Of a DNA stretch of 64,000 bases, positions 1 to 64,000 are shown in pieces. The first letter of the stretch is position 1; every line of letters starts with the position of its first letter. The position numbers were made by a program, and so were the translations under genes. The notes below the pieces were generated by a model. The model made no database searches and was not told the origin of the DNA. It was given only the letters and a program-made list of their open reading frames with translations. Source of the stretch: Pelecanus crispus (taxonomy: Eukaryota > Chordata > Aves > Pelecaniformes > Pelecanidae); assembly GCF_030463565.1 (NCBI RefSeq), contig NC_134660.1, positions 1,290,001-1,354,000 on the forward strand. The letters run 5' to 3'.

Positions 1-3000
1 CGTGGGATGGATGTGTGGTCCAAGAGCAGCCAGGGTGCAACGGTGCCAGCCTCCACACATGATGTTATTTTCAGTCCTCTATGATAACCTTAAGATCTGC
101 AGCAAAGACCAAAAGTCACAACGACAATACATCTCAGAGGTTGAGCAGAAAAGGTCTAGAGCTTGACTGGTGCTATAAACACTGCAACAGCAGGAAACCT
201 GATGGGTGAAATCCCCATGTGCTCTTAAGCAGTGATCACACCCAAGGCAGCAAAGGAAGGGAAAACCACACAAAACACCTGCAAAACAAGTCACTGCTAG
301 TTTGACACAAGGAAAAATATCTTCCAGACCCTAAATATGATAAATCGGTTTAACTCGTGGGCACGACTCACTGACCAGGTATCTTCTAGTTCACCCTTTA
401 CAACACTGTGCTTTCAGACTATTATGTGAGCTGCAGAAATGCAGAGAACGTGTGAGGTGACCCTTTTCTTTGCAGTTGCATGAACATTTCTTCCTCTGAG
501 ATTTGCATTGATCAGGTTTCATTGATCTTGCTGGCATATCTGAAGGCAGTTTCTTCCATCTAAGGAACCTTGTTCGTTCCTTTATAAACTCATTTTTAAA
601 GTTAGTCAGTCTCAGCAAGCAGCTGCTTTTTATTTGTAGTCTGTAATGAACTGACTAGGATTTCTACACAGAAGTGTTTAAATATTTATCCCTAAACACC
701 TCTAGGTGAGAACACATATACAGATCCATCTACCGTTCGCATCCACCTACACGCGCTCCCGTTTCTTGCATACAATCAAAACCACTCAAATGTGTCAGGA
801 GCCGTAGGCAGCTAACAGAGATGCACGTTTTGCTCCCATAGGAGACTCTCAATTTTCTAAATCCTGACTCATGAAACCATACCTGACTAGGAGATGTAAT
901 GAGGAAGACTACTGTGATGTATATCCTTTCTAGCAAGGCAATCTCCTGTGTGAGGCCCTCTGAACTGCGGCGACATTTCCTGTGCTTTAAGACCTCTGCA
1001 CCCGCTGAAGAGCAATTTCTTGTACATGTTGTGCTAAAATCAAGAATATGCTGCAGCAGTGTTGTCAGTGTGGGCGAGCCCGCGCAGCGGCGCACAAGGT
1101 AAAGGGGGAAAGACAGAAACTGAGTGAACTTGCTCGGAGTAGGAAACCTGTAAGGTCTGGATTGGTAATGCCAGACGTGAAGTCTGTCTCCAGGTTGTTC
1201 TGAAATTACGTGTACGTGCAGAGCACAGCCAAGTGACAAATCAGAGGTGGTGGTGTGTTTCTTTTCCCGGATCCGGAGAGCAATTGAACCTCCCTAAGCA
1301 GGAGAGAAAACACACTGTCTTCTCTTCTTTGTGACTAAACTCCAAATGGCAGCTGCCATTTCAGCATTACCACCCAGAGAGACTACACAGAAACCAGTGC
1401 AATGCTACTTCTCTGGTAAATCAGCTGCATACGCTGAACATGTTCATGGTCACGGTGTCTTCACTTCTCCTTTAAAGCCATCCCTTCTTGACAAGTGTTA
1501 TTTATATGCGAGTTATTGAGGTGTTGTCCCCATGCATAAAAGTGCATGTTTCAACCAAAAAGTCCCAGAAGAACTTTGCAGCTGCTTGGGGAGGGTTTCC
1601 CCTTTCACTCCACTGTCTACAGCAGAGACGATGCACTAGAATTGCAGGCACACACCCAAAACCAAAAAACACAAAGCACTGTCCTTCATCTTATACCTGT
1701 TCTTTATCTGATTTGTACCAATCAGGTAAAACCATCACAGAGTCTTTTCCCTTGTTTCACCCACGCGTCTCAGAAAGTGGGTCACAAAGCATGTTAGCAG
1801 CTGATAGCACATGGAGGAGCACCTCTCATGTATTTCCACCATTCTCCCCTCTGAGCCTTTGCCAGTGTCGCTCTTATATCACATATGTGAGATAAGCCTG
1901 AAACACACAGATTGCCTTGACTGAACCAAGCAAGAAGCTTGGGGCAAATCTGGAATCTGCTCCAGGTTTCCTGTATCCAAGGCCCGCTGCCAAACAACTA
2001 AACCTTTATTCTGACCAGGTGATGCATCCAGAGAGCCGTAAGAATGTGAATCTGCAATTATTTGGAACTATGCTCAGCCTCACGACATGGCATTGTCCCA
2101 CTGCAGCCAGTGGGACTGTAGTGAAGTGTTTGTGTATCTCAGCCTTTGCAGGCTGGGATCCCAATGCATACTTCTTTTTTTTCTTTTCCCCTACAGATTT
2201 TGTTTTGCCAGCTTGTGGTAGTTGCTGCGGCAGGCTGGCTGGCCCGGAGCAGGAGGACAGCCAAGCAGCAAGAGAAGCAGTTTTAGGGGGTCTCCTTGGA
2301 GAGTTGGGAGTGGCCCTGCCTCATCGCGTTATGGTACAGCTCAGCACGCAGCCCCGGCTCTCCCCTGTCAGGAGCTGTGTTGTGCCCCTGCTGAAAGCAG
2401 CAAGCACTAACTTTTGTGAAGCTCTGTTGTTTTGTATTTTGCGGCCAGCGCAGCTGGATTACATCCTTTTTTGCCATCTCCGACATTTGCTATGTTGGGA
2501 AAATATAATTAAAGATCACGTGCCAGGTCTAAAATACCAGAAAAGTTAAAGTGGCAAGCATGTTCAGAATAGCCTTTTCTATGTGCTGTAATAATAAATA
2601 TTTGTTTGATACCAGGATATTGCAAAGTAAGGACTGGATCCTGTACACTTAACCTATGGGTAAATCTTAAACTGGTCTTTGGAATCATTGATGAGCTTAA
2701 GATAAAGAAGACTGTCTTTGGATTTGTCAATATTGAGCCTAAAATTTGGGAATGCAAGAATGAAAAATAATAGCGGTATCCTCATAGTCAGCTTGTGCTA
2801 ATTCATTTATATAGGAGAGGAGCACATGCAGGGCTGTGGGTTAATCTAATGCAATGCCATTTTTGTTTTGTAGAGTGCAGTTTGCATTTATTGCCTGTCA
2901 TAAAGCAAGTTAAAGTGCGCAACCCTGTTATTTCTCTGGGCAAGACATAGAAATATGAATGGCTATTACAACCTAGCCCCCTTCCTACGCAGGATGCAGG

Positions 3001-3170
3001 AAGAGGGGAAGTTTTATGGCAGAACAGCCGAGTACCATTCTCTTCCCCTGTGCATTAGAGCAGGGAGCCTGCCTTTGCCTGGCACAGCTCCAATCCCCAA
3101 CTCCTGTTGTGCTAGCAGCAGGCTCGGGAGGTTTCAATTGATGGCCACACATCGCAGAGCTCATGGCTGG
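1..3170. other. Upstream intergenic DNA, probably HOXB1-SKAP1 interval
   Basis: I see no splice-bounded coding exon, RNA gene or clear mobile element in this stretch. Its open frames are short or low in complexity, including the 210-codon frame at 1917-2549, which crosses a T/C tract and shows no recognisable domain. By vertebrate synteny, where the SKAP1 promoter faces HOXB1, this should be the proximal end of the HOXB1-SKAP1 spacer. That placement is inference from gene order in other vertebrates, since no HOX gene lies in the window. Confidence 0.6.
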
Positions 3171-3559
3171 GCTCTCCCCAGAGGTGCACTGAGTTGGGGG
3201 GTAACAAAGGGGACGGCTCCTAACCCCACCCCATTAAAATGCCCATGCAGGAGCCCAGGTTCAGCTGTGCTCTTGCTGGGGTGGGGTCAGGTGCTTTTGC
3301 AGCTTGCTGGCTGGAGCTCTGGCTCTCGGGAGCGTGGAGGTGCTCAGCACCCCGGGGAGCCGGGTACCCCGGCTGCCTGCAAGGAGCTAGGCTGAGCTGG
3401 CGGGGGCTGTAAGAGGAGGAGGCATCTGAGTGGAGCCCAGCCGTTCCTCCTACCTTTTTTGGGGTGTCCCCGCCCTCCCTGTTTCCTTCGTTCCTGCCCC
3501 TGAGGGACAGGAGCAGTAGTAGCAGGTTTGACTCTTGTGGAAAGGAGGTGGCAGGTATC
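3170..3559 (+). promoter_or_regulatory. Probable SKAP1 promoter and 5' UTR
   Basis: This GC-richer, C/T-rich stretch immediately precedes the first coding exon and runs into it without a convincing splice acceptor. The AG at 3552-3553 is preceded by purines, not a pyrimidine tract, so the 5' UTR is probably contiguous with the start codon. I see no TATA box at a convincing distance, and the CpG density is lower than in a typical CpG island. The transcription start cannot be placed from sequence alone, and a further untranslated exon upstream is possible. Confidence 0.45.
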
Positions 3560-3593
3560 ATGATCCCAGAGGAGATTCAGAGGCTTCTGGAAG
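3560..3593 (+). CDS. SKAP1: SKAP1 coding exon 1 (start codon, residues 1-11)
   Basis: This is the first coding exon of the T-cell adaptor SKAP1 (SKAP55). It encodes MIPEEIQRLLE and then the first base of codon 12, followed by a donor reading GAAG/gtaacc at 3594. The PEEI-x-x-LLE block is the conserved opening of SKAP proteins. I chose the ATG at 3560 because it sits just before that block and has A at position -3. An in-frame ATG at 3464 would add 32 residues with no resemblance to the family. Human SKAP1 starts a few residues earlier, so the bird N-terminus looks slightly shorter. The phase-1 end joins exactly to the exon at 9716, restoring LLEDAE, which favours SKAP1 over its paralogue SKAP2. 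Confidence 0.88.
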
Positions 3594-6500
3594 GTAACCA
3601 TGAATTCCTCCTTGCTGCTCTTCTGCTTTGTGGGGGAAATCTGCTGTGGTTGCAGAAAAAGAAGCTGAAAAGCTTTTTGTGCCTTGCTGTGCTGAGCCGG
3701 AGAGAGGAGTGGAAGGACTGCGGGAGCTACTTCTTCTCTAAGGCTGATGGTTTCAGGGTCCTCTGGTTACGTACGCCTTCCCTGGCTCTAAACCCAGCGA
3801 GAGCGTAGGGGATGTGGCTGCCTGCCCTGGTGGTTTTGGGGCTGTCCTCATGTTGCTTAGGAGCTGGCAGGTGGGTCCCTGCCTGTGTTAGGGGTGGGGA
3901 AGCTCTGGTGGCCCCAGACTCCGTGTAAGGGGGAGAGAGTGTATGCAAGATTAAGGGCTGTCCTGTGGCATGGCCAAAAGATGTCCCCGCTGGGTGCTTT
4001 TGGTTAAGGTACTGAGTGGCTCCACTGGTGAGCATCGCTAGGGTGAGACAGGGGAGCGGGTACAAAGGGTAAAAGAAGCTTGTGGGCTGCAGTGAGCCCT
4101 CTCAGCAGGCTTTTGTTGTGGCTGCCATAGCGGCATCTCTTGGCTTTAGATGTTGTGCAAGTGTTGTGTGGTGTGCTGGGGATGCAGCGAGCAAGCCCGC
4201 TCGGTGGGGGTGCATCCTCAGGAAAGCTTCAACCCTACTGAAAATGGGGATACAGCTGAGAGCAGTGCTGGCATCAAGCCCCACTTCAGCTGGATAATTT
4301 GAATGTGACCTCCCGAGGTCTCAGCATCTGTATGGATGAGCTGTGCTGAGAGCTGGCAGCGTTTACATCTGTGCATGTAAGATGGCAGGTGGGAGGCTTT
4401 TGAAGCTGTTTTTCCTGGATTTTGTCACAAACTTGAACTGCTACACCTCTACTCGTGGAGGTGGTGGGTCAGCCAAGCAGAAACCATGCTAAACTCTTCT
4501 TTCAAAATATGCTTCACGGACATAGGCAAGTTCTGTATGGACCTTTGCAACCATTGCTGACCCCACGGTGTGACAAGCAAAGGCTTGGTGGGAGAAGTGC
4601 TGTGTAGAGGTGACCATGTTACAACCGCCCCGTAAATAAAAGCTCGGCAGCAGCGTTGCGGGCTGGAGCCACGGTGTTAGCCCATTGCTGAACGCCACGT
4701 GCGTGTGCTACCGACACATCCTGCCATCGCTGCCGCGGGTGGGTGGTGGGGAAGGAGTCGTTAGCATCTTGCTGCTCGCAGCTCGGAGCGGTTGCGTTTG
4801 GGGCTGGCCCCGGCTGCTGCAAGGCTTTGACCTTTTGTTTCCTGTTGTGATGGCTCCTGGCAGCACGGAGCACTCGCCCCTTCCCCTCGGAGATGCGGGA
4901 TAACTTCCAGTCCTGGGATCTGTCTGAGAGAGAGAGTGTGTGCAGCCTCCAAGCCCGTCAAAGCTCTCTTCCAAATGCTTTGTGTCTTCCCCCAGATGTA
5001 GGTGTAAATTTTCTTCTCTGTTTTTTAATCATGGGGGCCTCAGTGAAGTTCACCCTTTCACGTTTTTGATGTGCAGCACTTTATTGTTCAGTGCTGACAC
5101 TTTTGTAAACAACTCATTTCTGCACCTGCCACCTTCCTTTAACTTAGATTATTTTCTTGTTAGCTGACTGTTTTTAATTGAAGGCTTCAGATCTCCTTCT
5201 AAAGCACAGCCTTTGTTTGCTGACAGGTATAGCAGGCTATGAATGGAGATTAATTGCATGTCACATACCTCTGTATCAAACTTGCTGTGTCTTAACAATC
5301 TATACGGTCTTGAGGCCTTCCAGTGGCTTAGGAGGTTTCCAGCTACGCAGGCTGGAAAGGAAGGTGCTTAAGCTATTACAGTGTTTGCAAAATGTGTTAC
5401 CATAGGAATCCTTGGTTTTAAAATAAAAATTACGAATAGAGGAGGAAACATGTACTGATGTACAGGCAATAACATCTGCTTCCTTACATTAAAGTTTGGC
5501 CCATAGTGTGGAGTGTTTATGTGATGCACAAAAGCAGGTAGTCACGGCTTGCTGCTAACAGTTGTGTTCTTATCGTGTAAAACATCTCTGAGGTTGCAGT
5601 GGTTGAAAGCCAAGACAATATGGCTATTCTCTCTGCGCTGCAATCCTGCAATGCATGCGAATGCTTGTTATTTTCTGTTTATGAGTAGATGTGGTTGCAG
5701 CAATTGTATTAAGTTCCACCTTGCAAATAAGCAATCCAAGTTCTCATTAACACTGTTGTCAGTTAATTGCACAGGGCTTCACTTTTGGCTCAGTCAGGTC
5801 CCTTTTAAAACTACTTTTGCTTAAGGGTATTTCATGTTTGTTTAGCACAAATTTCTTCTGAAGGCTGAAACAGTGGTTCTAAAAAATGTGATACATCTCT
5901 GACAAAACCAGGGCTTCTGTTTGTTTGCAGAGGCAAAGACAGTCTGATTATCTTCCCTTTGCCTGCCTTGCTTGATCCTCTTCACTTCCGACGGTAGGGC
6001 TGGAAAGCCATTTTCTCGCTGGAGTTTGGGCAAGAGGAGAGGGGCAGAGCAGGTGCTGTGCTGGGAGGCTGCGACTGCACCTGCACAGCCTAACAAAGCT
6101 GGAGGCTGCTAATTGCAAGGCAAGCAGGCTCAACGCTGTTTTAAAAATAAACAGTAAAATGCTCTGTTTTGTGAGGGCTAATAAGCCACAGTCAGCATTG
6201 ATGTAGCATCATGAGTAGCTCTGGAATTTAAATATCGGGGAATTTGGGGTTGAGACTTGGAAGCTGTTCTCAGTTCCCCTCTTGTCCCCTGCATAGGGGA
6301 CAGTGTCCCATTCAGTCCACGCCAGGAGGACGGATGAAGATTGCTTCAGGTCTCAAGTTTGGTTTTTTTCTGACTCAGCCCCACAAGAGCAGGAAGGCTC
6401 CTCTGAAAAATGTGGTTTCACAATTAAACCATCCTTTCTTGAGCTTGCAGAAAAGTCAAGAAACACTGTGTGTGATAGTTCAGTTTTTATTTTGACAAGT

Positions 6501-9500
6501 GGGATGGGATGAAACCACTAGCCTTCCAAAGCCCTTGCTGTCTTGGGATGCATCTTGGAAATATTAATGCAGTCTCACGGAAGCTCAAGGTGTCTGCACT
6601 CTCTGTGCTCTCTGTGTTGATGGGTGTTCTAAGCTTTTTTAAACTAATTTTTCCCAGCCAGCTGGGGTGATAAACTGCAGGAGGGATTGTGTTGGAGCAG
6701 ACTGGTTGGCTCAGCATTATCTCGCATGGCTAAAACATTGTGATTCTGTGGGACTAGTCCCTCTGTGCATGGAGTGCAGGATTTCTGTCAGCAGCCTTCT
6801 GATGGCAGAGGAGTAGAAAAGAGGAAAAAAAAAAAAGTAAATGCGTGTATGTGCATGGAGAGAATACACATGGCATCTTAATACCTTTCAGCTCTGGTCA
6901 TTGAGTGCTGATTAACTCCTAGAATTTAGTGCTGCCATTAAAAGGTTATTTACTACCTGGACTTCAGTGGTTGTGACATAATTCTTATGATGCTGTGCAT
7001 CTCCTGCAGGATTAAAGTGGATAACTGCAATTGCCTCCAGAAACTCCCCTGAAACACTTGATGAAATCTCAACTATTTTTTTTCCACTCTTACCTTTTTA
7101 GCTGCAGGAAATGAAAAGGAGAGTCCTGTAAACTTTCAGAGTGGATCACAGAGAGCAATCTATAAACATCAAGAATATAATGTTACCGACAAGCAGTAAA
7201 ACTAACATTAGGGTGATTTACTCTAGAGCTGCTTACATATTGCTCTTCCTGATCCACTTTGAGAGTTTATGGTTAGGCTTTCTTTTTCATTTCCTGGTGC
7301 TATAAACATAGTGGCTGGCTCTGAAAGGGGCTCTGCCTGTTTTGCAGAAGTGACCCTAGTTCTACTATAACTTATCCAGCAGCTGATCTGTGCTGACATC
7401 CCAGTAAGTAAATACCGTATTAGAGCTAATCGCATACTCATGGAGCTAATCTGCGCTTAAAAATGACAGAGGGATGCAGCTGATATTTGCCCAAGTTCTG
7501 GGAGCAGTTTGTTTTTCTTGCTTGTTCTCCTTCGCTGTGGAAATGCAGCCTGTATGTAGTTTCTCTTGCTGACCCATTTCTACTGTGCTGGTTTTATGCT
7601 GGTTTGTGTATAATAAATTGTCCCTTTAGCCTCATCTGTTCTTAAGCAGTAAGCTCCTAAGAGCAAGATACGTCCTTCGTGCTTAGATATATGTACTTGG
7701 GTACTTTCTATGTAATTTGTAAGTGGTGTAAGCCTCAGCATTGTTAGGCTTGTCGTAAGCTGGTACTGTATTTTAGATGTACAGCTAAAACTGCATAGAG
7801 ATATACTGAAAATGAAACTGAGCCTAAGGATTACAGGATTGGCCTGGGATTTAAAAAGCTTCACTCAGCTGCTCTGGCAAAGCCTTTGTGTTCCCAGGCA
7901 GGCCATCTCGGGCTAAATTACCAGCAGTGAACTTGATATCAATAGGCATTCTGGCCTGACACCTCTGTGTTCCTGGAGCCCCCAAAACCGCGGCTGAATG
8001 TAGGTGTGGGTTTGAGAGCGATGCGGTGAATTAGCATTGGTGCCCATCTGCTGAGACGTGGGAACGGAGCATCCCCGCATCCCAGGGGCTGGGCTAGGAT
8101 GCTTTGATATCTCGGCGCTCTATTCAGGCTTTAAGCTCTGGTTCTCGGCTCTGAAGTGGTGGCTGCAGGTATGAGGCAGACCTGGTTCTGGTGGGCTGGG
8201 AGTCCTCCTGGTAGGAGGGAAGGCAGGGAGACAGGGGAGGGAGCTAGCGAGGACCTGGAGGAGCCTGCATTTGGCTGAAATGTGCTGATTAGCGAGTGCT
8301 CCCATGGAAACTGGTGCTTTCAGCTGAATAAATCCAGAAAGGAGACCTGGACTGTTATGGAGGCATGTTTTGGTCCGGATTCACTCCTCCCTTCGAGGCT
8401 GCGGTGGTCAGAGTTGGGTCTCCCTGGTCCTGCCCCTCTGTCACTCTGAAGAGGAGGTGGGAAGAGGGCCCTGTTCCTGGGGGATGCCCAAGCATCAGCC
8501 CTGTTCCCCTCCATGTCCTTACGCTGTTCGCTTTAAAGAGCTCCCCCCAAGCTCTAAGCCTTTCTTGAGTATGTCATGAGCAGGCAACAAAGAGATGAGG
8601 GCTCATGATTTTAACAGAAGAAGGTATTAATTTCTCTTGTGGCGTTTTGATCTTGAGATGTGCTTGCAGGTGGAGGAGCTGTTTTTAAGGAGCTGTGCAG
8701 CTGGGGTGTGCTAAACAGTGCTGGCTGTTGTACCAGCAGCTGAAGCATAAGGAGCTGAAAGTCTTGTGACCAGGATATTAAACTGACATTAGTGGCACAG
8801 TATGGGGCGTGAGTTGAAGGTTGGAGAGGCCTGTGGATGTACACCACCATCGCTTTGAAGCCAATCTTTTCTCTGCTAGGGGAAACTAGCAGTAATGCTG
8901 CTGAAGTACAAAATGATATTCTCCTATACAGGGCAGGTGTGATTGGAACTGTTTTGTTTTCCATGAGATTTTTTTGAGGTTTCTGGAAGGAACATAAATA
9001 TTTATGCAAATAGAAGACACTTAATTCTTTTATCTTCCAGTTCAGGTTAAATTTCTGCATATAGATGTGATTTCCAGGTGAGAGAATACTGTATTTACTT
9101 TTGTCCAGCTGTTCTGTTGAGCAAGCACAGGGTGTAGGATTTTGGCGATAACCTTGCGGGAGAACCCGTGTTGTGACAAGTGCAGGTAGTGCACAACCAG
9201 CCTGTTGTTCGGTGCTTGTCCTTTACAGAGATCATCCTTGTGGAAACCACAGGGTAGGGTTTCCATGAACTGCCCATGGATATCTTGCACTGGTGCTTTA
9301 ACAGCGCTCCTCTGAATGGGATAACCACTTCTGTGTCCTTGCATAATGCCAGAAGCCTTTCACAGCAGCAGATTTTTAGGGTTTGGGGCAGCAAAGAGGC
9401 AGGTGGAGTTGCACTTTAGTCCAATAGAATTATCCATGTTTCACCTTCATCTTCCTTTTTTCTGCATGGTGGCTTCTTTGCAGTTGCTTATTTGCCATTG

Positions 9501-9715
9501 CAACTAGAGAGCAGCTCTGTAATTGCATGCAATATTTAGATCCTCTTCTATCCGCAATCAGTTCAATGTCTTAATTCTCCAAATGAAGTCTTCAGACTGA
9601 CTGTTTCTAGATCAGACTGCTTGGTACGGTGCTTCAAGGGCTTCCCAGTGCACAGCCAAGTCTGGGTTTCTTACAAGAACAGGTTGGTTTTAACCTGTAA
9701 TTCTCTCTTTCCCAG
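3594..9715 (+). other. SKAP1 intron 1
   Basis: This intron of 6122 bases lies between the donor at 3594 (gtaacc) and the acceptor at 9715 (ttctctctttcccag). I find no further exon, RNA gene or confident mobile element inside. The content is unique sequence with a short A run near 6826-6837. The small open frames, including those on the minus strand at 8611-9060 and 9042-9344, have no recognisable domain and are taken as chance frames. Confidence 0.8.
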
Positions 9716-9821
9716 ATGCTGAAAGTTATCTGGCGGATGGACTGCAGAATGAAAACTTGAGTGCTAAAGCAAGGGAGCAGAGGGATGCAATTCTCTTTGG
9801 CTTCCAACAAGTCAAAACCAG
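9716..9821 (+). CDS. SKAP1: SKAP1 coding exon 2 (residues 12-47)
   Basis: This 106-nt internal exon is bounded by a strong pyrimidine-rich acceptor (ctctttcccag) and a donor CAG/gtttgt, which is usable but weaker than consensus. It completes codon 12 (D), runs through 34 full codons and ends with two bases of codon 47 (R). The product contains [26 protein letters not shown] and GFQQVKT, matching the N-terminal homodimerisation segment of SKAP1. This helical region lies ahead of the PH domain. The intact frame and conserved charged/hydrophobic pattern argue for a functional gene. SKAP2 has a diverged version of the same segment, and the LEDAE and GFQQ spellings fit SKAP1 better. Confidence 0.94.
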
Positions 9822-12800
9822 GTTTGTTATCTGCATTGCTTTCTAATGAAAGTGCTTCAGAACAGCGTCACGCCATGGGGTACCACACGCTGAATTCAAC
9901 GAGCTGGACCATGCTTTGAAAGTTAATGGACATTCAGGGCGTGGCATAATGTGAGGGTGCACTGCACACTTGTCTGTACACTCTCCTGTTTAATCAGTTA
10001 TGTGGTTGTCTGCAGGGTTGTCATTATTTTCGTTTGGAATTTGTTTTGCATTTCAAAGTAAAAAAAAAATCATGCCTTGGGCTGTGTCTGTACAGCGCTT
10101 TGCATATGGGTTACTTGATGCTGTCCTGTTCTTCCTTCTCCCTTGTGCTGGAGAGTATTTTATGGAAAAAAAAAATCCATCACTTGATACTTAGGCTTGT
10201 GGGTAAATCAATACAGTGAGCAAAGATTTGTGCTGCTGGCTTGCTGCTGAAAGTACCTATTTCACAAGTGGCTCCTGAACTCAAATATGTATTGCCTGGA
10301 CTTTGATACAGCAAAAAGGAATGAAGAGGACTTCTTGAATTCAAACTCAGGTCTGATCTGGGTTCCAAAAATCTCGTGTCCTCAGGACTGTTCATGTCCT
10401 GTGTGAGAACACGAGCTGCATCATTTGGAGTGAAGCAAACAAAGGTTGTTCTGTTGTGCTAGGGGAAAATCAAGAAACATAAACAGAAAACAGGTTGCTG
10501 GAGGCTTAAATAAAACTTTCAGCCTCAGCTGCATTATATTTTTGGCTAGAAATGTGATCCAGAGCTTGCTGTTAATGCTCTAGTTATAAGATATGAGTTG
10601 TGTCACTTGAAGTTAAGACCTGACAATAAAACTCAGGGTGGCTGACTGATCTAAGCATCCAGTTTAAATAAAACTGCTGTCGAGTCCCTGAGAAGCGGAG
10701 AATTTTATCCTTCGGAAGGGCACAGCCAGACTCTATTCCCTGCAGTCCCACTGAAGAACTTTGCAAGATGCCCTGCTGTATCTTAATCGATCTTTCCTGC
10801 TGGCTAATTAAGCATCAGTTTTACTCAGCAACACGGGACTGTGTAATTATCAGCCTGGGTTGCCCTGAATAATTGAAACAAGCTGAACGCAGAAGATGGA
10901 AGCCTTTGGAAAACGGGGCCGTAGCATATCTAACGGAGGAACAATGTGTGTGTGTAGCAGTGTCCTGTACTATTGCAGAAGAAAGGGCTTGATTGCATGT
11001 TTATAACAGATTGGTGTGGTTTCTCTGAAAAATACCCACTCATTGGCAGGTACTGCTCTTGGATGGAAAGAGTTAAGTAAGCAGAATTCTGAACCTGAAG
11101 TTTGGGTCAAGCTTTTTGTCCTGAGAGCATGCAACTTTAAAAGTGCCAACTGTTTATCTTCATATAATGCAACTCTAGGTCTGTTTTTAATGAATTAAAA
11201 CCAAATAGCGTGGAACTTGATAAACGTGTGAGGCACCTGGCAAAAATACTGGGTTGTTCTTGCTTCCCAAAGCAGGCGGTCTGTCTTTGTGTGCTGTTAG
11301 ATTTGTGAACAGTGCTTGAGCAGCGGGGAAAGGTGCTGCTATGGCCATCATCCCGTGGACCTCTGGCTTCCCAGCAGTTGTGTGTGGCTTTGGGGACTTG
11401 CTCGAGAACGAGTAGCCTTGGGGCAAACACCGATGCCGTAACACAGAACTCAACCTTGACTCTTAGCTCTTTCTCAGCCTAAGAATACAATTTGGGATAA
11501 AGCTTTTGGAACAAAGTCATCTTAAAAAAGCAGATTTGGTGAAGCGGCCTTTGCATGAGGAGGAGAGGCAATATGCAAATTCCTTCTGGATGGTTGGGTT
11601 CAGATGTGGGCCTCAGTCCTGTTGCTTACTGAAATAAATTGCAGGTACTTCTGGAGGGGAAAGTGAGACCCTTGAGCAAAGACTACAGGGCACCGCTGAT
11701 TTCCTACTTGTGTTTTATTGCTCGGTGGCATTTGGAAAGGGTGAAAAGAACAGAGTATACAGATGTCCTTGCTCTGACCCGAGCCATTAGTGCAATGATT
11801 TGTGGTGGGAGATTACTGTAACGATGACTGTATCTTTTTATTTGAAAGGATCTAAGCAGGTCTTGCTCTTGGGGATGAGGCGCGGGTTTGTCTCTTTGGG
11901 GAGCTTCCTGTGGCTTTTGCGGCGGGTGTTCAGGAAATCTTCAGCCGTCGTCTTCAGGAAGCGCCTGCCTCCCCCGAGCAGCCCCGCTCTCCGCATTTCA
12001 CCTCTGCAGGGCGAAACACAACACGGCGTGTAGGGTTTCATTATTTGGGTTCATAATGGACATAAGTAAACTGCTCAACTACTGGGGAGAGACACATGCG
12101 TCTCTGAAAGGGAAGAGCTTCATCTAGTATGATTATCCTGAGCCAGTCTCAATAACTGTTCCTGTAACTTGGCCGTCAGGTCTTTATATCGCTGCTCTCC
12201 CCATGGCCTCGTAACGTTCCCCCACCAGGAGGTTTGCTGATGACTGTAATGTGAACAAGTGGTTGGGCTTTACGTCTCCATGTGCTACCTGTGAGGATAT
12301 ATTGTTCCCGTCTCGCCGCAAGAAGTGCGGTAGGTAGGGAGTGGATTGTGTTTGCAGGTTATAATTTTTTCCAAGGCAGTCTGGGGTATTTTTGCTCGAG
12401 GAGCTGTGTCGGAGGCGTTGCAGGCAGTGGCTGTGGGGAGGCTGTCACCATAGGGCTGAGTTATGAGTCCCTGTACCGTTTTACTTTCAGAATTCATTTG
12501 GTTATTTAGAGTGCACTGTTGTGTTGAAACACTTCTCTCTTCTTTCTCTCTTTTTTTTTTTTTCCCCCCTCCCTACTAACTCAGATCCTATTCCACTTTC
12601 ACATATATGTAAATCCTGTCCTGGCAATTTTTTTCCTAATCATCTCTTTGGCTTTGTTGATAATATCTTTTTGTAATTGCTTTCTGTGATTGCTTTGCAT
12701 GGCATCCAGGCAAACAAGCCACAGAACACAACTGGAGGCTTGGTCCCCAGGAATTACCTGTGCGAGGGATGAGGATCTCGCAGCACAGTAGCACATACAG

Positions 12801-15065
12801 TTACCCGTGTCCTGCCCGCAGGCTGAGGACCCTGCTCTAGTCCTGAACAGAAAAACAAAGTGTTTGTAATGGATACAAACTGCTTAAAAAGCAGCTTTGG
12901 TTTGGGGGAGGGTAGGCAGAGGATGTGGTGCTGTGGCAGGGTTTTGCTTGTCTTCCAGAAGCCCCAAAGGTTGTCAGTTGCTTCTGTTTTAGGTCTGTTG
13001 GTGCTGAGGGTTTGTTTCAAGTTGTTCCTTGGGAACGTTGCTGCTGTTTCTTGTGTCTTAACAAAGCCGGCTGCAGAGCTAGCAGCAGATGTCCGACACC
13101 TGGGATGAATCGGATACATGACTCCGCTCAGGAACACAAGCCCATTCTTGTCCTTTGGCAAGAGCAGTAACAAAAAAACCCCGTCTTCTTGCTGTTAAAT
13201 GACCTCACCTCAGCATTTTGACACTTCTAGAGCAGTTACAATGGCAGGGGGTGAGATGGGGAGAATGGGATTTATTTAAAAATATGGAGATAAATAGTTC
13301 CTCCATCTCCTTGGAGTCAGCTAGTCATTTAAACTCCCTGTAGGAAGGCAAGTTTGCATTGATGGAAACAAATTCTTAGTATTTTTTTTTCCCCCTGAGG
13401 CGAAATGTAATAGTGCTAAAAGGAGGGCAAGGTAGACCTGTTGCATATCAAAGCAGAAATGAAGAGAAAGGGACTTAATTGATGTTGAGTTTCTTGCATA
13501 CACCCACTAGGAAATCCAAAATAGACACTGAAACTGAAAACTCTAATTTGCTCTGCTGTGACTAAAACACTGACATGAACCTGAGGCCCAATCCTGTTAC
13601 TCATAACTAATACACAGGACTATTTTTTGACATTCCTACCAGCAGCAGGAGCTCCAGCGTAGACCAGGCTCTTCACCTCTGGATAGCAAGCCCCCAAAAT
13701 CTTGTTTTACTGCCTCGTTGTCTAATCCTCCTTAAAGTTTATGGCAATATTCTCAACTCTGCTACTGTGCTACCAGTGAGGAAAAGGCTAGACGTGGTCC
13801 TTTAACTCTGCAATGAAACTTCTCACTCATCGGGCATCTCCAGGTGATGTCCTGGCCCGCAGAAGAGAGCGAGCCTGCAGAAGCCAAGGTCTTCCCTGGA
13901 CCTCCACGGTTGCTGTAGTGCCACGCTGGCATCTGTGTGCAGGGTGACAAACGCAGGAGTGCTGTGGCTGGCAGCGTGTTTGGCTTCCCAGCCTGGACAG
14001 CAGACACGTGCTCCCTGCCTGGTCGAGTGATTTAGGTCTCTAATGTAAGTCTGGGATGAGGTTTAAATGTCTAATTGCGTAGTGAAAAGTCCATAGCTGT
14101 CCTGCATCTTCAGCCGGAGCCTGGGCTCTGCCACCATGAGCCTTGTTCGTAACACTGAGGTTCAGAAAAATAAACACAGGCTCTGAGCTTAGAAATTGCT
14201 CACCCTTGGTGCAGAGGCGCAGAATGCAGCGGGGGTCTGAGATGCTCCCAGTGCCCGGGCGTATGTTTCCATACTCCATTTCAGTCTGAGCTGCATAAAT
14301 ACTTGTTTTTGGACTTAGTACCATCACCTAGTTCCTGCTGGGTGCTTGGCCACATCTGGCCCTGACGGTGTTACTGTCAGTAAGAAATCCCGCGCTTGCT
14401 GCTGGAGCTGAAACACCGTGGTTTGACCCCAAATGGACGTACAAGGGTAAAGACGACACAGTGTGACTGCCTCTGGTTTGGTGTGCTCGGGGTTGCGCTA
14501 TGAATCTCAGCAAGGTGTTGTAGCATGAGGTTCCTGCACGCTGTCACAAACCAAAAAGCTTCTGGTTTCACTGGTTTACAGGTGTAGCTGAACCGTAGAT
14601 ACTCCAGCACCAGGGGAACTTTGCCTAATTATCGGGCTGAACTTAGTACTTTCTGTGGCAAAGTATTACAGTAGAATTGTAAGAGATTCACTAATGGAAA
14701 TACATCCAAAATTTTGTCTAAAGCAGTGTGTTTGGCCTGTTTTAATAAACTTCTAACCATATTAACTACATCTATTGCTTCAATTTTCAACCTTGTTTTA
14801 AAGTTTTAAGATTGAAATTAAAGAAAATGCAATTTCAGGGTAATTTTGCTTCATTAGTGTAAATGCACTGCCTGTAATTCCTACCAATATTAAACTCATT
14901 ATGCTGAATAACGTGTGATACCAAGATAAAAAGGAATTTAAGAATGTGACCTGATGGGCAGATAATTGAGCTCAGCACATTAATGCTAGGGCTAGACTAT
15001 AGCCCCACCACATTGTCCTTAATTAGGCAAAGTGCTGTTCTCCTCCTTCATGTTCTTCAGAGAGC

Positions 15066-15114
15066 TGAAATTTATTTGCTCAGCAAGGAAACGATCTTGC
15101 TGAGCAGGATTTCA
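15066..15114. other. Imperfect hairpin, 11-bp perfect stem plus 6-bp outer stem
   Basis: The arms 15077-15087 (TGCTCAGCAAG) and 15096-15106 (CTTGCTGAGCA) are perfectly complementary around an 8-nt loop. Beyond a 5/2-nt internal loop, TGAAAT at 15066-15071 pairs with ATTTCA at 15109-15114. The whole folds to about 49 nt, shorter than a usual microRNA precursor unless pairing extends further out. I do not recognise a known small RNA. It may be a structured RNA segment or a chance palindrome. Confidence 0.4.
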
Positions 15115-16195
15115 TTCACGCTTACTTTGGCCATTAAATACAGATTTGTTCTGCAAAAAATAAAAGCAAGTCCCTGTCACTTCAGAAGCACTTAGCAGGT
15201 TTTGGATTTGCATTTTTCCATTCTAAAAACGAGCTTCCTCGAGTTGTGGGGGTTTTTTTTTTCCTTTGTGCAGGGGAGACGTGGTTCTGCTCAGGGCGGG
15301 GAGAGCACTGGCCTGAGGATGTGTAAGTGCACGCTGCACCAGCTGCTGTTAATGGAGATCTAAAGCCTCTCGCCACCCTGCACCGGTACCTCTGCGCCTG
15401 GGGGTGTGGGAGCACAGGCATTCCTTTAGTTTTCAACAGTCAAGTTTAATGCTAGCCGGTGTGATTTCTTTTTAAAGTCTGGTAAAGTTTCTGTTAGGAT
15501 GTTCCCAATTTATTCTGTAATCTTGGTAGGGGATTTTCTTTTTTCCCTCCTTTTGGAGAGTGCTGAGGAAGGAATTCTTCTGTGTTAATATATGGCATGG
15601 CAGGGGCACAAATTCAATTCAGCTGTTATCATATTCTACCTGCTTTTATACCTGGGGTGAATGTGGCCATTCACTCTGCCAGTAATGCAGTTTGGTGCCT
15701 TCTGGGTTAGACTCGTTTCAGTAATTTGCATCATTTTCCATTCCAGCTGATAAAATTACCCCTGTTTCCCCATCCATTTCCTTGTGAATGCATTGTTAAT
15801 CTGAAACCTGAGGACTGTAAATGATTGAAATTGTGTAACCAGAGTCTTTGCATAGCTGCTGCTGCTTCTGTAACGTTTAACGGAGAAATGCATTTGAAGT
15901 GGTTTGTAACTGACTTTGCTAATGGTGAGCTCCCCAATCCCATTTTCATCTTTTTTTCCTGCTTGAAATCTTGTACAGCATTGATTTTTAAAAATTTTTT
16001 TTGCAAACATTAAAAACCAACAAATACTGTGCACCAAACAAATTAGGCTGTCTTGAAATATCTAATTTAATAACATCTGTGGTGATATTAGTGTTCTTAA
16101 TTGGACAGGAAAATAGAGGAAATTTGATTGAAACCTGACTTTATTTTATGGTTCCTGCTGAAAATGAGTCTGAGAGGAAAGTGGGGTTTAGACTT

Positions 16196-16300
16196 TTATA
16201 GACTTTAGAGCTGCAAAGAGACCATTATAACCATCAAGTTTGACCCCCTGCGTAACACAGACCGTAAGATTTCAGACAGCAATTTTTGCTTCTAGCCCCA
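16196..16300 (-). mobile_element. Eroded CR1-like LINE 3' fragment
   Basis: The run from 'tttatagac' through 'gagaccattataaccatc' to 'gaccccctgcgtaacacag' matches the pattern of old amniote CR1-type tails. Those read, on this strand, a gene-like phrase of gaccattatgatcatctag, then gacc-cctg-ataacacagg. It is therefore the reverse complement of the element's 3' end. The match is by memory of the family pattern and many positions have drifted, so boundaries are approximate. It would be an ancient, inactive fragment. Confidence 0.55.
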
Positions 16301-17643
16301 AATGGGTCTGGTTTGACTCCTCCAGCTCTGGGATTTGCTGCAAGCAGTGGATGCTGGTGAGCAAAGTCAAGCTGTGGATGGGAGGAGGGAGTGAGTTAAT
16401 CGTGTATCTTACTGGATTTCTGTGTGTTGATGGGATGTGGACCCCAGAGGACTAGAGGCCTGGGGTAGATCTGCTGCTTGAGTTTTGTGTAAAGGTTGGA
16501 AATGGAAGCATAAAACCAGATTATCTTGGTGGTCCAAGAAAACACAAGTCTTGCGCTCATACCAAAGGGCAAATCTAGACCTAATGTGGCAGGAATAATA
16601 CTGACCTGGGGGGAAATTTCATCCTTGCATATGCCAGAGCTTAATCTGTGGGTTCCTGTTGGAGATGAGGCTTTCTGGCAAACCTGCCTGCTCTGTGACT
16701 CAATTTACCTTTCTGATGTGACAACAGCATTTTCTTCTACTGTTTCTCATGACAATTCACCCTCTGAGGTCTGCTTACACAGTTGAGTTGCAATTTTGAT
16801 TTGGTCCGGTTGGAGACACTGCTACTAGGAGGCTGATGAATTAGAACTGGGATCTATGAGTTTTTCAGGAGCAAAGAACATAAACATTTCCAGAAAAGCG
16901 AGCCCCTCTGATGTTTGCCTGTTGAGTTTGTAACCTCAAAGGCTGCATGATCATGAGAAACAGTTTGTGTTTTCAACAGAACAAATCTGTGACTTCTTCC
17001 TGTCTGGCGCCAAATATGCACCGATGAGGTGAGAGAGGTGGGTGGTTCGTTGCGAACCATGGTGGGGGAAATACCTATAGGATGTCTTTTGTTAAAGTAT
17101 TGGCAGTGCAACACTCGCTCTTTGGCTTTGTAATGGAAATCGGATATTTTTGGGTTAGTTCCTTGCTTTACGTATCACATCAAAATTCTCCATAGATTCC
17201 TTTGTAAGCTCCTTTGGCTGAAGCCAGTTAATCATCCTACAAGAGTTTTTCCCCCATCTCCCTCCACTTTCTTAAGGTCTAATGTAAATTGGACCTTCCT
17301 ATTTGGCTGAAAACTCTTTGCTATGCTTTGCTGTAACTGGTTTTCTTCTTGGGGGATTCCACCCACAGCTGGTGGCTAGGAGCTTTTTTAGTAAAGTGCT
17401 TAAAAGGAACAGTTAAGACATGACCAAATATATCGCCTATTCCCAGACTTTCTGGTTAAAAGCTTCTCATTCATTTTCTTAGTCTTGGTGTTTGTGAGAT
17501 CTAAAAATTGCTGATTAAGGATGAAAATGGCAAACCTGATCCCAAGGCACATAATCTCCAAAATAAAGATGCTGCTGAGGAAGGATTAGGCTTCTGGTTT
17601 CTAACTTCTACTGTCTGGCTCAAGGGGGGAGGCATATAGAACA

Positions 17644-17671
17644 ACTATAATTTTTTTTTTTAAATTATAGT
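17644..17671. repeat. Perfect 10-bp inverted repeat with T-only loop
   Basis: ACTATAATTT at 17644-17653 and AAATTATAGT at 17662-17671 are exact reverse complements separated by eight T residues. This is a small AT-rich cruciform or hairpin candidate inside intron 2. It probably arose by microsatellite-type expansion. No function is implied. Confidence 0.75.
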
Positions 17672-19772
17672 CCCATAATTTCTCACAGCAAATAACTTTC
17701 AGGGTAAACCTCCTGCAGAGCTCAAGAACAAAACGTTGTGTAACTGCCTGTTACCCCCAGACAGGGCGTGTTAAAGGCGTAACACGCTTGTCAGTACTGT
17801 CTTAATCGGGAACAAAAATCAGAATTGGCCTCAAGCTCTGGGCTCTGCAGAATGGCCTAAGATGACTTAGCCTCCTCCTGCTAGCAGAGTGCCTCCTCCT
17901 CCTCCTCTGCACAGAAACGTGCTTTATCCTCAATCTATAAGCACGCACGTGACTTACGGCTATAGATGTATTTGAACTTAGCCCTATTTGCTACCTGGGC
18001 TGTTGCAGCAAAATGGGCACTTTGCCCAAATAATTGTACTTCTTGGGTAATGCAGGAACGAGAGAGAATATTCTGGTCACCTCGGAAAATTGGGGAAAAT
18101 ATAACTCGCTGAGTAGCTAAGGCTGAAGTTACCTGTGGGAAGGGGTGGGGGAAGCACAGATGCTGAAATCCATCCTTCTCACCGCCCTCTTAGGCATGTA
18201 CAAAACATCGGGGGAAAGAAAGAAATCCTATAAGTGAACATACTGAAAACACTGGCATCGTATGCGGGTGCCTTCTAACCTCTCAAGATAGGTAATTTAT
18301 TCAAGATTTTCATGCAGTCAGTGGCAGTTGAAAGAATTAGATCATTACTCTTTCATCTTCCATAAGAACAAGACCATCTTCCCCCCACTCCAGATTAAAT
18401 TTTAAACTAACTTTCGTTCTCTGCTTAATCCTTTCCAGAGTGAAAATGATCAAAGCATGAGATTAAAGACACATCCTGGTCTGATGAGATTAGAATTTTT
18501 GACTGTTTCCTTATGCTAAAAAAAAAAAAGGAAAAAGCAAAGCATCTTTTTGGTATTCCCCCCCTGCCTTAAATTTGATCAGAGTGAAGCTAACATGGGC
18601 TTGCTGGTCCAGTAGGAAATGGAACTCAATTTTACATTTTTTTTAAACCATTTTACTGTATTAAAAATGACAGAGGTTAGAAACAAAGCTCTTATACTTT
18701 TATTGAACTGGAATTAGAAGTGACAGAAAATCATTTTGGTCCTAGTGCAGTAAATGTTATCACTAAAACATGTTCAGGGGAGATTAGGACAGTCTCTCAA
18801 GCACAAGAGACAAAAGTTCACAAAACAAGAAGTGATTTTGCTGTCCTTGTCTCGCAGTCGTTGTCTGTTCAGGAGACAAAAGTATTTTGGCTCGCGGGGA
18901 TGCTGGACTTGGGGGGGTCAGGGGAATGCAGGTGCCTCCTCTTGCAGAGCAGGGGTTGAGCCCAGGGAGGCGAGGCTTCTCAAATCAGATGTTGAATAAT
19001 GTTTGAATTATCAAAGCAAATATCGAGTAACAGTTAATGCTGATTGGAAACAAAAGGCTGGAGCTGCTCTGATGGTTCCCCTGCCCTTGGACAGGTGGTG
19101 CTGCTCCTCCAGCCCTCAGAGATAAGGTGTAGCTGCCATAGGGTGGATAGGAAAGAGCTGCCGGGGGGGGGACCGCTGCCAAGAGCATCCAGGGGCCCAG
19201 TGAAACTCGCAGCCCTCGTGCCTACAAGGCACGGTGGTGTGGCTCTTTCCAATACAATACAGCTGTTATTTATCACTAAGCCTGTTCTCCCAGGGAAGTT
19301 TCTTCTATCTGTGCACATTTTTTATTTTTTTGTCCAAAGCAAACAAGTCAAATAAATATTATGCCCTTAATCAGAATTCTGTTGTTGTTTTCTAATTAAT
19401 CTGTGTCAGTAGCTTGAATGTTTGTATTAAATCATTTTCTTCATGAAAGCTTTTAATGAGGAAACAAATTGATTGGATTTTTACATACTGGATTCTTGCC
19501 ACTAATGCCTATAGACCAACCCTTTGTTACACATCTTGCCTGTGAATGGGTCACGTTGTGGTTTATCCCCAATGCTTGATCTGTTTCCAAAACTCACCAG
19601 TGCTGTTCCCTTATTGAAATGACTCAGATGCCAACCCGAGGTGCGCTCAAAGTGTGAGAGATGAAGAAATCATGGAGGATTTTTTTTTTGGCATGGCCAG
19701 AAGTGGGCAGCATGCGTACTGCCCTTTGCGATGCTGCAGCTGTAAGGGAAGGTGTGAGATGAGGTGAGGAGG

Positions 19773-19830
19773 AGTCATAGAACAGAATCGTGGCACAGTT
19801 TGGGTTGGAAGGGTCCTTTAAGGCTGTAAA
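19773..19830 (-). mobile_element. CR1 retrotransposon 3' tail, short copy
   Basis: The sequence reads 'agtcatagaacagaatcg' and then 'tttgggttggaagggtcc' followed by 'tttaagg'. This is the reverse complement of the characteristic avian CR1 3' end, which has ATTCTATGA repeats preceded by a block ending in CCTTCCAACCCAAA. Only the last 60 or so bases remain, as usual for the 5'-truncated CR1 copies in birds. It is non-coding and inactive, and is the best single pointer in the window to an avian or other sauropsid genome. Confidence 0.85.
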
Positions 19831-20151
19831 GCAAAAGGTCATATAAACCTTTGCTTTTGGGGAAAGAGCTGTTCTAATGGAAGGAAGCTGGGAGCCTTTG
19901 AAACTTGTCAAGAGGAGAAGTGAAGGAGGTTCCTGGGGTAGCAGAGGATGTCGCAGGGCCAGCTAGCATCTGCAGGGCTCGTGGTTCCTCTCGGAGCTTC
20001 TTGCAGAAAATGCGTGGTGGCCATTCGCTGGGTTCCTGGCAGCACATCTGGCATAATTTCCCCATCTGTTACTTATTCATCAGGCTGGAAAAAAATCATT
20101 AAGAAAATAATGTATGCTTATGTCTGTCTTTTTTTTTTTTGGGTCTTTTAG

Positions 20152-20177
20152 GTACCACTTGGAATTTCTGCCCCGAG
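20152..20177 (+). CDS. SKAP1: SKAP1 coding exon 3, 26-nt micro-exon (residues 47-56)
   Basis: This micro-exon sits between a long T tract ending gggtcttttag and a near-perfect donor GAG/gtgagt. It supplies the last base of codon 47 (R), eight codons (YHLEFLPR) and the first base of codon 56 (G). It keeps frame with both neighbours: QVKT-R-YHLEFLPR-G. Human SKAP1, as I recall it, has a similarly placed YYWDFQPQG segment, so position and length agree. The strong T tract and strong donor probably compensate for the tiny exon. Skipping this exon alone would shift the frame, because 26 is not a multiple of three. Confidence 0.92.
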
Positions 20178-23100
20178 GTGAGTACAAGCCAGGGGAAGGA
20201 GGGGTGAGTTCTCACTGTTCTGAGCTTGGGGAGCAGGGGAGGGCTGGACATGCGTGGTGTTTTCTATGCAAGGTCAACAAGGAGAAGGGCTTAAACTGAA
20301 TCTGTAGCTGTGTGTGGCAGTTCCTAGGGGTGGAAAGGGGCAAAGCTGTAGTGAGGGCTATAGCAGGAGCTGGGGTTGGTATTCTTTCTGGGCAGCAGAA
20401 GTCCATTTCTCCTTACCCTTGAAAGCAAATAATACAAAGCTGTGCGGTGCTGACATAAATGTACTGTCTTGGACAAGCGCAGGAAACTTCTGCAAAACTT
20501 CTGTCTCCAGAGGAGGCTTAAAGTTCAGAAAGGGCGGTATATTCCCGTGGGCCACTGACTTGAGAGGAAAGGCTGTTGGGTAACCTTCAGCAAGTTTCCT
20601 CCAGTCTCACTGCTTCATGTTAACCTGAACTTGAAACTGAATCAACCTCCAGGTGTAGACAAATGGTCAGGCTGTAAATTTTTCAGGACTGTGACCATCT
20701 CTTGTTCTGTCTGTTAACAAGCTGGGAGACTCTGATTGTGACTTTGATCTTCATTTCCGCAATAATGCGGGTGATGATTTAAACTTTCCAGGGTGCCTGC
20801 AGGTCATAAGCTGTGTCAGTGGGTACTTCTGCATACTTGGGGCAATTGATGGATATGCATTTGCCCAGAGCTGACCTGGAGCTCCTTTGACTCTGTCAGA
20901 TCGGTGGAGCTTAGCTCCCATTCCTGATTTGGAGCACTGGGTACAGCCGAGGCGTGTGGTTCAGTGGGTTTGTCCTTTTTCCTTAAATAACGGTTGTGAT
21001 ACGTGAGCGCAGACAGAAGGATTTGCCAGTGTTCAAACAAGATGGGAGCTGAGGCCATAATAAAAATCGTTGCGAGTGTTCCAATTCAGCTAATCCTTCA
21101 TTTACTCCAGGAATAAATTCCAGTATGTTACCTCCTCGATCAGGGCCCACTTCTAGCACATCCTGTCTGTCTGGCAGCACAGAAATGTCAGAAATGCAGC
21201 AGCGCTGCAATTCCCACTAGAACAGTGTTATCACATTTTAATATGAGCCTCGGTGCAGCCTCGGTGCTTCTAATTGCTTTCAAACCATTGTTTTCATGCG
21301 TTTGGTTGATGAACCCAGCATCTGGCATCATTTGAGAAAGTACAACAGACAGCTGTGTTCAAAATTAAAAAAAAAAAAAGAGGGAGAGAGGATTAGAACA
21401 CATAAAAGGGCTCAAAATTAGATTTTTCTTTTTAATTTTGAAAGTTCATACAATTGAAAGGGTGGAGGAGGGATGCTTTTGTTCTTTTGAAATATTCTTT
21501 ACTCTTTTGTAGAGTTGGAAGCCTAAGTAATATTACAAAGATTGGTTTGTAGAACTGTGTATAGATTTGTAAATGAACTGCCTGGCTTGCTTAAATGCCT
21601 TGTAGGAATCACCGTACAAGTGTTTGGGTCTTCAGGTATGTAGACATCTCCAAATGTGTCCTTATGTCGTCTTGAACTATACTACTCTGAAAAAAATGTA
21701 CTAAGGAGATGGGACAGCTTGGGAGTTAAAACATGGGCTCGGGCACCATCTTGAGAGCATCAACTCCAGTTTGTGGTACCTTGCTGGGGGAAGGAAAGGT
21801 GGTGATGGGAAGTTGGTGCATACTGAATGGAAAAGAGCCAGAGAGCTACAATGTGGGGCTTGGATTTAAAGACATAATAAATCCCATGTGCCTGGACATA
21901 TTGGTAAGAGGATGCAAAAAACCAGGCATAAATTAGCTGCCTAGCTGCACTGCCAGTGCATTTAAATGACAGGCTGATGTGGCAAAGGAAAAGGCTTCTT
22001 CCAAGAATGTTTGGGATTTTCTTTGTAGTATCTAGTAAACAGCTTTTCTAAAGGGGTTTAAGCACAACTTGTGACCACATTTGGTAAAGGCTGTTGAGCT
22101 CCTTGAACTTGGAGCCATGCTGAAATCCCTCTGAAGACCAAAATCTCAGTGATTCCAGCTATCCCAGCCTGTTGGTTTCTAGTATTGGCTGAAATGAATA
22201 CAATCAGTCTTGGTACCTCCCAGCAAGCGGAAATGTATATGAAACAGGAGCGCAGGTCTTGTCTTGGGGATGAGTTGGGTAGACCAGTGCAGTTTCAGAA
22301 AGATGTCACTGAACAGAGCATAAGACGCAGGATGAGTTGCCATGCCCAATTCATATACACCAAGTGATGTTGTTGATTGTAGTGTGTAGCTACAAATTAT
22401 TTTTGCCTTGTTCCTTAGGTGCTCTTTGAACAGAGCCCTAGGGTGACTCATATTTCCTTTTCGAGCAGGGCTGACTGCCTATGTGAAGCATTTTATACAC
22501 TTAATATATTTTATGTATGCATGCCCTTGCTGTCTTGCAGCAACCTCCCCTTTGTGGAAAGAGAGCTAAGGAAAGTTGGCAAAGAAAATCTGGAGAGGAC
22601 CTGGGTCAGTTGTAGCCCTCCCCCCAGTTCCCTTCTGCTGTTTCCGTCTCTTCTCACAATTCAGTGCAGGGGAAGCGTTCTGCAACAGCTTCGGTTTAGA
22701 AGAAACGAATGGTCTGAGGGAGCAGCGACAGGCCGTTCTGGGGTACTGCAAGGGAATCCAGCATTAAATAGGAGGAGAGGGAAACTGGAGGAAAGAGATG
22801 AGTATTTGGGAAGAGAGCAGAGGGACAGGGAGGAATGCAAAAGGAGGGATTAAAGAAGGAAAAGGTGCACATGTGGCTGAATGAGAGCTGTGCGTCAGGC
22901 TGCAAATTGGGCTTTGCTGGAGTGGGACTTTGCAGTAATTTGTCACTGGGGTGTTTCAGCTTCTCCATTCCCAAACCCAAAAGACGTGCAAAGATGGGCA
23001 AGTGTAAAAAGACAATATGGCCACTGGTGGAAGTGAATTAGATTAAATCATTGATGCCTGTATGGTATTTTGAGATACTCGGGAGCACAAGTCGCTCTAA

Positions 23101-23539
23101 CACTCTGCTTGGAGACACAGACCTTTGGAAATGGAGAAAATGTGGCTCTGCCCTCCCAGCCGAGGGCTCCAGCCTGGGGCTGACAAAGAATTGTGCCCCC
23201 AAATCCTCCCGTGGGGTGCCTGCGCCTTCCTGCTGGGTGGGTGTCCCCTTAGCACGGCAGTGCACAGGGAACTCAGCCTCCACGTACTCATTCACACTGA
23301 AAAACTCACAGCAGATGCGGTTGTAGGCAACAACTCTTTACTTTATTTTGAAGAAAACAGCCCCAATAGATGAATAAACCCAGATTTATTTTCACTGAGC
23401 TTATGATAACATTTTTGCTTTCCCATAAAAAATTCATCCCAAACGGTTTTGTCTGAAGTGCTGCATGAGTATTTTCTGAACAGTAGGGTTCCTCAAAATA
23501 TTCATAAGTAGTCAAAACATGCAAGACAGCAAGGGTTGT

Positions 23540-23671
23540 TGTTCCCATTTATTAAATCTAGGAAAACCGAGGCTCAAGAAATGTGCTTAATGTACCAGAG
23601 CATCTACAGGTGTGTCCAGGAATTGGGTCCAGATTTACTGCTTCTCCCAGCTCTGTGCCTTAACCCCAGAA
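23540..23671. mobile_element. Eroded L3/MIR-like repeat tail
   Basis: The order 'cccatttattaaatctagg', 'aaaccgaggctcaagaaatg', 'ccaggaattgggtccagat' and 'ctctgtgccttaacccc' follows the familiar amniote repeat phrase. That phrase runs: cccattttacagatgggg, aaactgaggc, gggaattgaacccag, then gtgccttaacc. The match is collinear over about 130 bases with many substitutions, indicating an ancient copy. I cannot separate L3 from MIR-type families without a library search. Confidence 0.65.
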
Positions 23672-23896
23672 AACGTTGCCTCTCTGAAGCAGGGAGGAAT
23701 GAATATGAATGTATGGCAGGGAGGTGGGGTAAGGGACAAGCCGGGATAAAACATGACTTAAAAATTGGGAGCCTTCATGTTCCATAAAAGGATTAAGTAA
23801 CAGTGTGGAAAGTCTTAGTAGGCCACTTATCTCATAGTATATACTATTTAGATGAAGTGCGTATCATTTTACCTCCGTTGGCCCTACTTACTTTGG

Positions 23897-23970
23897 CTCG
23901 GATGCCGAGTACTTCATGGGTCGCCGGTTGTTCCCGGCGTTGGATGTCGTAGCAGTGCACAAGGTGTGTA
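23897..23970. other. Three consecutive small hairpins in unique sequence
   Basis: CTCGG/CCGAG (23897-23901 with 23905-23909, loop ATG) is followed by CGCCGG/CCGGCG (23922-23927 with 23934-23939, 6-nt loop). A weaker GGTGT/ACACC pairing follows near 23952-23965. The segment is CpG-rich compared with its AT-rich surroundings. It stays open in one + frame (encoding YFGSDAEYFMGRRLFPALDV and beyond), but has no consensus splice sites around it. I do not recognise an RNA or protein family. Confidence 0.4.
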
Positions 23971-26900
23971 TACACCCAAGGCACGCGTGTAGTTTTCTTT
24001 CGCTAACTGGCATTATACAAAGGCCTCGTGTTAGATTTATGAAGTAGCTTTTCTATATAAAGCCCCAAATCTATTGAATTGAACTGAAGCGGAGCTGGAT
24101 GGGAGACGGAACTGTGCATTTCCCTAAACCGCTGCTCCCTGGTATTGCATATTTGGTTCATGTAGTTATGACAAGTACAAGTAGCAAATCATTAAAGCAG
24201 CAAAAACACCATCTTTACAGTAAAGATCCCCTTTGAAGCTGAGGCAGAGTGTTCCTGAATTAATGGAGTGCATAGTGATTTTACTAAGTTTTATTTATAA
24301 AAACCCCTCTTTGCATTCATGCCAAGAGTCTCCAGCTCAGTGGTAAGCAGGGTTCATACACAGAAACCCAGTCTAGATTTATGATGTGTTTGAAAACGCA
24401 AGGGAAAAAATATCAAATTGACAATATTTGTAACATATTGTTAAAATATCTATTCTATCGCCATGCGTGGAATTCCCCTGCTTTATAAACATGAGTGCCA
24501 GCTACAACCCTTGAAATGTCATAACACGTAGAGACAAAAAGAAAACAAAAAAACTTTTGTTGGAATGCCTTCTAAAGTCCCAGAAGTGTTTGGGTGGTGT
24601 GTGGAATGGAGAGTTAATTAATGAAAAATAAAATATACACAAAGGCATATGTTCTTTAACTTAAAAATGAAAAGCTTTAATATCAACACTTTTGACAGCT
24701 CCCTTTATCATTGCTGAAGCTTTGCTTCCTGCAGATCTGAGCGCGCAGTTCTTTGCCTCTGTGCGTGTATTATATTCTGGGCAAAGTAATCTGTGTAGAG
24801 ACAGTATTTTTTGCATTGAAATCCCTCCTGTTTCATAGTTTTGCAAACTATGAGCAGCTGCACAGCTTTGCTTTTACATGGACTTATAAATTATTCTGCT
24901 ACCTAAGGTATCGTGCACAAATTTTGGAGGCAAGTAACGATTATAGGAGAAAACAGAACGCTCTGCTTGGAAAAATGTCGTAGGTAGGAGGCAAGCGTCT
25001 GTGCTCTGGCAAGGGCTGTATGGAGGTGTATTTGCATTTTTATTTGCAGATACACATAGAAAAATCAAGAGGTATGTGTAACTTTGAAACTGTTGCTATT
25101 GCATTTTGAGTTTTCAAACCAGAAACCAAACCCCTTCCCTCCCCATCATGAAGCTTTAAAATCTTTTTAAAACCTGGGAGTCCAGGCCAAGGGCTGCAAC
25201 AGGCGGTGTGGCACTTTTCAGCTGGAGAGGGCAAGAAAACTTGGCAGAGCACCCGGGTGTGCTGACATCCAGCCTTGTCCCAAGACAGGGCTGGGACGAA
25301 GTCTCTCGACCAACACTGCTCCCGTGAGCACCCTTGAATGTGGTTCTGCAGCGGTCAGAAATAGGTTTAGCTGGTGGGGAGCACACAGTAATTACGGGGG
25401 AGATGTTCACCCTTGACTGAAATCCATATTGCTGCAGCACAAGGAAATCCGAAAGGCCTTTTCCGTGTTTCTTGAAAACGCTGGGCACTTCTTTCCTTTT
25501 GGGCGTGTCCATTGCATGAAATGAGGGGAGGAGAAGGGAAAAGCCCCCAAGAATAAACATGTCGTTCGATTTAAAAATTGCGTTTACTGTTATCAGTCTT
25601 TACTTGGAGCCAGCAAATGAAGAACTTGCAGAATTTATAATAGGATTGAAAGACCAGGTAACAGCAACTAGCAGGGTTGGGTTATTCTGCAGTTAATGTC
25701 AAAACTTTCATGACCCTTATTGAGAAGAATTAGGTTAATGAGGAGGGCTTTTTGAACTCTTTTTAAACCAGCCCATTGATTTAAAACTTCTTACGAACTT
25801 GAGGAAAGTTTCCTGGTTTGGATTACTAGGTGCTTCTTGGAGATCTCAACTTCATTAATCAAAGTGTTCGAGTTACTGAGTCGCCCGTAGTCCTTTGAAA
25901 CCCATCCCAATTGTAACACCTTGGGGCAGAGCTCGCCCTCTTTGTTCACATTCGCAGTGTCCCGTGCTTCCCTCCCTGGGGAAGTTCAGAGCATACCAGA
26001 CTCTTAAGAATAAAGCAATGCACCATAAAGAAGGTATAAAAATGTCAGTAAAGATGCTAAATATACAGCAGTTTGGGGAGCCTCAGTAAGTTAAATATTA
26101 ACAAGTTCTATTGCTCTCACTTTGGTCAGTTAATAAAATACTCTAATTATTAGATTGTCTAAATTGCCTGATGTGCAGCTTTGGAGATAGAGAGCCTTCT
26201 CAAATGAACCCTCTGTGTTTTCCGAACTTGTTTGAGTAATAGGAATGTGCTGCAGCTTTCTTTTTATAAAGAAATCTCAGGGGTTATTGTAATGTGCTTA
26301 GATGAACACGCAGCCCAAGCGTTGCTCTGTGCTCGTGCAGAACAGAAGAACGTTCAAGAAATTGCCCCAGCGGGGATAGAGCACAAGAGCGTTCACACAC
26401 AGTGTCACCTGAACTTTCTCACAGTGGGTAACAGACCCTCCTGCTCCACAAAAATGGGCAAAAGGGATGTAAATTCTCTGTTTTGGCCATTAAGGTGTTT
26501 TGGACCCCTTAGGAAAAGGAGTGCCCTGTTGTGCACTCCTGAGCCTCACTGGGGAGCGGGGAAATGGGTGCCCTCTGCATCCGGAGCCCTCGCTGCCGAG
26601 GTGGGGCCGGGGGTGCGGCACTGGGTCCCGACTCCTGGGTCTTCCAAGGCTTCAGCTGGCTCAAATCCGGAGTTTTGAGTCTCTCTTCCCCCTTCTCCCC
26701 ACAATGACTTCTGTGTTGCTTTGGTTTGTAGAGCAGTAACCCCATCCAAATCATCTACAACGCAGTAATTCTGCCCTTCAGTCGGGCTCCATCCTGAAAC
26801 ACAACTGCCACATCATCCTTTGCGTTATCATAAATGCCTGAGGGGCATCATCTCCAGTCCCTGGAGCGCCTATCGCTCTGCTGTACGTGCCTGTCTTTGC

Positions 26901-27659
26901 ATTCACCGTCCGCAGTTATCTTTTCTTAACAGTGAAAATTGCTGCAGATACGGGCAAGACAGCCTCCTTGTGTCTTGTCATTGGAATATGCTCGCTAAAC
27001 TCCAGCTCCCTCGTGGGTTAGTTCTGTTTATTCCTTGTTCGCTTGGAAGGGTTTTGGCTAAGAAAATATGCTGAACCTTCTGACACTGCAACGGACATTA
27101 CTCAAAACTATTTGGTCTGTAGTCTCCTCTTTGGTACCAATGATGTTGACGTCTTTTTTTAGATCCCAGACTGTATCTGCAGAACTGTTTGTAATTATTG
27201 CACTGCGCAAGCGTGGGCTCTGGCTTCACAGGCGCTGTTTTGCTGTGTTCCTAGCAGAGCTGGTACCTCTGAAGATGAACCTAAGCGCAGATTTGTGATC
27301 TTCCTCTGCCTCGGTATCCCCATCCTTTAAATGAAAACCTTCTCTCTTCAAAAAGGCTCACAAGGAATAATTTATTAGTGGACAGAAATACAAAGTGTTG
27401 GTAGCTTTAGGCTGGTTTTGCTCACATTGGATGGGCTTTGTATTTCACTGATGTGTTACCGAGTCAGAAAAGAAAGAATAAATCTTGTTTACTTGTTTAC
27501 GTCCCGTGGGAATCTTCTGCTGCGCTGGGTTTCAGGCTTGTTCCTAGCAAGGCTGAAATGTGCTGTGCTTCCCCTGTCAGGCAGCTGTTCTGTGTAGCTG
27601 CTGCCCACTTGAGAGGCAGAATGTGCAGTGCCTTTACTGAAAGGGTGCCAAGGATTGCG

Positions 27660-27745
27660 AGAGAGGAGCCGGGGGGAGGGAGGGAGGGAGAGAGCAAGCA
27701 CGCAGCGTGAAGAGGAAGAGAAAACCGGAGAGGAGAGCTCAGCCG
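27660..27745 (+). repeat. Purine-rich GGGA/GA tract
   Basis: The + strand is almost entirely purine here, built from GGGA and GAGA blocks around 27671-27695 and continuing as AGAGGAAGAGAAAA-like sequence. Such tracts are common in vertebrate introns and can adopt triplex or G-rich structures. No gene is implied. Confidence 0.7.
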
Positions 27746-28429
27746 GGAATGACACAAGGGGCTGGCAGGGGATTAGAAATACAGAGCAATGGGAGAGATG
27801 CAGCGTGAGCTCAGCCGTTTCTTCGTGTCTCCCTGGGTCTGGGGGGTATCTGGGCCCCCCCAGCCTCGTCAGCTCTCTGGATTCAGGAGAAGCTTTGCTG
27901 CCTTACGGAGCAGCCCTGCCAAAGCCTTTTGGGCAAGGCTTGCGAGCTGCAAGCTTCCTGACTGTCACTTGTGGGGTGGCCTTTTTGGTGTGCGAGTTGG
28001 ACTTGGGTTTTCTGTTGTTGTTGCTTTTTTTTTTCCCTTTTTAGGAATAAACCCATAATCTGTTGTGGGAAGACTTTGGTTTGAATATCTGCATATCGGA
28101 TCAAGGGCCTACAAATTAGTAACTTCCAGGTTATTTTCTGTTTTCTATAATTGTGAAGGGGTTGTTTTTGCCATGTGACAGGGAGAGAAAATACTTTAAC
28201 CCCAGCTGGCTCTGAGCTTCTCGGCCTCCTTTGGGTTTACTCTTGCAAAGCCAAGAGTTGCAAAACTCGATATTCCTTTTGGTGTAATAAAATGCTTGGA
28301 GCCGTTGCAGGGCTTTGATTCCCCTCCCTGACAACAGGAGTAGGTTTTGCATCCCAGAAAGCTGCGATTTCCCCCTCTCCGTGCTTTAGGGGAGTCTGCT
28401 CTTGCCCTGCCCGGCTCCTGCCTGATGGG

Positions 28430-28600
28430 CTGCATTAAGCCGGGGGGGGCTCGGTCGCCTTTCTCCGCCCGTCGGGGGCCGGGGCTGGTGCGGGGCTGGG
28501 GGCGGCCGCGCATCCCCGGCTGCTGCCGCGCGCTGCAGCCCGACCTGCTGGGCACCGGCGCTCACTGCACCCGCGCCCCGGACACCTTTGAACACCAGTG
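28430..28600. promoter_or_regulatory. Intronic CpG-rich island
   Basis: About 20 CpG dinucleotides fall within roughly 150 bases, including a GCGGCCGC site at 28502-28509. The flanks are ordinary intron sequence with few CpGs. In vertebrates such islands usually mark promoters or developmental regulatory elements. I see no start codon or exon downstream that joins to SKAP1 in phase, so an alternative promoter or non-coding RNA start is possible but unproven. Confidence 0.5.
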
Positions 28601-30842
28601 GGGTTTTTTTTTTTTGGTTTTTTTAGCGGCCCGTTAACTCGCTGTGCTGCGTCTCGTTAGCAAAAACCAGACGGCGAGCGCAGAAAATTAGGCTTGGAGT
28701 GGCTTGGCTCGTCAGCCAGCCGAAGCCCTGCTTGGGTGGACGCTTCTAAAGCAATGATAAATCGGCCGCTCCTGCGTGCCAGCGGGTCCCTCGCGTGGCT
28801 TCTGACCCTGCTGCCGTGAGGTGGACCTGTCCCGCTGATAAAACATAGCATAAGCAGAGCCGGGGCCCGCGCTCGCCGTGGCCTTGCTTGCCTCCTGAGC
28901 CAGGGACAAAGTTATTTTCCTTCTGTGCATGATCTCCGCATCCAAGAAAATATTTATTTAGCGGGATAAACACTTAGAGATCTGCAGATAAGGACATTTT
29001 TCCTTGTAGTTTGTAAATAATACCACTGTTACTGGTACAGCCTGGGGAGGGGAGGACAGACACACATGCGTATCACAGTGGCGTGCAATAGAACACACGG
29101 GATTTTCAGGCACACACAACGTTACCCGCGCCCCGGCGCTGTGAGGAAGTCAGCAGCCTGTATGAAGAAGGTGCAGAAAATCTGCATCCACCAGACCTCA
29201 GCCATTCACATATTAATCACAGGAGCCAACCACACAGACCCAAATGGGCGCTTAGGAGCCGATGAAGCCTTTAAGGCATTCAAAAAAGAAACATCATACA
29301 TTTTCTAGCACATAAATGTGTTTAAAAAGGTATGTAATTTATAATAGCGATGTTGACAGACCTTTAACTACATTCCAAAAGCTAAGCTATAATATATTTA
29401 CATGTGAGCAGTACTTACTGTGTGGGTGCGTCTCTGTTGATGTGTTTCCATGTGATTCTCCATAATTTCAGCAAGTGATTGTAGTAAGGGATATTAAACC
29501 ATAGTATTGATAATACTTTTACAGCTCTGCTTTGGGAAATGCATTACTGCTAAATTAGTCCCTGAAAATCTAGAGATATTAACACTGTCGAGCATGAAGG
29601 CAGATGGGATTTGGATCAGAGACCTTTATTTGTAGTACGATACTAAGGAGTCATTACTTTAAAGCAGGAACTTCGTTTCCTTGAATATTAACTGGAGTTG
29701 GGGATTTTACTTCCGCTTTGGCATGAACGAGCTTATCATAAAAGAGTAAATGGAACTCGCTTGGTATTGATTTTTCTTATGGTCTAAAAAGATGCTTAAT
29801 GAAACTCTAGGTACCTAGATAAAGACCTTCCTGAATGCAAAGTAAGCTTAATTGCAGTTCCCTTAACAAGCTACTGGAGATGATTTTTTTTTTTCTAATA
29901 CAAAGCCCTTTCACCTATTTAGATTGTTTCTCTTCCTGTGTGTGCCAGGATGCATTAATTCAGCTCTTTTTTTTTCCCCCCTATGAGAGGCAAACTGCAG
30001 CTTAAAGAAAGGATAACTTCTTTGCCAGTTCATGTGTGGAAAAAATTTCAGTCTTGGGGTACTTCATTTTTGAGGCCTCTGTAAGAGGTTTTAGTCTTAA
30101 AAGAGTCTGTCTGAAAAAAACTGTCCCTCCCTTCTGCAGAAGGGGAGATGGGCATGGAGGCACGTTCTGACACCGCACAACAGAACCGTAGCAAAACCAG
30201 AGCCTGAGCTGAGTTTTTTCTAGCATTTGTCCTAAGACCTGGCATCTGCCAGATCCTGCAACTACGCCAGAGCAGAGGTGGGGCTTTTATTTTTGCCGTC
30301 CAGCGTTGCAAGCCCCAAAGCAAATAGGAAGGGATGTTCAGAGCGCTCCGTTCCTCGCAGAGAGCGGTGTTTGAGCTCCAGGTTGCGGAGGAGGAAGCAA
30401 CAGTGTGTTCCCTGATTGTGGCGACCCTTTCTCCTGTAGGTCCTGCTTGTGCTGCTTGCTGGTAGCGCTTAATTAGGTTCTTTTTATTCTCCTCGTGGTA
30501 ATTTTTTTTTATTCCCCCCTCCAATGCAGGGGGTCTGCCAGAGGCTGCGTCTCTGCCTGATGCCAGCTCTGTGCGACGCCCGCGGGTCCTGCAGGGACCT
30601 GGTGCGACCTGCCTGGCGCTGCTGTCCAAAGTCGCCGGGCTCCGAATTGCCACCCCCTGCTCTGCTGGGGACACCCCCATCACCAGAGACACAATCTGTC
30701 CCCTCTGCCATTTGCTCAGAGTCGCTACATCTAAAGCACGATACCCGTGTTAATTGCACAGAATGCCTCCAAGCCCCTCTTTCTGCTGCTGTGCGAGAAA
30801 CTGTTTCTGCAGAAAATGTCAGACGGCTAAAAGATGGCATAA

Positions 30843-30862
30843 TTTTTTTTTTTTTTTTTTTT
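30843..30862 (+). repeat. Poly-T tract, 20 nt
   Basis: An uninterrupted run of T in intron 3. There is no recognisable retroposon body beside it, so it is recorded as simple sequence only. Confidence 0.9.
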
Positions 30863-31684
30863 CTGTGCCACAACTATCACACAGCAAGAAAGCCAGGTAT
30901 TTAGCACGCTTGGGGGTAGCCAAACAGTGCCAGGGGAGCCTCTGGATGAGGTGTAAGCCCAAGAAACCTCTTGCTCTTTCCCTTAGAGTCAATCTTGCTT
31001 TTGTTCGTGCTCCAAAGAGTGGTAAGTTGGGGAATTTTGCTGAGGATTTGAGTAGGAAGATAGAGCAGCTTTGCGTCAGGTGCAGAGTAATTATTTGCTG
31101 GGGTTCTGTGCTATTTGGTTTTTATTCCCTGTGTTTTCATTAAAAGCTAATGAGTTTTTTCTTCATTGAGAACAATAGCTTGGCCCCTGACAAGTTGTTG
31201 GTTATTTTTTCTGCTTGGACTCAACTAGCTGTTGCTGCTCCATAAACTTTATGGAGAAGTGGATTAAAGCACAAGAAGTTCTCATAATGCAAATCCAAAT
31301 AGAAAGGCAATAGGATTTGTTTTAAGTAGCTAAGTGTGCGGAGTTTTTGTCGATCTTTTTTTTGTTACTGAAACTGCAAGCGATGTTTGAAAATACTCCT
31401 AATACTAAACCAAACAAAATGCCTTTGTTTGCGTTGATTTGTGTTGCAGCAGTTCACACAATTTGGAGTCCTGCTGTGCTTGGCGTGGTACATATATGTG
31501 CGTACTGCAGCCTGCGTGTGAGCGGGGTATGGTAGCTCGCATGAGCACGTGAAACCCCACTTTCCACTCCTGCATGGGGACAGCAAGAAAGAGCGCATTT
31601 GTGGCGACAGCCCCCCTATATGATATTTCATGCCTGGGAATTATTCTGCCAAAACAGAGACCCGTGGCTTGATTCTTCCCCGTG

Positions 31685-31860
31685 GTTGACGTGCGCGCCG
31701 GCTTCTCCTGCCGTTAAAGCCCGTGACTTATTCTTGCGAGTAACTTTCCTGATTGGGCCCTTGTTCTTGTTCCAAATGGTTTCCCGCAGCCGCGCGCCGA
31801 TGCGTGCGCCGTGCCTCCCCAGCGCGGCGGCTGCGCCGTGCCTCGCTGCCTCCTGCTAGT
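31685..31860. other. GC-rich, CpG-containing intronic patch
   Basis: The segment carries many CpGs, especially at 31787-31850 where GCGCG and CGGCGGC words recur. It is less dense than the island at 28.4 kb. No exon or RNA gene is seen. It may be a small regulatory island or a local GC-rich patch. Confidence 0.4.
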
Positions 31861-32198
31861 CGGGAACCAGGAGCAGTTTGCTCGTTACCGCAATAATCCT
31901 GCACCTGTAGCTCGTTATAGGGGACCACCTGTTACCTTGGTGTTTGCTTGAAGAGCCGGCTTTAATACGGCGCAGTTTGGTTGAAAGAAAATGTGCTTTT
32001 GAAGGGGCTGAACGGGCTTATGGAAACTGTCTTCTAATGCTGGCATCTTCGCATCACTGCAGATAGTTGAGCCCGCAACGCTGCAGCACGGCACGGAGAA
32101 AGGCTCCTCATTAGAATGAGTGCTGTGTTCTCCTACGCCACTGAGCTGGTGCTGTTTGGTAGCAGCTTTTTATATAGGCTTTTTAGAGCCTTTTTATT

Positions 32199-32305
32199 TG
32201 AGGATCTCAAAGTGCTACGGTAAAACAGGGAAGAAACATCCCCTTGTCACGCACAACTGAGCAAAGCGCCGAAATGACTTCTCCAAGGTCAGGCGGTCAG
32301 TGGCG
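32199..32305 (+). mobile_element. Eroded L3-type repeat tail
   Basis: The phrase 'gaggatctcaaagtgctac', then 'aacagggaagaaac', then 'gaaatgacttctccaaggtc' and 'ggtcagtggc' is collinear with the amniote L3-type tail. That tail reads: atctcaaagcgctttac, a cagatggggaaactg-type block, tgacttgcccaaggtcac, then gtcagtggcagagc. It is an ancient inactive fragment, identified by family phrase rather than by a search. Confidence 0.65.
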
Positions 32306-33738
32306 CGCTCATGGATGCGCTCCGCTTCCCCGAGCCTGGCCAGCGGAGCGGGGGGTTTCGGTCTCTGCTTTTTAACCCCTAATCGCTTATTTTTCTCATG
32401 AAGGTGCACGCATGAGTTTCACTTTGTTGTAGCATAAGCGTAAGCATTGCTTACTCTTCGTGACTTAGAAGTAGCCCGTGGATGGAGGAAGACTGCGGTA
32501 CCACCTCTGCTGCTGTCTGATCCTGCAGGAGGGATCAGAGCCTGCCCTTCTGGGCCAGGGACCTGCAGCTTGCTTCTTGGCATGAGATTAGGAATGCAGA
32601 TGCTGAATGATGCGCCTCCCCAAAGGAGAAAAGTTATTTTCTGAATTTCCTTTTTCTCCAGAATCTGATATTCTGCGCTGTGTGCTGGGATGGCTGCTGG
32701 CAGCCAGTGAGCGTAGAGCTGGGAAGAGATTTGATTGCTGCTTGGGCTCTTCCCCTGTTAGGAAAGTTGTAATGGCTTAAAGGGCTGACTGCCAGGGACC
32801 CCTCTGTTCTGTCACTGACCCCCATAGGCCCTTGCTAAATCTCAAAGTCAAATCTTCAATCAGTTTTTCAAGGCCTTTGAGCTTATAATATCAGCAAGAC
32901 TATCATGGTGTCTGGCACCCAGTGTGATTTGCTTTTTTAAGGAACTGATCTGTGGGAAGACAATCTTGTGTATGTTATGTTCTTCACAGCCAGATTGTTC
33001 CTTTTGGTGAAGAATTGAAGTTTTCTTGAAAATGTGCCCTTGAATGCAGGAGCCTGGGGTCTCCGAGAGCTTCATGCTCGGAGCAAGCAAGGGAAGGTTG
33101 CAACCTGGGATGTTGGAAATAAAATATCAAAAATATTGTCATGTCTTTCTGCTCCTGGAGACTTAATGGTGTCTCCACTCTGTTTCTTGGTGGGAGGAAG
33201 AGCGTTGTAACCCTCCGTTCCAGCCCTTGGTACCCTTTCATCAGTGCTTGATTTAAATTGTGGGGCACGGTTCCTCTGTTTGCTGAGATAAAACTTGGTT
33301 TTAGTGTTTGAACACAATTAACATCAACTGAAAACTCACCTTTTGTGCTGTTTGTTGTGTGTTGAATGAGTAAGCAGCTGTCTTTACCTCTGTTATCAGC
33401 AGTCTGGGCTGTGTGTATTCAGGAAATGTAAGGCAAAAGCTTGAAAGACCACTTTTTCGCTTTGTTTAGGGTGAGTAGTATTTTCTTCTACAGGTAGGCT
33501 AGCTGCACTCCATTTATATTAAAATTTGATATTAACGTCTGTCACTGCAGTATCAAAGTGCCTTCTGCATAGTAGGAAATTCCCTAGCAAAATGTCTGCT
33601 TACAGAAAAATTCAATGCAACATCAAGTACGAGGAGGTAATAGCTCCTGCCTCCGCACAGACACATTGCTTTGTTAATTTGTATGTGGCTGCCTGTCATA
33701 GGGAGACAACCTTTTTTCCCCTACCACTCTTCACTTAA

Positions 33739-33885
33739 GGCTCTCAAAGCTTTTTCTTACAATATAGGAAGATTCTTCATTCTAGGGAAGCAGGTAGCGT
33801 AGTCCTCCATTTTACAGATGGATGATTTATGCGGAGGTCATGTACTGAGGGCAAGAACCAGGAATTGGACGTAGCTCTGGTAGTT
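33739..33885 (+). mobile_element. Eroded L3/MIR-like repeat tail beside exon 4
   Basis: 'ctctcaaagctttttcttac', 'ctccattttacagatggatg' and 'aaccaggaattgg' occur in the order expected of the same amniote repeat family found at 32.2 kb and 23.5 kb. It ends about 270 bases before SKAP1 exon 4. The copy has diverged heavily and carries no open frame of interest. Confidence 0.65.
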
Positions 33886-34158
33886 TGGCCTCAAGACTGG
33901 TATTTCCAGCCTCCTCCTTGTGTGCCCTCCAGGTGTGAAGTCTGTACATATCCGGCATGAGTGTTCGTGCAGCAGGAATATGCTGCCTTGGCCCTAAACA
34001 ATGAATCTGCCCTTAAACCCACAAAAGCGTTTTGGGGTTTTGTAGAGAACTTCAGTGGAAGGTGGGAACCAGGAGGAAGCATGTCTCATGGTATAGGCAA
34101 TAAGATTTGGATTTAGAAATGAGTCCTTTCCACTAAAATCAGTCTCTCCTCTTTCTAG

Positions 34159-34275
34159 GAGAGGATCAGCGCGATGCTGGCTTTGGACAGGACAGTTCTG
34201 ATGAAAATCAGAGCTGGAGTTTGGCTCCTTCCATGATATCTGATGCTTCACTTCCCTCAGACTTCCAGGATGATG
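34159..34275 (+). CDS. SKAP1: SKAP1 coding exon 4 (residues 56-95)
   Basis: This 117-nt exon has an acceptor ctctcctctttctag and a strong donor ATG/gtaagt. It completes codon 56 (G), adds 38 codons and ends with the first base of codon 95. The product includes FGQDSSDEN and LPSDFQDD, matching the acidic, serine-rich segment between the dimerisation region and the PH domain of SKAP1. GQDSSD is a good discriminator from SKAP2. Compared with the human protein as I recall it, there are about five extra residues (within EDQRDAGF) at the exon start. An alternative acceptor a few bases downstream would break the frame. The next exon, carrying the run-in to the PH domain, is not in the window. Confidence 0.93.
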
Positions 34276-37200
34276 GTAAGTCTCTGATGCTTTTTGAAGC
34301 TGTTGAGTGAAGAAGATGGAAAGGTAAGTGGAATCTAGTATGACTTCCTTGTTGTCATTCATCTATCTCATAACATTGAAGGTATTTTGGTTTGGGGTTT
34401 TTTTTTGTGGTTTTTTTGTTGTTGTTTGTTAACTGGTACCTGTTTTATCAATGACCATAAAATGTTACGGCGATCCTGAATTAGTATTGCTAAGTTAAAT
34501 GTATTTCTTGATTATCTTGGTGCAAACTGGAGTTGGTTGTTCTATTTTGGAATGACAGCAGTGCTGGAAAAGAGCAGAATTTGACCTGGTGGCTAGCATT
34601 TCCCACAGTTAACGTGACTTTTGGGTGTGTTTCTTCTTGGGTGCTCAGCCTCACAGTTTAAAGGGTCTGTGTCTTCTCAAATCTTGTCTTCCTTGGCCCT
34701 TTGAAAATTAGGCCTCTTTAAAGTGCTTTGCTTTGGAGAGCCTTTTGTGGGACCTTCTAGTGCTTGGGAATTTGGGGCTCCTTTCTGCGAGCGTACAAGG
34801 GCTCCCAGCCGAGCGGTGGGTGGGAGCTGGCATCCGAGGCTGAGGGCGCTTTCCAAAGCATTGAATGCCAGACGGGGGTTTTCTGGGCAAAGAGTTGCTG
34901 CAATGCTCACGTCCGCTTGTGAGCAGCGGTTTAGGAGTGATGGATTTGAGACATGCTATTGAAATTGAAGCCTGCAGAGCTGAGACTGTTCTGATCTTCT
35001 CAGGGGCTATCTTTGGGCCCTAGTGAAGGCTTGACTGCTTTGGTCTCAGATTCTCAGTCTCCCACTTTCCACAGATCTTGTTTCCTCCTCCTCTTTCACT
35101 TCCCTTGCACTTTTCCCCCATGCTTTTTACCCCCACCACCTCCCTGCCTTGTCCTTACTCTTTCATTTTCTCTGCTTCGGACGCTCCTCTTCCCCACCTC
35201 TCTCCGCTCAATGCACTCTTTCATGTCTACTCCCACTCTTGTTAGGAATCAGTAGTCATCAGTCAAGAATACAAAGAAATGAGGATTTATTTGGGACGAG
35301 GCCATAAGAGCTGATGGGCACCAAAGTTAGCTCCTTTGCACAGTGCAAAACGCTAGGCATATCTGCGTTTTGATTTATACCACAAAATAAATGTCTTCAT
35401 TTAGACTGATTAGAGACAAGGTTGGTCTGATAGTTAGCTAGTAATTGCAGCAAGAAAAGAGGTGTGGAGTTTGGGGCTGGTTGTTTTAAATAATCTGTGT
35501 GCTCAGATATGATGCACTTATGTAGAGTGCGGATGGAGGACGTGTGACAGGGATAATGGATGTTGGCCTAAATGGGACATGAAAGGGTGCTGAAGACCTC
35601 AAACTTGGCCTCGTCAGGCGAGCAATGTCTCTATGAAGTCTAGGGTTTCTCCTGGCATGTTTATTAAGCTTGTCTAAAGAGGTATTTGCTTTGCTAACTT
35701 TGAGTGGTGGTTTTTGGCAGCTCTAAGGGGCAGAGTTTGACATTACACTTGCAAGGTATGCAAACACTTGGCACCACTGGAAGTTTTCACACACAGATGA
35801 AATGCCAGGCTCGATGGAAGGATGCCCAAATGGGTGAATGGCGAGGAGATTGATAACACAGAAAAATTGCATACTACAAAAAGGAGGGGAAAAAGCTGGC
35901 ATCAGGAGCAGTTACATTGAAATGAGGTGTTAGTTCTTGGAAACTGGTAAGAGTGCTGAATAACAGCAAATCATGGGCTGGACTTTGTGTGTGTTCGTTC
36001 TGGATGAAAGTTGAGCAATTCTGGCTGATTGGATGCAGGCTGTTGGTAGTCTGAAACAGTAATATTAAAGGGGAAAAAGGCTGAACACAGGATTTTGGAA
36101 CCTTTTCTTTGCCCTGCCATGGTTCCACAAACCATGCCTACAGGGCATCATCAGAATGAATTTTTCTAGGTGGCTGCCAGTGGGATGGATATGGGTCAGG
36201 GTTGTGATTTCCTCTGGGTTTTTGAATTTGTGATGACTTGCTATCAGATTTTTTTGCTTAGTTGGGGGATTTGGGGGTTGGCTTGCTTGTTTTCTTTGCT
36301 TACTTTTTTCACTATAGAAGGTGAAGGCACAATGATTTTTTTTTTTTAAATGAATACGATGTCAGTCACCTGAGAGTTTAAATAGTTACTTCAGAGAAGT
36401 AAGTTAAGCTAAAGGGTGTGTCAAACAGTTCTGGTTTCTGAATTTGAACATCCTTGTGGGAAAAGTAGAAAGTTTTATTGCATGAACTGATTTTCATCAT
36501 GATCGAAGTTTGTCTTGGCTTCTCCGAGTGTGCGAACCTTCACTTTTACCGTGCCCCTTTTTGCTTCCGCACTCTCTTCTCCGGTTAGCCGGCGAGGTCC
36601 CTGGAGCAGGCGCCCTGCTCCCGTGTGCTAGTACGGAGCCTGCGCCACGATGGAGCCTCGGGGTGCTGCTGTCGTACCCGTAAGTGACCGAGGGCTGCTC
36701 CTTTTGGGCAGCGCAGGTGCCTGATGCAGGGGGGTAATCCATCTAGCTGTGGCCAGAAGAATGAATTAGCCGGATGTAGGAACATACTTACCATTCCTGT
36801 GGCTTTTTTCCGTCCCTTCTTAGCCCTGTTTTGCAACAGCAAGAGGTTGTGTCCTTAGGTGCAAGCCCACAGCGCTGTTAAAGGCTGCTATCTCCCGCCC
36901 TCCTGAATTTCCCGACTTTATTAATTCAAGGTTTTAACGGAAGCAGGTCTCTGGCTGGGCTGATGCTCGCTTCTGCTCTCCTTGCTATAAAAAATGGGGG
37001 AGTTTGGAGACAAGGGAATGCCACCGCCGTTCATTTTGAACACTCTTTTTCCTTGCGTGCTCTGAACTTCTCGTGGGAATCGGGAAGAACCTTCGAAGTT
37101 GTCTCTGGAGGGAGCAGGAGGGACTGAGCGAGTTGGGGATGACTTTACTCAATGAGGCATGGCCCAGCTCTATAGGATCGTCCCTAATGAGTGATTAAGA

Positions 37201-38693
37201 AGCTAATGTTTGTACAGTGCTGGGAGGCTGGGAAGCACTCTGGAAGTACTGAGTACTGTTACAATGATAAGTATTTCTTAGGAGACACTTCCCATGTAAT
37301 GTACTCTGCTCAGACCGCTTGAAGACTTTTCAGAAATGTTTTGTCTCTTCAACTGGTAGATCACTTAATTTGGCGGTGTCCGTTCATTTAGTTTTCCTGA
37401 AGCATTAGGTAGATACCCCAGCGTCCTGAGGGGCAGGAGTCGCGCATCTTAACAGTTAGCACTTCCAGGTATTGCTTTATCAGCTGGGGTTTCCCGGTGG
37501 CTCCTTAGCGGTGCTTCTGAGACCATTACAGAGCATCAGATCTCTTGCTGGAGGGATGCTGAGCCAGGAGCCGAGCGATTCACTCCGTGTCACGAGGAGA
37601 TCACACGGAGCTGAGGGGGCGAGGGCCACTGCGGCTTCTGTCCCCGCGCCTGGCTATCGGCTGTACTGCCGTGTCACAACAACATAAGCAACAATATATT
37701 GCCTTTTATATTACGCAGGTATCCGTTAGCATGTGGAAGGGAGCATAACTCACAGTGACAGGAATGTACTTTACGGGTTCTGTTAGGCATGGTCTCCAGG
37801 GTAAGAAATCTTGCCTCTGACTTCCAAGATTTTTCCATCATGTCAGCAGAGAACTTGGGCCAAACATACTTACAGCTCATTCAGTTCTGTGTGGTGGGTT
37901 TTTTTTTAAATATGTAAGTTCCGAGTGTCTTAAAATAAAATCCTTCAGCAAACATTCCCTTTGATTTATAAAAATGTGCTAAAAATGGCTTTTCTCTTAA
38001 AAGGTGTGGAGGGTGGTAGATGAGATGGTACTTCACTGTGCCCCAGAGGCTTGGGGGGCAACGGGGGGCACAGATATAAATGCAGCGTGCTGCGAGAGGT
38101 TTTGAGGGGGTCAGAACCGTAAAGAGGTGGCACATCCTTAATCCGTCTCCAGGTAATTCTTGAATCCATTTGCATCCCAGAGAAGGCCCCATTTGCTCAT
38201 GTTTGGCCTTCTAGAAATGGGTAGGGAAACAATAAAATACCGGTGAGTTTTGTACATAACTGTTCAGAAACAAGATGCCGGTGAGCCAGCTTGCAAATCC
38301 AGGGGGAAGTCTGTGAACTTCTTTTAGAAGTTTCTTGCCTGGTCCGTGGCAGCCTCCAGCGCAGCCCCTGCACGAGACTGAACGCGCTCCGCTCTGCCGG
38401 GGCGTGCGTACCGCGTTCCCTCTCAGCGGTGTTTTGGAGCACCCAGCCCTTTCTCCCCGCAGCGTGCGGTGTTCGCAACAACACGTGCTTCCCTGCTTCT
38501 AGGTAGTCCTCGCACCTACAACCACAGCCTCCGCTTTTGTTTTCCCGGGGCTTCCTGCAGGCTTCTGAACTCTGAGGAATCACTTCCTAAAGACGGAATT
38601 AATTGCTTTTAAAAATCCAGCCTGCAGGAATGTTTTCAGTGGCACCTGAAGGCGCTGGGGGTGTGGGTGGGCACGCAGCCTTGCTCAGGCAAG

Positions 38694-39773
38694 GGTGGGG
38701 GTGCAGTGTGGGGTGCAGGGTGCATTAGGGGGTGCATTGGTGGGTGTTCAGGGGGGTACATTGGGGGGTGCAGGGTGCATGGGGGGGCATGGGAGGCGGG
38801 CTGGTGTGCAGGGTGCATTGGGGGGTGCGGGGGGTGCATTGGGGGTGCAGGTTGGGGTGCAGGGTGCATGAGGGGCGGGCTGGTGTGCAGGGGGGTGCAT
38901 TGGGGGGTGCAGATGGGGGTGCAGGGTGCATTGAGGGGTGCATGAGGGGCGGGCTGGTATGCAGGGTGCATTGGGGGGTGCATGGGGGGCGGGCTGGTGT
39001 ACAGGGTGCGGGGGGGTGCATTGGGGGTGTGGGGGGTGCATTGGGGGTGCAGGTGGTGGTGCAGTGTGCATTGAGGGGTGCATGAGGGGTGGGCTGGTGT
39101 GCAGGTTGCATTGGGGGTGCAGGTTGGGGTGCAGGGTGCATTGAGGGGTGCATGAGGGGCGGGCTGGTTTGGGGGGTGCAGGTTGCATTGGGGGTGCATT
39201 GGGGGTGCAGGGTGCATTGAGGGGTGCATGGGGGGCGGGCTGGTGTGCAGGGTGCATTGGGGGGTGCATTGGGGTGCAGGTTGGGGTGCAGGGTGCATTG
39301 AGGGGTGCATGAGGGGCGGGCTGGTTTGGGGGTGCATTGGGGGTGCAGGGTGCATTGGGGGGTGCATCGGGGGTGCAGGTTGGGGTGCAGGGTGCATTGA
39401 GGGGTGCATGAGGGGCGGGCTGGTTTGGGGGTGCATTGGGGGTGCAGGGTGCATTGGGGGGTGCATTGGGGGTGCAGGTTGGGGTGCAGGGTGCATTGAG
39501 GGGTGCATGAGGGGCGGGCTGGTTTGGGGGTGCAGGTTGGGGGTGCAGGTTGCATTGGGGGTGCATTGGGGGTGCAGGGTGCATTGAGGGGTGCATGAGG
39601 GGCGGGCTGGTTTGGGGGTGCAGGTTGCTTTGGGGGTGCAGGGTGCATTGAGGGGTGCATGGGAGGCGGGCTGGTGTGGGGGTGCATTGGGGGCGGGCTG
39701 GTGTGGGGGGTGCATTGGGGGGTGCATTGGGGGGTGCATTGGGGGGTGCATGGGGGGTGCATGGGGGGGTGCG
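38694..39773 (+). repeat. G-rich minisatellite, 11-bp unit with higher-order repeats
   Basis: About 1.08 kb is built from variants of an 11-bp unit, TTGGGGGTGCA or GGGGTGCATTG. A longer landmark, GAGGGGCGGGCTGGT, recurs at 39154, 39230 (variant), 39311, 39410, 39509 and 39597, giving spacings of 76, 81, 99, 99 and 88 bases. The 99 and 88 values are exact multiples of 11. Near the right end the array becomes pure 12-13-bp GGGGGGTGCATT units. Nearly all C residues sit in the TGCA and GGCGGGCTGG words, so the + strand is strongly G-skewed and has many G4-capable runs. Neither strand has stop codons for long distances, which creates the longest open frames in the window; these are artefacts. Confidence 0.95.
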
Positions 39774-39860
39774 GGCGCGGTGGCAGCGGCGGAGTTCTGC
39801 AGCGCCCCCGTGTGGCGCAGGCCGGCGCCGCTGCGCAGCTGGGAACCCGCGTGGGCGCCT
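39770..39860. other. CpG-rich segment abutting the minisatellite
   Basis: GCGGGCGCGG, GCGGCGG and GCCGGCGCCGC words follow directly on the minisatellite, with about a dozen CpGs in 90 bases. It could be a small CpG island that seeded or borders the array. No exon is identified. Confidence 0.45.
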
Positions 39861-41170
39861 TTTGCTTTCTTGTTACTTTTAATAAAAGAGAAAAAACCCC
39901 AAAACAAACCAACACCACACCCCCCCCTCCCCCCGAAAAACCCACCTCCAACCCAGGTGTTTCTGCGGATTTCTTCTTCCCGCTGCGGGAGCTTGGGCGG
40001 CTCGGTGTGGGCTGAATCCAAGCCCTTGTGTGGATGGAGTAAGGGCAGATCTCTGCTTTTTCCAAACCAAAAGTGGAAATTGTGGTTTCCTTCCCCAGTG
40101 ACAGCCTGATGTCCGCTGCGCCGGGATAAGCAGCGGTGGCGAGGCACTGGTGACCGATGCAGGGGAGGGTGGCGTGGCCTGGGGCGCTCAGCCGGCGCTG
40201 CGGCCCCAGGGAGCCGCTCACCCAAACGCAGCTGAATTTCAGGTGTAATAAGAAAGTGTGTGAAATAAAACGCAGACTCAGAACCCGTTTCAGAAATGCT
40301 GAGTATCTGCAAGTTCGATGGGCTGTATAGATCAAACCCTGACTGCCTGCAGATGAGTGGAAATGCCTCTTATGCTGGAGTTGAAAGCTTTACATTTTTC
40401 TTTTCAAATACCATTAGAAGCAATTATCTCTGCCTCCCTGATGTCCAGAAATGTCTTTTGTTGCTTTTGACCGGGTTATTATAAACTTGCTGTTGAGGTA
40501 CTTTTAAGCCTTATGAAACAGCGTAAGAACCGTTCGGGGAAGGGGTTTGCGAGGAGCGCGGTTGCTGTTGAAGGCTTCTCCTGGCTTGTCTCCTTTCTGA
40601 CCTCGGGCATCGTCCGGATGAGCCCAGGCAGCGAGAGGTTAAAACACGGAGCAGTTATGTCTCCTGATTCCTTACCATGACTGGGAGCAGGTTGGACCAG
40701 CTCAATATGAGTTTTGCCAAGGGGAGGAGAACAGGCACGAATCCACGTGTAAGAAAACAACGTGTTTTCTAAAAAATATCTACTAATAGCGCGTGAGAGT
40801 TTGTAAAGAAATCAGACTCCCTTTAAGCTACAGAGCTCATGTTCCTTGATTTATCGTTTTCTGAATGGAAATGCACCATAACATTAGTGCTTTCAAGCCC
40901 AGTGTGATAATGTCTCTGGCATTGTGCAAATAAGTTCCTGGAACGGTACTCTGGCTGGTCAAAAGGTTTGGCTATATTTTATACAGAGCAACTCGGTTCA
41001 CCTCTATATTAAGGATTATTTGTTCGGGGTGGAGAGGAGGAGGGTGGGTTGCTTGCAGGCTGCCAGAAATAGATGCATAAATTATATAGGAAAGCTCAGA
41101 CCTTTGTAGAGATCAAGCAGCGGTGAGAGTAATGCTACCAAGATTTTCAGCTTTCATTTAAAACAAACAA

Positions 41171-41214
41171 ATGGGAAAAAAAAACCCAACCCCAAATCCC
41201 AACCCAACCCAAAG
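41171..41214 (+). repeat. A- and CCCAA-rich low-complexity tract
   Basis: A poly-A run is followed by degenerate AACCC/CCCAA units. Similar A-then-CCC tracts occur at about 39890, 47405 and 53290. This is simple sequence; the units are too irregular for telomeric CCCTAA. Confidence 0.7.
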
Positions 41215-44200
41215 TGGCTTCATGTTCTCATCTGGGATTTTACAGCTGCAGCGAATTGTAGTGCAAGTAATTGCTCCAGAAATCCTGACTTGCGGCTGCA
41301 GCTCCCATCAGCCGGGCACGTCGAGCTGCAGGTGCTGGTCCTGAGGGCAGCCGGCGGAGCCCGCAGTTTTGCGGGTGCCCGTTTTGAGCCCAGAGTCGTT
41401 TTTCCTCAAGCGGAGGCATGTGGAAGTTGGTCCGAGCGGCTGTTCTTGTGCTAAGGGTGTCTGTGGAAGGCTGGGCAGTTGCAGGTGCCTTCTGTCTCGT
41501 CTAATCTCCCCCCTTGTCTTCCCCTGCACCCCATAAAAGCCGTTCTTCTGTATAAAGTGTTGAAACATAACACATCGGCACTGACTGATGGGAGGACCAG
41601 AGGGCGAGATCTCTTAGGATTGTCCTGTCGGCTGGTTCCTTAGGGCTTTTTTTGGGACATAATCCTGACACACACCGGATCAGGCCCCGAAATGTTTTGG
41701 TCCAGCCTGTCCCTTAAGCTCACACATCTAAATGGGATGCAATTTCATGGTGGTTATTTGCAAGTGAGGACTGTCAACCTCAGGATTCAAGCCCTGGCTT
41801 TAAAAGCATGAGTTGCTTTTACACAAAATAATGTGTTTGTGATTCGGTCTTTGGGTGTTGCATGCCTTAGTTTGTGGTTTGGAAGGAGGTTTCTGCCCAA
41901 CCGCTGGGATGTTTGCTTGTTTTCTAAGCTGAGATTCTCAAGTAATTCCTTGACCTCACCAGCGCTTAAGAAAAATAAAAATGTTATGAAACATGTGGTG
42001 TAAAATCTCAGCAGTTTGGTGGGTCTGTGGGCCCCAGACAGGAGTTTTAATTCAAATTGCTTAGAAGTCAGTGAAATGCCAATAACTTATTAATGAGGCT
42101 TTTCTAAAGCAAAAATCCTGCCTTCTTCGCTGTTTGCCGACAGGGAAAAAGCATAATTGAAGTTTCTTTATATTGCTTTGTAAGTGCAGGATCAGATGAA
42201 TAGATTTATTTTTCCGTACCTAGAGGGACAGTCTTTAATGACAAGGTGTTACTTGGATTTTTTTTTTTAGTAAGCGGCTTAGCAACAGTGAGCTTGCATG
42301 AAAATGGGGAGCGTTGGCTTATGATCGCAGCTTAAAATTAATTGTAGCAGAGGATGCCCTCAGCCCGTAGATTATTTCAGCGGGAGCAGGGGGCTGGGTG
42401 CACGGGCACCTTTGAGCCGACGCTGTCGGGCGCGTGGTCGCGGGTGGTGTGGCAGCTGTCAGGAGCCGGGATGGAGCTTCCTCTCGTGGCGAGCTGCGTG
42501 TTCCTCATGTCAAAGGCACGTGAATTATCAATGCGCAAGTTGCTGTTGCGTTGGGGGCTGGGATAACTTACGCGCCCGCCTCCTAAAGGCCTTTTTATTC
42601 ATCAGTATGTAAATCCGAGGCATAAACGCTTTGTGTCTCTGTGTTCTCCCCAGCAGAGGGATCAATATGCAGGAAATGTAAGTTAACAAAGTGTCGGGGT
42701 GGAACTTCATTACAGCGTCTCTTCTGCCCTTTTTTAAAAAGAAGCGATTCTGGTTTCCTAAATCAACAGGCAACACAGTCTCTTGTTACCGACCTGCACG
42801 AGGTTTTCGCTGTGGGAGGGGGGCTCAGAGCGCGGGATGCTGAGGTGCGGTGGTCGGGCAGGTGCCGGTTTTGGATCAGCCGGTCGGTGGCCTGTGGCCG
42901 TGCAGAAGCAGCTGCGGGATGCCCAGAGCCCCCGGCTGGCACCAGGGACCTCGCCGTGACTCGGGAAATGGTATTTCGCCTTTGCAGAAGTGCCAGGGGT
43001 TGAGCGTGCTTGGTACCGGTATCCATGGAGTTACAGCAAATCTAGACTTGACATTCTTGCACCAAATATACGAATAGTAAGGTAAGATATTTGGTGGCTT
43101 CTGCGTGCATACGTCAACAGGAACGAGGGTAAGAGATGCTCTAGGTTATGCGCTTGAAACATACTGAGGTTATAGCAAAGATTTGGGTTTTGCTTTTTTC
43201 ATAGTAGGGTTTTGAGCGTAATGAGGTCGTTAGCAGAGGAGGTGAAGCTCTTCCTCTGCTCGAATGACAAGATGACTTGTCTGAAACCAGGGTAAGCTTC
43301 TCTTCATTCCTCTGTGGGACGCATTTGCGTGACAACTCGAGGACAAAAAGGCAAACAAAACATGTGCTTGCCCCATGTTCCGGGTCCATGTGCACGCAGA
43401 GCCGCGGGGGCCCTTCTCTCTTGGGGGGAAAAGCAAGAGACGTTCCGAATAAAGACAGCCTCATCCCACAGACGCGCTCAGAGTATTGTCCGCTCACCTG
43501 GGTGGAACTGCTCTTGGGAATAATGATGACTGTACCCATATCTTGCAGGATCAATCTTGAAACACTAATAAGTCCCAAAATACAACATTCCCAGCTGAGA
43601 GAAATGGTCTGGACAGCAATAAAAGCCCCTGCTATATATACGTTAACACGTGCTAAACTACTACTGACTTCATTCCAACTTAAGCATGTGCTTAAATGTG
43701 TGGTGCGGTGTGAGCCACAGGGAATACATTAAATTATTACTCAGGTTATGTAGTGCTGAAAATCACTACATGCAAAAATAAAGCCACTGTCCTGAAGAAT
43801 TTAATTTAAAGACCGGTTATAATAAATTCTAAAGTGAAACGCGTTAAAGGACAACTGGAGGGAAGAAAAGGCCGCCTCTTTTTTTTTTTTTCTTTTAATT
43901 TATTTCATTTCTCCTTTAAACGTAAGGACTCCAGGTAACTTTATTCAGCAAGCTTCTCCCTAGAGCTGTTGTACCTGCTGGTGGGGTTACTCAAGCAAAG
44001 AGGCAACGTTGGATGTTCTGTCATTCTCATTTTGCACGAAGGCATTTTGCGTGTGCGTGTGCACATGTGTATTTTAAAGAGTAGCTTTGTTTAAGGCTTA
44101 CGGTGATGAACTACTTCTTAAAACAAGTTAAACTTTTATTGTTTAACCCTCGGAGAGATGTGGCAGTTGGAAGAGATTGGGTGTCCAGATTGATTTTTGG

Positions 44201-46289
44201 TCTGTGTTGAAGGGTGGCTGTGAGTGTGCGGACACGTACCTGTGCGCGGTGGGGGCAGAGCCGGTGGGGCGCTGAGCAAACACGGGGACTTCTTCTAATC
44301 CAGTGTCACGGGAAGAGCAGCCGAGACAATCGGCATCATCCTTCACCCTGATAATGCTTTCTCGCCAACTAATAGCTCCTTGTTCATCAAGGAAACGAAT
44401 GTGTGTGGAGGTGACACGCTCTTCACCCGCTGCTCTTTGTTCTAGGGTCCTCCAGACTGATTGTATCAGCTCCAGCACTGACAAATAGCCCCCCCAAACT
44501 TTAACACTATGTAAAATTGAGTTATGGGGTTTTAAGGTTAGACTCCTCTGGCTGAAGGTTGATTGTCTCCGAGAGATAAAGGAATCAGTACTCAACAATA
44601 ACAAAATCTTTGCCATAGGATAATGCCTGTTATTGAGCTCAAAGCTCTCTTTATTTGGTTACAAAGCTTCACCCCTATTTTTTTTCCCTGCACTCATAGG
44701 TTAAAGTGGGAGCTGCTGTTTGAAATTGGTGAATTGCTGCCGTTCCTCTATCCACCCTCACCCTGTGCTTGAACAAACGTTCTGGCAGATAGATCAATTC
44801 CTTGAAGCATCCCATCACCCAGGGCTGTGTCTCTGCAGCTGCAGTTTTTAACCAAGTTGCCCTCGCAATGACACCTTCCCAGCAGCAAAGCAATGCAAAG
44901 ATGCTGCTGGCACTTGGGTAGCCTTTGGAGAAAGAAGCCTTGACTTCCTTGCCTGGACAAACCCAAGGAGCTTACTAGGCATGTCAAAGAGTAGTAGGAG
45001 AGCATTAGCCTGGTTTTAGAGTAAGATTCATCCACTGGACTGGAGGAGATAATTCTCATTGAGCTGGGGCCGATGTGGAGTGCAAGTGGCACCTTGTTCA
45101 GATTCTCTGGCCAAAGAACTATTTTGCATTTAGTAGTGAGACTGGCCATCTGCTGTAAATGAAAATGGTCTCGCATCACTCTGCTGAGGATCAAAGCATT
45201 AACAAAAATGATGGCATTTGAAGGAAGAAATCAGGAGTTTATTTTAACTTTAAACTGATGGTATCTGGGGCAAAGGCATTCAGTGCTGAGACAGTCTTAT
45301 GTTGAGGGCAACAGGAGCCTGCCAAAAGAGATGCCTAGGAGGGGCTGTGCTAGCTGTGGGCGAAGAAGTCACAAAAACCAAGGGAGGACAAAATTTAGTG
45401 GAGCAAAGCTCCCTGAACTCTCTGAACTCCTTCCAAATCCTGGAAGCACTCTGCCTTTCCTGATAAACACCTGATGCATGAGGTGTGTGGAGAGGACATG
45501 CATGATAGAGATGAACTTTCCTTGAAGATTTGGAGCAGGCAGGCAGTTGGTGTCAATCTTTGAAAATATATATAGGGTGGTGCTGTCCACCCCCCATAAC
45601 TTGTATCTCTGCTTTACCCAATTTTAGTTACCTAAAAAGACAGAACTCTGCTGTCCCCCAAAGGCCGTGGACGTCTGCAGGAGAGGTCTTTGGCTCAGTG
45701 GAGCTTTCAAGTCTACCCTGATTTCTGCTTCCTTAAACTTCATTCATATCCTCGTGCTTCAAAGCAGACCTGGTTATTCCAGGGAGCTGTGGGCTACAGG
45801 ATGAGTTCAGAGATCCCCTGACCTTGGAGGCAAATGGTTTCCATCCTGTTCCTGTGCACGCCCTTCGTGTGGTCAGGGTATTAGGTGTGAGTTGCCAAGA
45901 TTTCGGGCCAGATCCAGTGTTGGGGTTTAGCCTGTGTTGGTGTTGCATCATCGCTGGAAGAAGCCTACTGTTATCCTGGCTCCCCTGCTCTCAGTGGCAG
46001 AGGTCCCTCACCTCTGTGCACCAAGCAACCAGTTTATTTTTGAGATCCTCAATTATGTGGCATATTCTTTTCTCCCTTTTTACACCATAACGTTCCCTGG
46101 TGCTGGATGTGCTCTGGATTACTTTTTTTTGTTACCCTAGTTTATTCTTTAGCAGGATGAATCTCATTTTATTATTCTATCCATATTCCTAACCTCTCTG
46201 TGTCCCCTACTATTATTTCCTCTGCTTTCACTTGATATTTGCATTACCACCTAATTTAGTATCTTCCTGCTCATTGAATTAATGGACTG

Positions 46290-46800
46290 TTTACTTGCCT
46301 TAGATAAAACGGGGACTAATACCCTGCAGTACCCCAACACAGACGCTTCTTCCCCACGTGACAGAAAGCCATTTATCACCAGCTTTTGTCTGTGGCCCTT
46401 GGGCCAATTTTCAGTCTGTGACGATTGCTTCTATCCAAGCTGAGGTAAATTAATTTTTTCAGTGAGATTTGCTGTGGCACCACATCAAACGCTCAGTAAA
46501 GTCTCTAGATATATTACATCTTCCACATTACCCTTCGTCTGCTAATTTTGTAGCTTGATCAGAAAGGCTGACCGTATGTGCCTAAGGTCATTCGCTCTTT
46601 AAAAACCCAAAGGTTGCTTGTTGCTAAGAAGGCAATTATAGCCTAGGTGCTCATAAAGTAATTTAGTCCCTTTTTGATTTTTTTTTTAAATCTGTTCCAT
46701 TATTTTATGAGAGTGACATTACATTTGCCAGAGCATTTTTCAGCTTCACCTTGGTATTGTGTTTTTAAACTTTGATGCTACCTTTGATTATTGCCTTCTC
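46290..46800 (-). mobile_element. Ancient CR1/L3-type LINE fragment (reverse-transcriptase region)
   Basis: On the + strand the order 'ctgcagtaccccaacac', 'gccaattttcagtctgtg', 'ggcaccacatcaaacgctc', 'agtaaagtctctagatatat', 'tctgctaattttgtagc' and 'tctgttccattattttatga' is present. It matches the reverse complement of the CR1-superfamily reverse-transcriptase end, whose phrases include tgtcaaatgccttactaaag, tccaaatatattatgtcc and cactaattttgttacc. The fragment is collinear over about 500 bases, heavily mutated and without an open frame. It is an old copy, likely shared among sauropsids, and is inactive. Confidence 0.75.
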
Positions 46801-49739
46801 TGTGTCTTTAGCCCTCTGCTATGATTAGAAGGAAAGGCCAGTGGTTTCGTTAAGTTTGGGAGGTTTTGTTATCGCAATTCCTGTAAGATTGCATGCAAAT
46901 GGAGATTGGTGGGAAGGAAAGCACAGCCTTAGAAGTATAAAACAATAAATAGGTTCAAGCGTGTACCCCTTCCCATGCTCACACTCCTGTCCTAGCTCTA
47001 GTCTAGGAAGCCCATGGCTACCTGAGTAATCTCTATAGCCATCAAGGAGCAGAACACGACTTTGGCTCCCTCGAGTTGTAATGGCATCTCCCAAGTAGGT
47101 GAGAAATCTTTGCTGCCAACTTTTAGCTATGTTTGTCATCTAGCGGATGTCAGGGTGGTGATGCTGCTCTTAAGATGGGTTTCCAGTTTGCTTTCTGCCA
47201 AGGCTGATTTGAAGCTGGTTTATTTTCATCTGTAGGTGGAAATTCCATGTCTGCTTTGAGTGTCTCCATGGATCTGCTAGCCCTGCTGGACCAGATCCAT
47301 CAGCTTCAGTTATTTTGTTGGGGGAAAAAAACCCGCATCTTATTTTGAATCAAGGAAAAATTCTGTATGCCTCCTCTCCCCCGAGTCTAGCAGAAATCTC
47401 ATTGGGAAAAAAAACCCCAAACATAAGCTTTTCTTTTCAAATGTGATTGGAATAAGTTGATCAGAAATACTTCAATTTTATATTTAAGGTCTTGCAAAGA
47501 CACTCTTAATTTGTTCAAGAAAAAAAGCCCTAACCAACAGAAAAGCAAAGCAAGAAGATTGAAAACCACACAAACTTTTACGATGGAAAACTAACTAGCC
47601 CTACCAAGGGAAAGTAAGGCCAGACAATATCGGTATTTGAATATTCTCTTTTCCTTCTTTTCTTTGATATGCAAACTTGCTGCTGATCAAAGAACTCTGG
47701 GAGGAGGAGGACAATAGTGCGGATCGTGGTGACTTTGGGTTTTGGTTCCTTGGTTTGATCCCATGATGGCTGGGGTAGGCTTGGGGACGGGGACAAGCAC
47801 CGCTTTCCTCCCCTCCCCCTTGGTCTTCCCGTTCAACCCCTGAATTCACGGATCAGCAGGGGAGCTGAGCTGTCTGAGCCAGGGGCACCGGCACAAGCCC
47901 TGAGGTTGCAGAAACTGCCATAAAATGGCTATAGCTCCGCCGTCTACAAAGCCTCCATCCCTCTTGGGTACCCCAGTATGCTAAATCTGTGGGTTCAGGC
48001 TTGGGGCAGGTGGTAGGATTTGCTCCTTTAATCTTCAGTGTCTATTTATTACAGTGGAGCTCCAGGGCATCTGAGCATGGCCTTTCTCGCCAAGAGACCA
48101 TAACAAATGGATGCACTACCTCTTTGACACAGAACCGAGGTTTGCGCACCACCTATCTGCGCGATTCGGTGCTGGCTCTTTCTGTCTCCGCTTCTTCTTT
48201 TGTTGTGGTGCTTATAAAACTAAGGAGCAGGAAGGGATTTGAATGCAAAGAGCAGCTCCGGTTGCCCGTCCACACCTGCCCTCCCCTTTGCTTCCTGGCC
48301 AGTCCTCGGCTAATTTTTCATGGGGGTGATGCTCACCTTTTGGATGAGAAAAAGCTCTGCCCCAGGCCATGGGACCATGACTTAGAGTAACCCTTTTCCC
48401 TTTGTTTACTCTTAGGTATTGAACGCTTTCGCAATTGCTAATTATTTTTCAATTGCCCAAGACAAATGAGAAGGTTAGGGAGGTGCCATTTCTCAGTGAC
48501 CTTGCCTGTCAATTGCTGTGACTCTTTATTAATGTTGGAGCTGGTTTTGTTAGATTTTTCTTGTTGGTTTTAAAGAATAAGAAGGAAATGTCTTGAATTG
48601 CAGAGGTAATTTAAGCCTTTCTCTGTCTCTGAATGCCATCAGAAATCAGAAGGCTAATGACGTTGGTGGGGAGTTCCATCTTCTCATTGCAACTTAATTT
48701 TATTTTTAAGGGAAAAAGCGTCCTCAGAGAAGGTGAGGACCCACAGTAAACTTCAACCTTATACAAGAAGGTGCAACAGCCTTGTCCTAGTCTTTTGGAA
48801 GATGATTTCATTCCTGTTGCAGTGATATTTTGTGGTACTACCCAGCATCAAAGCTGTTTTGCACCAAGTTACAGCTCTGAAGGGTCTGCAGTTTGAACAG
48901 GCTAACAGACAAGGTAAAGGATGACAAGGCGGGTGATGCTAGAGGAGTGTGAAGTGATTTGACTCCAACACACCAGCTGTTAGAGGTAGCATCAGACTAG
49001 GATCAACCCAGCACCCTCCAGCTTCCCATTGTAGTTTGGGAGCGTGAATTAGGGGATGAAAAACCAACAGTGCGATATGCACGCGAGTCCGAGTCCTGGG
49101 TTTGCCACACTGACTCTATTGAAGCTGAAAATATTTAGCTGAAAACGTTGATTCTGGGCAGTTGAATGACCTTGGCTCACAGGCGAGGCGTTTCTCGCTT
49201 GGATTTGGAGGAACGGGGGACTGCAGGGCCATCCAAACCCCAATTCTTTGTGCTTACGTTCTCAGTGTAATCAACTTGCTCTGGAGTTACCGGAAACATT
49301 GGCTTCAATCTCCATGTCGGAATTCCTGTTCCCTGGTAGCATAAAGCTTTTAATCCACATGTGCAAACAGCCCAGGCTTCCCTGGAGGGGGACTGTGATG
49401 TGGGGTGTCACTTTGGGGGGGTCCGAGGCTGCTCCCCGAGCCCATGTGCTCGTCGTGGGTGAAGGGGGCACGCTGTGCGCGCTTCCATGGGAGACGGTTC
49501 TTGGCAGCCTTTTGCTGGAGCTGAATCTCCTGGTTCCCTATTGAATGGGGGAGCTTGAAAAAAAACCTATGCTTTTCAACATGAGATGTATTTTGCAGGC
49601 TGTCTCCAGGCAGCTCGCAACCCAAAGGGCATCACCGAACGCGCCAGCAACAAAATAGCAACTGGGGGGAGGGAATAGGAGGACAGAGGAAGATGGAAAA
49701 CCTCCTATACAATAATTAGAATAAAATTGGGGTATCAAG

Positions 49740-49767
49740 AATACAGGGGTCAGCTTCTGTTCACACC
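49740..49767 (+). promoter_or_regulatory. Composite half-site element, copy A (DR5 spacing)
   Basis: GGGTCA at 49747-49752 and TGTTCA at 49758-49763 lie in direct orientation five bases apart, followed by CACC-AATAT. The upstream position where other copies have AGTTCA reads AATACA, so the DR1 arm is degraded. DR5 spacing of RGKTCA-type half-sites is the classical RAR/RXR arrangement. Binding is inferred, not shown, and the T at the first position of the second half-site is a deviation from consensus. Confidence 0.45.
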
Positions 49768-49910
49768 AATATGGCTTTCACCTTGTAGAGAAAGGCCTGC
49801 ACCAGGTAATTAGGTCAAGTCAATGATTATATATCTTTAAGCGAAGTGGAAGGGACTGTAATTGTGATGAAATTTGTTTGAAGAGGGAAAGCATGGGGAA
49901 TTTTGTTTAA

Positions 49911-49964
49911 AGGTAACGAGTTCAAAGGGTAAATGAAGTTCAAGGTTCAGTTCCTGTTCACTCC
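49911..49964 (+). promoter_or_regulatory. Six-half-site nuclear-receptor array, copy B
   Basis: In 50 bases the same strand carries AGGTAA (49911-49916), AGTTCA (49919-49924), GGGTAA (49927-49932), AGTTCA (49937-49942), GGTTCA (49944-49949) and TGTTCA (49955-49960). Successive gaps are 2, 2, 4, 1 and 5. The last three form the DR1+DR5 composite shared with the other copies. The gaps of 2 resemble DR2 elements used by retinoic acid receptors near HOX genes. An 18-A run starts at 49969, which leaves open a retroposon origin. Confidence 0.5.
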
Positions 49965-49968
49965 TAAC

Positions 49969-49986
49969 AAAAAAAAAAAAAAAAAA
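49969..49986 (+). repeat. Poly-A tract, 18 nt
   Basis: An uninterrupted A run five bases after copy B of the half-site composite. It may be the tail of a lost retroposon or plain simple sequence. I see no clear target-site duplication. Confidence 0.9.
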
Positions 49987-50228
49987 GAGAAAACAACACC
50001 CACACACACCAAGCAGCCAATATTTCTATCAGACGAGTTGCTTTATCTTTTGGGGAAGGGAATGGGATCATATCCCTGTAGGAAAACTGGAATTAAAACA
50101 GTGACAGCTCTTTAATAGGGCTTTCTTTCTTTTGGAGCCAACAGAAGGGTAAACCTTGTGTAATGGGTTTTTTTCCTAGTTGGTTTATTCTTCCCTTCGG
50201 AGCGCGCTGCCACATGCAGCCACCTTGC

Positions 50229-50277
50229 ATGCAAATCGGTGACATCCCGAGAAGGGCCTTGCCTGTGATATGCAAAT
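50229..50277 (+). promoter_or_regulatory. Two perfect octamer (POU) motifs, ATGCAAAT
   Basis: ATGCAAAT occurs at 50229-50236 and again at 50270-50277, 41 bases apart in the same orientation, in unique sequence between copies B and C of the half-site composite. A TGTTCA half-site follows at 50285-50290. POU-domain factors bind this octamer. A third octamer lies at 51975-51982, beside the inverted DR5. Confidence 0.45.
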
Positions 50278-51436
50278 ACCCACTTTGTTCACGGGAACTT
50301 TTCAAGAGAGGGGAAGGCAGCTGGGCCATGAACGGTGCGGAAAACTGCCCATCTTGGGGGCTTTAATAGGATTTCAACTTCTCATAAATGTTTTTGGTGG
50401 AACAAAAATGCGTTCCTATTCACGCTTCTGAAATAGTCTGTTTTTCTCCCAGTAAATATGTGACTTCTGTCGATACTCATAGGTGTTCTGGTTTGGTGGA
50501 GGGCAGGAGTGGACTTCCCTGTAGCCTGGCTGGGAAGTGCCTGGGTGCTCTTGGACCTGGGAGAAAGGGCATAAGAAAAAATAGTCACGGCTGCCCTTGC
50601 AAGGTTGTTTTTAAATTGCACATGTAGGTGTAGAAAGGTGGGCTAATAGTTATGACACAAGTCAGGACCTCTGGCCTCTTCCTCGTAGCATCGTTATGTG
50701 ATCTTGGAAACGGTTTTGGCTGTGGCACCAGGCGTGATCTGCAAACCAGCAGCGCGTCGGTGCTGGGGGGCTGGAGCCCCGTTCCTTGCTCTAGCCGTGC
50801 TGGGCTCTGAACGTGCAGTGCTGGTGTTCGGGCCCAAAGAGTTCGCAGCAGATGCTTGGAGGTGGCGATGAGGAGGATTTGGCTGTGCTCGCTGTCCCCT
50901 TTTCTCTGTGGAAGCAAGGAGGGGTTCGTGGTGGTGGTGATCGTGCTGGTTTTCTTGCACGAGTGTTGAGCCTCGCTGCTTTTTTTCCTAAATGGCTTAA
51001 TTGTGGGACAGGAGGCTCATTCCGAGCACAAAATAATGTCGTTTGACCTCATCTTGAAAGTAAACCGCTGAAGTTTAGTGCTTCCCACACTTGAAGGGGA
51101 GAAGTACCAAAGCAGCTCCCCGGGAAACCTCTAAACTGGATAGAGATGGGGGCAGCCCCCGAAGCGTCTTGCGCGGTCGGCAGAGCTCCCTGTGAACTGG
51201 GGCTGGGATCCTGCTGGCCTTGGCACTCGCGCCAAGCCAGCGCCTGGCTCCGGAGGAGGACGCGGTGGCATGGGTGACGAGGGTCCTGAGCCGTCCCCGC
51301 TCGCTGCGGGCGGCACCGATGGGCTGGTGACTGCAGCGGGGGTTTGGGAGGGGTGGCGGGGGGCACGAGGAAGGTAGCGCCTCACCCCTGCTGAACCCGA
51401 GCTGCAAATATTTCCACCCTGGCAAAATTTAGTAGA

Positions 51437-51462
51437 AGTTCAAGGAACAGCATTGCGCCAAT
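51437..51462 (+). promoter_or_regulatory. Truncated composite half-site element, copy C'
   Basis: AGTTCA (51437-51442), one base, then GGAACA (51444-51449) preserves the DR1 arm. It is followed after 8 bases by CCAATAT, the same word that follows copy A. Relative to copy A it appears to have lost about five bases including the third half-site. It supports the idea that the copies derive from one ancestral sequence longer than the half-sites themselves. Confidence 0.35.
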
Positions 51463-51487
51463 ATTAATGACCTCAAAGGGCATGCAA

Positions 51488-51515
51488 AGTTCAGAGTTCG
51501 CCGTCTGTTTACACC
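51488..51515 (+). promoter_or_regulatory. Composite half-site element, copy C (DR1+DR5)
   Basis: AGTTCA (51488-51493), one base, AGTTCG (51495-51500), five bases, TGTTTA (51506-51511), then CACC as in copy A. The spacing is identical to copies B and D. A near-octamer ATGCAAAG at 51482-51489 overlaps the first half-site. Confidence 0.45.
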
Positions 51516-51765
51516 ACTGATCCTTTTCTCCCTTTTCCTATTGCGCCCGTCCTATCTGCTGTATAAATTTGATGTCACCGGTCGCAGTTAAGATCTGTTT
51601 TGTGACATTTCAATCTGGTTTAGGTTTCTGGGTTGGTTTTTTGTTTTTTTTTTTGTGCTCGGAAAAAATATACAGCGGTTTTGTGCGGATAATAGAGGGT
51701 GAAGGGTGGGAGCGCGAGGGTGTCGGGGTGGAGGGTGTGTGGGGGAGCAGGGTGCTCTCGCGATC

Positions 51766-51791
51766 AGTTCAAGGTTCACTCTTTGTTCGCA
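51766..51791 (+). promoter_or_regulatory. Composite half-site element, copy D (DR1+DR5)
   Basis: AGTTCA (51766-51771), one base, GGTTCA (51773-51778), five bases, TGTTCG (51784-51789). The first two half-sites are identical to copy B over 13 bases, and the gap to the third is the same. It lies 273 bases after copy C. Confidence 0.5.
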
Positions 51792-51974
51792 TGTAATAAA
51801 AAGTCTTCAGTTATCAGGTATTTAAACCCAAATCAGCAGTTCCATATCCGTAACCTGAGCTAAGTGTTCCTCCATCTAATGGCCGTGCGGCTGTCGTTTG
51901 CAGCGAGTTGGGTGACACTCGATTTGTACTCGGTGACGGGAACAGATGGGTCTTCATTGTGAGAGCCCGCCTGT

Positions 51975-52000
51975 ATGCAAATGTGAACGGAGTTTCACCC
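51975..52000 (-). promoter_or_regulatory. Inverted DR5 element with adjoining octamer, copy E
   Basis: On the minus strand GGGTGA (52000-51995), five bases, CGTTCA (51989-51984) forms a DR5. A perfect octamer ATGCAAAT at 51975-51982 on the + strand ends one base before it. The DR1 arm is absent. The pairing of octamer and half-site recurs at 50.27 kb and in weaker form in copy C. Confidence 0.45.
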
Positions 52001-52730
52001 GCGCCCGCGCCTGACCTGACCACGCACAGGCATTTACCCAGCGCGCTCAGCCGGGGGGGCGGCCAAGGGCGATAAAAAATGGCACTCGGATAGTACCAGC
52101 GGCAGGTCAAGTTTACCATCCGTCTTTCAGCGGGACCGAGATGGCAACACAGTTATTTAGTTTCAGTGTTGATGTTGGTTGCAATAAACTCCATCATTTC
52201 ACCTGTTTATGAACCCAACCTCGTACCGGTTTCGCTGCAAAAAAGCAAACTCGCGCGGGCGATCGGCTGCTTGTTTCTGCCGGGATGAGGAAGGGTCCTG
52301 CTCTCTGAAGGGGTTTCTTTCTCTCTTTATTTGATCCCGCGGCCCGCGTTGTTGCATTTTCCTTCCCCCCGCTTTGTATTTTGAGGTTTTGTTTATTTCT
52401 TCGGAAGAAACAGAAACCCGTCTGTGCCGAAATGGGCTTTTTTATTATTTAAAAATTGAGAAAAATGATAATTGATGCCAGAATAAACAAGCAGCATTTT
52501 AGGCGTCGGTTAACAGTTTTGCATGTGCATAGGCGGTATACAATATATAATAAATCTTACCATTTAAATGTGCAACCCTTCATTAGAGTGAAAATATGAA
52601 CAGCTGTAATAGCACATTTACGCTGGCGACAGAGAAAAATCTGGTTACAGTTGTAATTTTTCATGCTGATGAAGAACTGGGAGCAGGTTCGAACACTGAT
52701 TCTGTAACTGGGTGGAATTTTATTCCTCCA

Positions 52731-52782
52731 TCCCCTCTTTCCCCCCCACCTCCCTCTTCCCCCCTGCCGCCTCTCCCCAGCC
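52731..52782 (+). repeat. C/T-rich low-complexity tract
   Basis: A pyrimidine-rich run of CCCTC, CCCCCC and CCTCTC blocks on the + strand. There is no acceptor AG followed by a phase-compatible SKAP1 exon, so it is recorded as simple sequence. Confidence 0.75.
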
Positions 52783-54469
52783 ACATCCAGTAGTGTAGCA
52801 AATTAGCGTCTTTTGCTCACAGCAATGCTCCGTTTTTATATTATTCTCCGGCTCATCAGAAAAGTAGATTTCTCATGCCAATTGTAGAGCCCTCTTGGCT
52901 GCCGGCTCCTACAGGACTGACCCCCCAAACTGTGGTTAGGATGAATGGTTACACGTCCCCAGGACATCTGTTCTTCAAGGGATGCTGTGAGCTGGAGCCT
53001 GGAACTGATATAAAAGAAACACTCACTACAAATATAGTAAAAGCTTCTTGCTGCAGTAAATCTTATTTCTTGCAACTTGGCTTCCAGCAAGCAACCGGCA
53101 CGTCTTGGGAGAGGAGGGGGGCTGAGAGGGCAAATGCTTTTTTTAATTTTTTTTTATATTTATTTTTTAATGGTGGCAATGTCTATTTTGCAGAACCGGA
53201 GCCTGAAATGCAGCAGCTGTAACCGTTGCAAAGCATCTTGAAATCTTCCTGTCTTGTTTTTATAGTTTATTGTTCCTTCCATGGGGGGAAAAAAAAAAAC
53301 ATCAAAAAACCCAAACCCAAAAACGGAACTGATAGATATTTTTAGGCAGTTGAGCCCCTGCTCAAATCATCATGAATAGAAATGAATGGCCAGAATTCAA
53401 GCTGGTATTTGTCCAGTCGGCACTTGTCATAACTGACAGGGATGATGAAAATAAGGCACTTTGTACATATCGAGAAATTGAGGGCTTCTGAAATGGTTTT
53501 ATTCCCTCGTTTTTAGTCATTGAAAAGTGGGTAGATCATTAATTTCCTGTCCTGGAATAAGGAACTGCTTCGAACATGTGGAAGGTTTCGTACATACATT
53601 TGTAACGCAAACATACACTCGTGCTCTCGGACGGATGATTGCCATTTGACCTAATATTCTTACCTTAATACGCCAAGGTCTTTATTAAACCATTACTTAG
53701 GCATTACTTGTATGGACTGCGGGTCACGGGCAAAACTCTCAGGGAAGTCAGAATAATTACTAAATAAAACGGAATAAAGACTTGAGGATTTGGCCCATTC
53801 TTTGTGACCTTGAAATTGCTCTCCGAGGAAATTCTGGCAGGTAAAGAGAATTGGATTTATATTCTGATGTATGAAATTCTGGTTGTCTTACTTCAACAGA
53901 AAACTGACTGTAGGCTTGTTCAAATTTATGGGACTAACTAAAGAATTTGTAAATTATTTTTTTCATTATTTTCTGGAGGAAGAACAGCTAAGCTATTAGA
54001 AAATTATTGGCCACCTGAAAACATAATTTTTACCATTGAAAGCAGCTTAAGAGAGACTGGTTTAAAAGGGAAAAAAAAAGAAAAAAACCCTTTATTTCAA
54101 GCAAGTTGATTTTATTAATTGCTGCCTTACCAAAATGCGCTTAACAGTTTGCTGCTTATTTGCTAGGCTAAAGGAGCTTTTTATAAGTCAGGCTATTTTA
54201 TTTAAAAAAATATAAAATCTTGGGAAGCTGGAAGATGCTGCTAGATGCAAGAGTGCATATGTACTTATTACAGACGAGTGCCCTTTGGAAAATCACTGCA
54301 GTGTTCGTCCGAAGTGCAGCAGCTTCTCATTACTGCGATGACTCAAGCACCCCTTAAAGTGTGACTGTTTCTCATTAAACGAGTTATAGAAACAATCTGG
54401 CTAATTTTCCCTAAAAGGCCGCAGTGTGTTTCCAGAACACTCAAATTTTATTATTTCAGCCTCATCCTG

Positions 54470-55170
54470 CCGGCCCTGGCTCGGGCGAGGCTCTGGCACC
54501 TCGCTGGAGATGCTCGGTGGGACCCAGCCCCGCGGGTGCCTGGGCGGGCACCAGCTTCCAGTGTTTGCCTGGCGGGGGTCTAACCCAGCCCCCCCGGGGG
54601 AAAGGGGGGCATCCTCCGGCGCTCTCCCACCTTTTTTCCCCCCACCCATCTCTCCTCTTTTCCCTGCCTGCCCGCCTCCCCCCAAAAAACCCACCCAGGT
54701 GAGCTAATAATCAGGGAAAACCAAATTATTTGACTTTTTTCTGTCGTGCAGCCACGGGAACCCTTTTCTCTCCCGCATTTCGGGTGCCCTGCTATTTTTT
54801 AATTCTTAAATAATATTCCATCCTTTCCTTTTTTCCCCCTCCTATTATTTCTTAAAAGCGGCAAAAGGCAGTTATTGGGGAGTTTTGTGTGTAGATTTGG
54901 GCAGCGCTGGCGCTCGGATGAAGCGGGGGCTCGCCCTCCTGTCCGGTCCCGTACCGCGGCTCACAGCAGCGCTGGCCCCTTGGGGTCCCGGTGCTTTTCG
55001 GGACCCTGTGCAGACCCCGGCGGTGGCCGGAGAAGGGGTCCAGGAGCCAGAGAAGGGGTCCAGGAGTTGGAGAAGGGGTCCAGGAGCCATCTCGTGGCCA
55101 CGGCGCCGAGCCGCAGCCGCCCTGCTTCGCTCCGAAGGTGGGACCTCAAGGAGAGGCGAGAAAGGGGGGA
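54470..55170. promoter_or_regulatory. Intronic GC-rich region with CpG islands
   Basis: Two CpG-dense blocks, about 54470-54620 and 54890-55165, are separated by an AT- and pyrimidine-rich spacer. The second block contains repeated CCGG, GCGC and CGCGG words well above the intron background. It also holds the 20-bp tandem repeat at 55031. This could mark an internal promoter or a developmental regulatory element in SKAP1 intron 4. No in-phase alternative first exon could be identified, because the downstream exon 5 is not visible. Confidence 0.45.
55031..55090 (+). repeat. 20-bp tandem repeat, three copies
   Basis: AGAAGGGGTCCAGGAGCCAG-type units begin at 55031, 55051 and 55071. They differ only at the last four to five bases. 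The array is short and GC-rich. Confidence 0.92.
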
Positions 55171-55849
55171 ACCGCGTTCAAATATAAATCAAACCCATCA
55201 GTCACCGGGAATCCGGAGAAAGTGGCACGGGATATAAATAGAGGCTATAACTGCAGTGACAAGCAGGGCTGCAGTTGTAAATACTCATTATCTTTCTTAA
55301 TATGACACCGCGTGGATTGGGAGAGCTCGGGAAATTACAAAGAGGGGGAAAAAAATTAAAACCGGGAGAAGGGAATTCAGCGTTTTAAAACCTAAAATCT
55401 CCGTCCTGCTTTTCTGTAAAATAATAAAAGGACCCCCCCCAACATTTATATATATTATTAATATATATTAACTTAGCACCCTGTCTCCTCCCCAAAGCTG
55501 AGTGCAAGCCCCAAAGACATCTGTTTGCATACATTGTGTGTCAGGCAACATCAGATCTGAATAGAATTTATCTAAATTTTATATGCATGGCTTGATGTAA
55601 ATTGAAATAAATTGTACAGCATACTCTGCGTGGACATATTGGTTTTTCCTTCGCTGCTTGAACTTTTAACCTCGGGGTTTGAGCCGGTCACACGCTGACC
55701 CGTCTGAACTCTGCTGGTAGAGCCAAGTCTGGAAGGATGACCTTGCAGCCATGGCAACCCCCAAAGATAGTCCAGGCCTCCTCCATCCTCCCCTTCCCCC
55801 AGCCCTTAAAAACCGCCAACAAATTGGTTATATTTCGGGCAGTTCATCT

Positions 55850-56100
55850 CGGGCGCCTTCTCGCCAAGATGCAAAAAGTTGGTTTTGTTCCCCCTCCTCT
55901 CAGCCCGCTGCCGAAAAGCTTTTCCGTGTCAGCGGCTTGTGCGAGGACCGCGAGAAGGAGGATGGGTGCTGGGTACCGTGGTGCGGGTGGGCAGGATGGG
56001 GCCCCGCTCTCGCCTCTGCCGCTGGCTTTGGCGAGGGCTGCTGCAGAGTCGCTTCCCTCCTCTCCATTGCGCCTCAGTTTCCCCACGAGTCTCATCGCGA
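55850..56100. other. Moderately CpG-rich segment
   Basis: Scattered CpGs (about fifteen over 250 bases) mark this patch between AT-rich flanks. Overlapping open frames on both strands reflect GC content. No splice-bounded exon is seen. Confidence 0.35.
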
Positions 56101-59029
56101 TAATCTTTTGGGGCATATCTGTTAGTTTTTAAAAGCTTTGAGCTTCCCAGGCAATGAATGTTGGGGACGTACTTGTTACGCATCTGCATATAAAGTGGTG
56201 GTGGTTATTAGCTGGCCCACGTGAAAGTACAAATTCCTTAAAAGTTCGATGGGGACGCAGCCGAGCCCTGATTTCTGGGCTCACCCTGGCTGCTGCCATC
56301 GGCGGGGCTGAAGGGCGGATGAGCTGCAGGTTTGATGGCTGGTAGCTCAGGATTGTTGTGGATTTTGGAGACCGGCATCCAACTGCAGTTTTTTGTGCTG
56401 AGGAAGGGATGCGTTTCCCTTCCCGTGCCTACGTACGGGAGGCTGAAGGAATGCCACGCTGCGCTGGGGAAGGCGTTGGTGCTTGCCGTTCCTGACGGTG
56501 GCTGCTTCTGCTTTCAGCCCAGCAAGCACAGCACAAAGTCCCTTCGGAAGGGGCAACTGCGGCAGCTCGCGCAACCCAGTAGAGCGTCTGTGTGCGTGCA
56601 CGCGTGTTCTGCCTGCAGGAATAATTTCCACCCCAATCATATACTCAAGCTGGAGTTGTGCGCTTGCACCCTACGTAGTTTGTTATTGTAGATGTATTTA
56701 TTGTATTACGTGCGCGCGTAATGGCCGCTATTTTGTTTTGTGGCTCATCCTCCCCAGGTGACCGTTTGGTCAATTCAGTTCTGCGCCATGTCTTTTCCTT
56801 GCACTCTGTAGGAAAGGAGAAAACTTTCTGTAATTCTGAGTGATGCCCGGTGCTACGAGGCCAAATTTGGGTGAAGAACACATGCCTCAGTAGCATCCCT
56901 AAGTCTCCAAACAGTAAAGAGGCCTTGTGCTGCAGGTAAGGATGGTTTGGGAAGGTCGGTTTGCTGGAGTCGGGCAGCAAAAATGGGCTTCCTGTCATCC
57001 CTGCTCCATAGCTGCCTCAGCTGGAGCTGCTGCTGGTTTTGGTATGAAAATCCAAGCAGCATCGCTGGTTTTCGTGTGGCTGACAAAATGAATGTTACCA
57101 GGAAGAAGAGGCTCTCCACATTCAGGCGTTTCCCTTTACATTTCTGGTGACCCCCCAGTCTCTGTGTGTCCCAGAAAAGGTCTCGATTCAGTTTTTTTTG
57201 AACTTGAGAAATGCTGGCATTTGCTGTTGAAGTTATTTTGAAAAATAATTATGCGGTCTCTCCCTCTCTAAGCTCCAGAACAGAAAATGATTTGTCATCA
57301 GTACCACACGTAAGCATATGCTTAATTGCTTTCCTGAGTTTAGGTGTCTAAAGGGCCTGACTGCAACTTCCAAAGACCTCGGAACAGCTGTGAAAATACT
57401 CACTTGCTCGGAACAATGCAAATACAAATGCTATCGGCACTATCTGCTCGGCCAAAGGCCTTGAGGGGAATGCTGATCCTCATCCCCGCAGCACAGTCGC
57501 CTCGGGAGAACTGGGCTCGCGAGAGCCGTGCTTTTGTGGTTGCGGCGACGCCTTCGACGACGTGGACCGATCCGGCACCCCGCCGCAATCCCAGGGAATG
57601 GGACCTGTGTCCCCGCACATCTCGTGGGGTGGAGGAAATCGGACCAAGAAGTTCTGGAGGTACCAGAATGGGAATTAACGAGCGGAATGTCTGTTTTTAC
57701 CTTTTACATGATTCTGCTTGACCTGCAAGAGAACCTCTTTGCATCTTCCCTCCCATCTTGCTCCTCTGTGGACACGCTGCCGTAAAGTTTTAAAGCTTCG
57801 CAGTATCTGAAATACTCTGGGAACCTAGGCTGGAACGTGCCCATACTGGTGCAGGGCTTTATTTATTTCTGTTCCCCACCTGGGTCGTATTGTGAGGTTC
57901 CAGCCATGTGTGGTGTCTTCCAGACAACAGAACTTACCGATAGTTTATTTAATAGATGTGGTATTAAAAAAAAAAATTCCTGCTTCTAGCTAACTGAGAG
58001 TAAGTCGTATTTCATCATTACAAAGCAATAAGCAGGCTATAGATCCCTGTTTATGGCCTATTTTATCAGTATGACTTCATTGTCTTATTTTTAAAAATTG
58101 TTGTTATAACCCTATTATTATAAGTTAATAGATATAGGGCTGTAACTGTAATATAAAACAACTTTTGCAAATCACCTGCAATCTGTGTGACTGAGACCTT
58201 TTTTATGCGAGGAGGACAGTAAGGGACCGCTGGTCCTTTGCTGATGTCTGTCGCCACATGGGGCTGGTAGAGTCAGTGCTTGTATCTCTGCAAAAGTAGA
58301 ATATATGAGAAACTTTGAATAAAATTAACCCAAAACCCTAACAGCTCCGCAATATTGTTTCCTCTTACATCTGCTATAAACCAAATCTTTCCCATTGGCT
58401 TGCAGGAAGGTGCAAACGCGCTCGGTAAGGCACAGGCTGTTTGTATTTGAAGGACTTGAAAGGTTCTGTACGAAAAGTGGGATGCAAAGAAAACCGGTAG
58501 CATCGTTTTCTGTGTGCGTGGTGCTCTCGGCTGCATGCGCGGTCGCCAGGAGGAAGCCAGAACCCCTGGCTGTTTGGTTTGTCCTCTACATTTATGGCTG
58601 GAGATGTGCTAGCGATAGCTGGGAGGAAAGCAGCAGCCGTAGAACCAGCCCAGCAATTAATGTTATAGCTCCACATTGGTAAAATTTGGTTTTTGAAGTT
58701 ATTTGCTTTGCCCAATGTATTTTTAATGCACTGCAATGTCATAGTAAGGACGTATCTATGCCACGAAGCTATTGTAAAGCAGGCTGGGATGTGGATTGTA
58801 AAGTGCCAGGACTGCGTTTTGTGAAAACTTCCTTTGTAAATACTTCATACAAAGAAAAGCCTTTTCTGCTTTCATCTCGGCTGGATCCGGGTCTGAAATG
58901 TGCGCTTAGCAATGGAGCGGAGCTGCTGGGAATGGGCAGGACTTATGGGATGCTCTGCTGATAAGCATCAGACTACTTTGTACTCTTTCTCCTGTGCCGA
59001 AGTGTTGTATCTCTACCTCTGGTCTATTA

Positions 59030-59130
59030 AAAGAGAAACTGAGAGGGGAAAATAAGTTGCCTAAGATGAAAGAGATTTAACAGCAAAATTTAGAGGAACA
59101 CCTGGAGTCCTGACTCCATCTCTCTGTTCA
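59030..59130 (+). mobile_element. Eroded L3/MIR-like repeat tail
   Basis: 'gagaaactgagaggggaaa', 'ataagttgcctaagatgaaa' and 'cctggagtcctgactcc' follow the order of the amniote repeat tail with phrases gaaactgaggcacagag, aagtgacttgcctaaggtca and caggagtcctgactcc. It is an ancient inactive copy. Confidence 0.6.
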
Positions 59131-61636
59131 GCTCCTGGAGTTCATTCTCTGTAGTTTCCTCTATTCCCACAGCTATCATTCATTTCATTAAAGCCCTATG
59201 AAAACCTGATGTGATTTTGCCATCCTTTTAGTCTTTTTGTTCTTTAGTGGCTGTTTTTCTACATCTTAACCTTATTCTGAGTGGGAGGGTTAGTTGTTTT
59301 GATAATGCTGGAGCACGAGGCTTTTCTGAAGATGCTCCGGACACGGCCGAACACGTGGCACAAAATCTCCAACTTTCAGGCTTTTGTCAAGGTTCGTGGC
59401 AATGTAACGGTGCTGGGGCAGGCTCCGTACCCACACAGAGCGAGCAGCGCCTCGTGAGCCAGGCGGGCATTCATGTTGCTGACGTCTCCACTTGACAGCT
59501 GGTACAAGTAGGGAATTGCACATTTTTGCTCATGTAGACTAATTTTTGGAATTCTGTCATCTGTGCCCGAGATGGATGGGTTGTTTTGGCTATGACCATG
59601 CAGGAGCCAACACTATGTATGCCAAACGTCGCTGCTTTGATTCTTGTGGTGTTGCTGGTAGACTAGGTAGGAATTACCTCTACTCTGCAGAGTGTGTGGA
59701 GGTGGCGGACTGGGAATTGAATCAGAGAAACTTAAGTTATTGTTGTATTAAATACTTAAGCACCTTGTAGTCCCTAACACGTTGCATGCCCAGGCCAGCG
59801 AGCTATGTCACCTGCCCTTGAATTTGTGTGTGTATTTTTCCTGCGCGTACCAGGTAGGCCTAATTAGAGCATAGTCCTGCACATCATTTCTTGCATACTT
59901 GGTTTTCTGACATTTAATTTTCAACACTTGCTGAAAACATGTGCTGTTGTGCTGTGAATCTTTGCTTCCATCCCTTTGCTCTGTAGCTCCCATTTGAGCA
60001 AGTGAAAGGCAAGTAGCTTATGGCTAATGGTTTCTGCTTTTGTAAAACAGAGCATGAAACCGCAGGTGGTCACTAGGAATGTCAAAATCCGGGCAAGAGA
60101 GAAGTCTCACCCTGTGCCCTTATTTCATTACGCTCCTTCGTTGCATTGGTTAAAAAGCCCTTCTTTTCCAGTTGCTCCTAATGTCGAATTTTGACCTGAT
60201 TAGTTTCCATAATTTTCCCCGGTTGTAGCCCAGTGAAATGCTGATACAGGCCTCTCTTGTTCAGTTGGCACTTAGCAGAGCACCTCTAAGTTTTTGCTCA
60301 TTAGTACCAACATGCAACCAAGTGGGTTTTGTGGGTTACAGCTGAGCATCCTCCCAGGTCCTGCTTTCTCGTGGGACTTTCTAGGAAGGAAGAGTGCTTG
60401 CTCAGAATACCCACCTCAGCATCGTTTCCTCTATCAAATTCCTGACATTACTGCTTGTCTTTGGGCCAACTCCTTCCCTTCCCCCTTTCCTTTCAGATAC
60501 CATTAAAACTCTGAATTGTTTATAAAACTTGCCAATTCCCAATCCTTGGGATTCAAAGCTATGGACTCCTGTATGTTCTTAGGTGGGATGGGGGGTAGGA
60601 AGGAAGAGAGAAACAAGAAGAAAAAGAAGGGACTATGATCTTTTTGACCTATTGAGATCCAGGTTCAAACGTGTTCTGGGTTTTTTAATCGAGTATGGTG
60701 GCTTTGCCTCTGATAGGGAGCTGGTGCTGTTAAAAACCCAGCCAAGTGGAGCTGGGTTGGGAGGGTCGGGTTTAGAAGGCCCCTCAAGGTGACTTGAGGA
60801 AAACCCAGTGATTCTTCTCGACTCCTTTTGAAGAGCGTGGTCCTTGTGAGCTGAAGACCGTGGTCACTGTGAGCTGCGCATGAGGATCATTTTGGGGCAG
60901 CCTGAGTGAGGTTGGGAGGAGGAGGCTGGAGGTGGGCTCCATCTCTAGAGCACGATAGTCTTTGATTCAGGCTCATGGCAGGCAGATCTCTCATGGCTCC
61001 CTGGGCATTTCTTTCAATACCTTGCCTATTTTCAGCCAGATACTCCATCGTCAAAGGACTGGAGGTTTGGGGTTTACTCAGCAAGCTCAAACACAGCAGT
61101 TGTACTCTGGAGTACAGCCCCAATGCTCGGTCAGCTCTTTCTTCCCAGCAGGGTCCGAGTAAAGCCCCTCGCTCTTTAACTGGATAGTTCAGAGGCCATA
61201 GAGTGAGAAATTTGGGTGGTGGGGCTTTTGAGTCTTGCAAAGAGAGGTTTGCAGGCCAGTGGTTGTGCAGGAGTCTCGGTCAAAACGTGCTCCTTCTGGC
61301 ACGGGGCGGGTAGGACGTGAATTAGGTTTCTGTCCGCATTGTTGGTGTGGGAATGGGGGGAGCTGGGTGGGGGTAGGGAATCGGAGCTCTGCATCATTTT
61401 CTGTGCTGTTTGCAAACCCCTCTGAATAGTGAAAAACAATGCGATTAATTTTCTCTAGCGCAATCATGCATAGATTTAATAAGCATCCAAAGGTAGGATC
61501 CATCTGTAAAGTACGCGCTGCATGCTAAATTACTTCTCTTCTGCAATTTTTTTTCTTTCCAAACCTTAATTAATTGAAGAAAAAAAAAAATTGTTTATTA
61601 AAGTGGGAACAGGCTAGGCTCTGTCTCTGCATCTCT

Positions 61637-61650
61637 GGTTCAAAAGTTCA
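61637..61650 (+). promoter_or_regulatory. Candidate DR2 retinoid response element
   Basis: GGTTCA (61637-61642), two bases AA, then AGTTCA (61645-61650). These are the same half-site spellings used in the well-known HOXA1 3' RARE, but with DR2 instead of DR5 spacing. A single 14-bp match is expected to arise by chance at a modest rate, so this is a candidate only. Confidence 0.4.
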
Positions 61651-61672
61651 TACAATTCCCTGAAGGCTCATC

Positions 61673-61714
61673 TGTGTGTGTGTGTGTGTGTTTGCAATTG
61701 GGTGTGTGTGCGCA
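61673..61714 (+). repeat. TG/GT dinucleotide microsatellite
   Basis: Nine uninterrupted TG units at 61673-61690 are followed after a short interruption by further GT units at about 61701-61710. It is potentially polymorphic. Confidence 0.9.
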
Positions 61715-63207
61715 CATCTCTCTCTCACTCCCAGACTTGCTCTCTGCTAAGAGACAGATGCCCAGAAAGGTGCTGTACTTTAAACAAAGGTTACTTTTTT
61801 TTTCCCCTTGGAAGATTCCTAACTTGGTAGCGCCCTTCCTCCTCTCCCACCCCTGCTTGTCCTTTATCCCTTTTGGCTCGGAAAGGTAAAGACACTTCCA
61901 GGACGTAGCTCATAAGGGCGTAAGTGAATAAACAGCGGTAAGGGATGGAGGACGGGAAGTTGATTCCACAGGTGGATCCATGGTAGGAAGCGCCTGTGTA
62001 TGCGTGAGAGCAAGAAGCAAACAAACAAGGTCCTGTGAGAGGAGAGGGGTTTGGGCATGCAAGGCACGCATGGGAAAAATATCCATCAGTACGTAGAGCC
62101 GTGCCAGGTAAGGACAGCGGGGAGAGCAACATGCATATTGCCAAAACCGCAATCCCCTCCTGCCTTCTTTCAATGTTGCCCTCTCCTTGAATCCCTGTCT
62201 CCATCAGGCTCCCTGTGTTCAGCTTTCACCCCTGGCACGCCGCATCCTCCATCGACACCGTCTCTGGTTGCAGTCTGGGGTTCTGCTGGCTCGGCTCACC
62301 TCGTCTTCCCCTCTTGGGCTGGCTGCGTCCCTTCCCACTGCCATCGCCCATCCTGCAGCCGCCATTCTGCAAGGTCGCTCTGTGCCGGCCGACGCGGCCG
62401 ACCTGCTGCCATCTCGCTTCTCCCCACCGCCAGTTGCCATTTTTTAGTCCAGCGCATTTTTCATCTTGTCCCCTTGCAGTGCTGTAGCGTCATGGGCTGG
62501 GAGACTTGGTCTGAGCTGGTTGGCTTGAACCTGCTACGAGCAGGAGGGCGGTGGGCTGTCTGAGGTGAAGTGCCAGGTCCCATCACGAGATGAGCTCACC
62601 CGACTGCACCCATCCGAACGGCCACGTGTGCTGCCGTGCGGCTCTGGGCAGTTGGTGCTAGGAGGTGGATGCTTCCATGGTACCACCCATCCCCGTTTTC
62701 TCAGGACAAGGAGTCTGTCCCTCTCCGCTGACTGCACGCAGAGCTCGGTTAGGTTACCGGGCTCGAGGTGGGTGGAGCTGGGGAGGTGAGTCTCAGGGCT
62801 GGAGGAGGTGATGGCTGCAAAGACCTCAGAGAACAGGAGGGCTGGGAGGGGAAGAAGCCAAAAGATTACGCAGGGGGTCAGCAGCCGATATCAGAAGGAG
62901 GAGATGGGCCCTCAGCACCTCTGCGTCACGGTGGTGGGACTGGTGTGAGGGTGAGGTGGGACCTGTCACCTGCCTGTGGCAGAGCCCCGTGCATGCACCC
63001 TTCAGCTCCCGAGAGCAGAGGAGGAGGTCGGGCGGCCGTGGACCTCCTCCCAGCATGGCGATGGCTGCCTCGGCTTCTCCATCCGCAACAAGGGAATAAA
63101 TGCCCTTCCCAGAAGAGCGGAGGCTTGATCAGCTTACCGTAAAGACCTGTGACAGTTTCAGATGAAGGCACTAAAGTGCACCGTATATTTAGATTGTAAA
63201 CAGAAAG

Positions 63208-63232
63208 CAAATACACTTTTTTTTTTTTTTAA
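63208..63232 (+). repeat. Poly-T tract in AT-rich sequence
   Basis: A T run of about 14 at the start of an AT-rich stretch. Intron 4 continues to the window end with no exon or clear repeat visible at 63.2-64.0 kb. Confidence 0.75.
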
Positions 63233-64000
63233 ATAGCTATATCCACTGATGTGGGTGAAGTGGCACAAACACTTTATCCGATGCAGTTAAATTTATGCTC
63301 AGTCAGATGAGATTTTTCAGGTTTTGATTTCCATATCTGATCTGTTTCAAGTTCTCTTTATTGCAGGAGTCCTTTAATTTGAAATAATGGCATGATTTTG
63401 ATTTTATTATTTTCATGTTGACAGTTGGCCAAGGACTCCAAACCACACGCCACAGATGGCAAGTGTAGCGTTGTCTTGGATTATGCAAGTCCTCCAAAAT
63501 AAAAATTGCAGCTGGATTTTATAAGCCACCTGGATGAGTGATTTGAGAGCGGAGGAATGGACTATTTCACTTTTCCAATAAATTTAAAAGAATTTGTAAA
63601 ATAATTGCCACTTGGGTAGCAGAATTCAGCTGTACATATGTCTGCGCTCAGTAGCATCTTTGTAACCGTTCACTGGAAATCCCATTCAAACTGGTGCTGA
63701 GTTCCTCTGAAAATCACACACTGACTGCAATCCCAAGCATTCAGAAAACCGTGAGATTTTTTTTTTTTTAATGGTCTTTCCTCCCTTGGATTCAAGTTTC
63801 CTGCTCTTTCCCACAAACAAGGGGATGAGGAATTTGGGAGGAGTGTGAACTGAAAGTTGAGAATCTCCTGCGATTGTATTACTCCAGTTGTTGGGATTCC
63901 TGGAATGTTCCAAATACAACATCTTCAAAAAATTAGCAAGAGCTGCTCGTCCTGTCTGCAAAGGTCACGCATCCAGCAGTGGAAGCAGCGCAGCGGTTTT

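Follow-up and report, generated by a model that had tools for sequence, protein, structure and literature searches.

A compact cluster of predicted nuclear-receptor sites in a SKAP1 intron of Pelecanus crispus, a probable counterpart of a retinoic acid-responsive enhancer of other vertebrates

The 64,000-nucleotide stretch of Pelecanus crispus DNA analysed here (the window) contains, in an intron of SKAP1, a compact homotypic cluster of receptor half-sites. This block is probably the avian counterpart of the RAR-bound, retinoic acid (RA)-responsive enhancer of skap1 intron 4 in zebrafish and mouse. The block is most economically read as an RA-responsive enhancer cluster at the published position; it is new in its detail, while the kind of enhancer and its position are already known. 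RAR binding and enhancer activity for the SKAP1 intron come from the literature on other vertebrates; the orthology we infer.

In both zebrafish and mouse, RAR ChIP was reported to mark four strong sites within skap1 intron 4; the second of these is kept as far as human and is DR5-like in inverse orientation (PMC8608873). In stable zebrafish lines carrying this second site in an 812-bp skap1 fragment, RA was found to raise expression and BMS493 to silence it; the transgene was active in gut and neural tube, most strongly in the posterior hindbrain, and skap1 itself was up 12.5-fold with RA (PMC8608873). A DR1/DR2 (TR4) motif was the second motif of the RAR peaks (PMC8608873). In a meta-analysis of RA effects covering four species, SKAP1 takes the top place of the table (PMC7923837). 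In human ovarian cancer cells, HOXB7 and HOXB8 were reported to fall, and SKAP1 and other HOXB genes to drop moderately, when a different enhancer in a SKAP1 intron was deleted (PMC8017555). RAR favours DR5 and COUP-TF/EAR favour DR1 (PMC10345098), and near Meis1 and Rarb, RA-regulated regions that combine DR5 with DR1 have been described (PMC7259794). The first-pass annotation of this DNA had proposed a retinoid-responsive enhancer near HOXB; by position, this proposal is well supported by the published zebrafish enhancer and mouse RAR sites (PMC8608873).

Gene context and receptor half-sites

Exons were placed by tblastn with human SKAP1 as the query. Coding exons were found on the + strand at 9715-9825, at 34182-34277 (residues 63-94 of the query) and from 132174 onwards; on its 5' side, the intron with the block is bounded by the second of these. 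A further match, at 3548-3607 with E 5.3, can at best be called compatible with SKAP1 exon 1, and no exon for residues 95-119 was found by tblastn. The block thus lies about 15.5 kb past this bordering exon, in the intron that follows residue 94. The distance to the HOXB1 homeodomain (window coordinate -51689, + strand), beyond which lie three further HOX homeodomains, also on the + strand, is about 101 kb. These exons and homeodomains, all on the + strand, confirm the placement in SKAP1 and in the HOXB neighbourhood. The intron is probably SKAP1 intron 4, as first annotated; this number presumes a counterpart of the small human exon 3, for which no match was located here. The same intron contains a GC-rich tandem array at 38699-39770, with GGGTGCATTG-type units and many overlapping periods.

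Half-sites were scored throughout, in bits, with a hand-made matrix of half-site preferences, and the search sequence was the window plus 100 kb of the same genome on either side (264 kb). Outside the block, a strong DR2 was observed at 61637 (+) of the same intron (GGTTCA aa AGTTCA, 17.3), and the best DR5 of the 264 kb lies between SKAP1 exons at window coordinate 103957 of C18 (AGTTCA tcccg GGGTCA, 18.4).

The composite AGTTCA-N-GGTTCA-N5-TGTTCA comprises 18 specified bases, not 19. Four matches with at most three mismatches (49740, 49937, 51488 and 51766) were found in the window, all on the + strand; 100 shuffles averaged 0.05 and never exceeded 2. Copy A (49740-49763, +; AATACA g GGGTCA gcttc TGTTCA, 3 mismatches) has no good DR1. 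Its DR5, GGGTCA-N5-TGTTCA at 49747-49763, scores 15.6, a value reached by four DR5s of the 264 kb including itself, so that the earlier description of a copy with the DR5 arm alone intact holds. Copy B with its 5' extension (49919-49960, +) reads AGTTCA a AGGGTA aatga AGTTCA a GGTTCA gttcc TGTTCA, and includes an upstream AGTTCA at 49919 that had been overlooked. Its core at 49937-49960 is a perfect DR1+DR5 with 0 mismatches, and its DR5 at 49944 scores 14.5 (9 as good in 264 kb). Copy C (51470-51511, +) reads ACCTCA a AGGGCA tgcaa AGTTCA g AGTTCG ccgtc TGTTTA; in the composite register, from 51488 (AGTTCA g AGTTCG ccgtc TGTTTA), it shows three mismatches, with a middling DR1 (12.0) and a decayed 3' DR5 arm (3.6; 817 DR5s as good in 264 kb). 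On its 5' side, a previously unlisted DR5 (AGGGCA tgcaa AGTTCA, 51477-51493) scores 14.8 (7 as good in 264 kb). Copy D (51766-51789, +; AGTTCA a GGTTCA ctctt TGTTCG) departs from the composite at one position, in TGTTCG, and its DR5 arm is weak (8.9; 91 DR5s as good in 264 kb).

Copies B and C fill the same five half-site slots with spacings 1,5,1,5. The outer slots at 49926 of copy B (AGGGTA, 0.5) and 51470 of copy C (-0.1) are weak, and the last two slots of copy C are decayed (3.2 and 0.4). The DR5 arm is decayed in two of the four copies. Copies B, C and D had been described as sharing one spacing; their positions bear this out, but not intact half-sites, as only B is perfect. The recurrence of the composite is therefore real, and less regular than first described. 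The sequence definition of a DR5 RARE (two direct RGKTCA, spacing 5) applies to the predicted sites at 49747, 49944 and 51477 (14.4-15.6), with one-position departures from RGKTCA in TGTTCA of copies A and B and AGGGCA of copy C. The third half-site starts with T, off this consensus, in all four copies. The credible predicted sites, all within 2 kb, are these three DR5s and the DR1s at 49937 and 51766.

Other elements of the first description fared less well. The "truncated copy" at 51437-51460 (+) has a single good half-site, AGTTCA, and its DR5 score of -1.1 is at background level (4297 as good in 264 kb); it is possibly mere flank of copy C and no element. The inverted DR5 at 51984-52000 (GGGTGA aactc CGTTCA) is likewise at background level (8.7; 104 as good in 264 kb). 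A DR5-like site in inverse orientation was found at 52199-52215 (-; GGTTCA taaac AGGTGA, 12.8-12.9 bits, a level reached by 22 DR5s of the 264 kb), and is no more than a candidate for the DR5-like site reported as conserved from fish to human (PMC8608873). CACC does follow the third half-site in both copies A and C. The word CCAATAT, given as common to copy A and the truncated copy, is present at 49766 and 51458, but also at 50017, and its six occurrences in the window are at the shuffle level (6.6 expected), so that it is weak evidence. Three of these six fall in a 1.7-kb part of the block, all on the + strand.

The block could instead consist mainly of DR1-type elements for NR2F, HNF4 or TR4, for example in gut, the DR5 spacing being incidental, although we consider this unlikely. 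The DR1s of copies B and D have the best scores (17.3 each), two of the three DR1s of at least 14 bits in the 264 kb lie in the block, and the DR5 of copy D is weak. On the other side stand copy A, with its good DR5 and no good DR1, and copy C, in which a DR5 of 14.8 compares with a DR1 of 12.0, as well as the RAR ChIP sites in the intron of fish and mouse and the RA response in fish (PMC8608873).

Origin, clustering and copy number

Copies B and C were found to align without gaps over 51 bp (49914-49964 and 51465-51515, both +) at 66.7% identity; for copies B and D, the alignment spans 37 bp with 75.7% identity. The flanks of copies A-D were compared in 12 tests of 24 bp, with uncorrected p values against random pairs of the window. 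The upstream flank of B and C (15/24 identities, p 2.5e-4) is the sole flank that stands after correction over the 12 tests. The downstream flanks of A and C (12/24, p 0.01) and of B and D (11/24, p 0.027, partly A-rich) are nominal and are lost on correction, and the remaining nine comparisons were unremarkable. Local alignments of segments of 261-381 bp exceeded all 200 shuffles for A-C (39, shuffle maximum 36), B-C (42, maximum 32) and B-D (38, maximum 33), whereas for A-D and for four comparisons with 51980-52300, from 20 to 145 of the 200 shuffles were as good; A-B and C-D were left out, since their segments overlap. When the core and 24 bp upstream were removed, B-C upstream alone was nominal (p 0.03) and the A-C similarity disappeared (p 0.64); no downstream pair fell below p 0.12. 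A larger duplication was considered and rejected.

These alignments suggest that one duplication, that of copies B and C, is likely, and that copies A and D have little in common beyond the receptor core. The proposed local duplication of one element finds support in B and C alone, from their 51-bp similarity and upstream flank. Copies B and C would have arisen by duplication of an element of about 51 bp or more, and copies A and D may be more decayed copies of this element or may have converged on its core.

The same alignments could be read as an ancient local duplication whose B/C-like copies are now functionless, the half-sites being relics. Such an account would fit the B-C and B-D identities, the partial decay of copies C and D and the recurrence of CCAATAT. 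It is nevertheless improbable: the similarity of A and D is mostly confined to the receptor core, and only one of the 12 flank tests survives correction, a pattern with which selection on half-sites fits better than neutral decay. Furthermore, the position coincides with that of a known enhancer.

The six best triples of half-sites with spacings 1,5 in the 264 kb comprise five at copies A-D, with B represented twice, and a sixth near HOXB1. Their scores are 23.2 for B, 18.1 for B one unit upstream (49919), 17.7 for D, 15.4 for the site at -46517, 14.8 for C one unit upstream (51470) and 14.5 for A; copy C in its own register is outside the best eight. At 14.5 bits, spacing (1,5) gives five triples within 2.3 kb, the largest cluster among 169 spacing pairs, although overlapping triples are counted apart, so that the five come from four places. 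For the other pairs, the largest cluster per 2.3 kb is four for (11,4), two for 11 pairs, and one or none for 156 pairs; the largest cluster in 100 dinucleotide shuffles is two. The significance of the cluster is overstated to some extent by these overlapping triples and by the choice of the 2.3-kb interval after the sites had been seen. By number, (1,5) is not exceptional: its six triples at 14.5 bits in the 264 kb equal those of (11,4), and its three at 17 bits are matched by two others of 81 spacings, so that the case rests on clustering. Individual sites are also concentrated in the 2.35 kb of the block, which contains three of the 14 DR5s and two of the six DR1s of at least 13.5 bits in the 264 kb. 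Half-sites of at least 7.5 bits number nine on the + strand of the block (1.8 expected) and five on the - strand (2.0 expected). The clustering of sites exceeds chance.

Across 1.31 Gb of the genome, the exact composite occurs once, as copy B. With at most one mismatch, seven matches were found, compared with about two expected from uniform bases, and with at most two mismatches 98, compared with 86 for a reversed control pattern; the composite outside the block is therefore background. Copies B and D are both among the seven, lie 1829 bp apart, and form the sole pair closer than 66 kb among the 98, where 0.013 such close pairs are expected by a calculation whose chance figures took 19 specified bases in place of 18. 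It is thus very improbable that the block is a chance cluster in an intron, selected after the fact. A 64-kb window does hold many motifs to notice, and the genome counts are near chance, but the proximity of B and D is unique among the matches, and neither the 100 shuffles nor the 168 other spacings reproduce the cluster.

The genome scan with the spaced pattern, which the first-pass annotation had called for, bears equally on the concern that the block might be part of a dispersed family. In a similarity search that scores best candidates only and skips very common words, the stretch 49700-52300 was found to match itself alone, in two pieces (E <=0.001, 1.31 Gb). A profile (R1) built from copies A-D, which these four match by construction, yielded no fifth copy in the 264 kb. 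The block is single-copy. That the composite belongs to a dispersed repeat or a transposable element, as recurrence inside one locus might suggest, is scarcely credible and was rejected in view of this self-match among the candidates scored, the control-level count and the lack of any further profile match in the 264 kb and in 80 kb around a SKAP2-like locus. An RNA or tRNA-derived element was also rejected, with 0 matches in an Rfam gathering scan of the window and 0 genes by ARAGORN.

Comparison with known retinoid enhancers

The block resembles the enhancer of PMC8608873 in its location in SKAP1, probably in the same intron, 3' of HOXB, and in its DR5-like motifs; the published intron has several RAR sites (PMC8608873), and the bird intron several predicted DR5s. 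The conserved published site is inverse-oriented, whereas bird copies A-D all point with the gene. No mention of a repeated DR1+DR5 composite was found in text of PMC8608873, figures apart. The zebrafish primers of that enhancer (PMC8608873) have no match with fewer than six mismatches in the bird sequence. Searches of the open-licence literature, taken as text without figures, turned up no paper describing a DR1+DR5 array for SKAP1.

The fourth-best 1,5 triple of the 264 kb, GGGCCC a GGTTCA cacaa AGTTCA (C18, -46517 to -46494 in window coordinates), is found some 5 kb from the HOXB1 homeodomain, on its 3' side, and is presumably the HOXB1 3' DR5 RARE. Like the bird block, this element has its DR5 on the same strand; unlike the block, it is a single site and no array.

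The mouse Skap2/Hoxa1 e-site, a long-range RA-responsive Hox enhancer that overlaps the Skap2 start site (PMC6649716), is similar in being an RA-responsive Hox enhancer at a paralogous neighbour gene, and is stated to have three Rara peaks in data that its authors do not show (PMC6649716). A second SKAP-like locus of the bird, on C2, was taken as SKAP2 from its second-best set of matches (residues 16-51, 101-122 with a weak E of 0.11, and 120-147). Its 80 kb, of which 5,634 bases are N, is without such an array: no match to the A-D profile and no DR1 of at least 13.5 bits was found there, and one DR5 reaches that score. At offset 60618 of this locus (reverse complement), a 1,5 triple was observed (TTGTCA g AGCTCA aatcg GGGTCA, 17.2), with the next coding match some 18 kb further on; this triple may be chance or at best a lead.

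Proposed action of the block

As an RA-responsive enhancer, the block would bind RAR/RXR at the DR5s 49747, 49944 and 51477; the bound receptors would retain co-repressor as long as ligand is absent and would switch to activation once retinoic acid is present. At the DR1s that overlap copies B and D (49937 and 51766), RXR, NR2F, TR4 or HNF4-type dimers would be admitted. We infer competition between these DR1 receptors and RAR/RXR at B and D because the half-sites are shared; one occupant would exclude the other, and the output of the enhancer would be set by which receptors the cell has. The enhancer may act on SKAP1 itself as well as on the upstream HOXB genes. A further, rather doubtful proposal is that the duplicated five-slot element (1,5,1,5) acts as a graded switch between RAR/RXR at DR5 and NR2F/TR4/RXR at DR1, perhaps specific to birds or reptiles. 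In the open-licence texts searched, no description of such a DR1/DR5 competition grammar for HOXB regulation was found.

Overall, the block offers the probable base-level anatomy, in a bird, of a retinoid enhancer that has been documented by ChIP peaks, a single alignment and a single transgene (PMC8608873). This anatomy predicts which of the half-sites do the work. If the sharing of half-sites between DR1 and DR5 is true, competing receptors would read one DNA element, and would thereby determine HOXB expression over a distance of about 100 kb.
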